Assembly (NCBI RefSeq): GCF_014211915.1
Contig: NZ_CP060039.1
Location: forward strand, 372,001-436,000
DNA length: 64,000 nt
From: Burkholderia cenocepacia
GTDB lineage: Bacteria > Pseudomonadota > Gammaproteobacteria > Burkholderiales > Burkholderiaceae
Direction: 5' to 3'
Shown piece after piece: positions 1 through 64,000 of the stretch. How positions within the stretch are numbered: the first letter of the stretch is position 1; each line of letters opens with the position of its first letter. The notes beneath the pieces were generated by a model. It made no database searches. It was not told where the DNA came from and saw only the letters and a list, made by a program, of their open reading frames with translations. Both the position numbers and the translations under genes were made by a program.

Positions 1-1144
1 ACTCGGTGTGGCGTACGCCCGGCTCGCCGGTCTTCGCCCAGCGCATCGTCTCGGCGATCGCCGCGCAGCTGCGCGCGAACGCGTCGCGGAACTGGCCGAG
101 CACCGCCGGCGTCTTGCTCGCCCGCATCGCCTCGACCGGGTTGAAATCGGCATGCCGCGCGTGCGGCCACACCCGCTTCACCGCGTCGACGAGCGCGCAG
201 TTCACCGATTCGAAGCCGTAGCACACGTGCTCGACGGCGAACTGCGCGAGGAAGCGCTCGAGCGCCGCGACGTCGCGCCGGATCACCTGCAGCGCCGGAT
301 ACGAATCGAGCGCGACCTCGCAGCGGTCGCAGCCTTCCGGGAGGAACAGCGCCACCCGCCCGCCGACCGCGAACAGGAAGCCGAGGTGCGACGACGCATT
401 CGGGATGTGATAGCCGCGGCTGTTCAGCAGATACGCGAGATCGTCCGACGCGCAGGTGAAGAACGCGGTCTTGCCGTCGGCCGCGCCGGTATGCGCGGCG
501 AGCCGGCGGTTCAGCGCGTCGAGGTTCTGCACGACGCTCAGGCCGGTCATCGCTGCCGGGATCTCGAAGATCGGCCGCTCGACGTTCCAGCCCGGCAGCG
601 CGATCGCCCGGTCGATCTCGCGCTCGGCGAGGCTCGTCCAGTCGAGCGACGCGGCCTGCGTCTGCTCGAACAGCCGGTTGCGCTGCGCGACGCTGATCCG
701 CCGCGCGTCGTAGCCGACCCGCGCGAGCCGGCTCGCGTGCGCGAGCAGCCAGTCGGCCATCGCCTGCCAGATCGTCACGTTCATGCCGAGCTTCTCGACG
801 CGCACGCGCGCCGGATCGCACTGCTCGTCGGCCTGGAAGTGATAACGGCCGTCGACGAACAGCACGAACGGCGGCAGATCGAGCGCCTGCGCGGTCGCCG
901 CGCTCAGGAAGATCCCGCAGCCGGCCGAGCCGTCGAAGCCGGACACCGCGTAGCGCGGGTTGTTGCCGCGCGGCAGGTACTCGGTCACGTATTCGTCCTG
1001 CGACGTGATCAGCACCGCGTCGAGTCGCGCGGCATCGAGCAGGCGCGACAGGCCGGCCTGCGTGTCGGCGACGGACGCGTCGTACGGGGGAAGGCCGGAG
1101 AAGCTGTATTTCAGTCGATCGATCATCGGATGCCCGTTATTCAT
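1..1144 (-). CDS. M24-family Xaa-Pro aminopeptidase (partial, C-terminus beyond window)
   Basis: Reading from 1144 towards 1 gives MNNGHPMIDRLKYSFSGLPP, followed by a creatinase/prolidase N-terminal domain (for example GNNPRYAVSGFDGSAG and FVDGRYHFQADEQ). About 380 codons are present; the metal-binding catalytic half lies outside the window. Members of this family remove an N-terminal residue preceding proline, in the cytoplasm. ATG at 1144 is chosen, but ATG at 1126 (MIDRLKYS) is equally possible because neither has a clear Shine-Dalgarno. It diverges from the XRE-cupin regulator, with a good sigma-70 promoter at 1311-1339. The family assignment is firm; the exact substrate is not known. Confidence 0.85.
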   Translation of the reverse strand, partial: MNNGHPMIDRLKYSFSGLPPYDASVADTQAGLSRLLDAARLDAVLITSQDEYVTEYLPRGNNPRYAVSGFDGSAGCGIFLSAATAQALDLPPFVLFVDGRYHFQADEQCDPARVRVEKLGMNVTIWQAMADWLLAHASRLARVGYDARRISVAQRNRLFEQTQAASLDWTSLAEREIDRAIALPGWNVERPIFEIPAAMTGLSVVQNLDALNRRLAAHTGAADGKTAFFTCASDDLAYLLNSRGYHIPNASSHLGFLFAVGGRVALFLPEGCDRCEVALDSYPALQVIRRDVAALERFLAQFAVEHVCYGFESVNCALVDAVKRVWPHARHADFNPVEAMRASKTPAVLGQFRDAFARSCAAIAETMRWAKTGEPGVRHTE

Positions 1145-1310
1145 TGTTGTCGGCGGCCGGCGGCGTGCCGCGGCATCGCGCGCCGGGCACGGCACGTCGT
1201 TGCGGCGCAGGTCACGCGCGGCACGACGCGCGGCCGGGCCGCGCCGCCGGCCGAGAGGCAGGCCTTCGGTAAAATTTTTGTCTCACTTAACTTTGTTTGA
1301 TGCGCGACAG

Positions 1311-1339
1311 AATCTAGAGCACGTCGAAATCGAGGTCAA
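1311..1339 (-). promoter_or_regulatory. Sigma-70 promoter for the aminopeptidase gene
   Basis: On the minus strand a TTGACC -35 (1334-1339) is followed by a 17-bp spacer and a TAGATT -10 (1311-1316). This would give a leader of about 160 nt before the start at 1144. It lies in a 358-bp intergenic stretch (1145-1502) whose middle, about 1268-1300, is AT-rich and may also hold operator sites for the divergent XRE regulator; I saw no clear palindrome there. Confidence 0.55.
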
Positions 1340-1502
1340 GCCAAGATTTTCGTAGGACTAAAATCGGCGTGCCGCCTGCGGATTCCGGCACAACGCCGAT
1401 TCGCCCCGCGACGCTGCGCGGTACAATGCGCCGGCCTCGCCGCCCCGGGCGGCCGCACGGCCCCTTTGCCCGCGCCCCGACTCGTTGCCACGAAAGAGAT
1501 TC

Positions 1503-2282
1503 ATGGATTCAGACCTCATGCGTATCGGCCAGCGCATTCGCCGCCTGCGCCGGGAAGCGAAGAAGACGCTGCTGGAAGTGGCGACCGAAGCGAACCTGTC
1601 GGTCGGGTTCCTGTCGCAGGTCGAGCGCCATCTGACGGGCATCTCGCTGTCGTCGCTCGTCAACGTCGCGAAGGCGCTGGGCGTGCCGCTCGGCACGCTG
1701 ATCGAGCAGCCGCGCCAGGCGCAGCCCGATTCGCACGAGGGCAGCCGCAAGCCGTACGCGCTCGACGCCGCGTCGCAGTGGTACGAGCGGCTGTCCACCA
1801 CGTTCGACGGCAGCCAGATCAACGCACTGAAGGTGCAGATGATGGAGGGCTACCGGTCGGAATGGGTCGCGCACGGCGGCGACGAATTCGTGTACGTGCT
1901 GGCGGGCCGCATCTGCTACACGGTCGGCAAGAAGAATTACCCGCTGACGCCCGGCGACTCGCTGCACTTCGACGCGCGCAAGCGGCATCGCGTGGCCAAT
2001 GTCGGCGACGGGCCGGCCGAGCTGATCACCGTCAGCACGCTGCCGCTGTTCGACGACAGTGGTGCGGAATTCGTATCCGCAACGACGGAAATCAGGCAGT
2101 CGAAGCCCGGCGAGCCGCGCGTGAGCCGGCGCGCGCCGGCGTCCAAGCGGGATGACCGCGACGCCGCCGCGCCACGGCCGTCCAGGGCCGGCGCAGCCGA
2201 AAAGAAGGGGGCGGCGAAGCCGCGCGCCGCCGCCGGCAAACGCGCGGCGGCCGCGACTCCGGCGCGCAAGAAGAAATCGTGA
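1503..2282 (+). CDS. XRE-family transcriptional regulator with C-terminal cupin domain
   Basis: 259 aa. Residues about 6-62 form a helix-turn-helix (RIGQRIRRLRREAKKTLLEV, then LSVGFLSQVERHLTGISLSS). Residues about 105-180 form a cupin_2 barrel (GGDEFVYVLAGRICYTVG, LTPGDSLHFDARKRHRVAN). The last 70 residues are a low-complexity Ala/Lys/Arg tail. ATG 1503 is preceded by GAAAGAGA; an in-frame TTG at 1485 would add six residues. XRE-cupin proteins usually sense a small metabolite and control an adjacent catabolic gene. Its divergent partner is the aminopeptidase gene, so peptide or amino-acid catabolism is a reasonable but unproven context. Confidence 0.9.
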   Translation: MDSDLMRIGQRIRRLRREAKKTLLEVATEANLSVGFLSQVERHLTGISLSSLVNVAKALGVPLGTLIEQPRQAQPDSHEGSRKPYALDAASQWYERLSTTFDGSQINALKVQMMEGYRSEWVAHGGDEFVYVLAGRICYTVGKKNYPLTPGDSLHFDARKRHRVANVGDGPAELITVSTLPLFDDSGAEFVSATTEIRQSKPGEPRVSRRAPASKRDDRDAAAPRPSRAGAAEKKGAAKPRAAAGKRAAAATPARKKKS

Positions 2283-2314
2283 CGGCTGGCCGGCGCAGGC
2301 CGCGCCTGTTCCGC

Positions 2315-2369
2315 GCCTGCTACTTGCCTGCTACTTGCCTGCTACTTGCCTGCTACTTGCCGACTACTC
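2315..2369. repeat. 11-bp tandem repeat, four perfect copies plus one degenerate
   Basis: The unit GCCTGCTACTT is repeated exactly at 2315-2325, 2326-2336, 2337-2347 and 2348-2358. A diverged copy (GCCGACTACTC) follows at 2359-2369. The array lies between the convergent XRE-cupin and cca genes, and its last unit contains the cca stop codon (2364-2366). The unit length is not a multiple of three. It looks like a candidate variable-number tandem repeat. Confidence 0.9.
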
Positions 2370-3605
2370 GCCGATCGCGAGCGCCTGCGCGACGGCCTGA
2401 ACCCGCGCGCGATGCACGGCTTCCTTGATCTTCTCCGTATCGTTGCCGATGCCGCGCGCGATCGCGCCGGCATCGACACTGCGCGCCGCCGCGAGCGCGA
2501 CGCGCAGCCGCTCGGCCTGCGGATACGGCTGCGCATCGAGCCCGAGCCGGCCGCGCGCATCCGATTCGCAGGCCTGCAGCAACTCGGCGAAGCGCGCCGG
2601 CTTGCGCAGCGCGTCGCTGCGCTCGAAGAGCCGCACCAGCGCGGCCGCGCCCATCTCCATCACGCGATGCAGGTTGCCGTGCTCGCGCGCGACCACCAGC
2701 GCGAGGTCGCGGCATTCGTTCGGCACGCGCAGCCGCTCGCACAACGGTTTGAGCAGCTCGACGCTGCGGCTTTCGTGGCCGACGTGGCGCGGCAGCACGT
2801 CCGCGGGCGTCGTCCCCTTGCCGAGATCGTGCGTGAGCGCCGCGAAGCGCACCGCCAGCGAATAGCCCTGCTTCGCCGCGTAGTCGACGACCATCATCAC
2901 GTGCACGCCGGTATCGACTTCCGGGTGGTAATCGGCGCGCTGCGGTACGCCCCACAGCGCGTCGACCTCGGGCAGGATGCGCGCGAGCGCGCCGCAGTCG
3001 CGCAGCACGGCGAACATCCGCGACGGCTTCGCTTCCATCAACCCGCGCGCGATTTCCTGCCATACGCGTTCGGGCACGAGCGCGTCGACCTCGCCCGCAT
3101 CGACCATCCGTCGCATCAGCGCGAGCGTTTCGTCCGCCACCGTGAAATCCGCGAACCGCGCGGCAAAGCGCGCGGTGCGCAGGATTCGCACCGGGTCCTC
3201 GACGAATGCGTCGCTCACGTGCCGGAACACGCGCGCACGCAGGTCGGCCTGCCCGTCGAACGGATCGATCACCGGGCCGACCAGCGCGCCTTCCGGGCTC
3301 ACCTCGCGCGCCATCGCGTTGATCGTCAGGTCGCGCCGCGCGAGATCCTCGTCGAGCGTCACGTCCGGCGCGTAGTGGAACTGGAAGCCGTGATAGCCGG
3401 CCGCCGTCTTGCGCTCGGTGCGCGCCAGCGCGTACTCCTCCTGCGTCTGCGGATGCAGGAACACCGGGAAATCCTTGCCGACCGGCCGGAAACCCTGCGC
3501 GGTCATCTGCTCGGGCGTCGCGCCGACCACCACGTAGTCGCGGTCCTGCACCGGCACGCCGAGCAATTCGTCGCGGATCGCGCCGCCTACTGCGTAGATG
3601 TTCAT
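2364..3605 (-). CDS. cca: CCA-adding tRNA nucleotidyltransferase
   Basis: 413 aa, the length of the E. coli-type multifunctional enzyme. It adds or repairs the 3'-terminal CCA of tRNA. Visible motifs are the GGAIRDELLG nucleotidyltransferase loop (residues 7-16), the catalytic pair D21/D23 in QDRDYVVVG, ARRDLTINAMA (89-99), and an HD phosphohydrolase centre at H259-D260 (THDLGKGTT) typical of the E. coli subclass. Its ATG overlaps the stop of the upstream glutathione S-transferase gene by ATGA, implying translational coupling. The 3' end runs into the 11-bp tandem repeat. Confidence 0.96.
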   Translation of the reverse strand: MNIYAVGGAIRDELLGVPVQDRDYVVVGATPEQMTAQGFRPVGKDFPVFLHPQTQEEYALARTERKTAAGYHGFQFHYAPDVTLDEDLARRDLTINAMAREVSPEGALVGPVIDPFDGQADLRARVFRHVSDAFVEDPVRILRTARFAARFADFTVADETLALMRRMVDAGEVDALVPERVWQEIARGLMEAKPSRMFAVLRDCGALARILPEVDALWGVPQRADYHPEVDTGVHVMMVVDYAAKQGYSLAVRFAALTHDLGKGTTPADVLPRHVGHESRSVELLKPLCERLRVPNECRDLALVVAREHGNLHRVMEMGAAALVRLFERSDALRKPARFAELLQACESDARGRLGLDAQPYPQAERLRVALAAARSVDAGAIARGIGNDTEKIKEAVHRARVQAVAQALAIGE

Positions 3606-4249
3606 GGCTGCGGCTCGTATTCGGCGATCACGTTGGTTTCGCGGCGCGCGGCATCGATCCACTGCTGCACGGCCGGCAGCGCGGTCACGCGCGCGGCGTA
3701 GCCGGCCGCCTCCGGCGACAGCGCCGGCGCATACGTGTTGAAGCGCATCACGACCGGCGCATACATCGCATCGGCGATCCCGAATTCGCCGAACAGGAAC
3801 GGCCCGCCCGATGCCTCGATGCATTCGCTCCACAGCGCGTCGATGCGCGCGACGTCGGCGAGCGCCTCGGGCGTCGCGCCGCGCCCCGGCATCGACGCGC
3901 GGATGCTCATGCCCATCTGCGTGCGCAGCGCCATGAAGCCCGAATGCATCTCGGCGGACACGCAGCGCGCATGCGCACGCGCGAGCGGGTCGGCCGGCCA
4001 CATCGGGAATTGCGGATAGCGCTCGGCGAGCGTCTCGGCGATCGCGAGCGAATCCCAGATCGCCAAGCCGTGATCGTCGACGAGGCACGGCACCTTGCCG
4101 GTCGGCGAGTATTCGCGGATGCGCGCGGCCGTGTCGTCGCGGCGCAGCTCGACCACGATCTCGTCGAACGGGATGCCGAAATGCGCGAGCAGCAGCCACG
4201 GCCGCATCGACCACGACGAGTAGTTCTTGTCTCCAATGACGAGCTTCAT
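3602..4249 (-). CDS. Glutathione S-transferase family protein
   Basis: 215 aa. The N-terminal thioredoxin-like domain begins MKLVIGDKNYSSWSMRPWLL, where the serines of NYSSWS are the likely glutathione-activating residues. It contains PTGKVPCLVDD and the SLAIAETLAERYP helix, followed by an all-helical C-terminal domain. Members conjugate or reduce with glutathione in the cytoplasm; the substrate is unknown. It is the first gene of a pair with cca (4-bp overlap). The next upstream gene, at 4314-5273, runs in the same direction. Confidence 0.92.
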   Translation of the reverse strand: MKLVIGDKNYSSWSMRPWLLLAHFGIPFDEIVVELRRDDTAARIREYSPTGKVPCLVDDHGLAIWDSLAIAETLAERYPQFPMWPADPLARAHARCVSAEMHSGFMALRTQMGMSIRASMPGRGATPEALADVARIDALWSECIEASGGPFLFGEFGIADAMYAPVVMRFNTYAPALSPEAAGYAARVTALPAVQQWIDAARRETNVIAEYEPQP

Positions 4250-4313
4250 GACGGGGTTCCGGAAAATGCGAAAAAGGAAAAGAAAGGCGCCGACCGGCGG
4301 CACCCCGCGGGTA

Positions 4314-5273
4314 TTAGCGACGCGAGCGGAACCAGTCGAACCGCGAGCGCGTCGTCGCTTCGCCGAGATACGCGGGCGCAATGCTTTCGAGACTCGCGGG
4401 CGAGAGCCCGAGTTCCGGCGCGAGCGGCCCCGACAGCACGTTCGGCACCGACATCGTCGCGAGATTGTCACGCGTGAGCACCGGCTCGCCCGGCAGGCAT
4501 TCGAACACGCTCGCCTGCAGCCGCGCAAGCGCGTCGGGCAGCCGCACGATGCGTGCCTGCCGGCCGACCAGCGTGCCGCAGTAGCGCACCAGTTGCTCGA
4601 GCGTGTAGACGGTCGGGCCGCCGAGCTCGTAGGTCTTGCCGTGCGCGCCCGCGAGATCGAGGGTGTTGACGAACGCGCGCACGACGTCGCCGACGAATAC
4701 CGGCTGGAAGCGCGCGTCGGGCATCGCGAGCGGCAGCACGGGGACCGAGCGCTGCAGGTTCGCGAACGTATTGAGGAAGGCGTCGCCGGGGCCGAACACG
4801 ACCGACGGCCGGAAGATCGTCAGCGCGAGCGAATCGGTGGCCGCGACCGCATGCAGCGCGGCTTCGCCGTCGCCCTTCGAGCGCTGGTACATGCTCGCGC
4901 CGTGCGAATCGGCGCCGAGCGCGCTCATGTGCAGCAGGCGCCGCACGCCGACCTCGCAGCAGGCGGTCGCCAGCGCGGCCGGCAGCGCGACGTGCGCGCG
5001 CTCGAAGCCCGGCCCGTACGGCGTGCCGCGGCCGCCGTGCAGCACGCCGACCAGGTTGATCGCCGCGTGCGCGCCGGCGACGAAGCGTGCGAGCGTGCGC
5101 GTATCGAGCGCGTCGAGTTCGACGATGTCGACCGGCAGCATCTGCAGGTGGCGCGCGTGGTCGCGCCGCCGCGTGCCGATCCGTACGTGCTTGCCGGCGT
5201 CGATCAGCGCATTGACGAGCCGGCTGCCGATGAAGCCGGTGCCGCCCAGCAGCGCGACGGTCTGGCGATCCAT
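4314..5273 (-). CDS. NDUFA9-like NAD(P)-binding epimerase-family protein
   Basis: 319 aa extended short-chain dehydrogenase fold. The Rossmann loop is GGTGFIG at residues 10-16, and an active-site-like YQRSKGDGE segment follows. The sequence matches the complex-I NDUFA9 subfamily of bacterial epimerase-like proteins, which often lack a demonstrated catalytic role. ATG 5273 begins MDRQTVALL. It lies 50 bp downstream of the lytic transglycosylase gene in the same orientation, so cotranscription is likely. Confidence 0.88.
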   Translation of the reverse strand: MDRQTVALLGGTGFIGSRLVNALIDAGKHVRIGTRRRDHARHLQMLPVDIVELDALDTRTLARFVAGAHAAINLVGVLHGGRGTPYGPGFERAHVALPAALATACCEVGVRRLLHMSALGADSHGASMYQRSKGDGEAALHAVAATDSLALTIFRPSVVFGPGDAFLNTFANLQRSVPVLPLAMPDARFQPVFVGDVVRAFVNTLDLAGAHGKTYELGGPTVYTLEQLVRYCGTLVGRQARIVRLPDALARLQASVFECLPGEPVLTRDNLATMSVPNVLSGPLAPELGLSPASLESIAPAYLGEATTRSRFDWFRSRR

Positions 5274-5323
5274 GATGTGGGCCTCAAAAGAACACTGCCG
5301 CGTCTCGCGCGGCAGTTCGTGTA

Positions 5324-7276
5324 TCAGGGCGAGATCATGCCTAGACGTTTCTTCAACGACTGCGGTTTGCCCTCGAAGAGCGCCGCGTAGTAGACGGTGT
5401 TCGACAGCACGTTCTTCACGTAGTCGCGCGTCTCGTTGAACGGAATCGTCTCCGCGAAGATCGCGCCTTCGACCGGCTGCGTCAACACCTGGCGCCACTG
5501 GCGCGGCCGGCCCGGGCCCGCGTTGTAGCCGGCGGTGGCGAGCACCGGCGAGCTGTCGAAGTTGTTGTAGATGTCCGCCAGATACCAGGTGCCGAGCTGG
5601 ATGTTGGTGTCGATGTCGTGCATCTGCGCCCGCGAGATCGTGCCCATGCCGAGCTTCTTCGCGACCATCTGGGCCGTCGCCGGCATCAGCTGCATCAGGC
5701 CGCCCGCGCCCACCGACGAACGCGCGCTGATGATGAAGCGCGATTCCTGGCGGATCAGCCCGTACGCCCACTCGACGTCGAGGCCCGTCGACTGCGCATA
5801 GCGCTCGACGGTCGTGCGGTACGGCGACGGATAGCGCAGCGTGAAGTCGTGCTCGGCCTTCGTGCGGTCGGCCGTGTTGACCGTGCGGTCGAGCAGCTCG
5901 ACGCGCTTGCCGTATTCGGCGGCCGCGAGCAGCTGGCGATCGGTCATCCCGCGCAGCGGCCAGTTCCATTCGCGATTGCCTTCGAGGCGCAGGTTCAGCG
6001 CGTAGAAGCGCTGCGCGAGCGCGAAGCCCGGGATCTTGCCCATCGCGTCGATCTCGGCGTCGCTCACCTTCGTGCGCGGCGGGATCGTCGTGCGCTGGCC
6101 GAGCTCTTCGCCGGCCAACTGCCCGTAGAAGTTGAACTGGCCCGCGACCTGCTCGAATTCCTGGTTCGCCTGCAGCGTGTCGCCGCTCTGCTTGAGCGCG
6201 CGCGCATGCCAGTAGATCCACGCCGGGTCGTTGCGCAGCGACGGCGGCATCTGCTCGATCGACCAGCGCACCATCGGCCAGTTGCCGGCGAGCAGCGCGG
6301 CGCGCGTGCGCCATTCGTAGCCCGGGTTCGACAGCGGCGCGTTCGCCGATTTCGCGTACCAGACCGACGCCATCGGCGAGCGCTTGATCGCGCCCTGGTA
6401 GCCGATCGCGCCCCACGCGATCGCCTGTTCCTGCCTGGTCAGCGACGGCGCGACCGTCGTGAGCATCCCGGCGGCCGCGTCCGGATCGTTGCGCGCCATG
6501 CGGCCGAGCGCGATCAGCGCGAGCTGATGCGATGCGGCGTCAGCCCCGACGCCGCGTGCGAGGTACAGCGGCGGCGCGCTCGTCGCCTGGTCGAAGCCGA
6601 CGGGGCGCGGGCCGAGCGCGTCGACGATCTTGCCGCCGAGCGTCGTGTAGTTCTGCTCGTACGCGAGGCGCGCCTGCTGCCACACGTCGTCGCTCGTGAA
6701 CTGCTGGTTGACGGTGAGCGCGGTGATCAGGTCGACGCACGCATCGCCGTAGTTCTTCGGCTCGACGAGCAGCGCGCGCGCCGCATCGGCGACGTTCTCG
6801 TTGCGCGCCGCGCGCGATTCGAGCGCATAGCACTTGACCTGCGTGTCGTCGTCGAGCACGAAGCGCTTGTACTGGTCGTCGAAATTGCGCCAGTCGTGGC
6901 GCGCGCCGAGCACGAGCAGGTAGTCGTTGCGCAGGCGATCGGCGATCGCCTGGCCATCGTAGCGCTGCAGGAACGACTGCACGGGCGCGTCCGGCGCATC
7001 GACGCGCGCACGGCCCGTCGAATCGAACAGCTGCGGCTTGATCTGGAAATACTCGACGTAGGACGGCACCGGATAGTTCGGGATCATCGACGCGAGCTGC
7101 GCGGCCTTCGCGGCGTCGTTGCGGCGTGCGGCTTCGCGAAGCTGCACGAAGATCTGGTCATCCCCGGCGAGCGTGTCGTCGTTCGGTGCGGCACATGCGG
7201 CCGTGCCCGCGACGAGCGCGGCGGCGGAAAGCGCCAGCGCGACCGCGCGATATACTCGGAAAAGGCTGTTCGACAT
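5324..7276 (-). CDS. Soluble lytic murein transglycosylase (Slt70-like)
   Basis: 650 aa. A signal peptide (MSNSLFRVYRAVALALSAAA, cleavage near ACA-AP) directs export to the periplasm. A long alpha-helical repeat region precedes a C-terminal goose-lysozyme-like SLT domain. The catalytic glutamate is E511 in RQESRF, followed by GAGGLMQLMPATAQ and ATAGYNAGPGR, both characteristic. The enzyme cleaves peptidoglycan glycan strands to 1,6-anhydro-muropeptides. A Cys near the signal cleavage site lacks a canonical lipobox. The start is only 8 bp from the ATG of the divergent folate gene. Confidence 0.95.
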   Translation of the reverse strand: MSNSLFRVYRAVALALSAAALVAGTAACAAPNDDTLAGDDQIFVQLREAARRNDAAKAAQLASMIPNYPVPSYVEYFQIKPQLFDSTGRARVDAPDAPVQSFLQRYDGQAIADRLRNDYLLVLGARHDWRNFDDQYKRFVLDDDTQVKCYALESRAARNENVADAARALLVEPKNYGDACVDLITALTVNQQFTSDDVWQQARLAYEQNYTTLGGKIVDALGPRPVGFDQATSAPPLYLARGVGADAASHQLALIALGRMARNDPDAAAGMLTTVAPSLTRQEQAIAWGAIGYQGAIKRSPMASVWYAKSANAPLSNPGYEWRTRAALLAGNWPMVRWSIEQMPPSLRNDPAWIYWHARALKQSGDTLQANQEFEQVAGQFNFYGQLAGEELGQRTTIPPRTKVSDAEIDAMGKIPGFALAQRFYALNLRLEGNREWNWPLRGMTDRQLLAAAEYGKRVELLDRTVNTADRTKAEHDFTLRYPSPYRTTVERYAQSTGLDVEWAYGLIRQESRFIISARSSVGAGGLMQLMPATAQMVAKKLGMGTISRAQMHDIDTNIQLGTWYLADIYNNFDSSPVLATAGYNAGPGRPRQWRQVLTQPVEGAIFAETIPFNETRDYVKNVLSNTVYYAALFEGKPQSLKKRLGMISP

Positions 7277-7296
7277 CGTTTTGAATGGAGCACGAA

Positions 7297-7893
7297 GTGA
7301 GCGAAAGCATAGCACGCAACCCTGTGCCGAACCCGAAGGTTGCGCTGCGCAAAACGCTGTCCGGCACCCGTCGCGACGCCGCGTCGCAACCTGCCGCGAA
7401 CGCCGCGCTCGACGCGCGGCTGCGCATGCTGCTCGACCGTCTGGCGCCGCGCACGGTCGGGTTCTACTGGCCGCTGCCGGGCGAATTCGATGCGCGCGAC
7501 GCGGTGCTCGCATGGTGCGCGGCGGGCACCGGCCGGTGCGCCGCGCTGCCGGTGATCGGCGAGCGTCACACGCCGCTCGCCTTCCACGCATGGGATCCGC
7601 ACACGCCGATGCGCGAAGGTCATCACCGGATTCCCGAACCGGCGTCGGGAATCGTCGTCGTGCCCGATCTTTTGCTGATTCCCTGTGTAGGATTCGATGC
7701 GCAGCGCTACCGGCTCGGCTACGGCGGCGGCTACTACGACCGCACGCTCGCCGCCTGGCCGGGCGAAACGCTGCCCGTGACGGTCGGCATCGCGTACGAA
7801 GCATGCCGCGTCGATGCGCTGCCGGCCGAAGCGCACGATCTCGCGTTGCGCTGGATCGTCACCGACGCCGCGCTTTACCCGGCCGCCGAATGA
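7297..7893 (+). CDS. 5-formyltetrahydrofolate cyclo-ligase
   Basis: 198 aa. It converts 5-formyl-THF plus ATP to 5,10-methenyl-THF. The C-terminal signature GYGGGYYDRTL, the VVVPDLLLIPCVGFD segment and the PLPGEFDARDAV substrate region are all present. GTG at 7297 is preferred because GGAG at 7287-7290 is correctly spaced; an upstream in-frame ATG at 7285 lacks a ribosome site and would add four residues. A weak 7-bp hairpin (7905-7923) lies between this gene and the convergent MarR gene. Confidence 0.9.
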   Translation: MSESIARNPVPNPKVALRKTLSGTRRDAASQPAANAALDARLRMLLDRLAPRTVGFYWPLPGEFDARDAVLAWCAAGTGRCAALPVIGERHTPLAFHAWDPHTPMREGHHRIPEPASGIVVVPDLLLIPCVGFDAQRYRLGYGGGYYDRTLAAWPGETLPVTVGIAYEACRVDALPAEAHDLALRWIVTDAALYPAAE

Positions 7894-7945
7894 TGGCGCG
7901 TGGTGCCGCGAGCGTGTCGCGGCGACCGACCGTTTCCGCGATCGT

Positions 7946-8458
7946 TTACAGTGACGCCGCCGCCCGCGCGGCCGTGTCGTAGAGGCCCGATGCGTGGCGC
8001 AGCAACTGCGCCGCGTCGCCGATCTGCTCGTTGGTGAGGCCGCTGTCCTTCAGCGTCTCGATCAGGCAATGCTCGCGGACCTCGCGGTACTTCAGGCACA
8101 GGTCGCGTCCCGCGTCGGTCGCGAAGAAGAACACTTCCTTGCCGTTCTTCTCGCTCTTCACATAGCCGCGGGCGATCAGTTTTTTCAGCGCATAGGTCGC
8201 GACGTGCGTATCCTCGATATTGAGCACGAAGCAGATGTCGGCGAGTTTCTTCTTGCGTTCGCGATGGCTGACGTGATGCAGCAGCGAGACCTCGACCGCC
8301 GTCATGTCCTTCGCGCCCGCCGCCGACATGCAGCGCACCATCCAGCGGTTGAACGCGTTGCCGGCCATGATGAGCCCGTATTCGAGCTCCGACAGCTCCG
8401 CGCTCGAATCGGAAACGAGGTGTTCGGATGACACGATCTTGGTCGCAGGACGCTTCAT
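7946..8458 (-). CDS. MarR-family winged-helix transcriptional regulator
   Basis: 170 aa. The winged helix (about residues 60-125) shows TAVEVSLLHHV, KKKLADICFVLNIEDTHVAT and the wing KSEKNGKEVFFFATDAG. ATG 8458 (MKRPATKIV) is chosen over an upstream in-frame TTG at 8473. It diverges from pxpBCA across 149 bp that contain a strong palindrome at 8550-8570, so control of 5-oxoprolinase and of itself is likely. No effector can be read from the sequence. Confidence 0.9.
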   Translation of the reverse strand: MKRPATKIVSSEHLVSDSSAELSELEYGLIMAGNAFNRWMVRCMSAAGAKDMTAVEVSLLHHVSHRERKKKLADICFVLNIEDTHVATYALKKLIARGYVKSEKNGKEVFFFATDAGRDLCLKYREVREHCLIETLKDSGLTNEQIGDAAQLLRHASGLYDTAARAAASL

Positions 8459-8549
8459 GGAAAGGCGGCGCAAGCCGGATGACAGGATGTGCCCGAGTGT
8501 ACGCCAGAAGCCCCGGCCTACGAGCTAGGCGAAAACGCTTATTGAGAAG

Positions 8550-8570
8550 TTGTCGATATTTTATTGACAA
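8550..8570. promoter_or_regulatory. Palindromic operator between the MarR gene and pxpB
   Basis: The 21-bp site is TTGTC-g-ATA-ttt-TAT-t-GACAA, with 16 of 21 positions symmetric about its centre. It is 37 bp upstream of pxpB and about 90 bp upstream of the MarR gene start. A TTGACA hexamer (8564-8569) lies inside its right half. Size and symmetry fit MarR dimers, so this is the best candidate for the regulator's binding site. Confidence 0.6.
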
Positions 8571-8607
8571 TGTGCGCTAACATTGCCGTCCGAACCGTGC
8601 CAGTCCG

Positions 8608-9264
8608 ATGACGCAACCCCGCATTTATCCGCTCGGCGATGCCGCCCTCGTCTGCGAGGTGCCGCCGCCCGCCACGCTCGATTGCCAGCGCCGCGTCTGG
8701 GCCGTGGCCGAGGCCGCGCGCGCATGGCCCGACGTGATCGACGTCGTCCCCGGCATGAACAACCTGACCATCGTGTTCGACGCGCTCGCCGCGACGGCCG
8801 ACTCGCTCACGCCCGCGCTGCGCGACGCGTGGGAAACCGCCGACGTCGAGCACGCGGACGGCCGCGAGGTCGAGATCCCGGTCGAGTACGGCGGGGCCGC
8901 CGGGCCCGACCTGGCGGCCGTCGCCGCCCACACGGGGCTGTCGGCCGACGAGGTCGTCGCACGCCACGCGGCCGGCGCCTACGTCGTGTTCTTCGTCGGC
9001 TTCCAGCCGGGCTTCGCGTATCTGGGCGGCCTCGACGCCGCGCTGCACATGCCGCGCCGCGCGGCGCCGCGCCTCGAGGTGCCGGCCGGCTCGGTCGGCA
9101 TCGGCGGCGCGCAGACGGGTATCTACCCGGCCACGTCGCCCGGCGGCTGGCAACTGATCGGCCGCACGTCGCAGGTGCTGTTCGACCCGGCGCGGCCGCA
9201 GCCGACGCTGCTGCTGCCCGGCGACCGCGTGCGCTTCACCATTGCGGGAGTCGACGCACGATGA
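8608..9264 (+). CDS. pxpB: 5-oxoprolinase subunit PxpB (KipI/AHS1 family)
   Basis: 218 aa single-domain AHS1 protein. Key segments are YPLGDAALVCE at the N-terminus, FFVGFQPGFAYLGGLD, and the strongly conserved PRLEVPAGSVGIGGAQTGIY. With PxpC and PxpA it forms the ATP-dependent 5-oxoprolinase that opens pyroglutamate to glutamate in the cytoplasm. The stop overlaps the pxpC start by ATGA. This is the first gene of the operon divergent from the MarR regulator. Confidence 0.94.
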   Translation: MTQPRIYPLGDAALVCEVPPPATLDCQRRVWAVAEAARAWPDVIDVVPGMNNLTIVFDALAATADSLTPALRDAWETADVEHADGREVEIPVEYGGAAGPDLAAVAAHTGLSADEVVARHAAGAYVVFFVGFQPGFAYLGGLDAALHMPRRAAPRLEVPAGSVGIGGAQTGIYPATSPGGWQLIGRTSQVLFDPARPQPTLLLPGDRVRFTIAGVDAR

Positions 9265-10328
9265 CCCAGAGCAACGCACCGGGCACCATCGAGGTCGTGC
9301 GGGCCGGCCCGCTGTCGACCGTGCAGGATCTCGGCCGCCGCGGCACGCGCCATCTCGGCGTCGCGCAGGGCGGCGCGCTCGACGGCCTCGCGCTCGAAGT
9401 CGGCAACCGGCTGGTCGGCAACCGCCCCGACGCGGCGGCCGTCGAAATCACGATCGGCCCCGCCACGTTCCGCTTCACGCGCGCCACGCGCATCGCGATC
9501 ACCGGCACCGAGTTCGGCGCGACGCTCGACGGCAAGCCCGTGCATTCGTGGTGGAGCCTGCCGGTCGACGCCGGGCAGACGCTCGTGCTGCCGGCCGCGA
9601 AACGCGGCATGCGCGGCTACCTGTGCATCGCGGGCGGCATCGACGTGCTGCCGATGCTCGGCTCGCGCAGCACCGATCTCGCGTCGCGCTTCGGCGGCCT
9701 CGGCGGCCGCACGCTGCGCGACGGCGACCGGCTCCCGGTCGGCGTGCCGCCGGCCGGCGCGGGCTGCCTTTCGGCCGATGCGCCGGAATTCGGCGTGAAG
9801 GCGCCGGCGTGGTGCGCGTTCGTGCGCGTCGACGAGCCGCCGCGCCGTCACCGCCCCGTGCATGCGCCGTGGGCGATGCCCGTGCGCGTGCTGCCGGGCC
9901 CCGATTACGCGTCGTTCGCGGCCGATTCGCAGCAGGCGTTCTGGGATGAGGAATGGCTCGTCACCGCGAACAGCAACCGGATGGGCTATCGGCTCGCCGG
10001 CGCCGAGCTCGTGCGCGAGCGGCCGGTCGAACTGCTGTCGCACGCGGTGCTGCCCGGCACGATCCAGGTGCCGCCGAACGGCCAGCCGATCGTGCTGATG
10101 CACGACGCGCAGACCACCGGCGGCTACCCGAAGATCGGCACGGTGATCCGCGCCGACCTGTGGAAGCTCGCGCAGGCGCGGCTCAACCTGCCGATCCGCT
10201 TCGTGCGCACGACACTCGACGCCGCGCGCGCCGCCCTCGTCGCGGAACGGGCGTACCTGCGGCAGATCGACGTCGCGATCGAGATGCGCGAGGAAGCGCG
10301 CCGCCGCGCCCAATCGCGCGCTGCGTGA
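9261..10328 (+). CDS. pxpC: 5-oxoprolinase subunit PxpC (KipA/AHS2 family, biotin-dependent carboxylase-like)
   Basis: 355 aa. Diagnostic AHS2 motifs are [19 protein letters not shown] near the N-terminus, [15 protein letters not shown], the [11 protein letters not shown] stretch and [14 protein letters not shown] towards the C-terminus. It is the partner of PxpB in the 5-oxoprolinase complex. It is coupled to pxpB by a 4-bp overlap; pxpA follows after a 56-bp gap, so all three are probably one transcript. Confidence 0.94.
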
Positions 10329-10384
10329 CAATGGCGGAAAGCGGTAGCGAAGGACGCGCCACGCAACCAGTGGACGAGGAACAT

Positions 10385-11149
10385 ATGGAAATCGATCTGA
10401 ATGCCGATCTCGGCGAAGGATGCGGATCGGACGAGGCGCTGCTCGACCTCGTCACGTCGGCGAACATCGCATGCGGATGGCATGCAGGCGGCGCGAATGC
10501 GATGCGCGACTGCGTGCGCTGGGCCGTGCAGAAAGGCGTGTCGATCGGCGCGCATCCGAGCTTCCACGATCCGGAGAATTTCGGCCGCAAGGAAATGCAG
10601 CTGCCGGCCGGCGACATCTATGCGGGCGTGCTGTACCAGCTCGGCGCGCTGTCGGCGATCGCGCAGGCCGAAGGCGGCCGCATCGCGCACGTGAAACCGC
10701 ACGGCGCGCTGTACAACCAGGCCGCGCGCGACCCGCTGATCGCCGACGCGGTGGTGTCCGCGATCCACGATTTCGATCCGTCGCTCGCGGTGTTCGGGCT
10801 CGCGAACAGCGTGTTCATCGCGGCCGCGCGGCAGGCGGGGCTCGCGGCGGTGGAGGAAGTGTTCGCCGATCGCGGCTACCGCGCGGACGGCTCGCTGGTG
10901 CCGCGCAGCCTGCCCGGCGCGTTGATCGACGATGAAGATGCGGTGCTCGCGCGCACGCTCGACATGGTGCGCAACCGGCAGGTGCGCGCGCTGAGCGGCG
11001 AATGGGTGCCGCTCAATGCGCAGACCGTCTGCCTGCATGGCGACGGGCCGCATGCGCTGGCGTTCGCGAAGCGAATCCGCGCGGCGCTCGAGGCCGCCGG
11101 CGTCGACGTCGTGGCGCCCGGCGCGCTGCAGGCCGACGAAGGCGCGTAA
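10385..11149 (+). CDS. pxpA: 5-oxoprolinase subunit PxpA (LamB/YcsF family)
   Basis: 254 aa. It starts [20 protein letters not shown], the family hallmark, and contains [35 protein letters not shown] and [13 protein letters not shown] 10385 has a GAGGA ribosome site about 5 nt upstream. It is the third 5-oxoprolinase subunit. A rho-independent terminator about 50 bp downstream closes the operon. Confidence 0.95.
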
Positions 11150-11202
11150 CGCAGCATTCGGCGCAGGGCCCGCGCGCCGCACGTTTTCGTCGCACCAAAG
11201 AA

Positions 11203-11235
11203 AAAAGCGCCCTCGTGGCGCTTTTCCGTTGGTGC
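11203..11235 (+). terminator. Rho-independent terminator of pxpBCA
   Basis: A perfect 9-bp stem AAAAGCGCC / GGCGCTTTT (11203-11211 and 11217-11225) encloses a 5-nt loop, with the T run forming part of the stem. It sits 53 bp after the pxpA stop. Confidence 0.8.
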
Positions 11236-11445
11236 AATCGGTGCGGCTTCGCCGTCTGTCGATTCACCCCCGAAACCGTCTTTCGACGGTGACCGGAAAA
11301 ATATTCCGGATTAAAAAACGTCCGCCGCCGCCCGATCACTGCCTTCCCCGGTCAGACGACGGAACGTCGCTTATGTGCAAGTCGGCCCGCATGCATGTGT
11401 TGTTCGACGATGATTGGCCCCGCCGTGCATGCAGACTCTCCGCGG

Positions 11446-11470
11446 CCGGCACGTGCTTCACGTGCCGGCG
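11446..11470. repeat. Perfect 11-bp inverted repeat with 3-nt spacer
   Basis: GCCGGCACGTG, CTT, CACGTGCCGGC. It lies inside the 558-bp gene-free stretch 11150-11707 between pxpA and the convergent TraB gene. No T run follows immediately, so it is either a weak terminator for one of the converging transcripts or a protein-binding palindrome built on two CACGTG cores. The rest of the gap (11226-11707) includes an AT-rich patch around 11500-11600 with no convincing ORF. Confidence 0.6.
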
Positions 11471-11707
11471 ACGCTCACCCCGCGCTTTATTTCTGCTACC
11501 CCGTAGAACTTATCTATTCTTTTCATTTTTTCAACTTGTGGGGTGAAGAATAGATATTGGCCGAACGGGATGTCAATCGTTTTAAACGCTATTTTCCGAC
11601 GATTCAAGGGTTTTCCTTATCGAGCGGCACTACCGCGCAGGCACGTCGCACGGTACGCGCGACGTCGATCAAACAGGGGGACGATCAGTGCGGGCAGCCG
11701 GTCGCGA

Positions 11708-12845
11708 TCAGTTCGCGTCGACCCGGTATCCTTGCTGGCGCAACAATTCGAGCACGCCGCGCGGGCCACCCAGATGCAGCGCGCCGATCGCGACGAACAG
11801 CGGCCGGTTCGGCGCGGCGATTGCAGTCATCCGTGCAACGAAGCGCCGGTTGCGCTCGTACACGATCTTGTTGTCGAGCGACGCCGACAACGCCTTCGAA
11901 CGGGCGAGCCGTTCGCTCTTCGCGACGGCCCACGCCGAGATCGCATCGGCGTCGCCAATTCGCCACAGCCGGTGCAGCGCCTTGATGTCGTCGGCGTTCT
12001 GCGCGGGCGTCTGCACCATGTCCTGCGCGAGCATCTCGCGCTGCTCGGCCAGCGTCAGCCCGGTGAACGCGCGCATCTGTTCGGCGAGCGTCTCGAGTCC
12101 GATCACGCGGCCGCCCTTCTTCTTCAGGAACACGTTCTGCAGTTGCGCCTCGGTGCCGTATTCGGTCTGCAGGCCCGCGGACAGCGAATCGTAGGTCTCG
12201 ACGACGAGCGCCGCGAGCCACGGCCGCATCTTGCGGATCTCGGCGAGCGCGGCCGGGTTGCCGCGCAGGCGCGCCGCGAGCCGCTGCCACAGCGGCTCGG
12301 GCAGCAGGCGCTGCAGGCACGGGTAGCGGCACACGCCGTACTTCGACACATCGTCCTGCGATTCGAGCAGATCATCGGGCGACAGCTCGAGCGCGAGCGT
12401 CGGCGACGCGGCGAGCGCCGCGAGGATGCGCGGCCGGAACGGCTGCGCGCTCGGGTAATCGGACGGGTCGCCCGTGTGCAGCGTGCCGAGCACGTAGAGC
12501 GTGACCTTGCCCTTGGTCGCGACGTAGAACGGCATGCGCGCCGGCTGCACGCGCACGGTGCCGCGCGACACGGTGCCGTCGGACACGGCCGGCGTATGGA
12601 AGCCCGGCAGGCTCATGCCGGGCGGCGGAACCTGCGACGGACGAATCGGCGAAGTCGCCGGCGCACGCCCCTCGGCGCGCACCGGCTCAACGGGGACCAC
12701 GACGCTGGCCGCCGCGCACGCGCCGGCCAGCGCCGCGCCCGTGACGGTACGCACGCTCCAGCGCCGCGCGTAGCGGTACGCGCGCATCACGCGCGCGCCG
12801 CCTGCCCCCGCACGGCGCACGCCGGACACGCGCGCCGCCAACGCT

Positions 12846-12853
<8 letters not shown>
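11708..12853 (-). CDS. TraB/GumN family protein
   Basis: 381 aa. After a basic, hydrophobic N-terminus (possible signal or anchor, RTVTGAALAGACAAASVVV) comes the family core LYVLGTLHTGDPSDYP, and near the C-terminus RPLFVAIGALHLGGPRGVLELL. The paired GTLHTG and GALHLG motifs are typical of this putative metallo-hydrolase family; its substrate is not established in bacteria. The start overlaps the dppF-type gene by 8 bp and has a strong AGGAGA ribosome site, so it is probably coexpressed with the peptide importer. Confidence 0.88.
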
Positions 12854-13858
<1,005 letters not shown>

Positions 13859-13862
<4 letters not shown>

Positions 13863-14863
13863 CGTGCGCCTCCCGTCAGGTCGAGGTTGGAAACATTGAG
13901 CGGCTTGATGCAGCGCGCGCGCATCGCATCGTTGGCCGGCACCAACGTGTCGAGCGCCGGCCGCGCCTTGCGGCAATCGTCGACGACGTACTTGCAGCGC
14001 GGCGCGAACAGGCACCCGGACGGGCGATCATCGCGGCCCGGCACCATGCCCGGCAATGCGGCAAGGCGACGCGCCCCCTGATTGTGCTCGGGAATCGCCG
14101 CGAGCAGCGCTTCGGTGTACGGATGATGCGGCGCGCGGAAGATGTCGGGCACGCGGTTGGTCTCGATGATCTCGCCCGCGTACATCACCGCGACGCGATG
14201 CGCGACCTCCGACACCACGGCCAGATCGTGCGAGATCAGCACGAGCGCCATCCCGCGCTCCTTCTGCAGCTTCACGAGCAGATCCATGATCTGCGCCTGG
14301 ATCGTCACGTCGAGCGCGGTGGTCGGCTCGTCGGCGATCAGCAGCTTCGGGTTGCACGCGACGGCCATCGCGATCATCACGCGCTGGTTCATCCCGCCCG
14401 ACATCTGGTGCGGGAACGACGCGATGCGGTTCTTCGCATCGGGGATGCCGACCTGGTCGAGCAGTTCGAGCGCGCGCCGGTGCAGCGCGTCGCCGCGCAG
14501 GCCTTCGTGCAGCTTCAGCACTTCCTTGATCTGGTAGCCGACCGTGTAGCTCGGGTTCAGGCTCGTCAGCGCGTCCTGGAACACCATCGCGATGTCCTTG
14601 CCGACGATCTTGCGGCGCGCCTTCGGCGACGCCTTCAAGAGATCCACGCCGTTGAACGTGACTTCATCGGCCGTCACCTTGCCGGGCGCGTCGATCAGGC
14701 CCATCAGCGCCATCATCGTCACGCTCTTGCCCGAGCCCGATTCGCCGACGACGCCCACCACCTCGCCCGGCGCGACCGACAGGTTGATCCGGTCGACCGC
14801 GGGCAGGCCGTTGAAGTTCACCGCGAGATTGCGGATGGTCAGTAGGTTCTGGGTCATGGTCAT
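13859..14863 (-). CDS. dppD: Dipeptide ABC transporter ATP-binding protein DppD
   Basis: 334 aa. Walker A GESGSGKS (40-47), signature [14 protein letters not shown], Walker [14 protein letters not shown]-loop [11 protein letters not shown], and a C-terminal [14 protein letters not shown] metal/cluster-like segment shared with OppD/DppD. It forms the heterodimeric ATPase with DppF. It overlaps dppC by 4 bp on the 5' side. A second in-frame ATG two codons in (14857) is possible. Confidence 0.94.
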
Positions 14864-15777
14864 GCCATCCGTTTCAGCTTGGGATCCAGCGCGTCACGCA
14901 GCCCGTCGCCGAGCAGGTTGATCGCGAGCACCGAAATCAGGATCGACAGGCCGGGCATCGTCACGATCCACCACGCGTTGTCGATGTAGTCGCGTGCGGA
15001 AGCGAGCATCGCGCCCCACTCGGCGGTCGGCGGTTGCACGCCGAGGCCGAGGAAGCCGAGCGCGGCCGCGTCCAGGATCGCCGACGAGAAGCCGAGCGTC
15101 GCCTGCACGATCAGCGGCGCCGTGCAGTTCGGCAGCACCTGCGAGAACATCAGGCGCAGCGTGCCGGCGCCGGCCACGCGCGACGCGGTCACGTATTCCT
15201 TCTGCAGCTCGCCGAGCGCCGACGCACGCGTGAGGCGCACGTAGGCCGGCAGCGCGACGATCGCGATCGCGAACATCGTGTTGGTGAGGCCCGGGCCGAT
15301 GATCGCGACGACCGCGACCGCGAGCAGCAGCGACGGCAGCGCGAGCAGCACGTCCATGATGCGCATCACCGGCGTGTCCGCCCACTTCTGGAAGAACGCG
15401 GCGACCAGCCCGAGCACGATGCCGGGGATCAGCGCGAGCACGACCGACACGAAGCCGATCCAGAACGACATCCGCGCGCCGAACATCAGCCGCGAAAGGA
15501 TGTCGCGGCCCGCTTCGTCGGTGCCGAGGATGAATTGCCAGTTGCCGCCGGCGAGCCACGCGGGCGGAATCTTCACGTAGTCGCGGTATTGCTCGACCGG
15601 GCTGTGCGGCGCGATCAGCGGCGCGAGCAACGCGACTGCGATCAGCACGATCACGACGATGCCCGCGCCGACGGCGCCGCGGTTGCGCGAGAAGTTGGCC
15701 CAGAACTCGCGCAGCGCGAGCGCACGGCCGCCGGCCGGCGCGGATTCGGTCGGCAGGGTATTTTGCAGATTGCTCAT
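14860..15777 (-). CDS. dppC: Dipeptide ABC transporter permease DppC
   Basis: 305 aa inner-membrane permease. The first membrane segment ([20 protein letters not shown], about residues 36-55) is followed by a periplasmic loop ([20 protein letters not shown]). The transport domain contains [20 protein letters not shown] and an EAA-type loop near [19 protein letters not shown]. It pairs with DppB; it starts 5 bp after the dppB stop. Confidence 0.94.
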
Positions 15778-15781
15778 GGGA

Positions 15782-16792
15782 TTACCTCGTGTGGCGGATG
15801 CGCGGATTCAGCACGCCGTACAGCAGGTCGACGACCAGGTTCACGACGATCACGAGCGTCGCGATCAGCAGGATGCCGCCCTGGACGACCGGATAGTCGC
15901 GGCGGCCGATCGCATCGATCAGCCACTTGCCGACGCCGGGCCACGAAAAGAGCGTCTCGGTCAGCACCGCGCCAGCAAGCAGCGTGCCGATCTGCAGGCC
16001 GATCACCGTGACGACCGGGATCAGCGCATTGCGCAGCGCATGCACGACGACCACGCGCACGGGCGACAGCCCTTTCGCGCGGGCGGTGCGGATGTAGTCC
16101 TCGCGCAGCACTTCGAGCATCGACGAGCGCGTCATCCGTGCGATCACCGCGAGCGGGATCGTGCCGAGCACGATCGCGGGCAGAATCAGGTGGCTCACCG
16201 CCGACTTGAACGAACCTTCGTCCGGCGCGAGCAGCGCGTCGATCAGCATGAAGCCGGTCGGGTGCGGGAAATCGTATTCGACCGCGATGCGCCCCGACAC
16301 GGGCGTCCAGCCGAGGGTCGACGAAAACACCATGATGAGGATCAGCCCCCACCAGAAGATCGGCATCGAGTAGCCGGTGAGCGCGGTGCCCATCACGCCG
16401 TGGTCGATGACCGAGCCGCGCCGCAGCGCGGCGATCACCCCGGCCGGCAGGCCGACCGCGAGCGCGAACACGAGCGCGCACAGCGACAGTTCGACGGTCG
16501 CCGGGAAGCGCGCGAAGAATTCGCCCGCGACGCTCGTGTTGGTGATGATCGACATGCCGAGGTCGCCATGCAGCGCCCGGCCGATGTAGTGCAGATACTG
16601 CAGCGGCAGCGGCTCGTCGAGCCCGAGGCGTTTCATCGCCTCCGCGTGCATCGCGGGATCGACGCCGCGCTCGCCCATCATCACTTCGATGGGGTCGCCC
16701 GGTATCAGGTGAATCAGCGCAAACGCCAGGATGGTGATGCCGATGAAAGTCGGGATCACCATCCCCACGCGGCGCAACACGAATCTGAGCAT
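15782..16792 (-). CDS. dppB: Dipeptide ABC transporter permease DppB
   Basis: 336 aa. The N-terminal membrane helix MLRFVLRRVGMVIPTFIGIT is typical of DppB/OppB. Six predicted membrane segments and the EAA loop EVLREDYIRTARAKGLSPVR are present. It forms the membrane channel with DppC. The 118-bp gap to dppA on the upstream side contains a perfect 14-bp hairpin (16828-16862). Confidence 0.94.
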   Translation of the reverse strand: MLRFVLRRVGMVIPTFIGITILAFALIHLIPGDPIEVMMGERGVDPAMHAEAMKRLGLDEPLPLQYLHYIGRALHGDLGMSIITNTSVAGEFFARFPATVELSLCALVFALAVGLPAGVIAALRRGSVIDHGVMGTALTGYSMPIFWWGLILIMVFSSTLGWTPVSGRIAVEYDFPHPTGFMLIDALLAPDEGSFKSAVSHLILPAIVLGTIPLAVIARMTRSSMLEVLREDYIRTARAKGLSPVRVVVVHALRNALIPVVTVIGLQIGTLLAGAVLTETLFSWPGVGKWLIDAIGRRDYPVVQGGILLIATLVIVVNLVVDLLYGVLNPRIRHTR

Positions 16793-16827
16793 GATGCGTC
16801 TCGTATTTTCTTGTGGGAAATGTGCGA

Positions 16828-16862
16828 CCGGCGACGAGGGGCTTTTGACCCCTCGTCGCCGG
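16828..16862 (-). terminator. Intercistronic 14-bp hairpin between dppA and dppB
   Basis: Perfect arms at 16828-16841 and 16849-16862 (CCGGCGACGAGGGG and its complement) flank a 7-nt loop. On the dpp transcript it lies 49 nt after the dppA stop and 36 nt before the dppB start, and no T run follows. In binding-protein ABC operons such hairpins commonly act as partial terminators or 3'-end stabilisers that raise the level of the binding protein over the permease. Confidence 0.65.
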
Positions 16863-16910
16863 ATGATTTCAAGCCGGTTTTCTCAATGACGACAGCTTAC
16901 GCCAGCCGGG

Positions 16911-18539
16911 TTACTTCACGCTGACACCGTCGAAACGCGCATAGCCGAGCGGCTCGATACGCATGTCGACCACGTTCTTGCGCACCGGCTGGTAGACCGT
17001 CGAGTTCGCGATCGGCGAGAACGGCAGCTGTTGCGCGAAGATCTGCTGCGCCTGCGTGTAGAGCTTCGTGCGTGCGTCCTGGCCCGTCGTCGTGCGGCCC
17101 TTCTGCACCAGCTCGTCGAACGGCTTGTAGCACCAGTGCGAGAAGTTGTTGCCCTTGATCGCCTCGCAGCCGAGCAGCGTGCCGAGCCAGTTGTCCGGAT
17201 CGCCGTTGTCGCCCGTCCAGCCGATCAGCATCGTGTCCTGCTCGCCCGAGTGCGCGCGCTTGATGTACTCACCCCACTCGTACGTGACGATCTTCGCCTT
17301 CACGCCGATCTTCGCCCAGTCGGCCTGGATCATCTCGGCCATCAGGCGGGCGTTCGGGTTGTACGCGCGCTGCACCGGCATCGCCCACAGCGTGATCTCG
17401 AACCCGTTCGGGAAGCCGGCCTTCGCGAGCAGCGCCTTCGCCTTCGCGGTGTCGTAGGCCGCCATCTTCAGGTTCTTGTCGTACGACCATTGGGTCGGCG
17501 GCATCGGTGCGGTCGCGGCCTGGCCGGCGCCCTGGTAGACCGACTCGAGAATCGCCTTCTTGTTGATCGCCATGTCGAGCGCCTGACGCACTTCAAGCTT
17601 GTCGACCGGCTTGTGCTCGACGTTGTACGCGAGGTAGCCGAGGTTGAAGCCGGCCTGCGACGGCATGTCGACGTTCGAATCGGCCTTCAGCGTCGCGATG
17701 TCGGCCGGACGCGGATAGCTCATCACCTGGCATTCGTTGCGCTTGATCTTCTGCACGCGCACGCCCGGGTCCGGCGTGATCGAGAAGATCAGCTTCGACA
17801 GCTTCACCGCACCCTTCTTCCAGTAATCAGGATTGCCATCGAAGCGGATCGTCGCGTCCTTCGTGTAGCTGCGGAAGATGAACGGGCCCGTGCCGACCGG
17901 CTTCTGGTTGATGTCGGCGGCCTTGCCGGCCTTCATCAGCTGGTCGCCGTATTCGGCCGACAGGATCGACGCGAATTCCATCGCCATGTTCTGGATGAAC
18001 GGCGCGTTCGGCTCGGCCAGCGTGAACTTCACGGTGTACGGATCGACCTTCTCGATCTTCGTGATCAGCTTGTCGAGGCCCATGTCGGTGAAGTACGGGA
18101 ACGACACCGGGTACGCCTTGCGGAACGCATTGTTCGGGTCGAGCATGCGCTCGAACGAGAACACGACGTCGTCCGCGTTGAATTCACGCGTCGGCTTGAA
18201 GAAGTCGGTCGTGTGGAACTTCACGCCGTGGCGCAGGTGGAACGTGTACACCTTGCCGTCGGACGACACGTCCCACTTCTCGGCGAGGCCGGGCTCGACC
18301 TTCGTGCCGCCGCGCTCGAATTCGACGAGGCGGTTGTAGACGGTGAACGTGGCGGCGGTGAAATCGACGCCGGTCGTAAATTGCGCGGAATCGAAACCCG
18401 CCGGGCTGCCTTCTGAGCAGTAGACGAGCGTTTTGTTCGGGATCTGTGCGAATGCAGAGCCCGCGACGCCGAGCGATGCCGCTGCCACGCCTGCCATGGC
18501 GGTAACACGCAGGGTGTGCAACAGACGGTTGTATTCCAT
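16911..18539 (-). CDS. dppA: Dipeptide-binding periplasmic protein DppA (SBP_bac_5)
   Basis: 542 aa. The signal peptide ends near AGSAFAQ (about residue 32). The mature protein opens KTLVYCSEGSPAGFDSAQFT, as in DppA, and has the family pattern KWDVSSDGKVYTFHLRHGVK and a C-terminal DNGDPDNWLGTLLGCEA region. It delivers dipeptides to DppBCDF. The ribosome site GGAGG lies immediately before the ATG, consistent with high expression. It is the first gene of the operon. Confidence 0.95.
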   Translation of the reverse strand: MEYNRLLHTLRVTAMAGVAAASLGVAGSAFAQIPNKTLVYCSEGSPAGFDSAQFTTGVDFTAATFTVYNRLVEFERGGTKVEPGLAEKWDVSSDGKVYTFHLRHGVKFHTTDFFKPTREFNADDVVFSFERMLDPNNAFRKAYPVSFPYFTDMGLDKLITKIEKVDPYTVKFTLAEPNAPFIQNMAMEFASILSAEYGDQLMKAGKAADINQKPVGTGPFIFRSYTKDATIRFDGNPDYWKKGAVKLSKLIFSITPDPGVRVQKIKRNECQVMSYPRPADIATLKADSNVDMPSQAGFNLGYLAYNVEHKPVDKLEVRQALDMAINKKAILESVYQGAGQAATAPMPPTQWSYDKNLKMAAYDTAKAKALLAKAGFPNGFEITLWAMPVQRAYNPNARLMAEMIQADWAKIGVKAKIVTYEWGEYIKRAHSGEQDTMLIGWTGDNGDPDNWLGTLLGCEAIKGNNFSHWCYKPFDELVQKGRTTTGQDARTKLYTQAQQIFAQQLPFSPIANSTVYQPVRKNVVDMRIEPLGYARFDGVSVK

Positions 18540-18863
18540 GTTTCCTCCAGGTCTCCAGATCGGAACCGGCCCCGCCAGGGTCCGGCGTACGCGGATATTA
18601 CTTGAGCTAGCGATCCTGCAACAAGCTGGAGAAAAAACTCTTCTATATGCCCGCCGGGTTTTTGCCGATTTTTAGTGGGGGTAAAAAATGCAACGACGCG
18701 CGCGAGCGACCATTCCGTTCATTTTGCGGCATGTTTCGTTCGACGACTAAACAATTCGGGCGCGAACACGAAGGGGCGACGCACCGTTTGCCCGCGTTGC
18801 GCAGCACATCATTGCGTTTCGCGAAACGATCGATTCGATGACCGTCTTCACATCGTCATGTCG
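18540..18863. other. Intergenic region upstream of dppA
   Basis: This 324-bp stretch carries the dppA leader and presumably its promoter; on the minus strand an AT-rich patch lies at 18630-18690. A perfect 14-bp palindrome CGTTTCGCGAAACG sits at 18815-18828, close to the 3' end of the transporter gene. I see no gene. Confidence 0.5.
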
Positions 18864-20171
18864 TCACGCCGGCGCATCGAGGTCGGCGTTGCGCGCGGGT
18901 ACGAACGCGACCGCCACGATCGACAGCGCGATCCCCGCCATCACGTAGTAGGTCGGCGCGAGCGGCGTGCCGGTCACCTTGATCAGCCACGTGACGATGA
19001 ACTGGCCGAAGCCGCCGAACAGCATCACCGCGACGTTGTACGCTATCGACAGCCCGGTCGAGCGCACGTTGGCCGGGAACAGTTCGGCGATCATCGCGCC
19101 GAACGGCCCGTAGTAGCCTGCCAGCGTCACCGACAGCACGGCCTGTACCGCGATCAGCCGCCCGATGCTCGGCGCGGCGTCGAGCCACGCGAACAGCGGA
19201 TACATCAGCGCGAGCGTCAGCACCAGCGACCACAGCGACAGCCCCTTGCGCCCGATGCGGTCCGACCACGCGCCCGCGACCGGCGACAGCACCATCAGCA
19301 GCAGGTTGCCGACGATCACCGCGTAGAACGATTCCGCATACGGCAGCTTCAGCTGCTTCACCGCGAAGGTCGGCAGATAGCTGATCAGCACGTAGATCGT
19401 CACGGTGAGCGCGATCACCGAGCCGAGCCCGCACAGCACCTCGCGCGGGTGGCGCGTGAACACTTCGCCGAGCGTCGCGCGGCGCGCGCTCTGCTGCGCA
19501 TGCAGGAACGCTTCGGAATCGGCGAGATGGCGGCGGATGTAGAAGCCGATCGGGCCGATCACGAGCCCGAGGATGAACGGCACGCGCCAGCCCCAGCTGC
19601 GCAGCGCGTCGTGCGACAGCCCGCGCGTGACGGCCGCGCCGACGAGCGCGCCGATCAGCAGCGCGGCCGCCTGGCTCGCCATCTGCCAGCTGCCGTAGAA
19701 ACCGCGTTTCGAGAACGGCGCCGCTTCGATCAGCAGCGCGGTCGCGCTGCCGAATTCGCCGCCCGCGGAGAAGCCCTGCAGCAGGCGGCCGAGCACGATC
19801 AGGATCGGGCCGCCGATGCCGATCGCCGCATAGGGCGGCGCGATCGCGAGCAGGAAGATGCCGGCCGTCATCAGCAGGATCACGAGCGACAGCGCGGCCT
19901 TGCGGCCCGCGCGGTCCGCGTACAGCCCGAACACGATGCCGCCGATCGGGCGCATGAAGAACGCGACGCCGAACGTCGCGGTGGTGAGCAGCAGCGACGA
20001 GTATTCGCTGGAGGTGGGGAAGAACAGCTCGGCGATCACGACCGTCATGAAGCCGAATACCGTGAAGTCGTACCACTCGAGCGCATTGCCGATCACGGCG
20101 GCCACCACCGCACGCCGGTTCAGCGCACGCTCGGGCCGGGTCGTTTTCGTTGAACTCGCAATCGTCGCCAT
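18864..20171 (-). CDS. MFS transporter, metabolite:H+ symporter (MHS) family
   Basis: 435 aa with 12 predicted membrane helices. The N-terminus AAVIGNALEWYDFTVFGFM and the loop GLYADRAGRKAAL are the MHS hallmarks shared with citrate, alpha-ketoglutarate and proline/betaine symporters. A second RIGRKG loop follows in the C-terminal half. The substrate cannot be assigned from sequence; a carboxylate is most likely. ATG 20171 has a GAGG ribosome site. It is flanked by the dpp leader and, on the same strand upstream, the HiPIP gene with its own terminator. Confidence 0.88.
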   Translation of the reverse strand: MATIASSTKTTRPERALNRRAVVAAVIGNALEWYDFTVFGFMTVVIAELFFPTSSEYSSLLLTTATFGVAFFMRPIGGIVFGLYADRAGRKAALSLVILLMTAGIFLLAIAPPYAAIGIGGPILIVLGRLLQGFSAGGEFGSATALLIEAAPFSKRGFYGSWQMASQAAALLIGALVGAAVTRGLSHDALRSWGWRVPFILGLVIGPIGFYIRRHLADSEAFLHAQQSARRATLGEVFTRHPREVLCGLGSVIALTVTIYVLISYLPTFAVKQLKLPYAESFYAVIVGNLLLMVLSPVAGAWSDRIGRKGLSLWSLVLTLALMYPLFAWLDAAPSIGRLIAVQAVLSVTLAGYYGPFGAMIAELFPANVRSTGLSIAYNVAVMLFGGFGQFIVTWLIKVTGTPLAPTYYVMAGIALSIVAVAFVPARNADLDAPA

Positions 20172-20281
20172 GCGTGCCTCGTCCTCGTGAATTCGCCGTG
20201 TCGGGCGGTGCGGCGCGCGGGGTGCCGCGGCGCGCTGGTGTGCAGCGAGTGTAGAAAGCGACGGAACCGTTTTCAAGCAAT

Positions 20282-20313
20282 AAAAAACGCCCGCCATCGA
20301 ACGACGGCGAGCG
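20282..20313 (-). terminator. Rho-independent terminator after HiPIP
   Basis: On the minus strand CGCTCGCC pairs with GGCGGGCG (20306-20313 with 20288-20295, one G-T wobble). An inner TCG/CGA stem extends it, and TTTTTT follows (20282-20287). It ends the HiPIP transcript. Twenty bases of it (20290-20309) recur exactly at 30630-30649. Confidence 0.85.
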
Positions 20314-20361
20314 TGTTGCGGTTTTCGCCACATTGCGGCATCGCACGATGCCGCACGGGCC

Positions 20362-20673
20362 TCAACCCATCTTCGAGAAAGCGCTGCACCAGCCCTTCGC
20401 CGACACCTGCTTGCCGGGGAACGCGCCGCACGGGCCCGAAGCCGAGCCCTTCTTGCCCTGGTACAGCATGCAGGCCGCGCAATCCTGGCCCGCTGCGTAT
20501 TTCGGGTACTTCGTCTTGTCGACCTTCGTGGCATCGGCCTTGTAGCCGAGCGCCACCGCGGTCGGGTCCGTTTCCGGCAGCATCGGCGCATCGGCCAGCG
20601 CTTCGCGCGACAGCGCCAGCGCGGACACCGCACCAATGCTCGTGATCAGGAAACTCCGACGGGATGTTTTCAT
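20362..20673 (-). CDS. High-potential iron-sulfur protein (HiPIP)
   Basis: 103 aa. A Tat signal (SRRSFLITSIGAVSALALS) precedes the mature protein. The four [4Fe-4S] ligands are C65, C68, C82 and C96, with the family spacing C-x2-C-x13-C-x13-C. HiPIPs are periplasmic one-electron carriers, in some bacteria linking the bc1 complex to oxidases; the partner here is unknown. The gene is monocistronic with its own terminator, and the 283-bp repeat element begins 40 bp upstream of its start. Confidence 0.95.
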   Translation of the reverse strand: MKTSRRSFLITSIGAVSALALSREALADAPMLPETDPTAVALGYKADATKVDKTKYPKYAAGQDCAACMLYQGKKGSASGPCGAFPGKQVSAKGWCSAFSKMG

Positions 20674-20713
20674 GGGGGACTCGCTCCAACGTTATCGGTT
20701 TGAAAGCCGTTCT

Positions 20714-20996
20714 AGGGTCTGTCTACCGATGGAACGCACATGCGAAGGCCCGAAATCGCTCGCAGGGCAAGGAGGGAGGAGCGCCGTTTGGCCGAGCCAA
20801 ACAAGCGACGACCGACGCCGCCATGCGGGCGATTTCGGGCCTTCCCGTGAACACGCTACAAATTAGGGGTTGCCCCGAGAAGGGCCGCTCGCCACGTTGC
20901 GCACCTTGCGAATACGTCAGTATTCGCGGCGGCGCGCGCCTCGCGAGCGGCCCTTCTCGGGGCAACGCATGTGCGTTCCATCGGTAGACAGACCCT
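20714..20996. mobile_element. MITE-like element with 31-bp terminal inverted repeats and two internal hairpins
   Basis: Terminal arms at 20714-20744 and 20966-20996 are perfect inverted repeats of 31 bp (outer end AGGGTCTGTCTACCGATGG). Inside, arm A pairs 20745-20759 with 20829-20843 (15 bp perfect, extendable) and is tipped by a 7-bp hairpin at 20786-20802. Arm B pairs 20869-20892 with 20943-20966 (24 bp perfect) and is tipped by an 8-bp hairpin at 20908-20927. The fold is a three-way junction. There is no transposase, and I saw no clear target-site duplication. It fills most of the 439-bp gap between HiPIP and the oxidase gene; short ORFs across it are artefacts. Confidence 0.8.
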
Positions 20997-21112
20997 GGAC
21001 GACCGTTCGACAGAATACCGCTCAAGCGAATAAATGTGCGCGCCGAAATGCCGGAGATAAGGGATTCCACACGGGTTTCGCGCGGCCGGCCCGCACGGCG
21101 GCGGGCCGTGCG

Positions 21113-22222
21113 TCAGGCGCGCGACACCATGTCGCCTACCCGCTGCGCGAGCGCGAGCGACGCGGTGAGCCCCGGCGACTCGATGCCGAACAGGTTCACG
21201 AGCCCGCGCACGCCATGCTGCGCGGCGCCCTGCACGATGAAGTCGGCCGGCGGCTCGCCGGGCCCCGCGAGCTTCGGCCGGATGCCCGCATACGCCGGCT
21301 GCAGCGCATCGTCGGGCAGGCCCGGCCAGAACGCGCGGATCGACGTGTAGAACGCACCCGCGCGCGCCGGATCGACTTCGTAGCGCAGCGAATCGCACCA
21401 CTCGACGTCCGGCCCGAAGCGCGCCTGCCCGCCGAGATCGAACGTCAGGTGCACGCCGAGCCCCGCGCGCTCGGGCATCGGGTAGATCAGGTGCGAGAAC
21501 GGCGCACGGCCCGACAGGCTGAAATAATTGCCGCGCGCGAGATAAAGCGGCGGCACCCAGCGCGGATCGAGGCCGCGGGTGCGGCGCGCAAGCGCCTGCG
21601 CGCCGAGCCCCGCGCTGTTGACCACGCACGCGGCGTCGATCTCGGTCGGCGCGGCGCCACCGGTGCGCACGATGAAGCGCCCGCCGCCCAGCACGTCGAT
21701 CGATTCGACCGGAGATTGCAGCGCGCACACGGCGCCGTTGCGTTCCGCATCGCCGAGCAGCGCGAGCATCAGCTGGTGGCTGTCGACGATGCCGGTCGAC
21801 GGCGAGAACAGGGCCTCCACGCATTCGAGCGCGGGCTCGAGCGTCTGCGCCTCCGCGCGCGTGAGCGGCAGCAGGTCGAGCACGCCGTTCTCGGCCGCAC
21901 GCGCGGCAATCGCCTTCAACTGCTTCAGCTGCGCGGCGCTCGTCGCGACCAGCAGCTTGCCCGTGCGCCGGTGCGGCACGTGGTGCGTGTCGCAGAATTC
22001 GTACAGCAGGTCGCGCCCGTGCACGCACGACGTCGCCTTCAACGACCCGCGCGGATAGTAGAGCCCCGCGTGAATCACCTCGCTGTTGCGCGAACTCGTG
22101 CCCGTGCCGATCGCGTCGGCCGCTTCGAGCACGATCGTTTCACGCCCGCGCGCAGCCAGTTCGCGCGCAATCGCCAAACCGACGACACCCGCGCCGATCA
22201 CGACACAATCCGTCTGCTCCAT
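21113..22222 (-). CDS. FAD-dependent oxidoreductase, L-2-hydroxyglutarate oxidase-like
   Basis: 369 aa DAO-fold flavoprotein. The FAD-binding motif is [20 protein letters not shown] (residues 7-26), followed by [20 protein letters not shown] and, near the C-terminus, [20 protein letters not shown], all typical of LhgO/YgaF. These enzymes oxidise L-2-hydroxyglutarate to 2-oxoglutarate and pass electrons to the quinone pool. Related 2-hydroxyacid or amino-acid oxidases are the alternative. It is followed by the repeat element. Confidence 0.85.
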
Positions 22223-22401
22223 GGCTTTTTGCGCTGCTCGCGCGTCGATGGGGGAGAGAAGAATTGTACGTCCCGGTTCGCCCGTTTGCCGAACGCGTGC
22301 GCACCGCGTCGCGGCGATACGGACGGTGGTGCATGCAACGATGCGGCCGCAAGCGCGACGAACGCACGCGCGCGCGCCGCGGCCGTGCGCGCGTGGCCGC
22401 G

Positions 22402-23382
22402 TCAGAAGCCGATCGGCCGGCGCTTCGCCGCGCCTTCGTCGGCGCGGATGTCGGCCGGCCCGATCGCGTCGCGGCCGTCGAGCCGGGCGGCGCCGAACGC
22501 GTGCAGCAGCGCGCGGCGCATCGTGCGCGGCGGCGTCGCGGCCAGCACGTCGAGCGCATCGTCGCCGAGCGTCTCGGGGAAGCGCCGCCCCCACGCATGC
22601 GACGTGCGGATCTCGTCGTAGATCGTCTGCGCGATGCGTCGCGCGCCGGCCGCATCGGGCGCCGCGATCTCGTACACGTTCATCCGGTTGAGCAGCGGCT
22701 CCGGAATCGCGTGCGCGTCGTTCGCGGTCGCGATCCAGATCACGTTGCCCGCGTCGATCGGCACTTCCGCGAATTCGTCGACGAACGCGCGCGCGGTGTC
22801 GTGCTCGAGCAACGCATACAGCGCGCCGAGCGGATCGTATTGCGCATCGCTGCCGGCCTTGTCGATCTCGTCGACCGCGATCACCGGGTTCGCGTAGCTG
22901 CCGTTCACGAGCGCATCGAACACCTTGCCGGGCTTCGCGTTCTTCCACTGCGACGACGCGCCGGACAGGATCCAGCCGGCCGTCAGCGAGCTCATCGGCA
23001 CGTAGTGGTACGCGGTGCCGAGCAGTTGCGCGAGCGCCTTCGCGAAATGCGTCTTGCCGATCCCGGGCGGCCCGAGCAGCAGGATCGGCATCAGTTCGAG
23101 CCGGTCCTCCGTTTCGAGACACAGCGCGATCTGCTTGCGCACGTCGGCGAGCGGCTCGCCGAAATTCGGCAATGCTTCGCCGAGCGCGTCGAACGACGGC
23201 ATCCGGGTCGGCTTCACGCAGAAGCGCAGATTCCCCGTCTTGAGCATCTTCTCGTAGGTCGAGCGCAGCGCATCGCTTGCGCTCTCGTTCAGGTCGCCCA
23301 GCGCCGTCTCGACCTGCTCGAGGTCGTACACCGTGCTGAAGGACGCCACCGCCAGTTCCTGCTTCACCATCGCCGTCGTCAT
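22402..23382 (-). CDS. AAA family ATPase (Lon-like central ATPase domain without protease)
   Basis: 326 aa. Walker A GPPGIGKT (104-111), Walker B VIAVDEID (167-174), sensor-1 IWIATAND, and arginine finger/sensor-2 region [13 protein letters not shown]. The N-terminus has no recognised domain, and no Ser-Lys protease dyad is present. ATG 23382 ([10 protein letters not shown]) has a GAGGTGG ribosome site; an alternative start 10 codons upstream (23412) lacks one. The role is unknown; a chaperone-like ATPase is a plausible guess. Confidence 0.85.
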
Positions 23383-23634
23383 ACCCACCTCGCTCCACTT
23401 GCCGTCACACACTCATCAGACCCTTACGATTTCAGTGTAGCGATCCCGTATCGCCGTGCAAGCAAGCAGCCGGGCGGGTCTGCTGCTAACAGCGCGCGCA
23501 CGCTGCACGGCCGCGCGCCGCGGCGTATGATCGAAAGTTCACGATGCTCGCGCGGGGCTTCCCGATCGCGCCCGCGCGCCGCGCGCACACGCTGCTGTCC
23601 CGCACTTCGCCTGACGCCTCCCGAAGGGTTGCCG

Positions 23635-24363
23635 ATGTCCGTCCCCGCTGCTTCCCCGCGCGTCGACTCCGACGCGGTCCGTTCCGTCGATGCCGTCGAC
23701 GCCGCGCTCAAGTCACGCCATTCAGTCCGGGCGTTCCTGCCGACGCCCGTGCCGCGCGCCACGATCGAGGCGATCCTCGAAGCCGCGAGCCGCGCGCCGT
23801 CGGGCACCAACATCCAGCCGTGGCGCGTGTACGTCGCCACGGGCGCCACGCGCGACGCGCTCGCCGCCGCGCTCACCGCGGCCTACGACGATCCCGCGCG
23901 CGACGAGAAATACGTCGCCGAATACGACTACTACCCGCGCGAATGGGTGTCGCCGTATGTCGACCGGCGCCGCAAGGTCGGCTGGGACCTGTACGGCCTG
24001 TTGAACATCGGCCGCGACGAGAAGGCGCGCATGCATGCGCAGCACGCGCGCAATTTCCGTTTCTTCGATGCGCCGGTCGCATTGTTCTTCACGCTCGACC
24101 GCGTGATGACGTTAGGGGCCTGGCTCGACTGCGGGATGTTCCTGCAAGGCGTGATGACTGCCGCGCGCGCCCGCGGCCTCGACACTTGCCCGCAGGCCGC
24201 GTTCGTGCCGTTTCACCGGATCGTCGCCGAACACCTCGACATTCCCGCCAACGAGCAGCTCGTCTGCGGCATGTCGCTCGGCCACGCGGACCCCGACGCG
24301 ATCGAGAACCGCCTCGTCACCGAGCGCGCGAGCGTCGCCGAGTTCACGCGCTTTTTCGCTTGA
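23635..24363 (+). CDS. Nitroreductase family protein
   Basis: 242 aa. FMN-binding residues are seen in SRHSVRAFLPTPVPRATIE and ASRAPSGTNIQPWRVYVATG, and the C-terminal GLDTCPQAAF and GMSLGHADPDAIENR match nitroreductases that reduce nitroaromatics or quinones with NAD(P)H. ATG 23635 is preceded by GAAGGG. It diverges from the AAA ATPase gene over 252 bp. Confidence 0.92.
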   Translation: MSVPAASPRVDSDAVRSVDAVDAALKSRHSVRAFLPTPVPRATIEAILEAASRAPSGTNIQPWRVYVATGATRDALAAALTAAYDDPARDEKYVAEYDYYPREWVSPYVDRRRKVGWDLYGLLNIGRDEKARMHAQHARNFRFFDAPVALFFTLDRVMTLGAWLDCGMFLQGVMTAARARGLDTCPQAAFVPFHRIVAEHLDIPANEQLVCGMSLGHADPDAIENRLVTERASVAEFTRFFA

Positions 24364-24509
24364 AAACGCACGACGCGGCCTTACCTGTCGAGCAGGACCG
24401 CATCGTGCTGCGAACCCGTCGCGGCGCGTCCTGTCACATCACGACCGAAATCGATCGGGCGTAAGATGTGCGTCCGTTCCCCGCTATCCCGCGTTTCCGG
24501 AGACGTTTC

Positions 24510-24998
24510 ATGCTGAAACACGGCCTGGCCGTCCTGCTTGCGAGCGTCGTGCTCGCCGCCCATGCGCAGAGCCCCGCGCCGGCCGTCGTCGCATGGGAAA
24601 TCCACGTGGTGCGCGACGGTCAGACGATCGACACGTTCCAGCAAAACACCACCGTGGGCCAGTCCCGCACCGATACCCATCGCTATCCGTCATCCGTGCC
24701 GGTGGGCTGCGGCAATGCCGCGCGCGTCGTGCCGACCGAGCGCTCGCGCTCGGTGACGGTCGCCCCGCTCGCCGTCGACGCCAACGCGAACACCGTGTCG
24801 CTCGGGCTCGACGTGCAGGAAACGCTCGACGACGAAAACGCGACGCGCAGCGATCCGTGCGTGCCCGCGTCGCCGCGGCAGATCGTCGCGAGCCACCCCG
24901 GCCTGGCGGTCGGCGGCGACGCCTGGACCGACTGGACGCTCGTCGAGCAGCATCCGCATCTCGTGTACCGCGTGCGCGCGCACGTCGCGAAGGACTGA
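24510..24998 (+). CDS. Small secreted protein of unknown function
   Basis: 162 aa. A clear signal peptide (MLKHGLAVLLASVVLAAHAQ, cleavage after AHA) predicts a periplasmic product. The mature part has two cysteines (VGCGNAA and SDPCVPASP) that could form a disulfide, and a WTDWTLVEQHPHLVYRVRAH end. I do not recognise a family. ATG 24510 has GGAGA upstream. It lies 5 bp before the EEP hydrolase gene, so the two are probably cotranscribed. Confidence 0.75.
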   Translation: MLKHGLAVLLASVVLAAHAQSPAPAVVAWEIHVVRDGQTIDTFQQNTTVGQSRTDTHRYPSSVPVGCGNAARVVPTERSRSVTVAPLAVDANANTVSLGLDVQETLDDENATRSDPCVPASPRQIVASHPGLAVGGDAWTDWTLVEQHPHLVYRVRAHVAKD

Positions 24999-25003
24999 GC
25001 GTC

Positions 25004-25819
25004 ATGTCCGCCGACGCCCTGTCCCTGCCGTTCGCCGAGCCGCACGCCGCGCCCGACGAAATCACCGCGGTCAGCTGGAACCTGCACAAGGGCCGCTCGC
25101 CGCTCGGCTTCACCGCGTGGAACGCGATGCGCGACTGGATGCAGTCGACCCACGCGGACGTGTATTTCCTGCAGGAAGCGATGGCGCGCCGCATGCCGCG
25201 CCCGATGCTCGCCCCGGGCTTCGGCGCGCCGATGGACGATACGGTCGACGACGTGTGGCATTGCCAGGCCACCGAGATCGCGCAGGCGCTCGACTGGCAG
25301 ATCGCGCTCGGGCCGAACGTGTTCAAGCCGTCGTGGCGGCACGGCAATGCGATCCTGTCGCCGCATCCGCTCGACCTCGGCGGCCGCTGGGACATCTCCG
25401 CGCACCGCTTCGAGCGGCGCGGGCTGCTGGTCGCGCGTGCGACGCTCGCGGGCGCACGCCCGGTCACGCTGCTGTGCGCGCACCTCGCGCTCACGCGCGC
25501 CGCTCGCCTGCGCCAGATGCACTGGATCGCGCACTGGATCGTCCGCAATGCGGGCGACGGCCCGCTGATGCTGGCCGGCGACTTCAACGACTGGCGCAAC
25601 GACTCGGTGGCGCTGTTCGGCGAGATCGGGCTGTCCGAGGTCGCGACGCTGCTCGGCGAGTCGGGCCGCACGTTCCCCGCGTTCTCGCCGGCGCTCGCGC
25701 TCGACAAGATGTTCGTGCGCGGGCTGACGCCGCTCGAGTGGCGCGCGCCGTCCGGCGAAGCCGCGTGGCTGTCGGACCACCTGCCGTACATCGCGCGCCT
25801 GCGCCTCGATCCGCAGTAA
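25004..25819 (+). CDS. Endonuclease/exonuclease/phosphatase (EEP) family protein
   Basis: 271 aa. Catalytic EEP motifs are present in order: VSWNLHKG (metal Asn), VYFLQEA (metal Glu), LAGDFNDW (Asp/Asn) and the terminal SDHLPYI (Asp-His). No signal peptide. Members hydrolyse phosphodiesters of nucleic acids or phospholipids; the bacterial paralog with NLHKG is usually annotated only to family. It starts 5 bp after the secreted-protein gene, with AAGGA as ribosome site. Confidence 0.88.
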   Translation: MSADALSLPFAEPHAAPDEITAVSWNLHKGRSPLGFTAWNAMRDWMQSTHADVYFLQEAMARRMPRPMLAPGFGAPMDDTVDDVWHCQATEIAQALDWQIALGPNVFKPSWRHGNAILSPHPLDLGGRWDISAHRFERRGLLVARATLAGARPVTLLCAHLALTRAARLRQMHWIAHWIVRNAGDGPLMLAGDFNDWRNDSVALFGEIGLSEVATLLGESGRTFPAFSPALALDKMFVRGLTPLEWRAPSGEAAWLSDHLPYIARLRLDPQ

Positions 25820-26127
25820 CGCCGCCGGCCGGCGCCGCCTCCGGTCACGCCGCCGCCGAAACGCGTCGGCGCCGTCGCGACAACACGCGGCCGATCACCG
25901 AAAGCCCATTGAAAGAATGCGTTGCGCCAAATCCGCGCAGCCGCCCGGGTCAAGCCCGCATCTGCCCCAAGCAGGGTAAAATAACGAGTTACTCAAACGT
26001 CTGTCATCGAGAGGGCGCGTGTCCGACGCGCCGGCCGGCCGATCCGCGATCGGGCCGTCGCACTCGGTTTTTTGCCCGTTTTTGGGCCCGTTACACGCGT
26101 CCGCTACGCGCGTCCGTTTTCAAAGCC
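25820..26127. other. Intergenic region upstream of fpr
   Basis: 308 bp without a gene. It presumably contains the fpr promoter; a TAAAAT -10-like hexamer lies at 25977-25982, but no good -35 is visible at the right distance. A small GCCC/GGGC hairpin lies near 26077-26090. Confidence 0.4.
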
Positions 26128-26898
26128 ATGAGCAAATACGACACCGCCACCGTCCAATCCGTCCATCACTGGACCGACACGCTTTTCAGCTTCACCTGCA
26201 CCCGCGAGGCGAGCCTGCGCTTCAACAACGGCGAATTCACGATGGTCGGCCTCGAAGTCGACGGCAAGCCGCTCGCGCGCGCCTATTCGATCGTCAGCCC
26301 GAACTACGAAGAGCATCTCGAATTCTTCAGCATCAAGGTGCAGGACGGCCCGCTGACGTCGCGCCTGCAGCACCTGAAGGTGGGCGACACGGTGCTGATC
26401 GGCAAGAAGCCGACGGGCACGCTGATCGCCGACAACCTTCTGCCGGGCAAGACGCTGTGGATGCTGTCGACGGGCACGGGCCTCGCGCCGTTCATGTCGA
26501 TCATCCGCGATCCGGACATCTACGACCGCTTCGACAAGGTGATCCTGACCCACACGTGCCGCCTGAAGGGCGAGCTCGCGTACATGGACTACATCAAGCA
26601 CGACCTGCCGGGCCACGAGTACCTGGGCGACATCATCAAGGAAAAGCTCGTCTACTACCCGACGGTCACGCGCGAAGCGTTCGACAACGAAGGCCGGATC
26701 ACCGACCTGATCGCGACGGGCAAGCTGTTCACGGATCTCGGCGTGCCGGCGTTCTCGCCGGAAAACGACCGCGTGATGCTGTGCGGCAGCACCGCGATGC
26801 TGAAGGACACGACCGAACTGCTGAAGCAGGCCGGCCTCGTCGAAGGCAAGAACAGCGCGCCGGGCCACTACGTGATCGAGCGCGCGTTCGTGGACTGA
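26128..26898 (+). CDS. fpr: Ferredoxin--NADP(+) reductase
   Basis: 256 aa. FAD motif RAYSIVSPNYEEHLEF, NADP motif LSTGTGLAPFMSII, and the C-terminal LCGSTAMLKDTTELL and aromatic-poor VIERAFVD end of the bacterial FPR subclass. The cytoplasmic enzyme moves electrons between NADPH and ferredoxin or flavodoxin, for example for Fe-S cluster and oxidative-stress functions. A strong terminator follows 28 bp after the stop. Confidence 0.95.
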   Translation: MSKYDTATVQSVHHWTDTLFSFTCTREASLRFNNGEFTMVGLEVDGKPLARAYSIVSPNYEEHLEFFSIKVQDGPLTSRLQHLKVGDTVLIGKKPTGTLIADNLLPGKTLWMLSTGTGLAPFMSIIRDPDIYDRFDKVILTHTCRLKGELAYMDYIKHDLPGHEYLGDIIKEKLVYYPTVTREAFDNEGRITDLIATGKLFTDLGVPAFSPENDRVMLCGSTAMLKDTTELLKQAGLVEGKNSAPGHYVIERAFVD

Positions 26899-26926
26899 TC
26901 GATCCCCATATTTGCGCATCATCAAG

Positions 26927-26954
26927 AACCGGAGCGGAAGCTCCGGTTTTTTTT
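26927..26954 (+). terminator. Rho-independent terminator of fpr
   Basis: AACCGGAGC, GGAA loop region, GCTCCGGTT followed by a run of eight T. It is a canonical terminator directly after fpr. Confidence 0.95.
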
Positions 26955-26974
26955 CGTCCGGACTTGGCGAATTC

Positions 26975-27212
26975 GTAACAAACTGGGACCATTCCATCTC
27001 AAATAGTTACATTTGGATACGTCGTCGCCCGGTGCTCGGGTGTCAGTGTTTTTCCTACAACACGTTCATTCCGATTATTCACATTTACCCTTAAATGTCC
27101 GTCCGACATGACCTTTTCAGAAATTTTGAGATATTATTCGGCCCGCGTGGTTGCCGTTCGGATGACAGTGGAAGGGTCGGATGAAAGTGTTACAAGACGT
27201 AACTTTTGTTAC
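26975..27212. promoter_or_regulatory. Array of GTTAC/GTAAC half-sites upstream of the two-component genes
   Basis: In the AT-richer 415-bp region 26899-27313 the pentamer GTTAC or its complement occurs at 26975-26979, 27006-27010, 27189-27193, 27199-27203 and 27208-27212. The last three form GTTAC-N5-GTAAC-N4-GTTAC about 100 bp upstream of the kinase start. Short inverted half-sites of this type suit a dimeric LuxR-type response regulator; autoregulation by the downstream regulator is an inference. Confidence 0.4.
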
Positions 27213-27313
27213 CTCGGCATGGAGCGATTCTCTGGCGGCGACCGTCATCGAAACGGCAGCCGGTCCACGCAGCCAGCCGGTGTCTGAACCGCTTTCTGAC
27301 AGCAGGGAGAGTC

Positions 27314-28129
27314 ATGGATACGTCGCTTAACGCGCCCTTGGGCGCCCACGCCCCGTTCCCGTCGCGGCAGCGCATGCCTGGCTGCGCTGCTACTCCGCCC
27401 ATGGCCGACGCCGCGTCGAAACGCGACGCGTCCGCCGCGCGGATCGCGGCACTTTCCGCCCAGCTTCTCGCCGCCGACGAAGCGGCCCGCCGCCATCTGG
27501 CCGGCGAGCTGCACGACGGGCTCGGCGCCGAACTGACCGCTGCCCGATTCGCGCTCGCAAACGTTCAAACGTGGCTGCCGGCCGATGCGCCGGAAGGTTG
27601 CCTGCGCGCGCTGGCGCTGGCGCAGCAGGCGCTCGACGCCGCGACCGACGCGAATCGCCGGCTCATCGACGAGCGCGACACGCCGGCGCTCGACGCGGGC
27701 GTGGTCGGCGCGCTGTCGTCGTGGATCGACACGCATGCGACCCGCACCGGCCTGCGCACGAGCTTCGTGTGCGCGGCCGACGCCCGCCTGACGCAGCTCG
27801 CCGGCGCCAGTGCGCTCGCGGTGTTCCGCGTCGCGCAGGAAGCGCTGTCGAACGTCGCGAAGCACGCCCGCGCGACGTCGGTCGACGTGCGGATCGTCAC
27901 CGACGGCACGCACCTGTCGCTGAGCGTTACCGACGATGGGACCGGTTTCGCGCGCAATCGCCGCAGCGGCTACGGCCTCGCCGGCATGCGCGCGCGCTGC
28001 GAGGCGTTCGGCGGCAGCTTCGAGACAGCCACGCCGGCAACCGGCCGCGGCACGCGCGTCACCGCGCGCTTCGCGTGGGCTTCGCTGCTGGCGGCGCCCG
28101 TCGCGGCACGCCGCACGTCGCTTTCGTGA
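27314..28129 (+). CDS. Soluble sensor histidine kinase (NarX/DegS-type HisKA_3)
   Basis: 271 aa. The phospho-accepting H67 lies in AGELHDGLGAELTAARF, the HisKA_3 box. The HATPase_c domain shows FRVAQEALSNVAKHA and SVTDDGTGF, ending GYGLAGMRARCEAFGG. No membrane segment or recognised sensor domain is present; the N-terminal 45 residues are low-complexity. ATG 27314 has AGGGAGA upstream. It is paired with the response regulator that starts 7 bp downstream. The signal is unknown and presumably cytoplasmic or provided by a partner. Confidence 0.9.
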   Translation: MDTSLNAPLGAHAPFPSRQRMPGCAATPPMADAASKRDASAARIAALSAQLLAADEAARRHLAGELHDGLGAELTAARFALANVQTWLPADAPEGCLRALALAQQALDAATDANRRLIDERDTPALDAGVVGALSSWIDTHATRTGLRTSFVCAADARLTQLAGASALAVFRVAQEALSNVAKHARATSVDVRIVTDGTHLSLSVTDDGTGFARNRRSGYGLAGMRARCEAFGGSFETATPATGRGTRVTARFAWASLLAAPVAARRTSLS

Positions 28130-28136
28130 GGTCGCG

Positions 28137-28793
28137 ATGAGCCTGAACATCCTGCTCGTGGACGATCACGCGATCGTCCGGCAAGGGATCCGCCAGTTGC
28201 TGATCGACCGCGGCGTCGCCCGCGACGTGACCGAGGCCGAGAACGGCGGCGATGCGATGGCCGCCGTCGACAAGCAGGAATTCGACGTGATCCTGCTCGA
28301 CATCTCGCTGCCCGACACGAACGGCATCGAGGTGCTCAAGCGCCTCAAGCGCAAGCTGACGCGCACGCCGGTGCTGATGTTCTCGATGTATCGCGAGGAT
28401 CAGTACGCGGTGCGCGCGCTGAAGGCCGGCGCGGCCGGCTACCTGTCGAAGACGGTGAACGCCGCGCAGATGATCGGCGCGATCCAGCAGGTCGCGGCCG
28501 GGCGCAAGTACGTGAGCCCCGCGATGGCCGAGGCGCTCGCCGAATACGTGTCGTTCGAGAACGAACCGCTGCCGCACGAGAAGCTGTCCGATCGCGAATA
28601 CCAGACGCTCTGCATGCTCGCGTCGGGCAAGCGGCTCACCGACATCGCGAACACGCTGTCGCTGTCGGTGAAGACGGTGAGCGTGTACCGCTCGCGGCTG
28701 CTGGAGAAGATGCGGCTGTCGAACAACGCGGAACTGACGTTCTACGTGATGAGCAACCGGCTCGTCGACATGGCGCCCACGGCCGGCGCCTGA
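28137..28793 (+). CDS. LuxR/NarL-family response regulator
   Basis: 218 aa. The receiver domain begins NILLVDDHAIVRQGI, with phospho-acceptor D55 in VILLDISLPD and the conserved Lys in GYLSKTVNAA. The C-terminal LuxR helix-turn-helix is LSDREYQTLCMLASGKRLTD with TLSLSVKTVSVYRSRLLEK. It forms a two-gene unit with the kinase. Candidate binding half-sites lie upstream of the kinase. Confidence 0.94.
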   Translation: MSLNILLVDDHAIVRQGIRQLLIDRGVARDVTEAENGGDAMAAVDKQEFDVILLDISLPDTNGIEVLKRLKRKLTRTPVLMFSMYREDQYAVRALKAGAAGYLSKTVNAAQMIGAIQQVAAGRKYVSPAMAEALAEYVSFENEPLPHEKLSDREYQTLCMLASGKRLTDIANTLSLSVKTVSVYRSRLLEKMRLSNNAELTFYVMSNRLVDMAPTAGA

Positions 28794-29025
28794 TTCCGGC
28801 CGAATCGAACTCGTCCGATCCCGGGTGCGGCGGCCGCCGCGCCGCGCTCGACCGTGCCCCTTCGCGCCCGGTTTACTCCCGTTTCGCGCGCAAGCGCTTG
28901 TTTTATCGGCCGATTTCGCCGCACGTCGCTGCGCCACCGCGGGACTTGCACGCCAAATCAGCTAAAATTACCGGTTTTCACTCAGTCGGCGCGCCGTGCC
29001 TGCGCGTGCCGGCGATCCATCCGCA

Positions 29026-30432
29026 ATGTCTCTCTTCCGCAAGAAAAACGTCGATCGCATGATCGCCGGCGCGCAAGCCGCCGGGCTCAAGAAAGCGCTC
29101 GGCGCGATCGACCTCACCTTCCTCGGCATCGGTGCGATCATCGGCACCGGCATCTTCGTGCTGACCGGCACCGGCGCCGTCCAGGCCGGCCCCGCGCTGA
29201 TGCTGTCGTTCGTGATCGCCGCGATCGCGTGCGGCCTGGCCGCGCTGTCGTACGCGGAGTTCGCGTCGTCGATCCCCGTCGCCGGCTCGATCTACACGTA
29301 TTCGTACGCGACGCTCGGCGAACTGGTCGCGTGGATCATCGGCTGGGACCTGATGCTCGAGTACGGCCTCGCGTCGTCGGCCGTGTCGGTCGGCTGGTCG
29401 GGCTACTTGCAGTCGCTGCTGCAGGGCTTCGGGCTCACGCTGCCGACCGTGCTGACGGCCGCGCCCGGCGCGGTGCCGGGCGTCACCACGTGGTTCAACC
29501 TGCCCGCGTTCCTCGTGATGATCGTGATCACGACGCTGCTGTCGATCGGCATCCGCGAATCGACCCGCATCAACAACATCATGGTGTTCATCAAGGTGTC
29601 GGTCGTGCTGCTGGTGATCGCGGTCGGCCTGTTCCACGTGACGCCCGCGAACTGGAAGCCGTTCATGCCGCACGGCTGGAACGGCGTGTTCGGCGCGGCC
29701 GCCGTGATGTTCTTCGCGTTCATCGGCTTCGATGCGGTGTCGTCGGCGGCCGAGGAAGTGAAGAATCCGAAGCGCGATTTGCCGATCGGCATCATCGCGT
29801 CGCTCGCGGTGTGCGCGGTGCTGTACGTGACGGTCGCCGCGGTTGCGACCGGCATCGTGCCGTCGGCCCAGTACGCGAACATCTCGCACCCGATCTCGTA
29901 CGCGCTGCAGGTCGCCGGCGAGAAGTGGGTCGCGGGCTTCATCGATCTCGGCGCGGTGCTCGGCATGCTGACCGTGATCCTCGTGATGAGCTACGGCCAG
30001 ACGCGCGTGATCTTCGCGATGTCGCGCGACGGGCTGCTGCCGGCCGCGCTGTCGCGCGTGCATCCGCGTTATGCGACGCCGTTCCTGACCACCTGGCTGG
30101 TCGGCCTGTTCTTCGGGCTGATCGCCGCGCTCGTGCCGCTCAACGTGCTCGCCGAACTGATCAACATCGGCACGCTCGCGGCGTTCTCGATGGTGTCGAT
30201 CGCCGTGCTCGTGCTGCGCCGCACCCATCCCGAGCTGCCGCGCGCGTTCCGCTGCCCGGGCGTGCCCGTGGTGCCGATCCTCGCGGTCGCGGCGTGCCTG
30301 TTCCTGATGCTGAACCTGCAGCCCGTCACGTGGGCCGCGTTCGGCATCTGGCTCGTGATCGGCCTCGTGATCTACTCCCTGTACTCGCGGCACCACTCGA
30401 AGCTCGCGCACGGCCACTCCGACACGCATTGA
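29026..30432 (+). CDS. APC-family amino-acid permease
   Basis: 468 aa with about 12-13 membrane helices. The first is IDLTFLGIGAIIGTGIFVLT, containing the GIGAIIGTGIF consensus of cationic amino-acid transporters, followed by GPALMLSFVIAAIACGLAAL and, in helix 6, FFAFIGFDAVSSAAEEVKNP. It likely imports an amino acid; the sequence resembles the YfnA/CAT branch. ATG 29026 is chosen; a GTG at 28996 would add ten residues. The 232-bp leader has no obvious regulatory element. Confidence 0.88.
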   Translation: MSLFRKKNVDRMIAGAQAAGLKKALGAIDLTFLGIGAIIGTGIFVLTGTGAVQAGPALMLSFVIAAIACGLAALSYAEFASSIPVAGSIYTYSYATLGELVAWIIGWDLMLEYGLASSAVSVGWSGYLQSLLQGFGLTLPTVLTAAPGAVPGVTTWFNLPAFLVMIVITTLLSIGIRESTRINNIMVFIKVSVVLLVIAVGLFHVTPANWKPFMPHGWNGVFGAAAVMFFAFIGFDAVSSAAEEVKNPKRDLPIGIIASLAVCAVLYVTVAAVATGIVPSAQYANISHPISYALQVAGEKWVAGFIDLGAVLGMLTVILVMSYGQTRVIFAMSRDGLLPAALSRVHPRYATPFLTTWLVGLFFGLIAALVPLNVLAELINIGTLAAFSMVSIAVLVLRRTHPELPRAFRCPGVPVVPILAVAACLFLMLNLQPVTWAAFGIWLVIGLVIYSLYSRHHSKLAHGHSDTH

Positions 30433-30478
30433 GCGCCGCCATGGCGCGCCTTTCGCGGCATGCCATGACGAACCCCAC

Positions 30479-30500
30479 GCGGAGCCGGCCCCGGCTCCGC
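30479..30500 (+). terminator. GC-rich hairpin after the amino-acid permease
   Basis: Perfect arms GCGGAGCCGG and CCGGCTCCGC separated by CC, 47 bp after the permease stop. There is no T run, so it may be a stabiliser or rho-assisted end rather than a classic terminator. Confidence 0.45.
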
Positions 30501-30684
30501 ATGCCCCCTCTCCCGCCCCCCGGCCGCCGCGCGATCAGTGTCCGATCGTCGCGATCTCTTGCCTGATCGTCCAGATTCGCCCTCACCCGCTGCGCGCCGC
30601 CTGCACGCGCGCGCCGGGCGGTTCATAATCCCGCCATCGAACGACGGCGCCGCGCGGCGGGCCGTCCGGCAACAGGAAAAAACG

Positions 30685-31710
30685 ATGGAAAGCGTCGATC
30701 TCGATGTACTGAAATCCAGCGCGCGCTGGCTCGAAGAAGGGCGCCGCGTGCTGCTCGTGACGGTCGTGAAGACGTGGGGCTCGTCGCCGCGCCCCGAAGG
30801 CGCGATGCTCGCGGTGCGCGAGGACGGCCTGGTGGTCGGCTCCGTGTCCGGCGGATGCATCGAAGACGACCTGATCGCCCGCGTGCATGCGAGCGGCATC
30901 GCGGCCGATGCACGCCCGGAAGCGCTCAAGTACGGCGTGACGGCCGAGGAAGCGCACCGCTTCGGGCTGCCGTGCGGCGGCACGATCCAGCTGGTGCTCG
31001 AACCGCTCACGCGCGACAGCGGGATCGCCGCGCTATGCGCGGAAGTCGAGGCCGGCCGCCTCGTCACGCGCACGATGACGCTCGCGACCGGGCGCGCATC
31101 GCTGTCACCCGCGCAGGCGACCGACGGGCTCGCGTTCGACGGCGAACGGCTCGTGACGATCCACGGGCCGCGCTACCGGATGCTCGTGATCGGCGCCGGC
31201 CAGTTGTCGCGCTATCTGTGCCAGATCGCGGTCGGGCTCGACTACCAGGTAACGGTATGCGATCCGCGCGAGGAATACACGGATGCGTGGGACGTGCCGG
31301 GCACGCGGGTCGTCCGCACGATGCCCGACGATACGGTGCTCGACATGAAGCTCGATGCGCGTTCGGCCGTGATCGCGCTCACCCACGACCCGAAGCTCGA
31401 CGATCTCGCGCTGATGGAGGCGCTGAAGACGCCCGCGTTCTACGTGGGCGCGCTCGGCTCGCGGCGCAACAACGCCGCGCGGCGCGAGCGGCTGCGCGAA
31501 TTCGATCTGAACGAAGTGGAACTGGCCCGGCTGCACGGGCCGGCCGGCATCTACATCGGCAGCCGGACGCCGCCGGAAATCGCGATCTCGATCCTCGCGG
31601 AGATCACCGCCGCGAAGAACAACGTGTCGCTGCCGACGATCCTGCAGGTCGAAGGCGCGAAGGCCGCACGCGAAATCGCGGCGAACAGCGGCGCGGCCTG
31701 CGGGCTGTGA
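30685..31710 (+). CDS. XdhC family protein
   Basis: 341 aa. The N-terminal XdhC/CoxI domain shows VTVVKTWGSSPRPEGAMLAV and GSVSGGCIEDDLI; the C-terminal Rossmann domain shows YRMLVIGAGQLSRYLCQIA and ALGSRRNNAARRERLREF. XdhC proteins sulfurate and insert molybdenum cofactor into xanthine-dehydrogenase-type enzymes. No molybdoenzyme is encoded nearby, so the client must lie elsewhere. AGGAAAA precedes the ATG. The 20-bp hairpin sequence shared with 20290-20309 sits 36-55 bp upstream. Confidence 0.9.
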   Translation: MESVDLDVLKSSARWLEEGRRVLLVTVVKTWGSSPRPEGAMLAVREDGLVVGSVSGGCIEDDLIARVHASGIAADARPEALKYGVTAEEAHRFGLPCGGTIQLVLEPLTRDSGIAALCAEVEAGRLVTRTMTLATGRASLSPAQATDGLAFDGERLVTIHGPRYRMLVIGAGQLSRYLCQIAVGLDYQVTVCDPREEYTDAWDVPGTRVVRTMPDDTVLDMKLDARSAVIALTHDPKLDDLALMEALKTPAFYVGALGSRRNNAARRERLREFDLNEVELARLHGPAGIYIGSRTPPEIAISILAEITAAKNNVSLPTILQVEGAKAAREIAANSGAACGL

Positions 31711-31769
31711 CTGCGGCGGCGGGCGACCTCGCTCGCCGGACGCCGGCCGTTACCCGGCGCGAACGTCGG

Positions 31770-32504
31770 TCAGCTCAGACCGGCAGCCAGCGCCGCGGCA
31801 ACCGAACCGACCACCAGCACGACGCCGACCGTGCGGCGCTTGTTCAGCTCGGTCCACAGCAGCACGCCCGTCAGCGACAGCAGGATCAGCGAACCCGCGA
31901 TCGTATCCATCAGCAGCACCCAGCCGAGATTCATCCCGACGCCGCGATGCAGGTTGTTCAGCGTCGTCAGGAACGTGTTGCCGGTGCGCTTCACCGACAC
32001 GTAGCCGTTGCCGACCCAGTATTCGGCCTGCAGGTTCTGGTGCGGCCCGAACACGCCGAATTGCCAGTGCTCGGGCTGCATCACGCGCTTGTCGCCCCAC
32101 GCGACGGCCTGCGCGGGCTCCTTGCGCATGCGGCCCGGCTTGCCGTCGAAATGCAGTTCCTGCTGCAGCCACTTCGTCATCGCGGCGGGCGTTTTCGGCA
32201 CCGGGTCCGGCAGCGCGATCTGCAACTCCTCGACCTGCGGCTCGCCGGTCGAAATCTTCAGCGGCGGCGCGCGGTGGTTCAGCAGCACGCCGGTCACGCC
32301 GAACAGCAGCCCGAGCACCGCGCCCCACAGGCCGACCCAGCCGTGCACCTTGCGCAGCCACTTGATGAAGGTCGCGCGGCGCGAGCGCTGGCGGCGCGCG
32401 GCCAGTTCGTCGTCGTTCAGCGGGCGGCCCGCCGGATGCAGCACGGTGACGCCGGCGCGCGGCATGCCCGTCTTGGGCGGGTCGATCGTTTCGGGCGCGT
32501 TCAC
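31770..32504 (-). CDS. PepSY-associated transmembrane protein
   Basis: 244 aa with three or four membrane segments. The first, HGWVGLWGAVLGLLFGVTGV, with the preceding WLRKVHGW, is the PepSY_TM hallmark, and NNLHRGVGMNLGWVLLMDTI recurs near the C-terminus, ending with VGVVLVVGSVAAALAAGLS. Such proteins often accompany siderophore or haem uptake and may reduce ferric complexes. It starts with GTG at 32504. A Fur-box-like site 73 bp upstream supports iron control. Confidence 0.85.
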   Translation of the reverse strand: MNAPETIDPPKTGMPRAGVTVLHPAGRPLNDDELAARRQRSRRATFIKWLRKVHGWVGLWGAVLGLLFGVTGVLLNHRAPPLKISTGEPQVEELQIALPDPVPKTPAAMTKWLQQELHFDGKPGRMRKEPAQAVAWGDKRVMQPEHWQFGVFGPHQNLQAEYWVGNGYVSVKRTGNTFLTTLNNLHRGVGMNLGWVLLMDTIAGSLILLSLTGVLLWTELNKRRTVGVVLVVGSVAAALAAGLS

Positions 32505-32576
32505 GCGAAAGTATCCATTCGTTCAAAACAACGGGCGGCGCGCAGGGAGTGCGCACCGCCCGGTCAGCATGAAAAT

Positions 32577-32595
32577 GAGAATGGATATCATTACA
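32577..32595 (-). promoter_or_regulatory. Fur-box-like site
   Basis: On the minus strand TGTAATGATATCCATTCTC matches 14 of 19 positions of the classical Fur consensus GATAATGATAATCATTATC. It lies 73 bp upstream of the PepSY protein start, between it and the FlhB-like gene, and predicts derepression in low iron. An imperfect GC-rich hairpin follows in the leader (32533-32561). Confidence 0.55.
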
Positions 32596-32772
32596 TAAAT
32601 CGAAAGCCGGCTCAATCCGTATGCATCCGGAGCGGCAGGTTGGGCGTACGCGCGAATCAGGGAGAAAGGCACGCGTTGCGATGCGATGACGCTTGATGAG
32701 CGGCACATGCCGGCAGAGCGGTCACGCGAGCCCGGACAGGATTTCGTAAGCAGGCGCCCGACGGCAGGCCGT

Positions 32773-33090
32773 TCAGCGCAACGGCGGCAACGGGAAACGC
32801 GGCGCGGCGTCATCCGGCGCGGGCTCGGTGCGGTCGAGCGCGTACAGCCACGCGAGCAGGTCCGCGACCGCCTGATAGAGCTGCGGCGGAATCCGGTCGT
32901 CGAGATCGACCTGCATCAGCAGCGACACCATCTCCGGCGCCGTGTGCACGTATAGCCCGGCATCGTGCGCCCGCGCGACGATCATCTCGGCGAGCACGCC
33001 GTAGCCCTTCGCCACCACGCGCGGCGCCGCATCGCCGCCTTTCGGGTCGTAGACGAGCGCGGCCGCGCGCTTGCGGGACGTCATGCTCAT
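32773..33090 (-). CDS. FlhB-like C-terminal domain protein (FlhB homolog lacking membrane part)
   Basis: 105 aa. AALVYDPKGGDAAPRVVAKG, PEMVSLLMQVDLDDRIPPQLY and LLAWLYALDR correspond to the cytoplasmic half of FlhB that remains after autocleavage. The NPTH cleavage motif and the membrane domain are absent. Such FlhB' proteins can stand in for the cleaved fragment in the flagellar export switch. Its start overlaps the FliK-like stop by ATGA, and it is the last gene of the fliST operon. Confidence 0.88.
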   Translation of the reverse strand: MSMTSRKRAAALVYDPKGGDAAPRVVAKGYGVLAEMIVARAHDAGLYVHTAPEMVSLLMQVDLDDRIPPQLYQAVADLLAWLYALDRTEPAPDDAAPRFPLPPLR

Positions 33091-34451
33091 GGCAGCGCCT
33101 CGTCATCGTCGCCCGGCACCCGCGCCTCGGGGCCGCCCGCCGCGCCGCGCGCATACGCGGCCGCGGCGGCCTGGGCGGCGAACAGGTCGAAGCCGTCCGG
33201 CCCGTCGTCGACCGCGCGGATCGACAGCCCGCCCACCTTGAGTCCCGAGCCTTCGAGCCGCTGCCGCAGCGCGGCTTCGTGGCGCGTCAGACGGTCGGCG
33301 CCCGTCTGGTTCGCGCGCAGCCGCGCGACGAGCTGCGCGCCGTTCAGCACCAGCTCGGCATCGACCGTGCCGAGCGACGGCAGGGTCAGCGTCAGGCGCG
33401 TGCGCCACGCGATGCCGTCGCCCGCGTCATCGCCACCGCCGCCGCGCGGCGCACGGTGGCCCGGCTCGTCGGGTTCGATCGTCCAGTCGAGCCGCGCGCC
33501 GGGCCATGCCTCGCCCGTCCAGCGAAACTGGTCCGTCGCGAGCGCATCGAGCTGCTGCCGCACGAGCGGCACCGCGGCCGGGTGGACGGTCGCGAGCGGT
33601 TGCGGCTGCGGATCGGACGATGCGGCGGCCAGTTCGGCACGCGCGGGCGTCCAGCGCGTATCGGCGGGCGTAGCCAGCGGATCGGACGGATCGGGCGGCA
33701 ACGACGCGCCCGGCCGGGCCGCCTCCGGGGCGGCCTGCGCAGGGTCGCGCGCAGGCGCGCTGCCCGGTGCGGGCGGTTGCGCGGTGCCCCGCGCGGCGGC
33801 CGGCAGCGATGGGCGCTGCGCGAGCAGTTCGTCGAGCAAGTCGGTCGATTCGTGCGGGACGGCGTCCGGGTCGGCCGGCGCGAGCGCGGTCGCGAGGCGC
33901 GCCTGCGGCTCGCGCAGCAGCGCCGCGAGCGGACGTTGGCCGGCCAGCCACTGCGCGAGATGGGATTCGTAGAAGAGGCCGCTTTCGCTCACGGCCTGCG
34001 CGAGCGCCGCACGCAGCGCCGCGACCGGCGGGGCCACCGACGGCGTAGCCGCGGCCCGCGTCGCCGCGGCGGACGACGCTTGACCGGAAACCGGCGTGGC
34101 GGACCCAGCGGGACCGGACGCAGCCGGCGCACGCGCCGGCACGGGCGTATCGGTGAGCAGCACGGCCGGATCGGCCAGCAGCGGCAGCCGACCGACGATC
34201 GCCGGCGTCGCATCGCCGCCCGAGCGCGAGATCGCGTCGAGCACGCGCCCGACCTCGGACAGCGCGGTCTGCGTGGAAGCTGGCGGCGCGGCGGGCGGGC
34301 TGCCGGCCGGCGGCGCGGACGACGCGCCGGCGCCCGGCGTGCCGACCTGCGCGGTCGCGCCGCCGCCGGCGGGCGCCGACACGGTGCCGGTCAGCAGGCT
34401 GTCGAGGCGGCTCGCCAGCAGCGCGGCCGCAACGGAGTCGATACCGGTCAT
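33087..34451 (-). CDS. FliK-like flagellar hook-length control protein (Flg_hook domain)
   Basis: 454 aa. The first 330 residues are a disordered Ala/Pro/Gly-rich ruler-like region. The C-terminal domain (LVLNGAQLVARLRANQTGAD, RLEGSGLKVGGLSIRAVDDG) resembles the FliK C-terminal domain that contacts FlhB. It is distinct from the second FliK at 41641-43011. ATG 34451 (MTGIDSVAAALL) is chosen; an upstream ATG at 34484 adds 11 residues. It is directly coupled to the FlhB-like gene, suggesting a dedicated pair. Confidence 0.8.
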   Translation of the reverse strand: MTGIDSVAAALLASRLDSLLTGTVSAPAGGGATAQVGTPGAGASSAPPAGSPPAAPPASTQTALSEVGRVLDAISRSGGDATPAIVGRLPLLADPAVLLTDTPVPARAPAASGPAGSATPVSGQASSAAATRAAATPSVAPPVAALRAALAQAVSESGLFYESHLAQWLAGQRPLAALLREPQARLATALAPADPDAVPHESTDLLDELLAQRPSLPAAARGTAQPPAPGSAPARDPAQAAPEAARPGASLPPDPSDPLATPADTRWTPARAELAAASSDPQPQPLATVHPAAVPLVRQQLDALATDQFRWTGEAWPGARLDWTIEPDEPGHRAPRGGGGDDAGDGIAWRTRLTLTLPSLGTVDAELVLNGAQLVARLRANQTGADRLTRHEAALRQRLEGSGLKVGGLSIRAVDDGPDGFDLFAAQAAAAAYARGAAGGPEARVPGDDDEALP

Positions 34452-34622
34452 GATCGGAGCCTGCTCACCTTGGGGCATTCGCATGCGCGTTGCATATGCA
34501 AACAGACCCTACACATCGTTGCGAATCCGGGGCGCGGCACGCCGGTGCCGCCCGCGGGAACAGCGCGCGCCGCGTGCGGCGCCGGGCCCGGGCGCCGCGC
34601 GCCCGTCTCCCGGAACACGGCC

Positions 34623-34955
34623 CTACCCGCGCGCGCGGTAGAGGTCGGTCAATACCTGGGTCGAGCGCCGCGCCTCGAACAGCGCGGACAGCCGCGCGAC
34701 GTCCGGGCTCGCGAGATCGCGGATCGCGGCGTCGTCGGCCAGGATGCGGCGGATCAGGTCGAGCTTGCGGCCGAGATCCGATTCGTCGAGCGCGACGCCC
34801 GGATCGGCCTCCTTCAACCCGTCGACGAGCTGCATGAATTCGGCCTGCAACCCCGGCAACGCGCTCCAGTCGGCGCCGCGCGCGGCGCACAGCATCCGGC
34901 CCGACACGGCGGCGAGCGCCTCGTAACGCGCGAAGTATTCGGCCTTGAGATTCAT
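34623..34955 (-). CDS. fliT: Flagellar export chaperone FliT
   Basis: 110 aa, mostly helical: MNLKAEYFARYEALAAVSGR, ESDLGRKLDLIRRILADDAA, RSTQVLTDLYRAR. FliT binds the cap protein FliD and modulates flagellar gene expression. The assignment rests on size, helical pattern and position directly after fliS, which it overlaps by ATGA. Confidence 0.82.
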   Translation of the reverse strand: MNLKAEYFARYEALAAVSGRMLCAARGADWSALPGLQAEFMQLVDGLKEADPGVALDESDLGRKLDLIRRILADDAAIRDLASPDVARLSALFEARRSTQVLTDLYRARG

Positions 34956-35386
34956 CGTGATGCTTCCGCTACCTGTTGCGCGGCCATCCGCGCGACTTCC
35001 GGGGCGATGCCCGTCCATGCTTCCTCGAGCGTCGCGAGCAGGCCGTCGACCTCGACCAGCATCGCATCGCTCGCCTGCGCGTTCGCTTCCAGCAGGCGCC
35101 GGCCGATATACGCATACAGCGCATTGAGGCGCTCGGCGATCTCGCCGCCCGCGTCGCGGTTCAGCGACGCCTGCAGGCCGCTCTCGACGATCCGGATCGC
35201 CTTGCCGATCGCTTCGCCGCGCCCGGACACGTTGTCCTGCTGCAAATGCATGCGCGCCAGCGCGATCGCCTGCCGGGCGCCCTGGTACAGCATCGCGATC
35301 AACCGGTGCGGGGAGGCGCCCATCACCCCGGTCTCGACGCCGACACGCGCGTACGCACTGGCTCCAGCGTGTCCTGGGGAAAACAT
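34952..35386 (-). CDS. fliS: Flagellar export chaperone FliS
   Basis: 144 aa four-helix protein. AYARVGVETGVMGASPHRLI followed by MLYQGARQAIALAR is the FliS signature. It keeps flagellin unpolymerised in the cytoplasm before export. AAGGAGAA precedes the ATG. It is the first gene of an operon with fliT, the FliK-like gene and the FlhB-like gene, driven by the sigma-28 promoter at 35462-35488. Confidence 0.93.
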   Translation of the reverse strand: MFSPGHAGASAYARVGVETGVMGASPHRLIAMLYQGARQAIALARMHLQQDNVSGRGEAIGKAIRIVESGLQASLNRDAGGEIAERLNALYAYIGRRLLEANAQASDAMLVEVDGLLATLEEAWTGIAPEVARMAAQQVAEASR

Positions 35387-35461
35387 GCGCTTCTCCTTGT
35401 TATGTGCCTTGGGTATGCGGGAGCCGCCGCCGTGCGTCGCACGGCGCGGCCTTCATCGGAG

Positions 35462-35488
35462 TTATCGGAAGGGATTTGGAAAGCTTTA
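35462..35488 (-). promoter_or_regulatory. Sigma-28 (FliA) promoter of the fliST operon
   Basis: On the minus strand TAAAGCTT, an 11-bp spacer, then TCCGATAA. This matches the flagellar sigma-28 consensus TAAAGTTT-N11-GCCGATAA at 14 of 16 positions, with the exact spacing. It lies 76 bp upstream of the fliS start. Confidence 0.85.
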
Positions 35489-35589
35489 GGTGAGCAGGGG
35501 CTGCCGCCGGGCGGCCGATGCCGGCGCGCCGGTCTCGTTCTGCAAGCCCCGGGCCGTGCCCGGACGCCCGTCGTCGAATGGCCGCCCCT

Positions 35590-35934
35590 TTACACCGACA
35601 TCTGCATGATGTCGTTGTAAGCGCTCACCAACTTGTTGCGGACCTGGAGCCCGAACTGGAAGCCGATATTGGCTTTCTGCATGTCGACCATCACGTCGTT
35701 CAGCGAGATGTTCGGCGCGCCGACCTCGAACGCCTTCGCCTCGCCGAGCGCGTGCTGCTGGTCGCCGCTGATCTTGTCGAGCGATGCCTTCATCGCGCTC
35801 GCGAACGTGCCGGCCGTCGCCGCGCCCGAGCCGGCCAGCGCCGCCGTCGGGCTCGCGACGCCGCCGGACGCCTGCGCGGCCATCGACTGCATCTGTTGCA
35901 ACACCGAACCGATTCCGCTGACGTTCGCAGTCAT
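35590..35934 (-). CDS. fliE: Flagellar hook-basal body complex protein FliE
   Basis: 114 aa. The C-terminal [20 protein letters not shown] and [17 protein letters not shown] motifs are diagnostic. FliE joins the MS ring to the proximal rod. ATG 35934 has GGGGA 5 nt upstream; an in-frame ATG at 35949 adds five residues. It is transcribed divergently from fliF across about 250 bp that must hold both promoters. That gap includes a small CGCTCG/CGAGCG hairpin at 36135-36148. Confidence 0.95.
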
Positions 35935-36182
35935 GCTGTCCCCAGACATAGAGAAAAGACCCGGACGCACCGGGCGATCCGCCGGCGCCGCACCACGCGC
36001 ACCATGCCGGATCGCGAAAAAGGATAGCAGCGCGGCGCGCGTCAAAGCCGCGAAAGTACGGGGGAAACCCCGCTCTTTTCGGTCGATCGGAGTACGCCGC
36101 CGGTCACGATAATCGCATCGTGTCATTGTCCGCCCGCTCGTCCGAGCGAGCTCAGTCGTCCCGCTCCGGAGAAACTCGACGC

Positions 36183-37946
36183 ATGGATTCGCAGGCCAAC
36201 TCGCTGATCAACCCAGACGCCCGCGCGGGCCTCAGCCCGGCGCCCGGCGCCGCCGCGGCCGCCGCGTTGCCGGGCGCGGGCGGCGCAGGCGCGGACTTCG
36301 GGCTGGGCGGCTTCGCCGAACGCATTCCCGGCATCTCGCGAATGAAGGGCAACCCGAAGCTGCCGTTCGTGATCGCCGTCGCGTTCGCGATCGCCGCGAT
36401 CACCGCGCTCGTGCTGTGGAGCCGGGCGCCCGACTACCGCGTGCTGTACAGCAACCTGTCGGACCGCGACGGCGGCGCGATCATCGCCGCGCTCCAGCAG
36501 GCAAACGTTCCCTACAAGTTCGCCGATGCCGGCGGCGCGATCCTGGTGCCGTCGGGCCAGGTGCACGAAACACGCCTGAAGCTCGCCGCGATGGGGCTGC
36601 CGAAGGGCGGCTCGGTCGGCTTCGAGCTGATGGACAACCAGAAATTCGGCATCAGCCAGTTCGCCGAGCAGATCAACTACCAGCGCGCGCTCGAAGGCGA
36701 ACTGCAGCGCACCATCGAATCGATCAACGCCGTGCGCGGCGCGCGCGTGCATCTCGCGATCCCGAAGCCGTCGGTGTTCGTGCGCGACAAGGAAGCGCCG
36801 AGCGCGTCGGTGTTCGTCGACCTCTACCCGGGCCGCGTGCTCGACGAGGGCCAGGTGCAGGCGATCACGCGGATGGTGTCGTCCGGCGTGCCCGACATGC
36901 CGGCCAAGAACGTGACGATCGTCGACCAGGACGGCAACCTGCTGACCCAGACCGCGTCCGCGTCCGGCCTCGACGCGAGCCAGCTCAAGTACGTGCAGCA
37001 GGTCGAGCACAACACCCAGAAGCGCATCGACGCGATCCTCGCGCCGATCTTCGGCGCCGGCAACGCGCGCTCGCAGGTCAGCGCGGATCTCGATTTCTCG
37101 AAGATCGAGCAGACGTCGGAAAGCTACGGCCCGAACGGCACGCCGCAGCAGGCCGCGATCCGCAGCCAGCAGACCAGCAGCGCGACCGAACTCGCGCAGG
37201 GCGGCGCGTCGGGCGTGCCGGGCGCGCTGTCGAACACGCCGCCGCAGCCGGCCTCCGCGCCGATCGTCGCCGGCAACGGCCAGAACGCACCGCAGACCAC
37301 GCCGGTCAGCGACCGCAAGGACCAGACGACCAACTACGAGCTCGACAAGACGATCCGCCATACCGAACAGCCGATGGGCAGCGTGAAGCGGCTGTCGGTC
37401 GCGGTCGTCGTCAACTACCAGCCGGTCGCCGACGCGAAGGGCCACGTGACGATGCAGCCGCTGCCGCCCGCGAAGCTCGCTCAGGTCGAACAGCTCGTGA
37501 AGGACGCGATGGGCTACGACGAGAAGCGCGGCGACTCGGTAAACGTCGTGAACAGCGCGTTCTCGACCGCGAGCGACCCGTACGCCGACCTGCCGTGGTG
37601 GCGCCAGCCCGACATGATCGCGATGGCGAAGGAAGCCGCGAAGTGGCTCGGCATCGCGGCGGCCGCGGCGGCGCTCTACTTCATGTTCGTGCGCCCGGCG
37701 ATGCGCCGCGCGTTCCCGCCGCCCGAGCCGGCCGCGCCGGCGCTCGCGGCGCCGGAAGACACGGTCGCGCTCGACGGCCTGCCCGCGCCGGAAAAGGCCG
37801 CGGAAGAAGCCGATCCGCTGCTGCTCGGCTTCGAGAACGAGAAGAACCGCTACGAACGCAACCTCGACTACGCGCGCACGATCGCCCGCCAGGATCCGAA
37901 GATCGTCGCCACCGTCGTGAAGAACTGGGTGTCCGATGAACGCTGA
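36183..37946 (+). CDS. fliF: Flagellar M-ring protein FliF
   Basis: 587 aa. The first membrane helix is [20 protein letters not shown] (about residues 60-79), and a second lies near the C-terminus ([18 protein letters not shown]). The YscJ/FliF ring-building domain is clear ([40 protein letters not shown]). It forms the MS ring in the inner membrane and recruits FliG. ATG 36183 has GGAGA upstream; a GTG at 36120 is an alternative. It is the first gene of fliFGHIJK and overlaps fliG by 11 bp. Confidence 0.96.
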
Positions 37947-38931
37947 AGGCTTGACCAAGAGCGCGCTGCTGCTGATGTCGATCGGCGAGGAAGAGGCCGC
38001 GCAGGTATTCAAGTTCCTCGCGCCGCGCGAGGTCCAGAAGATCGGCGTGGCGATGGCCGCGCTGAAGAATGTCACGCGCGAGCAGGTCGAGGAGGTGCTG
38101 CAGGACTTCGTGAAGGAAGCCGAGCAGCACACCGCGCTGTCGCTCGATTCGAACGAGTACATCCGCTCGGTGCTGACGAAGGCGCTCGGCGAGGACAAGG
38201 CCGGCGTGCTGATCGACCGCATCCTGCAAGGCAGCGACACGAGCGGCATCGAGGGCCTGAAATGGATGGATTCGGGCGCGGTGGCCGAACTGATCAAGAA
38301 CGAGCATCCGCAGATCATCGCGACGATCCTCGTGCACCTCGATCGCGACCAGGCCTCCGAAATCGCGTCGTGCTTCACCGAGCGGCTGCGTAACGACGTG
38401 CTGCTGCGGATCGCGACGCTCGACGGCATCCAGCCGGCCGCGCTGCGCGAGCTCGACGACGTGCTCACGGGCCTGCTGTCCGGCAGCGACAACCTGAAGC
38501 GCAGCCCGATGGGCGGCATCCGCACCGCGGCCGAAATCCTGAACTTCATGACGAGCGTGCACGAGGAAGGCGTGCTCGAAAGCGTGCGCCAGTACGACGC
38601 CGATCTCGCGCAGAAGATCATCGACCAGATGTTCGTGTTCGAGAACCTGCTCGACCTCGAGGATCGCGCGATCCAGATGGTGCTCAAGGAAGTCGAGTCG
38701 GAAACGCTGATCGTCGCGCTCAAGGGCGCGCCGCCCGCGCTGCGCCAGAAGTTCCTCGCGAACATGTCGCAGCGCGCGGCCGAACTGCTCGCCGAGGATC
38801 TCGACGCGCGCGGCCCGGTGCGCGTGTCCGAAGTCGAGACGCAGCAGCGCCGCATCCTGCAGATCGTGCGCAACCTCGCCGAGAGCGGCCAGATCGCGAT
38901 CGGCGGCAAGGCGGAAGACGCGTATGTCTGA
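37936..38931 (+). CDS. fliG: Flagellar motor switch protein FliG
   Basis: 331 aa, the usual length. N-terminal FliF-binding region (TKSALLLMSIGEEEAAQVFK), middle EHPQIIATILVHLDRDQASE (EHPQ motif for FliM), and the C-terminal torque helix EELR/LKGAPPALRQKFLANMSQR region. It couples ion flow through MotA to rotation. It overlaps both neighbours (11 bp with fliF, 8 bp with fliH). Confidence 0.97.
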   Translation: MNAEGLTKSALLLMSIGEEEAAQVFKFLAPREVQKIGVAMAALKNVTREQVEEVLQDFVKEAEQHTALSLDSNEYIRSVLTKALGEDKAGVLIDRILQGSDTSGIEGLKWMDSGAVAELIKNEHPQIIATILVHLDRDQASEIASCFTERLRNDVLLRIATLDGIQPAALRELDDVLTGLLSGSDNLKRSPMGGIRTAAEILNFMTSVHEEGVLESVRQYDADLAQKIIDQMFVFENLLDLEDRAIQMVLKEVESETLIVALKGAPPALRQKFLANMSQRAAELLAEDLDARGPVRVSEVETQQRRILQIVRNLAESGQIAIGGKAEDAYV

Positions 38932-39607
38932 TTCGGCGAGCGATCGCGTGGGCACCCTCACCGCGTACCAGCGGTGGGAGATGGCGTCGTTCGACCCGCC
39001 GCCGCCCCCGCCGCCGCCCGACGACGCGGCGGCCGCTGCCGCCGCGCTCGCCGAAGAGTTGCAGCGGGTGCGCGACGCCGCGCACGCCGAAGGCCATGCG
39101 GCCGGCCACGTCGAAGGCCAGGCGCTCGGCTACCAGGCCGGTTTCGAGCAGGGCCGCGAACAGGGTTTCGAGGCCGGCCAGGCCGAAGCACGCGAACAGG
39201 CCGCGCAGCTCGCGGCGCTCGCCGCGTCGTTCCGCGAAGCCGTCTCGAGCGTCGAACACGATCTCGCGTCCGACCTCGCGCAGCTCGCGCTCGACATCGC
39301 GCAGCAGGTCGTGCGCCAGCACGTGAAGCACGACCCGGCCGCGCTGGTCGCCGCCGTGCGCGACGTGCTCGCGGCCGAGCCCGCGCTGTCCGGCGCGCCG
39401 CATCTCGCGGTGAATCCGGCCGACCTGCCCGTCGTCGAGGCCTATCTGCAGGACGACCTCGACACGCTCGGCTGGAACGTGCGCACCGACGCGTCGATCG
39501 AGCGCGGCGGCTGCCGCGCGCACGCCGCGACCGGCGAGGTCGACGCGACGCTGCCCACCCGCTGGCAGCGCGTCGCCGCCGCGATCGGCAAGGTGAGCAC
39601 GTGGTGA
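38924..39607 (+). CDS. fliH: Flagellar assembly protein FliH
   Basis: 227 aa. It has the FliH glycine-repeat/coiled region ([32 protein letters not shown]) and a C-terminal domain with [17 protein letters not shown]. It inhibits and positions the FliI ATPase. Near the N-terminus is a run of eight prolines ([12 protein letters not shown]), likely to stall ribosomes without EF-P. Its stop overlaps the fliI GTG start (GTGA). Confidence 0.92.
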
Positions 39608-41145
39608 CGCGCTCGCCCGACGCGTTCGCGCACGACGGCATGACGCCGCTCGAACGCGAGCTCGCGCTCGCGTCGTTCGGGCCGGCGGCCGCGCACGATG
39701 CCGCGGACGACGCCACGCCGCACGCAGCATCCGAAGCCGCCGACGCCGCCCCGCGCGCGCCGCACAATCCGCATCTCGCGCACTGGCACACGCACCTGAA
39801 CGGGCTCGCCGCGCGCAGCCACCGCGCGCTGCCGCTGCGGCCGTGCGGACGCCTCACGCGCGCGGCCGGCCTCGTGCTCGAGGCGATCGGGCTGCGCCTG
39901 TCGGTCGGCGCCGAATGCACGATCGAGCTGCCGCCCGGCAGCACGCTGCCGCACGCGGAAGCCGAAGTCGTCGGCTTCGCCGGCGACCGACTGTTCCTGA
40001 TGCCGACCACCGACGTCGCAGGCGTGTTGCCCGGCGCACGCGTATGGCCGCGCGAGAGCGCGCCCGTCACCGATCCGCTCGCCGGCGCGAAGCGGCTGCC
40101 GGTCGGCTGGGAGATGCTCGGGCGCGTCGTCGACGCGTCGGGCCGCCCGCTCGACGGCCTCGGCCCGCTCGCGTCGAAAGTCGACGCGCCGCTGTCAGCG
40201 CCGTCGATCAACCCGCTCGATCGCGAGCCGATCCACCACGTGCTCGACGTCGGCGTGCGTGCGATCAACGCGCTGCTCACCGTCGGCCGCGGCCAGCGGA
40301 TGGGCCTGTTCGCCGGCTCCGGCGTCGGCAAGTCGGTGCTGCTCGGCACGATGGCGCGCTACACGAGCGCGGAAGTGATCGTGATCGGCCTGATCGGCGA
40401 ACGCGGCCGCGAAGTGAAGGAATTCATCGAACAGATCCTCGGCGAGGACGGGCTCGCGCGCTCGGTCGTCGTCGCGGCGCCGGCCGACGTGTCGCCGCTG
40501 CTGCGGATGCAGGGCGCCGCGTACGCGACGTCGCTCGCCGAGTATTTCCGCGACCAGGGCAAGCACGTGCTGCTGCTGATGGATTCGCTGACGCGCTATG
40601 CGATGGCGCAGCGCGAGATCGCGCTGGCGATCGGCGAGCCGCCCGCGACGAAAGGCTATCCGCCGTCGGTGTTCGCGAAGCTCCCCGCGCTCGTCGAGCG
40701 CACCGGCAACGGGCCCGAAGGCGGCGGCTCGATCACCGCGTTCTACACGGTGCTGACCGAAGGCGACGACCAGCAGGACCCGATCGCCGATTCGGCGCGC
40801 GCGATCCTCGACGGCCACATCGTGCTGTCGCGCGCGCTCGCCGAGGCCGGCCACTATCCCGCGATCGACATCGAGGCGTCGATCAGCCGTGCGATGACCG
40901 CGCTGATCGACGAAACGCATCTCGACCACGTACGGCAGTTCAAGCAGATGCTGTCGCGCTACCAGCGCAATCGCGACCTGATCGCGGTCGGCGCCTACGC
41001 ACCGGGCCGCGACGCGCAGCTCGACCGCGCGATCGCGCTCTACCCGCGCATCGAAGCGTTCCTGCAGCAGGGCTTTCGCGAATGCGCGCCGTTCGCATCG
41101 AGCCTCACCGCGCTCGATGCGCTGTTCGACGCTTACGGAGGCTGA
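39604..41145 (+). CDS. fliI: Flagellum-specific ATP synthase FliI
   Basis: 513 aa, longer than the usual 440-480 because of an Ala/His-rich N-terminal extension. Walker [18 protein letters not shown], Walker [21 protein letters not shown], and the type-III-secretion ATPase box [15 protein letters not shown]. It powers substrate release for flagellar export. GTG 39604 has AAGGTGAG upstream and overlaps the fliH stop; ATG 39640 is an alternative. Confidence 0.95.
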
Positions 41146-41150
41146 TCCCG

Positions 41151-41609
41151 ATGGCCCACGGCTTTCCCCTTCAGTTGCTGCTCGACCGCGCGCAGGAAGA
41201 CCTCGATTCGGCCGCGAAGCAGCTCGGCACCGCGCAGCGCGACCGCACCGCGGCGGCCGAACAGCTCGACGCACTGCTGCGCTATCGCGACGAATATCAC
41301 GCGCGCTTCGCGCAATCCGCGCAGAGCGGCATGCCGGCCGGCAACTGGCGCAATTTCCAGGCGTTCATCGACACGCTCGATGCCGCGATCGCGCAGCAGC
41401 GCAGCGTGCTCGCCGCGGCCGAAGTCCGCATCGACGAGGCGCGCCCGAACTGGCAGCAGAAGAAACGTACCGTCGGCTCGTATGAAATCCTGCAGGCGCG
41501 CGGCGTCGCGCAGGAAGCGCAGCGCGACGCCCGGCGCGAACAGCGCGACGCCGACGAACATGCCGCGAAGATCCTGCGCATGCGGGCCGACGCGGCCCGT
41601 TCGTCGTAA
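41151..41609 (+). CDS. fliJ: Flagellar export protein FliJ
   Basis: 152 aa, predicted as a long coiled coil (LLLDRAQEDLDSAAKQLGTA, LDAAIAQQRSVLAAAEVRID, ending KILRMRADAARSS). FliJ fits in the FliI hexamer and escorts chaperones. It starts 5 bp after fliI and is followed 31 bp later by fliK. Confidence 0.92.
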   Translation: MAHGFPLQLLLDRAQEDLDSAAKQLGTAQRDRTAAAEQLDALLRYRDEYHARFAQSAQSGMPAGNWRNFQAFIDTLDAAIAQQRSVLAAAEVRIDEARPNWQQKKRTVGSYEILQARGVAQEAQRDARREQRDADEHAAKILRMRADAARSS

Positions 41610-41640
41610 CCGACCACCGCCTTCGAACGAGAGAACCGTC

Positions 41641-43011
41641 ATGCCTCCCCTGCCCCTGCTCGGCGCGCTGCTCGACACCGCCGGCGCCGCACTCAAGGCC
41701 GCCCGCGGCTCGGGTGCGTCCGCCGCCAACGACGCGTCGGCCGCCACGAGCGCCGTGCCGTTCGCGCAGACGCTCAAGCAAAGCGTCGCCACGCGCGGCG
41801 ATACGGCCAACGCCGGTACGCCGGACGTGTCGACCAAACCGGCTGCGTCGAAGCCGGCCGCCGGCACGAAACCGTCCGGCACCGACGACGACAAGACGAC
41901 CGACGACACGACCGCGAACGCCACCGCCAATCCCGATGGCGCCGCCCTCGCGGCCGCCGCGGCCGTGCAGGCGCAACTGCAGGCGCGCCCGGACCCCGCG
42001 ACGCCGGCCGACGCGGCGACCGCTGCCGCGGCTGCCGCCGCCGTCACTGCGCAAAAGACGGCCGTATCCGGCCAGCCGGACGCCACGGCGACGCTCGCCG
42101 ATCATGCGGCCAAGGATGCGACCGCCCAGCCGACCGACCCGGCATCGAGCCGCGACGCGCTGCAAGCGGCGCTCGCCAAGCTGACGGGCGGCGCGGGCGC
42201 GATCACGATGCCGGCGACCGGCACGAGCGCCGCCGCCACGCCGACGGCGCCGGCAGCGACCGCGTCGAACGCCGCCGCGCCGCTGACGCCGAAAGTGCCG
42301 ACGTTCGACCGCACGCTCGCCGACGCGAAAGGCACGCTCGCCACCCAGCAGACGCCGACCCAGGTCACGCCGCAGACGCTGCAGGCCGACGCGAACGCGC
42401 AGTCCGGCGCCCAGCACGCGCTCGCGGCGGCCGGCAATGCGACGGACCCGGCCGCCAGCGCGACGCTCGCAGCCGGCGCCACGGCCGCCGCCGCGGCACA
42501 GGCGAACCTGCAACTGTCGCCGGCCGCCGGCGCGATTGCCGCCGCCAACGCACACGCGCTCGCGCCGCACGTCGGCACGGCCGACTGGACGGACGCACTG
42601 AGCCAGAAAGTGGTGTTCCTGTCGAATGCGCACCAGCAGAGCGCGGAGCTGACGCTCAACCCGCCCGATCTCGGGCCGCTGCAAGTGGTGCTGCGCGTCG
42701 CGGACAACCATGCGCACGCGCTGTTCGTGTCGCAGCACGCGCAGGTGCGCGACGCGGTCGAAGCCGCGCTGCCGAAGCTGCGCGAGGCGATGGAAGCGGG
42801 CGGGCTCGGACTCGGCAGCGCGACCGTCAGCGACGGCGGCCTCGCTTCGCAGCAACAGCAGCAAAACCCGCAGCAGACCAACGCCTACGGCCAGCCGTCG
42901 CGGCGCGGGAACGGCGGACCGTCAGCCGTCGATGCACCCGTCGACGCCGCGCAATCCGCACCGGTCGCCGCACGCGCGAGCCGCGCCGGCCTCGTCGATA
43001 CGTTTGCCTGA
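41641..43011 (+). CDS. fliK: Flagellar hook-length control protein FliK
   Basis: 456 aa. A long Ala/Thr/Pro-rich disordered ruler (about residues 15-310) precedes the Flg_hook domain SQKVVFLSNAHQQSAELTLN with PPDLGPLQVVLRVADNHAHA, then a run of five Gln near the C-terminus. It measures hook length and triggers the export-specificity switch at FlhB. Gene order after fliJ is the classical fliK position, unlike the second FliK-like gene at 33087-34451. Confidence 0.93.
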   Translation: MPPLPLLGALLDTAGAALKAARGSGASAANDASAATSAVPFAQTLKQSVATRGDTANAGTPDVSTKPAASKPAAGTKPSGTDDDKTTDDTTANATANPDGAALAAAAAVQAQLQARPDPATPADAATAAAAAAAVTAQKTAVSGQPDATATLADHAAKDATAQPTDPASSRDALQAALAKLTGGAGAITMPATGTSAAATPTAPAATASNAAAPLTPKVPTFDRTLADAKGTLATQQTPTQVTPQTLQADANAQSGAQHALAAAGNATDPAASATLAAGATAAAAAQANLQLSPAAGAIAAANAHALAPHVGTADWTDALSQKVVFLSNAHQQSAELTLNPPDLGPLQVVLRVADNHAHALFVSQHAQVRDAVEAALPKLREAMEAGGLGLGSATVSDGGLASQQQQQNPQQTNAYGQPSRRGNGGPSAVDAPVDAAQSAPVAARASRAGLVDTFA

Positions 43012-43045
43012 GCATGGGCGCCGCCGTGCCGTGTGCGCGCCGCGC

Positions 43046-44686
43046 CTAGCGGCCGTGCACGGCGGCCGCCGCCTCGCCGCGCGGCACGCCACCCTTGCGC
43101 GTGGCGACGATGAAGTCCGCCGCGCGCTCGCCGATCATCACCGACGGCGCATTCGTGTTGCCGCCGACCAGCGTCGGCATCACCGACGCATCCACCACGC
43201 GCAACCCGTCGACGCCGCGCACGCGCAGTTGCGGATCGACGACCGCGCGCGCATCCGAGCCCATCCGGCAGGTGCCGACCGGGTGATAGATCGTGTCCGC
43301 ATGCGCGACGATCGTCGCGCGCAGCTCCGCTTCGCTCTGATCCGGCCGCGTGTACAACTCGCGCCCGCCCTGCGATGCGAGCGGCGCCTGCGACAGGATG
43401 CGGCGCATCGCCTGCGTGCCGCGCACCAGCAGGTCGAGGTCGCGTGAATCGCTGAAGAAGCGCGGATCGATCAGCGGCGCGTCGCGCGCATCGCCGCTCG
43501 CGAGCGCGACCGTGCCGCGGCTGAACGGCCGCAGCGCGCACACGTGCAGCGAATAACCGAAGCCCCAGTGCATCTTGCGGTTGTGGTCGTCGACGAGCGC
43601 CGTGCAGAAATGCAGCTGCAAGTCGGGACGCTCGAGCGACGGATCGCTCTTGATGAAGCCGCCGGCCTCCGCGACGTTGCTCGTCATCATCCCCGTGCGG
43701 CTCGAGAAATAGCGCGCGAGCGCCGGCGTCATCTTCGCGATGCCGCGCAGGCACACGCCGACCAGCTCCGACGAATTCACGCGCGTGTTGATGATGAAGT
43801 CGATGTGGTCGATCAGGTTCGTGCCGACGTCCGGCGCATCCTGCACGACCGCGATCCCGTGCCGGCGCAGTTGCTCGGCCGGGCCGATCCCCGAACACAT
43901 CAGCAGTTGCGGCGAATTGAACGCGCCGGCCGACAGGACCACTTCCGCGCGCGCGCCGAACGTCTCGACCCGCCCGTTGCGCGACACCACGACACCGACC
44001 GCGCGCTTGCCGTCGAAGCCCACGCGCAGCACCGTCGCATCGGTGATCACGTGCAGGTTCGGCCGGTTGCGACCGTAGATATACGCGCGCGCCACGCTGC
44101 AGCGCGCCCCGTCGCGATGCGTGACCTGATAGAAACCGACGCCTTCCTGCGTCGCGCCGTTGAAGTCGTCGTTCAGCGGATAGCCGGCGGCATGCGCGGC
44201 CTGGATGAATCGTTCGGAGAACGGATTGCGAAAGCGCAGATCGGAAACGGTCAACGGGCCGTCCGCGCCGTGCCACGCGTCGGCGCCGCGCTCGTTGCCT
44301 TCCGCGCGGCGGAAATACGGCAGCACCTCCTGCCAGCCCCAGCCCGTCGCGCCGAGCTGCGCCCACTCGTCGTAATCGCCCGGGTGGCCGCGCGTGTAGA
44401 TCATCGCGTTGATCGCGCTCGAGCCGCCCATCCCGCGCCCGCGCGGCTGGTAACCGCGCCGGCCGCCCAAGCCCGGCTGCGGCACCGTCTCGTAGCCGTA
44501 GTTGGTGCCGAGCTTGTACGGCACCAGCGCCGCGATGCCGACCGGCATGTTGACGAGCAGGTTGCGCTCCGTATGCGAGCCGGCCTCGATCAGCGCGATC
44601 GTCGCATCGGGGCAGGCATCGGCGAGACGGCCGGCCAGGCTCGAGCCGCCCGAACCGCCGCCGACGATGATGTAGTCGTATTGCAT
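43046..44686 (-). CDS. GMC-family FAD-dependent alcohol oxidoreductase
   Basis: 546 aa. FAD motif YDYIIVGGGSGGSSLAGRL (3-21), GMC signature GMGGSSAINAMIYTRGHPGD, and catalytic region YHPVGTCRMGSDARAVVDPQ with the terminal GNTNAPSVMIGERAADFI. It belongs to the choline dehydrogenase/AlkJ branch and oxidises primary alcohols to aldehydes with a quinone or oxygen acceptor. The divergent aldehyde dehydrogenase 725 bp away suggests an alcohol-to-acid pair; the substrate is not determined. Confidence 0.9.
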   Translation of the reverse strand: MQYDYIIVGGGSGGSSLAGRLADACPDATIALIEAGSHTERNLLVNMPVGIAALVPYKLGTNYGYETVPQPGLGGRRGYQPRGRGMGGSSAINAMIYTRGHPGDYDEWAQLGATGWGWQEVLPYFRRAEGNERGADAWHGADGPLTVSDLRFRNPFSERFIQAAHAAGYPLNDDFNGATQEGVGFYQVTHRDGARCSVARAYIYGRNRPNLHVITDATVLRVGFDGKRAVGVVVSRNGRVETFGARAEVVLSAGAFNSPQLLMCSGIGPAEQLRRHGIAVVQDAPDVGTNLIDHIDFIINTRVNSSELVGVCLRGIAKMTPALARYFSSRTGMMTSNVAEAGGFIKSDPSLERPDLQLHFCTALVDDHNRKMHWGFGYSLHVCALRPFSRGTVALASGDARDAPLIDPRFFSDSRDLDLLVRGTQAMRRILSQAPLASQGGRELYTRPDQSEAELRATIVAHADTIYHPVGTCRMGSDARAVVDPQLRVRGVDGLRVVDASVMPTLVGGNTNAPSVMIGERAADFIVATRKGGVPRGEAAAAVHGR

Positions 44687-45411
44687 GTCACGTCTCCGTC
44701 GTGTCATGGAAGGCGCCCGGCACCGCCGCGCGACCGCGTCCCCTCTTGTGTTCGGGCATTGTAGGAATGGCCGCGCCGTGCGCGGCGCGCCGATTCGAGA
44801 GCGATTCCTCTAAACGCCCGCGTGAACTAAATTTAAGATGTATCGATGCGCTTCGCGCGATGCGCCGGCCACGAGAAGCCGATTCGTCGCGAAACGGGAG
44901 GAACGACGATGCAGCGCAAGATCCTGCAGGCCGCGTGTCGACCAAGTGATCCGAAAGTCACGCGCGCGGCCCGCATTTCATTTCAAACGGCGGCCCGCGC
45001 GACGATCCACGGCGCGATGCGCGCAGTCGGTCGAAATCGAACGGCACGTGTCATCGCCGACCGTTTGGACGGTGTGTCGGCGCCGTGGCACGATGCGCGG
45101 CGACCCGCCGTCGTGGCTACGTCGCGCTGCGCTGCCGCGGTGCGCCGACCGGCGTGCGCAAGACGGCATCGCGTGCCTGCTCGTCACCATATCGGATCGT
45201 GCGCGCCTGCCGTGCGGCATGACTTTCGGACCCGGACACCGTCGCGCGGATACGACGCCTGCCGCGCGCGGCAACCGGTTTTCGAACACCCGTCGCATCC
45301 GGCCCCGTGCCGGGCGACATGCATCACCCGATCCGCGTCGCCGCGCTCGCCGAGCGTGCGCGTGCGGCGTGACGGCCGGCCGATCAGCCAGGCCCAACTG
45401 GAGGAGACGAC
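44687..45411. other. 725-bp gene-poor region between GMC oxidase and aldehyde dehydrogenase
   Basis: No convincing gene. A strong ribosome site (GGGAGGA) precedes ATG 44909, which opens a plausible start (MQRKILQAACRPSDP). The frame quickly turns Arg/Pro/Cys-rich without Burkholderia codon bias and ends at 45415, overlapping the next ATG. This looks like a remnant or chance frame. An AT-rich stretch at 44810-44845 could hold a promoter. Confidence 0.5.
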
Positions 45412-45415
45412 ATGA
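44909..45415 (+). pseudogene. Possible gene remnant upstream of the aldehyde dehydrogenase
   Basis: An orphan ATG with an excellent ribosome site opens a 168-codon frame whose stop overlaps the downstream ATG as ATGA, a layout typical of coupled genes. Only the first dozen codons look like coding sequence; the remainder has a composition unlike its neighbours and resembles no family. Reported with low confidence as a decayed gene. Confidence 0.2.
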
Positions 45416-46854
45416 AGAACGACCTGCCCGAACTGGCCCCGCAAGCATTGCCGTCGGTCGACGCGCTGACGTCGCTGCTGCACGACCAGCGTGCGGCGTA
45501 CCTGCGCGCGCCGTACCCGGCATGGGACACGCGAGCGCAGCACCTGCGCGCGCTGCGCACGATGCTGATCGATCACGCGGATGCGCTCGCCGACGCGATC
45601 AGCGCCGATTTCGGCCATCGCGCGAAGCAGGAAGTGCTGCTGTCGGAAATCTGGATGGCCAAGGAAGAGATCGACGACGCGCTGAAGCACGGCAAGCGCT
45701 GGATGAAGCCGATCCGCAAGCCGATGAACAAGTGGCTGCGCCCGGCGCGCGCGAAGGTGATTCCGCAACCGCTCGGCGTGGTCGGCATCGTCGTGCCGTG
45801 GAACTACCCGGTGCTGCTCGCGGCCGGCCCGCTGATCTGCGCGCTCGCCGCCGGCAATCGCGCGATCATCAAGATGTCCGAACTGACGCCGCGCACGTCG
45901 GCGCTGTTCGAGCAGCTCATCGGCAAGACCTTCACGCGCGACCACGTCGCGGTCGTGAACGGCGATGCGGAAGTCGGCGCCGCGTTCAGCGCGCTACCGT
46001 TCGACCATCTGCTGTTCACCGGCTCGACGCAGGTCGGCCGCCACGTGATGCGCGCGGCCGCCGACAACCTCACGCCCGTCACGCTCGAGCTCGGCGGCAA
46101 GTCGCCGGCGATTGTCGGCCCGAATGCGCGCTTCGACGCGGCCGTCGACGCGATCGTCGCCGGCAAGACGCTGAACGCCGGCCAGACCTGCATCGCGCCC
46201 GACTACGTGCTGCTGCCGCGCGGGATGGAAGGCGCGTTCATCGAGCGCGCGCGAACCCGCTTCGCGAAGCTGTATCCGGACCTGTCGGCCAACGGCGACT
46301 ACACGACGATCGTGTCGCCGCGCCACTACGCACGCCTGCAGCAACTCGCGAGCGACGCGCAGGCGGCCGGCGCGCAGCTGCATCCGCTGTCCGACGCGCA
46401 GTCCGATCCCGCGTCGCGTCGCTTCGTGCCGTGCGCGGTGACGCAGGTGCCGGCCGCGTCGCAACTGATGCAGGAGGAAATCTTCGGGCCGCTGCTGCCG
46501 CTCGTGCCGTACGAACGGCTCGACGAAGCGATCGCGTACGTCAATGCACGCCCGCGTCCGCTTGCGCTGTACCTGTTCGACGAGGATGGCGGCACGATCG
46601 ACCGCGTGATGCGCGAAACGATCTCGGGCGGCGTCTCGATCAACGAAACGCTGATGCACATCGCATGCGGCAGCTTGCCGTTCGGCGGAGTCGGTGCGAG
46701 CGGCATGGGCGCGTATCACGGCTACGACGGCTTCGTGACATTCTCGAAGATGAAGCCGGTGCTCACGCAGGCACGGCTGAACGCGCGCAACCTGCTCGCG
46801 CCGCCGTACGGCAAGCGCTTCGCCGCGCTGATCAAGCTGATGCTGAAGTTCTGA
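45412..46854 (+). CDS. Coniferyl-aldehyde dehydrogenase (aldehyde dehydrogenase family)
   Basis: 480 aa. Catalytic residues N131 (VPWNYPV), E226 (LELGGKSP) and C260 (GQTCIAPDY) are all present. KPMNKWLRPARAKVIPQPLG and the C-terminal LLAPPYGKRF are characteristic of CalB-type enzymes oxidising coniferyl and related aldehydes to acids with NAD. GGAGGAGACGAC directly precedes the ATG. With the divergent GMC oxidase it could oxidise an aromatic or aliphatic alcohol to the acid. Confidence 0.9.
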   Translation: MKNDLPELAPQALPSVDALTSLLHDQRAAYLRAPYPAWDTRAQHLRALRTMLIDHADALADAISADFGHRAKQEVLLSEIWMAKEEIDDALKHGKRWMKPIRKPMNKWLRPARAKVIPQPLGVVGIVVPWNYPVLLAAGPLICALAAGNRAIIKMSELTPRTSALFEQLIGKTFTRDHVAVVNGDAEVGAAFSALPFDHLLFTGSTQVGRHVMRAAADNLTPVTLELGGKSPAIVGPNARFDAAVDAIVAGKTLNAGQTCIAPDYVLLPRGMEGAFIERARTRFAKLYPDLSANGDYTTIVSPRHYARLQQLASDAQAAGAQLHPLSDAQSDPASRRFVPCAVTQVPAASQLMQEEIFGPLLPLVPYERLDEAIAYVNARPRPLALYLFDEDGGTIDRVMRETISGGVSINETLMHIACGSLPFGGVGASGMGAYHGYDGFVTFSKMKPVLTQARLNARNLLAPPYGKRFAALIKLMLKF

Positions 46855-46929
46855 GCCCGGCGGGCCACACGCGTCGCGTCGCGGCCCTGTCCAACCTGCC
46901 ACGCGGCATGGATGCCGCGCACGCAGCCG

Positions 46930-47952
46930 TCACACGGGCCAGAGCGGCCCTTCCTGCATCGCGCCGATCTGCTCGCGCAGTTCGAGCACGCGCGCTTCCC
47001 AGTAACGATGCGTGTTGAACCACGGGAACGCGGCCGGAAACGCCGGATCGTCCCAGCGCCGCGCGAGCCACGCCGCGTAGTGGATCAGCCGCAGCGTGCG
47101 CAGCGCTTCGACCAGATGCAGCTCGCGCGGCTCGAATTCGCAGAAATCCTCGTAGCCCGCGAGCAGGTCGGCCAGCGCGCGCGACGCGCCTTCGCGATCG
47201 CCCGGCAGCAGCAGCCACAGATCCTGCACGGCCGGTGCCATCCGGCTGTCGTCGAAGTCGACGAAATGCGGGCCGGCATCGGTCCACAACACGTTGCTCG
47301 GATGGCAGTCGCCGTGCGTGCGCAGCAGGCGAATCTCGCCCGCGCGCTCGAACGCAGCCTCGACGCCTTCGAGCGCGAGCGCAACCGCGGTCGCGTACGC
47401 CGGTCTTACGTCATCCGGAATGAAATCGTGCGCGAGCAGATAGTCGCGCGGCTCGTAGCCGAACGTATTGATGTCGAGCACCGGACGCGCGACATACGGC
47501 TGCGTCGCGCCAACCGCATGAATGCGGCCGATGAAGCGGCCGAGCCATTCGAGCGTGTCGCTGCGGTCGAGATCGGGGGCGCGGCCGCCGCGCCGCTCGA
47601 AGATCGAGAAGCGGAAACCGTCGAACGCGTGCAGCGTGCGGCCGTCGAAGGCTCGCGCGGGTACCGCCGGAATCTCGCGCGCGGCGAGTTCGGCGACGAA
47701 CGCATGCTCTTCGAGAATCGCGTCGTCCGACCAGCGCGCCGGACGATAGAACTTCGCGACGACCGGCGGGCCGTCTTCGATACCGACCTGGTAGACGCGG
47801 TTTTCGTAGCTGTTGAGGGCGAGCAGGCGCCCGTCGGTGCGCAGGCCGGCCGGCATCAGCACGCTGTCGAGCGCGTCGAGCACGCACTCGGGCGTGAGGC
47901 CGGCGAACGGCGGGCTGGCGGGAGAAGCGGGAGCGGAAGTGGCGTCTGTCAT
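46930..47952 (-). CDS. srkA: Stress-response serine/threonine protein kinase (SrkA/RdoA family)
   Basis: 340 aa, APH/choline-kinase-like fold. NSYENRVYQVGIEDGPPVVA opens the kinase; the catalytic loop is THGDCHPSNVLW and the metal-binding motif FVDFDDSRMAPAVQDLWLLL, as in E. coli YihE. SrkA protects against envelope stress-linked cell death. ATG 47952 is chosen (MTDATSAP); an ATG at 47961 is possible. It is convergent with the aldehyde dehydrogenase. Confidence 0.92.
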   Translation of the reverse strand: MTDATSAPASPASPPFAGLTPECVLDALDSVLMPAGLRTDGRLLALNSYENRVYQVGIEDGPPVVAKFYRPARWSDDAILEEHAFVAELAAREIPAVPARAFDGRTLHAFDGFRFSIFERRGGRAPDLDRSDTLEWLGRFIGRIHAVGATQPYVARPVLDINTFGYEPRDYLLAHDFIPDDVRPAYATAVALALEGVEAAFERAGEIRLLRTHGDCHPSNVLWTDAGPHFVDFDDSRMAPAVQDLWLLLPGDREGASRALADLLAGYEDFCEFEPRELHLVEALRTLRLIHYAAWLARRWDDPAFPAAFPWFNTHRYWEARVLELREQIGAMQEGPLWPV

Positions 47953-47999
47953 GCCCCGCATTGTGCCGCCTGCCGGACCGAAAGACGAGCGTCCGGTGC

Positions 48000-48212
48000 T
48001 TAGTGAAGCGCCGCGCCGGCCGGCAGAACGGATTCGCCGGTGTCGATCAGGTCCTCGAGAAAGAACGGTTCGGTGTTGAGTTCTTTCGACTCACCCGGCA
48101 CGCCCGCGTACCAGGTCACCATGGCCATGTCGCCCAGGATGCGCTGGACGATGCCGCGCGCGCCTTTCGGCACCGCGATATGGGTAGTGCAGACGATCGA
48201 CCCGATATGCAT
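48000..48212 (-). CDS. Small conserved-looking protein of unknown function
   Basis: 70 aa: begins MHIGSIVCTTHIAVPKGARG and continues with IVQRILGDMAMVTWYAGVP, then an acidic FFLEDLIDTGES end. GGGGAA precedes the ATG at good spacing and codon use matches real genes here. I do not recognise a domain. It lies 47 bp upstream of srkA in the same direction. Confidence 0.65.
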   Translation of the reverse strand: MHIGSIVCTTHIAVPKGARGIVQRILGDMAMVTWYAGVPGESKELNTEPFFLEDLIDTGESVLPAGAALH

Positions 48213-49017
48213 GATGGTTCCCCACTCTTGAATCTTGAAACCCGGCCCGCTGGCGAGCCGGCAAATGCGCGATCCGCGCCGCTCTCGGCGGAGCGTTGCG
48301 CGTGATCCCATTGTTCACGGTTTATCGAAGCGCGAAAAGAAGAAGAAGCAGGCGAAGTGCCGCGAATTCGTCGAATGTCTCCAATCAACCACTGCGCCGG
48401 GCATGTACTTGCCCACCCGGTTACCCCCATCATACCCTGTCGAATGTGACTGCCCGCCGAAACCGCCCGGCGGCGCCGCACGCACATGATTGACGCAACG
48501 CGCGTGCCGCTTCGCTTCGCCGCTGCCGAATCATCGGAACACTGCACGCGACCGACCAGAATCACGTCGCGTGCGTCGCATGTCGATCGCCTTCCACCGT
48601 TCGTCGAACGCTTGCGTGCGTACCGGCATCGGCTTGCATCGACGCACGACGTCGCTCGCGATATGCAGCCGCCGACAAGAGTTGCGCTCGATGGCTGCCT
48701 TGCGGTACCTTAAGCTTTCATTCGCGTTCAACCGCACCCCGGCACGATGTATCCGCTCACGTCCGCCCTCGCAAAATCCCGGCCGCAGTTCGACGCGCGG
48801 CCGCAGGCGTGCGTGCATCCGTCGGTCCTTCCTCCTCCTGTCGCACCGCCGCTCGTCTGCGCCGCGCCGCCCCTCCGGCGGCACGCGCCGGCTGACTCGC
48901 CGGCTTTTCGTTTTCGTCTTCCATTCGCCCCGCTGGCTGTAGGTGCGTGCGTCGTGACGCACGGCACGTTGCCGCGCGCGAATGGAACGTTTCGATCCGT
49001 TCGACAGGTGGATTCAT
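48213..49017. other. 805-bp intergenic region
   Basis: The longest gap. Frames crossing it are Arg/Pro-rich and lack coding bias. It must contain the promoters of the small gene (minus) and of the EamA transporter (plus); I see no clear hexamers, palindromes or RNA genes. Confidence 0.5.
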
Positions 49018-49905
49018 ATGGTTTCGTTCAAACGCGCGCTCGCCGCGCATGGCGCGACGTCGCTCTTCGTGCTGCTGTGGAGCAGCGGCGCGATCTTCGC
49101 TGAACTCGGTCTGCGTCACGCGTCCGCGTTCGCCTTTCTCACTGCCCGTTTCGCGCTCGCATCGCTCGTGCTGCTCGCGCTGGCGTTCATGCGCAAACGC
49201 TGGCTGCCGACGCGCGGCGAGCGGCGCATGGCCGCGCTGACCGGCTTGCTGATGATGGGCGGCTATTCGATCTTCTACCTGCTCGCGCTCGAGCGCGGCA
49301 TCGCGCCCGGCGTGCTCGCGACGATACTCGGCGTGCAGCCGATCCTCACGCTCGCGATCGTCGAGCGTCGCTGGCAACCCGTGCGTATCGCCGGGCTCGC
49401 GCTGTCGCTCACCGGCCTCGCGCTCGTCGTGGGCCGTGGTGTGAGCGGCGGAACCGGCGGCCTGTCGGCGGCCGGCATCGCGTGCGCGCTGACGGCGCTC
49501 GTCGCGCTGACCGTCGGCTCGCTGCTGCAAAAGCGCGTACGCGCGGCGCCCGCCGACGTGCTGCCGCTGCAGAACGCGATCGGCCTCGCGCTGTGCGTCG
49601 CGATCGTGCCGTTCCGGCCGGTGTCGTTCGACATGAGCTGGGCGTTCGTCGTGCCGCTGCTGTGGCTCGGCATCGTGATTTCGGTGATCGCGCAACTGCT
49701 GTTCTACCGGTTGATGCAGCGCGGCGATCTCGTCAACGTGACGAGCCTGTTCTATCTCGTGCCCGTCGTCACCACGTTGATGGATGCCGTGTGGCTCGGC
49801 AACCGGCCCGAACCGCTCGCACTCGCCGGCATGGGCGCGATCATCGCGGGGCTCGCGCTGGTGTTCCGCGCGCCGGCCGCCCGTCCGCAACCCGACCGCG
49901 CGTGA
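49018..49905 (+). CDS. EamA/DMT-superfamily transporter
   Basis: 295 aa with 10 predicted membrane segments (for example SLFVLLWSSGAIFAELGLRH, ILGVQPILTLAIVERR, LFYRLMQRGDLVNVTSLFYL). The two EamA repeats are clear. Substrates of this family are amino acids or metabolites, usually exported; none can be assigned. AGGTGGA precedes ATG 49018; an upstream ATG at 48982 is possible but has no ribosome site. Confidence 0.88.
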   Translation: MVSFKRALAAHGATSLFVLLWSSGAIFAELGLRHASAFAFLTARFALASLVLLALAFMRKRWLPTRGERRMAALTGLLMMGGYSIFYLLALERGIAPGVLATILGVQPILTLAIVERRWQPVRIAGLALSLTGLALVVGRGVSGGTGGLSAAGIACALTALVALTVGSLLQKRVRAAPADVLPLQNAIGLALCVAIVPFRPVSFDMSWAFVVPLLWLGIVISVIAQLLFYRLMQRGDLVNVTSLFYLVPVVTTLMDAVWLGNRPEPLALAGMGAIIAGLALVFRAPAARPQPDRA

Positions 49906-49909
49906 GTAG

Positions 49910-49943
49910 ACGGGCCGCCGCGCCCGCGGGTGCGGCGGCCCGT
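49910..49943 (+). terminator. 12-bp GC hairpin after the EamA transporter
   Basis: ACGGGCCGCCGC and its complement GCGGCGGCCCGT surround a 10-nt loop that is itself palindromic (CCCGCGGG). It starts 4 bp after the stop codon. There is no T run, so strength is uncertain. Confidence 0.55.
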
Positions 49944-50259
49944 ATCGGACACATACGACGATTCCGCGCAAATCGAAAGGAACGGGAAAGATGCGTGCAA
50001 GGCGTTCGTCTTGTTTGCCCGAAAAACGCGGAATTCTCGGGCTTTCCGCTGATTTTTAATGGTTCGGATAGCGAAAAACGCCGCCGGTTGCCTATACTCG
50101 AATTGACCGGCCTGCGCGTAACGGGCCGGACCCAACTAGAAACACCCGGCATGGGGCCGGGGTGAGCGCATGCGTGCCGTTTCAGGCCGATATCCCGCAG
50201 GGATGGAGCCGCCAACGCAAGCACTGAAGCGCCCACTTCGGTCGACACTGGAGACACGC
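49944..50259 (+). promoter_or_regulatory. Promoter and leader of the small membrane protein gene
   Basis: A TATACT -10-like hexamer at 50093-50098 would give a leader of about 155 nt before ATG 50260. The leader contains several complementary GC blocks (GGCC/CCGG around 50112-50136 and 50153-50195) that could fold. I could not match it to a known riboswitch class. No other gene is visible in this 316-bp stretch. Confidence 0.35.
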
Positions 50260-50445
50260 ATGACGACCTACTTCACGATCGGCGACTTCATCCTGTTGAT
50301 TCCGATGGCGCTGGCCGGAGCGCTATTTCTCGGCGCGGTGCCGTGCGCCACTCAATTCCGTCACAACCTGCTGCGCGTACTCGGCGTCATTCTCGGCGTC
50401 GGCGTCGCGGTATTGCTCGTTGAAGGCCTGCCTGCGCTGATCTAG
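50260..50445 (+). CDS. Small inner-membrane protein of unknown function
   Basis: 61 aa with two predicted membrane helices (GDFILLIPMALAGALFLGAV and LRVLGVILGVGVAVLLVEGL) separated by a short basic loop (CATQFRHNL). GGAGA precedes the ATG. I do not recognise a family. It stands alone, convergent with the aldo/keto reductase gene. Confidence 0.7.
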   Translation: MTTYFTIGDFILLIPMALAGALFLGAVPCATQFRHNLLRVLGVILGVGVAVLLVEGLPALI

Positions 50446-50551
50446 CGCCGCAGGCCGTGCGCGACGCGCATCGCTGCACCGCAGCGATGCGACGTACCGC
50501 GTGCACGTCGGACCCGGCACGCGATGTTTCGCATGCCGTATCGACTTCCGC

Positions 50552-51595
50552 TCAGATCGCCTGATCGGTGGACGGCTTTTCCCACAGATTGATGCCGCCT
50601 TCCGTCGCGTAACGATCGATCTCCGCGAGTTCCTCCGCCGAGAATTCGAGGTTCTGCAACGCGCCGACGTTCTCGCGCACCTGCTCCGCCCGGCTCGCGC
50701 CGATCAGCGCGGACGTCACGCGGCCGTTACGCAGCACCCACGCCAGCGCCATCTGCGCCAGGCTCTGCCCGCGCCGTTCGGCGATCGCGTTGAGCTTGCG
50801 CACATGCTCGAGGTTGTCCGCGCTCAGGTGATCCTCCTTCAGCGAGCCGCCGCCCGGCTTGTTCACGCGCGCGTCGGCCGGCACGCCGTTCAGGTACTTC
50901 GACGTGAGCAAACCCTGCGCGAGCGGCGTGAACGCGATGCTGCCCGCGCCGACGTCGTCGAGCGTGCCGAGCAGATCCTCTTCGATCCAGCGGTTCAGCA
51001 TGTTGTACGACGGCTGGTGAATCAGCAGCGGCACCTTGTATTGCGCGAGCAGCGCGGCCATCTCGCGCGTCTTCGCGGCCGAATACGACGAAATGCCGAT
51101 GTAGAGCGCCTTGCCCTGCTGCACGGCCGACGCCAGCGCACCCGCCGTTTCCTCGAGCGGCGTATGCGCGTCGAAACGGTGCGAATAGAAGATGTCGACG
51201 TAGTCGAGCCCCATCCGCTGCAGGCTCTGGTCGAGGCTCGCGAGCACATACTTGCGCGACCCGCCGCCGCTGCCGTATGGCCCCGGCCACATGTCCCAGC
51301 CGGCCTTCGTCGAGATCAGCAGTTCGTCGCGATACGGGCGGAAATCCTCCTTCAGCAGCCGGCCGAAGTTGATCTCGGCGCTACCGTACGGCGGCCCGTA
51401 GTTGTTCGCGAGGTCGAAGTGGTTGATGCCGAGGTCGAATGCGGTGCGCAGGATCTCGCGTTGCGTCGAGATCGGCGTCGAATCGCCGAAGTTGTGCCAC
51501 AGGCCGAGCGACAGGGCGGGCAGTTTGAGCCCGGATTTGCCGCAGGTGCGGTATTGCATGCCGGCATAACGTTCGGAAGCTGCTTCGTAGGCCAT
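50552..51595 (-). CDS. Aldo/keto reductase, L-glyceraldehyde-3-phosphate reductase (YghZ-like)
   Basis: 347 aa. FDLANNYGPPYGSAE carries the catalytic Asp and Tyr, STKAGWDMWPGPYG the Lys, and IFYSHRFD the His. The closest family is YghZ/GpmA, which reduces L-glyceraldehyde 3-phosphate and methylglyoxal with NADPH, and related Kv-beta-like reductases. C-terminal ALIGASRAEQVRENVGAL is the cofactor site. The ATG at 51595 has no strong ribosome site. Confidence 0.9.
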   Translation of the reverse strand: MAYEAASERYAGMQYRTCGKSGLKLPALSLGLWHNFGDSTPISTQREILRTAFDLGINHFDLANNYGPPYGSAEINFGRLLKEDFRPYRDELLISTKAGWDMWPGPYGSGGGSRKYVLASLDQSLQRMGLDYVDIFYSHRFDAHTPLEETAGALASAVQQGKALYIGISSYSAAKTREMAALLAQYKVPLLIHQPSYNMLNRWIEEDLLGTLDDVGAGSIAFTPLAQGLLTSKYLNGVPADARVNKPGGGSLKEDHLSADNLEHVRKLNAIAERRGQSLAQMALAWVLRNGRVTSALIGASRAEQVRENVGALQNLEFSAEELAEIDRYATEGGINLWEKPSTDQAI

Positions 51596-51788
51596 GAGTC
51601 TGTTCCGTCAGGACATCGGGGAAAGGGACGCGCGCCGGCCGCGCCAATGACGCGACGGCGGCGAAGGAGTCATACGACGACTATGGTAGCGAAAGCGGCC
51701 GGATCACGCACGGCGGCGCGACGATGGACGCGACCGCGGCGCTCGCCTACACTGCGGCGTCTCGAATCACCGTTTCAGCGAGGTTGGT

Positions 51789-51995
51789 ATGTCCCGGGTC
51801 ATCTCGGTTGCACTGCTCGTCGGCGGCGTCGTGCTGCTGTATTTCGGCGGCCAGTCGTTCCATTCGATCAACGACAACGTGTCGCGCTTCTTCACCGGCT
51901 CGCCGGCGACGAAGACGATCCTGCTGATCGTCGGCGGCGCCGTCGCATCGTTCGTCGGCCTGATCGGCCTCGCGATGCCGGGCGGCAAGCGCTGA
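51789..51995 (+). CDS. DUF3185 family small membrane protein
   Basis: 68 aa with two membrane helices (VISVALLVGGVVLLYFGGQS and TILLIVGGAVASFVGLIGLA) and the family's middle segment VSRFFTGSPATKT. Function unknown. It diverges from the aldo/keto reductase gene over 193 bp. Confidence 0.85.
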   Translation: MSRVISVALLVGGVVLLYFGGQSFHSINDNVSRFFTGSPATKTILLIVGGAVASFVGLIGLAMPGGKR

Positions 51996-52198
51996 TCGCA
52001 GCGCGACGCGCGCACGGCTAGCGATCGCATCGAGAGCGGCTCGGTCGACTATCCGGCCTATGGCAACCGGCTCGTCGTGCCGACATCACGCGCGCGAGCC
52101 GCGCCAAACGAAACGGGCGGCCAGGCCGCCCGTCGTTTCACTTGCCCGCGATGCACCGCATCGCGTGATCGCCGCAGTTTCGCCGGCCGCCGATCGGC

Positions 52199-52972
52199 CT
52201 AGAACTGCACTTCCGGCTTCGACGCCGAGCGCGTGCCGGGCACCGGCCGGTTGCTTGCGCCGTGGTACGTGTACACGAGCGAGAACTTCACCTGGTCGGA
52301 ACGGTTCTGCCCGGCCGAATGCAGCGTGTTGCTGTGGAAGAACACGACGTCGCCCGTCTGCAGCGACGGGCACGTCGCCGCGTCGATCATCCTGCGGTTC
52401 TCCGGCAGATCACTGCGGAAGAATTTCGCGTCATCGAACGCTTCCGGTCCGAATTCGGCCGTATGCGAACCCGGCACGAGCCACAGCGCGCCGTTCTCGT
52501 TGGTTTCCGGCCCGAGCGCGAGCCACACCGACACCATGTCCGGCCGCTCGAACGCCCAGTAGCGGAAATCGCGATGCCAGCCGGTCAGGCTGCCGTACGC
52601 CGGGTGCTTCGTCATCATGCAGTTGTGATGCGCACGCGACAGCACGGGCTCCTCGCCGAAATACTCGCGCATCCACGCGCCGATTTCGGGCGCGATCGCG
52701 CGCTCGGCAAACGCCGGATCGCGCGAATACGCATCGAGCAGTCGTCGCACCGTATGCCCGCCCGGCGCATGCTTCGATTCGGGTGCGCCCGGGTAGCGGA
52801 GGTCGGCCTCGAACTCGATCGGCTCGGCGGCCTCCCGCAACTGGCGCTCCGCGATCTGCCGGAGCGCCGCGCACTGCGCTTCGCCGACGAGGCCGCGCGC
52901 GACGACGAAGCCGCGCTCGCGCAATTCCGCGACTTGCGCGCGGATCGATTCCGACTGCAATGGAGACGACAT
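52199..52972 (-). CDS. Phytanoyl-CoA dioxygenase (PhyH) family protein
   Basis: 257 aa. The Fe(II) ligands are visible as H-x-D in GWHRDFRYW and the distal His in FFHSNTLHSAGQN, and ENGALWLVPGSHTAEFG is the family core. Members are 2-oxoglutarate-dependent oxygenases acting on diverse small molecules. The substrate is unknown. It is monocistronic, with a 203-bp gap to the DUF3185 gene at its 3' side. Confidence 0.88.
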   Translation of the reverse strand: MSSPLQSESIRAQVAELRERGFVVARGLVGEAQCAALRQIAERQLREAAEPIEFEADLRYPGAPESKHAPGGHTVRRLLDAYSRDPAFAERAIAPEIGAWMREYFGEEPVLSRAHHNCMMTKHPAYGSLTGWHRDFRYWAFERPDMVSVWLALGPETNENGALWLVPGSHTAEFGPEAFDDAKFFRSDLPENRRMIDAATCPSLQTGDVVFFHSNTLHSAGQNRSDQVKFSLVYTYHGASNRPVPGTRSASKPEVQF

Positions 52973-53324
52973 GGGATGCCAGACGTTTATTGTGTGAATG
53001 TGACGATTGTAAATCGGCGCCGGATACCGCGAACAGCACCATTGTCGTGCGCAGGGGCATGCCAATCGCGGATTTGATCCAGCGCAAGGGAACTGTGCGG
53101 CGCGGCACCTGCCTGAGCGACAGGCGGTATGCGGCACACCCCTTGCTGCACAAGGGTTTATCGCGACTTTTGCCGGTCACGAAACCCCTGTAGCCTGACG
53201 CGGCCTGTCAATTCTGGCGGGCGCGGCGCGCGACGGGTTTAGGTAAGATCCGTTGTGCCATCCGAGGCCGTTGATACCAGTGCGCTCTTCAGGGCGCCAC
53301 CCATACAAGCGAAGCATCGTTCAC
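52973..53324. other. Intergenic region between PhyH and the basic protein gene
   Basis: 352 bp. A TAAGAT -10-like hexamer lies near 53244 upstream of the next gene. A 6-bp hairpin CCCTTG/CAAGGG lies at 53138-53154. No gene is supported. Confidence 0.4.
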
Positions 53325-53666
53325 ATGCCATTCCGTCTGACTTCCCGTTTCAACCGCGCTGCGAAGCGCGTCGTGCCGTCCGCTCCTGCCCGTTCGCTGC
53401 GCCATCACCGCGCCCGCACGCAGGCGCTGGCCGAACGTACGCACACGCACAGCCGGCTGGACGGCATCCGTGCGTGGTTCCACGCATTTTTCTCGATGAT
53501 GAGCGCACAGGCGTTCGCCCGCCGCGCCGGCCTGCGTTCGCTGCTGCAGAAACCGTCGTCGCTGCGCGCGCTCGCGCTGCGCCGCAAGCTCGGCCCGCAG
53601 CGCCGCGTCAACCGTCCGCGCCGCCTCGCGGCGAGCAACGGCTGGTTCGGGTTCGGCGCACGCTGA
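53325..53666 (+). CDS. Small very basic protein of unknown function
   Basis: 113 aa, strongly Arg/His-rich (MPFRLTSRFNRAAKRV, RSLRHHRARTQALAERTHTH, LRALALRRKLGPQRRVNRPR). No domain recognised. It is bounded 3' by a strong bidirectional terminator shared with metK, which supports its being transcribed. Composition could also reflect a chance frame. Confidence 0.5.
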   Translation: MPFRLTSRFNRAAKRVVPSAPARSLRHHRARTQALAERTHTHSRLDGIRAWFHAFFSMMSAQAFARRAGLRSLLQKPSSLRALALRRKLGPQRRVNRPRRLAASNGWFGFGAR

Positions 53667-53730
53667 TCAGGTACCGGCGGGCATGGCCCGCATCGATCGC
53701 CGCCGTTGCCGCGACGATCGACACCCATAA

Positions 53731-53757
53731 AAAAACCCCGGCTAGGCCGGGGTTTTT
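53731..53757. terminator. Bidirectional rho-independent terminator
   Basis: AAAAACCCCGGC, TAG, GCCGGGGTTTTT: a perfect 12-bp stem with A and T runs on both sides. It serves metK (minus) and the basic-protein gene (plus), which converge on it. Confidence 0.95.
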
Positions 53758-53776
53758 CATTTCAGGCGAACGACGC

Positions 53777-54964
<1,188 letters not shown>

Positions 54965-55077
54965 TTTTTCAGGCTCCTGTGTGGTTACGGTTGGTTTCAC
55001 GTAGCCAGCTTCGTTGGGCCTGAAGCGGCGACGCTTTAGCGGATTACCAGGACCGGGCAGCGTGTGTCGCGCCAGCC

Positions 55078-55116
55078 GGCTTCGCCCCGCAAGTTGTCAG
55101 TTAACTCGGCGAAGCC
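55078..55116 (-). promoter_or_regulatory. Inverted repeat in the metK leader
   Basis: GGCTTCGCC (55078-55086) and GGCGAAGCC (55108-55116) are exact complements separated by 21 nt. On the metK transcript this hairpin would sit within about 10 nt of the predicted start of transcription and about 115 nt before the GTG. Whether it is a SAM-responsive element or simply a stabilising 5' hairpin is unknown. Confidence 0.45.
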
Positions 55117-55146
55117 CGTATTATAGCGGCTTTCCTGAATTGTCAC
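55094..55146. promoter_or_regulatory. Overlapping divergent promoters of metK and lpxL
   Basis: The sequence TATTATA (55119-55125) reads as TATAAT for metK (minus) and TATTAT for lpxL (plus). The metK -35 is GTGACA at 55141-55146 (15-bp spacer); the lpxL -35 is TTGTCA at 55094-55099 (19-bp spacer). Both spacers are off the optimum, but the shared -10 implies a bidirectional promoter. Confidence 0.5.
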
Positions 55147-55229
55147 AGAGCGCCACCCGTGCTGCATCGTCCGCTGTCTTACCACCCTGTTCGCAACGTA
55201 CCGGCCAGCCGGCCCTACGGAGATTCCGC

Positions 55230-56114
55230 ATGCTAGGCCGCCTCGGCACGCACCTCGCCATCGGCTTGCTGAAGCTGCTCGCCCTGCTGCCGTACGGTCT
55301 GACCGCACGGTTCGGCGATGGCCTCGGCTGGCTGCTGTATCAGATCCCCAGCCGGCGAAAGCGCATCGTACATACGAATCTGAAACTCTGCTTCCCGGAC
55401 TGGAGCGACGAACGGCGCGAGGAAGTGGCGGGCCGGCATTTCCGTCATGCGATCCGCAGCTACGTCGAGCGCAGCGTGCAATGGTTCGGCTCGGAGAAGA
55501 AGCTCGCGAAGTTGATCCAGGTCGACAGCGCGGTCGATCTCACCGATCCCGACCTGCCGCCGACGCTGTTCCTCGGCCTGCACTTCGTCGGCATCGAGGC
55601 CGGTTCGATCTGGCTGAACCGTTCGCTGCAGCGTCGCTGCGGATCGCTGTACCAGCCGTTCTCGAACGCGGTGCTCGAGGAAGAGGCAAAGAAGGCGCGC
55701 GGGCGCTTCGACGCCGAGATGGTCGGCCGCGCGGACAGCGCGCGCGTCGTGCTGCGCTGGCTGCGCGACCGCAAGCCGGTGATGCTCGGCGCGGACATGG
55801 ACTACGGGCTGCGCAACTCGACGTTCGTCCCGTTCTTCGGCGTGCCGGCCTGCACGCTGACGGCCGTCGGCCGGCTCGCGAAGACGGGCCGCGCGCAGGT
55901 CGTGCCGTTCATCGGCGAAGTGCTGCCGAACTACAAGGGCTACCGTCTGAAGGTATTCAAGCCGTGGGATCACTACCCGACCGGCGACGACGATCTCGAT
56001 GCGCGGCGGATGAACGCATTCCTCGAGGAGCAGATTCCGCTGATGCCCGAGCAGTATTACTGGGTGCACAAGCGTTTCAAGACGCGCCCGCCGGGCGAGC
56101 CGAGCCTGTACTGA
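55230..56114 (+). CDS. lpxL: Lipid A biosynthesis acyltransferase (LpxL/HtrB family)
   Basis: 294 aa. An N-terminal membrane helix (LAIGLLKLLALLPYGLTARF) is followed by the acyltransferase motif H-x4-E in LFLGLHFVGIEAGSIW, and GADMDYGLRNSTFVPFFGVP and PEQYYWVHKRFKTRPPGEPS at the end. It adds a secondary acyl chain to lipid A at the inner membrane. CGGAGA precedes ATG 55230. Which acyl chain and position cannot be read from sequence. Confidence 0.92.
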   Translation: MLGRLGTHLAIGLLKLLALLPYGLTARFGDGLGWLLYQIPSRRKRIVHTNLKLCFPDWSDERREEVAGRHFRHAIRSYVERSVQWFGSEKKLAKLIQVDSAVDLTDPDLPPTLFLGLHFVGIEAGSIWLNRSLQRRCGSLYQPFSNAVLEEEAKKARGRFDAEMVGRADSARVVLRWLRDRKPVMLGADMDYGLRNSTFVPFFGVPACTLTAVGRLAKTGRAQVVPFIGEVLPNYKGYRLKVFKPWDHYPTGDDDLDARRMNAFLEEQIPLMPEQYYWVHKRFKTRPPGEPSLY

Positions 56115-56142
56115 CCCTGCCGCGAGACATGCGGGCGCGCCG

Positions 56143-56445
56143 TCATGTGCGCGCCTGTGCTCTTGCCACCTTAGGCGCACCCTTAGCGCGCGCCTGCCAC
56201 AGATCGTAAGCCGACTGCTGCGCGAGCCACAGATCGGCCCTTCCCCCGTTTTCCTCGCCGAGCCACGCTTCGAGCCGCAACGCCATTTCCGGCGAGATGC
56301 CGGCATGGCCGTGCAGGACCCGCGACAGTGCGGCACGGGTCACGCCAAGTTGCGACGCGGCCTCGGTGACGGTCAGACCGAGCGCCGGCAGCACGTCGTC
56401 GCGCAGCGTTTCGCCCGGATGGGGTGGATTGAAGATGCGGGTCAT
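56143..56445 (-). CDS. higA: HigA family antitoxin
   Basis: 100 aa. [20 protein letters not shown] then [20 protein letters not shown] is the HigA/VapI helix-turn-helix family. It neutralises HigB and represses the operon. AAGGTGA 8 nt upstream favours ATG 56445 over a GTG at 56457. The ribosome site overlaps the toxin stop codon, so translation is coupled. Confidence 0.93.
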
Positions 56446-56458
56446 GGCTTGAATCACC

Positions 56459-56737
56459 TTAGTGGTAGTCCTGGTAATCGACCAGAACGACGTCGCGGCC
56501 CTCGAATCCGAATGTCAGCCGCCAGTTGCCGTTGACGCCGACGGCGTAATATCCGTCCAGCCCGCCAGCGAGGCCGTGAAAACGCCAGCCAGGCACATTC
56601 ATGTCCTGCGGCGCGCCAGCGACATCGAGACGCGCCAGCATGCGCCGCAGCCGGGGCGCATGATCCGGCCGAATGCCCGCCTTGCTCCCGGTGACGAAAA
56701 ACGCTTCCAGTCCCTTGTGTACCCACGACTTGATCAT
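56459..56737 (-). CDS. higB: HigB family toxin (RelE-like mRNA interferase)
   Basis: 92 aa. [61 protein letters not shown] are the HigB pattern. It cleaves mRNA on translating ribosomes. Toxin-first order is the norm for higBA. GGGAGG precedes the ATG. The pair lies on the strand opposite to lpxL and dapF, which it separates. Confidence 0.93.
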
Positions 56738-56793
56738 GGACCTCCCACACTCGAGCGCGACGTCGACAGCATGGCCCGGATGTGTGTAGCCAG

Positions 56794-56823
56794 ACTATAC
56801 GAATCACTTGATTTCCTCGTCAA
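56794..56823 (-). promoter_or_regulatory. higBA promoter
   Basis: On the minus strand TTGACG (56818-56823), an 18-bp spacer and TATAGT (56794-56799), giving a leader of about 50 nt before higB. This is the best-looking sigma-70 promoter in the window. HigA presumably binds here, but I could not define its operator. Confidence 0.65.
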
Positions 56824-57148
56824 TTTGACCCGTACGAAAACGCTCGTCCGGGTCGCCCATGCCTTCGTCGTGTATTCGGGCACGCACCGCCAGTGCCGCC
56901 TCCGCTACGCCCGCCACACCCTGCCAATTTGTCCGCTCGCCACGTACCCGACCAGTCGACCAGTCGACAGATGCCGCCTGCCCGGCCCGCAGGAGCAACC
57001 TGAAGCACCGTTCCCGCGCAGGACGCCCCCGTCGCCTGCATGTATCATTTGCGGTTGAGATCAGCACGACGAACGACGCTGCCCCGGCATGGCCGCCGGC
57101 CGCCCGTGTCGTGCCGACCGCCTTGTTCGCCATGGAATTCCGGACCCA
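56824..57148. other. Intergenic region upstream of dapF
   Basis: 325 bp with no gene. A short direct repeat of the 8-mer CGACCAGT occurs twice in tandem at 56950-56965, followed by CGAC. The dapF promoter is not obvious. Confidence 0.4.
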
Positions 57149-58018
57149 GTGAAACTCTCGTTCACCAAGATGCACGGCGCGGGCAACGACTTCGTCGTGC
57201 TCGACGGCTACTCGCGCGCGCTGCCGCCGCTCACCGAAGCGCAGGTGCGCGCACTCGCCAACCGCCACTTCGGCATCGGCGCCGACCAGTTGCTGCTGGT
57301 CGAGAAACCGACCGTCGACGGGGCGGATTTCAAGTACCGGATCTTCAATTGCGACGGCGGCGAGGTCGAACACTGCGGCAACGGCGCGCGCTGTTTCGTG
57401 AAGTTCGTCAGCGACCGCGGCCTGACCGACAAGCGCAGCGTGCGCGTGCAGGTGATGAAGGGCCTGATCACGCTGACGCTGCAGGACAACGGCGAAGTCG
57501 TCGTCGACATGGGCGCGCCCGTGTTCGCGCCGGTGCAAGTGCCGTTCGACGCAGCGGGGCTCGACGGCCGCCAGGAAGGCCGCGACACGCTGTGGCCGCT
57601 CGACGTGGGCGGCGCGACGCGCTGGATTTCGACGGTGTCGATGGGCAATCCGCACGCGGTGCAGGTCGTCGACGACGTCGAAGCGTATCCGGTGCTGGAA
57701 GAAGGCCCGCTGATCGAGCGCCATGCGCGCTTCCCGCAGCGCGTGAACGCCGGCTTCATGCAGATCGTGTCGCGCCGTGAAGTGAAGCTGCGCGTGTACG
57801 AACGCGGCGCGGGCGAGACGCTCGCGTGCGGCACCGGCGCGTGCGCGGCGGTCGCGGCCGGCATCCGGCGCGGCCTGCTCGATTCGCCCGTGACCGTGCA
57901 CACGCACGGCGGCACGCTGACGATCGGCTGGGACGGCGCGCGCGACGAAGCCGCCGCGCTGATGATGGCCGGCCCCGCCACGACCGTGTTCGAAGGCGAG
58001 ATCGACCTGAACGCCTGA
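57149..58018 (+). CDS. dapF: Diaminopimelate epimerase
   Basis: 289 aa. The two catalytic cysteines are C76 ([11 protein letters not shown]) and C227 ([11 protein letters not shown]); [20 protein letters not shown] and [14 protein letters not shown] complete the signature. It makes meso-DAP for peptidoglycan and lysine. The start is GTG 57149 (KLSFTKMHG); upstream codons are not conserved in style. A DUF484 gene and xerC follow, as in many beta-proteobacteria. Confidence 0.97.
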
Positions 58019-58055
58019 CCCTGCAACGTCCCTGATAACTGAACGCTCCCGCCAC

Positions 58056-58781
58056 ATGAACGATCGCGAAGTCGCCGACTACCTGCTCGCCAATCCCGAA
58101 TTCTTCGCGCAGCACGCCGAGCTGCTCGCGACGATCCGTCTCGCGAACCCGCACGGCAAGGCCGCGATCTCGCTGCAGGAGCGGCAGATGGAGATGCTGC
58201 GCGACAAGAACAAGCATCTCGAGCGCCGGCTCGCCGAGCTCGTGCGCTACGGCCACGAGAACGACAGCCTGTCCGCGAAGTTCAGCCGCTGGACCGCGCG
58301 CGTGATCGCGGAACGCGATCCGTACGCGCTGCCGCGCACGATCGCCGACGGCATCGCCGACGTGTTCGACGTGCCGCAGACGGCGTTGCGCGTGTGGGAC
58401 GTCGCCGACACCTACGCGCAAGCCGACTTCGCGCGCCAGGTCGGCGAGGAAGTGCGCCTGTTCACGAACGGCCTGTCGACGCCGTACTGCGGCGCGAACA
58501 CCGGCTTCGAAGCCGCCCAGTGGCTCGCGCCCGCACTCGCTGCCCCGGCCGCGAACGCAGCGGAAGGCGTCGAAGCCGCGCCGGCCGGCGACGGCTCGGC
58601 CGCGTCGGTCGCGCTGCTCGCGCTGCGCGCGCCGCTCGCCGGCAGCGATGCACCCGCGTTCGGCCTGCTGGTCCTCGGTTCGCCCGATCCGCGCCGCTTC
58701 CACGACGGGATGGCCACCGACTTCCTCGCGCAGATCGCGACGCTCGCGAGCGCCGCGCTCACGCGCCTGCTGCCGCACTGA
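58056..58781 (+). CDS. DUF484 family protein (GAF-like)
   Basis: 241 aa. MNDREVADYLLANPEFFAQH and AISLQERQMEMLRDKNKHLE are the DUF484 N-terminus and coiled coil; the rest is a GAF-like domain ending FLAQIATLASAALTRLLPH. Function unknown; it almost always lies between dapF and xerC. An Ala-rich insertion (about residues 160-185) is unusual in length. Confidence 0.9.
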   Translation: MNDREVADYLLANPEFFAQHAELLATIRLANPHGKAAISLQERQMEMLRDKNKHLERRLAELVRYGHENDSLSAKFSRWTARVIAERDPYALPRTIADGIADVFDVPQTALRVWDVADTYAQADFARQVGEEVRLFTNGLSTPYCGANTGFEAAQWLAPALAAPAANAAEGVEAAPAGDGSAASVALLALRAPLAGSDAPAFGLLVLGSPDPRRFHDGMATDFLAQIATLASAALTRLLPH

Positions 58782-58794
58782 TCCGCCGCACGCG

Positions 58795-59715
58795 ATGACC
58801 GACGATCCGATCGCCGCCTACCTGTCGAACCTGAAGCACGTCAGGCAGCTGTCGGAACACACGCTGCGCGCGTACACGCACGAACTCGACGAACTGAAGA
58901 AGCTCGCGGCCGGCCGGCCGCTCGAAGCATTGACCGCCGCCGACATGCGCGGCGCGGTCGTGCGCGGGCACGCGGCCGGACTGTCCGCGCGCTCGATCTC
59001 GCACCGCCTTTCCGCATGGCGTGCGTTCTATCGCTGGTTCGCGCAACGCGTCGAGATGCCCGCGAATCCCGTCGCCGGGGTACGCGCGCCCAAACGCGAG
59101 AAATCGCTGCCCAAGGCGCTGTCGGTCGACGATGCGGTCGCACTGATGGACGCGCCGCTCGCCGGCACGACCGAAAGCATCCGCGACCACGCGATCCTCG
59201 AGCTGTTCTATTCGTCGGGGCTGCGCCTCGCCGAACTGGTCGGGCTCGACGTCCGGTACACGCAGGCCGACGGCTACCGCTCGGCCGGCTGGCTCGATCT
59301 CGCCGAAGCCGAAGTCACCGTGCGCGGCAAGGGCAACAAGGAGCGCAAGGTGCCGGTCGGCAGCAAGGCGATCGACGCGCTGAACGCGTGGCTCGCGGTG
59401 CGCGGCGAATTCGTGAAGCACGATCCGCATCCGCTGTTCGTGTCGGTGCGCGGCAACCGGATGTCGCCGGGCGTCGTGCGCGAGCGCGTGAAGCGCGCGG
59501 CGCTCGCCGCCGGCATCCCCGCCAACGTCCACCCGCACGTGTTGCGCCACTCGTTCGCGACGCACGTGCTGCAGTCGAGCGGCGACCTGCGCGCGGTGCA
59601 GGAACTGCTCGGCCATGCGAGCGTCGCCGCGACGCAGATCTATACGTCGCTCGACTTCCAGCATCTCGCGAAGATTTACGACAGCGCGCATCCGCGCGCG
59701 AAGAAGCGCGACTGA
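58795..59715 (+). CDS. xerC: Tyrosine recombinase XerC
   Basis: 306 aa. Catalytic residues: R144 (SSGLRLAEL), K179 (RGKGNKER), H248 and R251 (HPHVLRHSF), H274 (LLGHAS) and nucleophile Y283 (TQIYTSLD). It resolves chromosome dimers at dif with XerD. A loop of about 15 residues (RYTQADGYRSAGW) between R144 and K179 is longer than in E. coli XerC. It starts 13 bp after the DUF484 stop. Confidence 0.97.
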   Translation: MTDDPIAAYLSNLKHVRQLSEHTLRAYTHELDELKKLAAGRPLEALTAADMRGAVVRGHAAGLSARSISHRLSAWRAFYRWFAQRVEMPANPVAGVRAPKREKSLPKALSVDDAVALMDAPLAGTTESIRDHAILELFYSSGLRLAELVGLDVRYTQADGYRSAGWLDLAEAEVTVRGKGNKERKVPVGSKAIDALNAWLAVRGEFVKHDPHPLFVSVRGNRMSPGVVRERVKRAALAAGIPANVHPHVLRHSFATHVLQSSGDLRAVQELLGHASVAATQIYTSLDFQHLAKIYDSAHPRAKKRD

Positions 59716-59791
59716 CGCGCATCCCGTGTTACCCGCCACGCGCGGCGGCCGGCACCGGCCGGCGTCGCGCGCGGCCCATTTCGATCTCATC

Positions 59792-61006
59792 ATGCAAACC
59801 GTCACCCTCAAGCCGTCCAAGGAAAAATCGCTGCTGCGCCGCCATCCGTGGATCTACGCCAATGCGATCGACCGCGTCGACGGCAAGCCCGCGCCCGGCG
59901 CGACCGTGCTCGTGCGCGCGCACGACGGCCGCTTCCTCGCGCGCGGCGCGTACAGCCCGCAGTCGCAGATCCGCGTGCGGGTATGGAGCTTCGACGAGCA
60001 CGAGCCGATCGATCACGCGTTCTTCAAGCGCCGCGTGCAGCGCGCGGTCGCGCACCGCACGACGATGGTGTCGGGCACCGGCGCGGTGCGGCTCGTGTTC
60101 GGCGAAGCCGACGGGCTGCCGGGGCTGATCGTCGACTACTACGTCGCGGATACCGCCGAAGCCGGCGCGGCGCCGCGCGGCCAGCTGGTCTGCCAGTTCA
60201 TGGCCGCAGGCGTCGAAGCGTGGAAGGACGCGATCGTCGCGGCGCTCACCGGCGCGACCGGCTGCCCGAACGTGTACGAGCGCTCGGACGTGTCGATCCG
60301 CGACAAGGAAGGGCTCGAACAGACGACCGGCGTGCTGGCCGGCGACGCGCCGCCCGCGACGCTGATCGCGAACGAAAACGGCGTGCGCTATCACGTCGAC
60401 GTGCCGAACGGCCACAAGACGGGCTTCTACGTCGACCAGCGCGATAACCGCGCGCTCGTCGCGCAGTACGCGGCCGACCGCGACGTGCTGAACTGCTTCT
60501 GCTACACGGGCGGCTTCTCGCTCGCGGCGCTCAAGGGCGGCGCGAAACGCGTCGTGTCGATCGATTCGTCGGGCGACGCGCTCGCGCTCGCGCAGCAGAA
60601 CGTCGTGGCCAACGGCTTCGACGCGGCACGCGCGACCTGGCTCGACGCCGATGCGTTCAAGACGCTGCGCCGCCTCGTCGACGAAGGCGAGCGATTCGAC
60701 CTGATCGTGCTCGATCCGCCGAAGTTCGCGCCGACCCGCGACAGCGTCGATCGCGCGGCGCGCGCGTACAAGGACATCAACCTGAGCGGTTTCAGGCTGC
60801 TGCGTCCGGGCGGCCTGCTGTTCACGTACTCGTGCTCGGGCGCGATCGACATGGACCTGTTCCAGAAGATCGTCGCGGGCGCCGCGGCCGACGCAAAGGT
60901 CGACGCACGCATCCTGAAGCGGCTCGGCGCGGGCGTCGATCATCCGCTGCTCGCCGCGTTCCCGGAAGGCGAATATCTGAAGGGCCTGCTGTTGCAAATC
61001 GTCTGA
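59792..61006 (+). CDS. rlmI: Class I SAM-dependent rRNA methyltransferase (RlmI family)
   Basis: 404 aa. N-terminal PUA domain (KSLLRRHPWIYANAIDRVDG, FLARGAYSPQSQIRVRVWSF), then a Rossmann methyltransferase with DVLNCFCYTGGFSLAALKGG, VVSIDSSGDALALAQQN and IVLDPPKFAP, the NPPY-like motif. The E. coli homolog makes m5C1962 of 23S rRNA. An insertion near residues 125-140 (ADTAEAGAAPRG) is not typical. Confidence 0.88.
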   Translation: MQTVTLKPSKEKSLLRRHPWIYANAIDRVDGKPAPGATVLVRAHDGRFLARGAYSPQSQIRVRVWSFDEHEPIDHAFFKRRVQRAVAHRTTMVSGTGAVRLVFGEADGLPGLIVDYYVADTAEAGAAPRGQLVCQFMAAGVEAWKDAIVAALTGATGCPNVYERSDVSIRDKEGLEQTTGVLAGDAPPATLIANENGVRYHVDVPNGHKTGFYVDQRDNRALVAQYAADRDVLNCFCYTGGFSLAALKGGAKRVVSIDSSGDALALAQQNVVANGFDAARATWLDADAFKTLRRLVDEGERFDLIVLDPPKFAPTRDSVDRAARAYKDINLSGFRLLRPGGLLFTYSCSGAIDMDLFQKIVAGAAADAKVDARILKRLGAGVDHPLLAAFPEGEYLKGLLLQIV

Positions 61007-61197
61007 TCGCCCCGATCTAGCGCGGACTACCGCGCCCGCCCTCCGTTGGCGGCGCAGCGCCCCAGCCTGTCGTTCGGACGACGGGCGGGGGCTTGACAGG
61101 TATGTTTCAATGGATGGTTGTGCGCCCCGGCTCGCAGCGCGAGGGCGCGACGCACATCCTGGTTTTGACCCCGATTCACGAACCACAGGCGACCGAC

Positions 61198-62280
<1,083 letters not shown>

Positions 62281-62776
62281 TCCGCGCGGGCGCCCGCCGT
62301 GCGCCCGCTGCCCGGCCGCCCGCACCGGCGGCCGCGGCGGTCGCGCGGCGCCTTTTCCGGGCAGGGTTTCGCCGTCATCGCTTTTTCGCGATTTGCGCGT
62401 TATATTTTCTAGATATTGGCGCAGCCGACGGGGATCGACCCGATACGGCGCCCGCTTGCGATTCAGTTACAATACGTGCCCGCTGGAGTACGGCAACAAA
62501 CAGGCCCGGTTCTTGCTGAACCAGTTTTCCGGGCATCGCAACCGCGCCGGATCGCCAATCCGCCTCCCGGCCGCGGCCGATGCGATGTGCCGCGCAGCAC
62601 ACCGGTTCGCAGCGCGCGCAAATCCGCGCCAGGCCTATCCTGGTATTTGAGAACCGGTTTTCCAGAGGCTTTCGGCCCCGCGGCGGCAAATCGCAAATGA
62701 TTGCAAGCGCGGTTGCGGGTAATCCCAAAGTGCAGGCAATATCTCTCGATTTGCCGCACATTGAAGAAGCAAGCAG
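62281..62776 (+). promoter_or_regulatory. dksA: Promoter region and long leader of dksA
   Basis: A TACAAT -10 at 62468-62473 would give a leader of about 300 nt before dksA; the -35 is weak. An AT-rich patch TTATATTTTCTAGATATT lies at 62400-62417. No ORF with coding bias is present, and no known riboswitch was recognised. Confidence 0.4.
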
Positions 62777-63193
62777 ATGACGAAGAAACTCTTGACCGAA
62801 GCCGAAATCCTGAAGATGAGCGACAAGGATTACATGAATGAGGATCAGCTCGCCTTCTTCAAAAATCGGCTCGAACAGTTGCAGGCGGACATCCTCAAGA
62901 ATGCAGGCCAGACGACCGAGAACCTGCGCGAGACGGTGATCGTCCCCGATCCCGCCGACCGCGCGACGATCGAGGAAGAGCACGCGCTCGAGCTGCGTAC
63001 GCGCGATCGCGAACGCAAGCTCCTCAAGAAGGTTCAGCAGTCGCTCGCCCGCATCGATTCCGGCGATTACGGCTGGTGTGAGGAAACCGGCGAGCCGATC
63101 GGCATTCCGCGCCTGCTCGCGCGTCCGACCGCCACGCTGTCGCTCGAGGCGCAGGAGCGCCGCGAGCTGCGCCAGAAGCTGTTCGGCGACTGA
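62777..63193 (+). CDS. dksA: RNA polymerase-binding transcription factor DksA
   Basis: 138 aa. The coiled-coil tip acidic residues D58 and D61 (PDPADRATIEEEHALELRTR) that work with ppGpp in the secondary channel are conserved. The zinc finger keeps only C101 (YGWCEETG); the other three ligand positions are T104, S122 and A125, so zinc binding is not expected. It is therefore of the zinc-independent type. A strong terminator follows 35 bp after the stop. Confidence 0.95.
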   Translation: MTKKLLTEAEILKMSDKDYMNEDQLAFFKNRLEQLQADILKNAGQTTENLRETVIVPDPADRATIEEEHALELRTRDRERKLLKKVQQSLARIDSGDYGWCEETGEPIGIPRLLARPTATLSLEAQERRELRQKLFGD

Positions 63194-63228
63194 TCGAGCG
63201 GTATTCCGCTCAAACACGCTGCTTCCCG

Positions 63229-63260
63229 AAAGCGCGCGGCCTGCCGCGCGCTTTTTGTTT
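63229..63260 (+). terminator. Rho-independent terminator of dksA
   Basis: AAAGCGCGCGGC and its complement GCCGCGCGCTTT (63229-63240, 63243-63254) with a 2-nt loop, followed by TTGTTTT. Confidence 0.9.
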
Positions 63261-63302
63261 TCCGGCACCGGCTCCCGGCCGCCGGCCGATTTGCTTTCCC
63301 CT

Positions 63303-63330
63303 CTTGATATCCCGGCGCCCGCCCTAAAAT
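63303..63330 (+). promoter_or_regulatory. Sigma-32-like promoter of hslVU
   Basis: CTTGATA (63303-63309), a 12-bp spacer, then CCCTAAAAT (63322-63330). The first element fits the heat-shock -35 CTTGAAA, and the second partly fits the -10 CCCCATNT. It lies 100 bp upstream of hslV, a known heat-shock operon. Confidence 0.5.
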
Positions 63331-63429
63331 GAAACGGACGCGCGCCGGGCCGCTCCCCGGCGCACTGCGGATTCACGCGGCGGCGCGTCGCGCCGCCCGA
63401 CTCTTCCCCGTTTTTCTCAAGGAACGCAG

Positions 63430-63966
63430 ATGGAGCAATTTCACGGCACGACCATCGTTTCGGTCCGGCGCGGCGACAAGGTCGCGCTCGGCGGCGACGG
63501 CCAGGTAACCCTCGGCAACATCGTCATGAAGGGTGGCGCGCGGAAAGTGCGGCGGATCTACAACAACCAGGTTCTGGTCGGATTCGCGGGCGGCACCGCC
63601 GATGCGTTCTCGCTCCTCGACCGCTTCGAGGCGAAGCTCGAGAAGCACCAGGGCAACCTGACCCGCGCGGCCGTCGAGCTCGCGAAGGACTGGCGCACCG
63701 ACCGGATGCTGCGCCGCCTCGAGGCGATGCTGATCACGGCCGACGCGACCACCACGCTCGTCATCACCGGCAACGGCGACGTGCTCGACCCGGAAGGCGG
63801 CATCTGCGCGATCGGCTCGGGCGGCGCGTACGCACAGGCCGCGGCCCGCGCGCTCGTCGAGAACACCGAGCTGTCGCCGCGCGACATCGTCGAGAAGTCG
63901 CTCGGGATCGCGGGCGACATGTGCATCTACACGAACCACAACCGCATCATCGAAACGATCGAGTAA
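63430..63966 (+). CDS. hslV: ATP-dependent protease peptidase subunit HslV
   Basis: 178 aa. After removal of MEQFHG the catalytic N-terminal threonine is exposed ([20 protein letters not shown]). [20 protein letters not shown] and [20 protein letters not shown] are typical. It forms the proteolytic ring capped by HslU in the cytoplasm. It is followed 10 bp later by hslU. Confidence 0.97.
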
Positions 63967-63976
63967 GGACAGCCCC

Positions 63977-64000
63977 ATGAGCACCATGACCCCTGCCGAG
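63977..64000 (+). CDS. hslU: ATP-dependent protease ATPase subunit HslU (start only)
   Basis: Only eight codons (MSTMTPAE) are in the window. AAGGA lies before ATG 63977 with suitable spacing, and the position directly after hslV is the conserved hslVU arrangement. A second ATG at 63986 (MTPAE) is an alternative start. Confidence 0.85.

Follow-up and report, generated by a model that had tools for sequence, protein, structure and literature searches.

Gene-less transposons (MITEs) are commonly regarded as short-lived deletion products that are recognized by sequence. Elements of the NEMIS, ERIC, YPAL and RUP type have a TA target, the IS427 group has the target YTAR, and the correction of quasi-palindromes by template switching turns one arm into the exact complement of the other. 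MITEs with terminal inverted repeats (TIRs), insertion sequence (IS) partners and stable folds have been described (PMC10969869, PMC3852290, PMC5896051, PMC3733652), and the accessible text of these four papers describes no MITE family that is defined by its fold across genera. Our search of the open-licence literature found no description of the element reported here, which is not proof of absence.

This element is a 283-bp repeat in a 64,000-nucleotide stretch of Burkholderia cenocepacia DNA (the window), for which a first-pass annotation had offered three readings: a MITE, a structured RNA or a recombination target. With a probability of about 0.8, we read it as a MITE that occupies many sites and on which IS5-family transposases, encoded in ISs with like ends, are likely to act in trans; the predicted multi-arm fold that it keeps is constant in size and is probably required for the element to spread. 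It resembles the IS5-derived MITEs, of which one example has 252 bp, the partner ISMac15 and 12 copies, in being short and gene-less, in having its ends in common with IS5-family ISs and in occurring in several copies; those elements are archaeal, however, and the available part of the source does not describe a conserved multi-arm interior for them (PMC3852290). NEMIS (Correia), ERIC, YPAL and RUP, which are classed as MITEs, are similar in their size of 70–300 bp, TIRs, frequent position near genes and strong fold, but in the accessible sections of the source each is named for one host group, whereas the relatives of the present element are recognized by fold across an order and its class (PMC3733652). 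QMITE1 and QMITE2 of Coxiella burnetii (–113 and –193 kcal/mol; TIRs of 21–29 nt) likewise form long palindromic folds with TIRs and differ in their direct repeats, of 2–4 or 7–9 bp in the text available (PMC5896051; PMC10969869); no orthologues of QMITE1 were found by its authors, and the word ‘compensatory’ is absent from the text of that paper (PMC5896051). The REP/RAYT systems are also dispersed palindromic non-coding repeats and possible cruciforms, but REPs, as the accessible description has them, are 20–40 bp long with GTAG or CGTC tags, whereas the present element has 31-bp TIRs, a TA-type target and IS5-type helpers (PMC3733652). We rejected a REP/RAYT identity on the grounds that 283 bp with 31-bp TIRs is not a 20–40-bp palindrome, with the tags judged by eye.

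The window copy lies, as first annotated, between a HiPIP gene and an oxidase gene, and comprises the following features.

20714..20996, + strand: whole element (MITE), 283 bp, as delimited by reading, fold and copy searches; + orientation means left arm first
20714..20744, + strand: left TIR, 31 bp, perfect
20966..20996, – strand: right TIR, 31 bp, perfect
20744..20844, + strand: left long arm, 101 nt (from the fold)
20739-20768 / 20820-20849: left-arm stem, 87% complementary
20766..20774, + strand: left-arm module, 5′ side, GGCAAGGAG
20803..20822, + strand: left-arm module, 3′ side, AAGCGACGACCGACGCCGCC
20786..20802, + strand: left tip hairpin, GTTTGGC..GCCAAAC
20845..20868, + strand: linker joining the long arms (from the fold); in most folded distant relatives a CCCGAAGGG-type mini-arm of 7–11 nt
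20869..20966, + strand: right long arm, 98 nt (from the fold); stem 20869-20892 / 20943-20966 pairs at 24/24 positions
20895..20910, – strand: right-arm module, 5′ side, CGTTGCGCACCTTGCG on the + strand, the module being read on the other strand
20931..20942, – strand: right-arm module, 3′ side, GGCGCGCGCCTC on the + strand
20908..20927, + strand: right tip hairpin, GCGAATAC..GTATTCGC
20713..20714, no strand: TA of the left boundary, with TG at the right one (20996-20997), so that the TA duplication is not intact at this site
20362..20673, – strand: HiPIP gene (PF01355), with 40 bp from its start codon to the element
21113..22228, – strand: FAD-dependent oxidoreductase gene (PF01266), whose 3′ end faces the element

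The nested inverted repeats claimed in the first-pass annotation are all there: the 31-bp ends are perfect, the right arm pairs throughout and both tip hairpins are where they had been placed. Folding of the 283 nt gives an MFE of –216.3 kcal/mol (RNA parameters) against –115.8 (sd 5) for shuffles, a z-score of –20.1, with none of 200 dinucleotide shuffles as good, which bears out the strong self-complementarity that had been noted. The proposed three-way junction holds for the window copy, whereas most of the folded distant relatives have a small fourth arm. No transposase is encoded in the 283 bp, and the longest overlapping reading frames are mechanical and extend beyond the element. Elsewhere in the window, at 34470-34510 on the – strand, lies a further piece of this family (L148), an end fragment of 41 bp with 80% identity.

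Four full copies, 84–100% identical, and additional fragments were found in the genome that contains the window (7.6 Mb, four contigs). At E ≤ 0.001, and with the window's own genome included, matches were found in 56 of 65 genomes of the genus and in 70 of 299 genomes of the family, spread over 9 of its 25 genera. Flank similarity sorted 73 full copies (33 loci from the own-genome and genus searches and 40 further stretches; the genus list had more) into 48 loci, 12 of which are common to at least two copies, so the family is not confined to a single locus; the ends are conserved among its dispersed copies. An exact 34-base pattern found 17 stretches in named genomes, all of them Burkholderia, seven records of a plasmid collection matched (Burkholderia 5, Paraburkholderia 1, Caballeronia 1), and a search of phage records with the element gave no match. 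A second subfamily is represented by the query L142, which has 66% identity over positions 51–264 and differs in much of its stem sequence with the pairing retained; in 39 of the 65 genus genomes this query gave a best E-value of at most 1.7e-67, while the tally of 56 genus genomes in that search takes in cross-matches to the first subfamily.

Individual copies vary in form. Three variants of 339–342 bp (L144, L145 and L146) have an extra paired left-arm extension, TCCCCCAAGGGGACTTCCT / AGGAAGTCCCCTTGGGGGA with small changes, and a 311-bp variant (L021) has one side only of that extension. A remnant of about 60 bp in L143 (about 1001-1060, G034) keeps both outermost ends, and in a 1.7-Mb genome of the same family (G092, L207) two diverged copies in opposite orientation flank one reading frame. 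A 1.4-kb end pair in L134 (G010), considered as an autonomous element, proved to be a copy with an IS110-family gene inserted; this RNA-guided transposase gene (NF033542; 1566-2702) splits the left arm near element position 65.

The left flank of the window copy is present in all 65 genus genomes. Of 30 loci read at the HiPIP site, 26 are empty and 4 occupied (the window's own genome G000, and G053, G049 and G011); a fifth occupant, inverted, is indicated in G062 by search coordinates alone. The empty site mostly reads GAAAGCYGTTC-TGGCG-ACRGCC, which is a small hairpin. Upstream of HiPIP in L087-L115, both stem sides of this hairpin (GCYGT-TCTGGCG-ACRGC) change among species, and it is possibly a 5′ regulatory hairpin of HiPIP. 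The same pre-existing hairpin, GCYGT..ACRGC, is probably the source of an outward extension of the TIR in the window copy, which runs for 73 nt at 75%. Lying 40 bp upstream of the HiPIP start codon, the element displaces the upstream region by about 280 bp; a consensus scan around HiPIP with the element in place found no promoter-like site and one terminator-like site (shuffle mean 0.8), and the same scan of one empty relative found neither.

For ten other loci, the flanks were joined and searched in 14 genomes, and the 30 matches fetched gave 30 rows, with three loci yielding none. Contiguous empty sites account for 27 of these rows, from five loci; the L276 and L257 rows contain element sequence and the L263 row is ambiguous. 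Relatives that lack the element, which the first-pass annotation had expected of a mobile element, are thus found at the HiPIP locus and at five others. The join is exactly CT/AG in 13 rows from three loci, which fits TA insertion with duplication, and at the L059 locus TA stands at the join in none of 12 empty sites. Several sites resembled TAG or TAA, and we rejected insertion aimed at stop codons for want of any frame preference at the boundaries: among 155 T/AG boundaries, the stop-forming frame is open for 150 codons in 38, against 36 and 39 for the other frames.

All 65 genus genomes encode transposases with DUF4096 (PF13340). Among 30 such loci, each judged on its three best end pairs, one (L215, in genome G021) has element-type ends, TAGGGTCTGTTCACATTCTC / TAGGGTCTGTTTACATTCGATG. 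The reading frame scanned there belongs to the IS5 family, scoring 183.9 bits with NF033580 (cut-off 110); ISs of this type span 826–828 bp from AGGG to CCCT, and a second copy is found at L253. The right end of the G021 IS, TAGGGTCTGTTTACAT, is common to the usual form of copies in group A, one of the two groups (A and B) of our genus alignment, with 16 nt including the TA identical; the left end of the window copy reads TAGGGTCTGTCTACCG and, with the T at 20713, equals it at 13 of 16 nt. Transposases similar to that of G021 (E ≤ 1e-40) are encoded in 9 of 65 genus genomes, and the window's own genome contains none at this threshold, so the copy there may be stranded.

A second pair of IS and MITE, with other ends, is found in G496, a genome of another family of the order. 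Inward-facing pairs of a common 20-nt end with few changes are spaced there at 270–272 bp (22 pairs) and at 859 bp (12 pairs), and of the sequences read, eight are MITE copies and five are IS loci, all five with the 859-bp spacing. The IS left end and the MITE ends have TAGAACCCATTTCATAAATAG in common, with 21 nt identical, and at L307 both transposase pieces score above the NF033580 cut-off (111.2 and 116.6 bits). At L307:2320-2359, TAGGGTCTGTTAAC lies just inside the 20-bp right end of an 859-bp IS, as if a new end had been placed outside an old one. The eight MITE copies, at distinct sites, are 0, 0, 0, 0, 1, 2, 2 and 15 bases off the commonest sequence, and on these few differences the family looks young in that genome. 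By eye, the element interior has no resemblance to the G021 or G496 IS sequences. Taken with the dispersed copies and the empty sites, the like ends of these IS5-family ISs favour the MITE option of the first-pass annotation, and these sequence comparisons suggest that mobilization in trans by IS5-family transposases is likely.

The shape of the element reaches further than its sequence. R1, a covariance model built from 19 sequences of the right arm, matched 70 of 300 genomes of the order, in 40 of 134 genera, and 16 of 274 genomes of the class, own included in each case; the palindromic model matches a single copy on each of its strands and gives approximate E-values. At 20 of 26 distant loci the sequence folds as a complete element, and the other six, partial or not resolved, were left out (L286, L289, L301, L336, L337 and L338). 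In these 20 together with the window copy and L151, the outer stem has 23–34 bp, the left arm 96–103 nt and the right arm 95–101 nt; the small arm between them has 7–11 nt in 18 of the 22, and 23–36 nt in the window copy, L151, L297 and L302. Outer arms pair at 510 of 528 positions within an element against 3468 of 11088 between elements, where their median identity is 0.29. The corresponding values are 284/330 against 2613/6930 for the left arm and 314/330 against 3078/6930 for the right, whose pairing is partly selected for because the elements were found through it, while the outer stem and the left arm lie outside the model. Arm lengths are thus conserved among elements whose stem sequences are unrelated.

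An interrupted module, CAAGGCGC...GCAACGC, lies in each long arm, on one strand in the left arm and on the other in the right, which gives one module per DNA strand. The consensus of 44 arms, the right ones reverse-complemented, is gCaAGGcGCg.g.CGc - tip - aG....GCaACgC.G. In 10 of 22 elements, the left module and the reversed right one are more alike than in any of 200 shuffles; for the window copy, 65 of 200 shuffles do as well. At one locus of G496 (L309), the interruption is gone: in the right arm, the interrupted stretch reads on the 5′ side as the exact complement of the 3′ side, and the arm is left uninterrupted for 48 bp. The best single inversion leaves six mismatches, and a simple inversion was rejected as its origin; by reading, the altered arm is accounted for exactly if the 3′ arm was copied. 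This arm has been rewritten from its partner, an arm-templated correction like that known for quasi-palindromes; in this case the corrected copy is that of a mobile element in nature, and within the module correction apparently meets opposition. A closed 48-bp arm occurs in 1 of 157 element rows, some of them identical, and the longest tip stems elsewhere are 5–9 bp, except in L285 (17) and in L213 (14, a shortened copy). That correction occurs and the module nevertheless stays open suggests selection on the module.

The same correction gives the most serious of the alternatives its footing: the element would be an ordinary IS5-type MITE, its perfect stems owed solely to the self-correction of long inverted repeats, and its fold would have no function. 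The event seen directly in L309 speaks for it, and so does the variation of the stems within the genus. Our alignment held 127 distinct copies (85 in group A, 42 in group B), in which we counted pairs that were predicted on both strands and were mainly Watson-Crick. At least two Watson-Crick types occur in 25 of 79 pairs in group A and in 19 of 82 in group B. Between copies at the same locus (44 copy pairs from 12 loci, which are not independent events, with 3476 stem-pair comparisons), stem pairs have 46 two-sided differences and 29 one-sided ones, 11 of the latter involving L082. Compensatory change, whose absence would have told against the first-pass reading, is therefore plentiful. Some two-sided states are confined to one copy (for example, group A columns 16, 43 and 53), and are not simply imported from the sampled copies. 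Such two-sided changes are what self-correction would leave, as is the lack of a wobble bias described below. Self-correction should, however, close the modules too, and it does not account for arm lengths that are near constant in 22 folded elements. Stem sites, moreover, differ between same-locus copies at 121 of 6952 positions against 1338 of 24386 in the flanks (three L017 pairs omitted from the flanks) and 454 of 5552 at unpaired sites; unbiased correction would be expected to leave roughly neutral drift in the stems, whereas they differ less than the flanks. We therefore consider it unlikely that self-correction is the whole explanation.

A mobile structured RNA, a folded transcript acting in cis on neighbouring genes or in trans and itself the object of selection, is a still less likely reading. 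The predicted fold is very stable, the window copy lies between two genes, and MITE transcripts, in the accessible parts of two sources, fold stably and can alter the fate of mRNA (PMC10969869; PMC3733652). Stem mismatches point the other way. Of 10149 cells in the genus alignment, 116 are mismatched (G·T 37, A·C 39, other 40), and the ratio of wobble-type to other mismatches, 76:40, is near that of transitions to transversions in the flanks, 819:519. A G·T excess in the raw + strand fold (152 against 42) was an artefact of choosing pairs on the + strand and is gone when pairs are required on both strands with a Watson-Crick majority (29 against 34 over both groups). Because G·T is no more frequent than A·C, and an RNA made from one strand would tolerate G·U, the pairing looks to be kept at the level of DNA, although transcription of both strands would weaken the wobble test. 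The 22 elements of the distant set have 28 G·T and 20 A·C, their arms having been placed by a + strand RNA fold, which favours G·T. At seven loci, Rfam gave no family at gathering level; at E ≤ 1, window positions 20200-21200 drew seven matches to microRNA families, all below gathering and rejected as a family assignment. On the mismatch counts and the Rfam result, the structured RNA option of the first-pass annotation is not favoured.

Its recombination target, in the form of ends that invert the interior and so switch neighbours such as HiPIP, is highly improbable: relative to the flanks of the HiPIP locus, the G011 element (L017) has the opposite orientation to those of G000, G053 and G049, and coordinates suggest the same in G062, which lends the idea weak support, but the scanned neighbours include no recombinase, orientation matches between the compared copies at the 11 other shared loci, near-palindromic ends permit insertion in either orientation, and the consensus scan of the region found no promoter-like site.

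For a MITE whose fold serves its own spread, the role that we favour, the following course can be proposed. An IS5-type transposase of a like-ended IS would cut and join the element. When its strands separate, the arms would fold, and template switching could then copy a mutation of one arm into the other and so keep the stems perfect. Such copying would also erase the interrupted modules, and selection probably holds these open; each may be a site, one per strand, that is recognized in folded DNA during transposition or replication. A change of helper would replace the outer 15–20 bp and keep the interior. More tentatively, and with somewhat less than even confidence, we suggest an ancient mobile family defined by three-dimensional nucleic-acid shape rather than by sequence, with two arms of about 100 nt and inverted recognition modules, which exchanges its outer 15–20 bp to use the resident IS5-type transposase and whose folded DNA is read by a protein in transposition or replication.

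The interior geometry of these elements can be traced across the order and into the class and their stem sequence cannot, which implies long propagation together with a reason to keep the shape. With them, selection on a DNA fold in a selfish element and helper switching through changed ends become open to test, and one natural copy has caught arm-templated correction in place. Finders based on sequence similarity may miss the relatedness of such elements.
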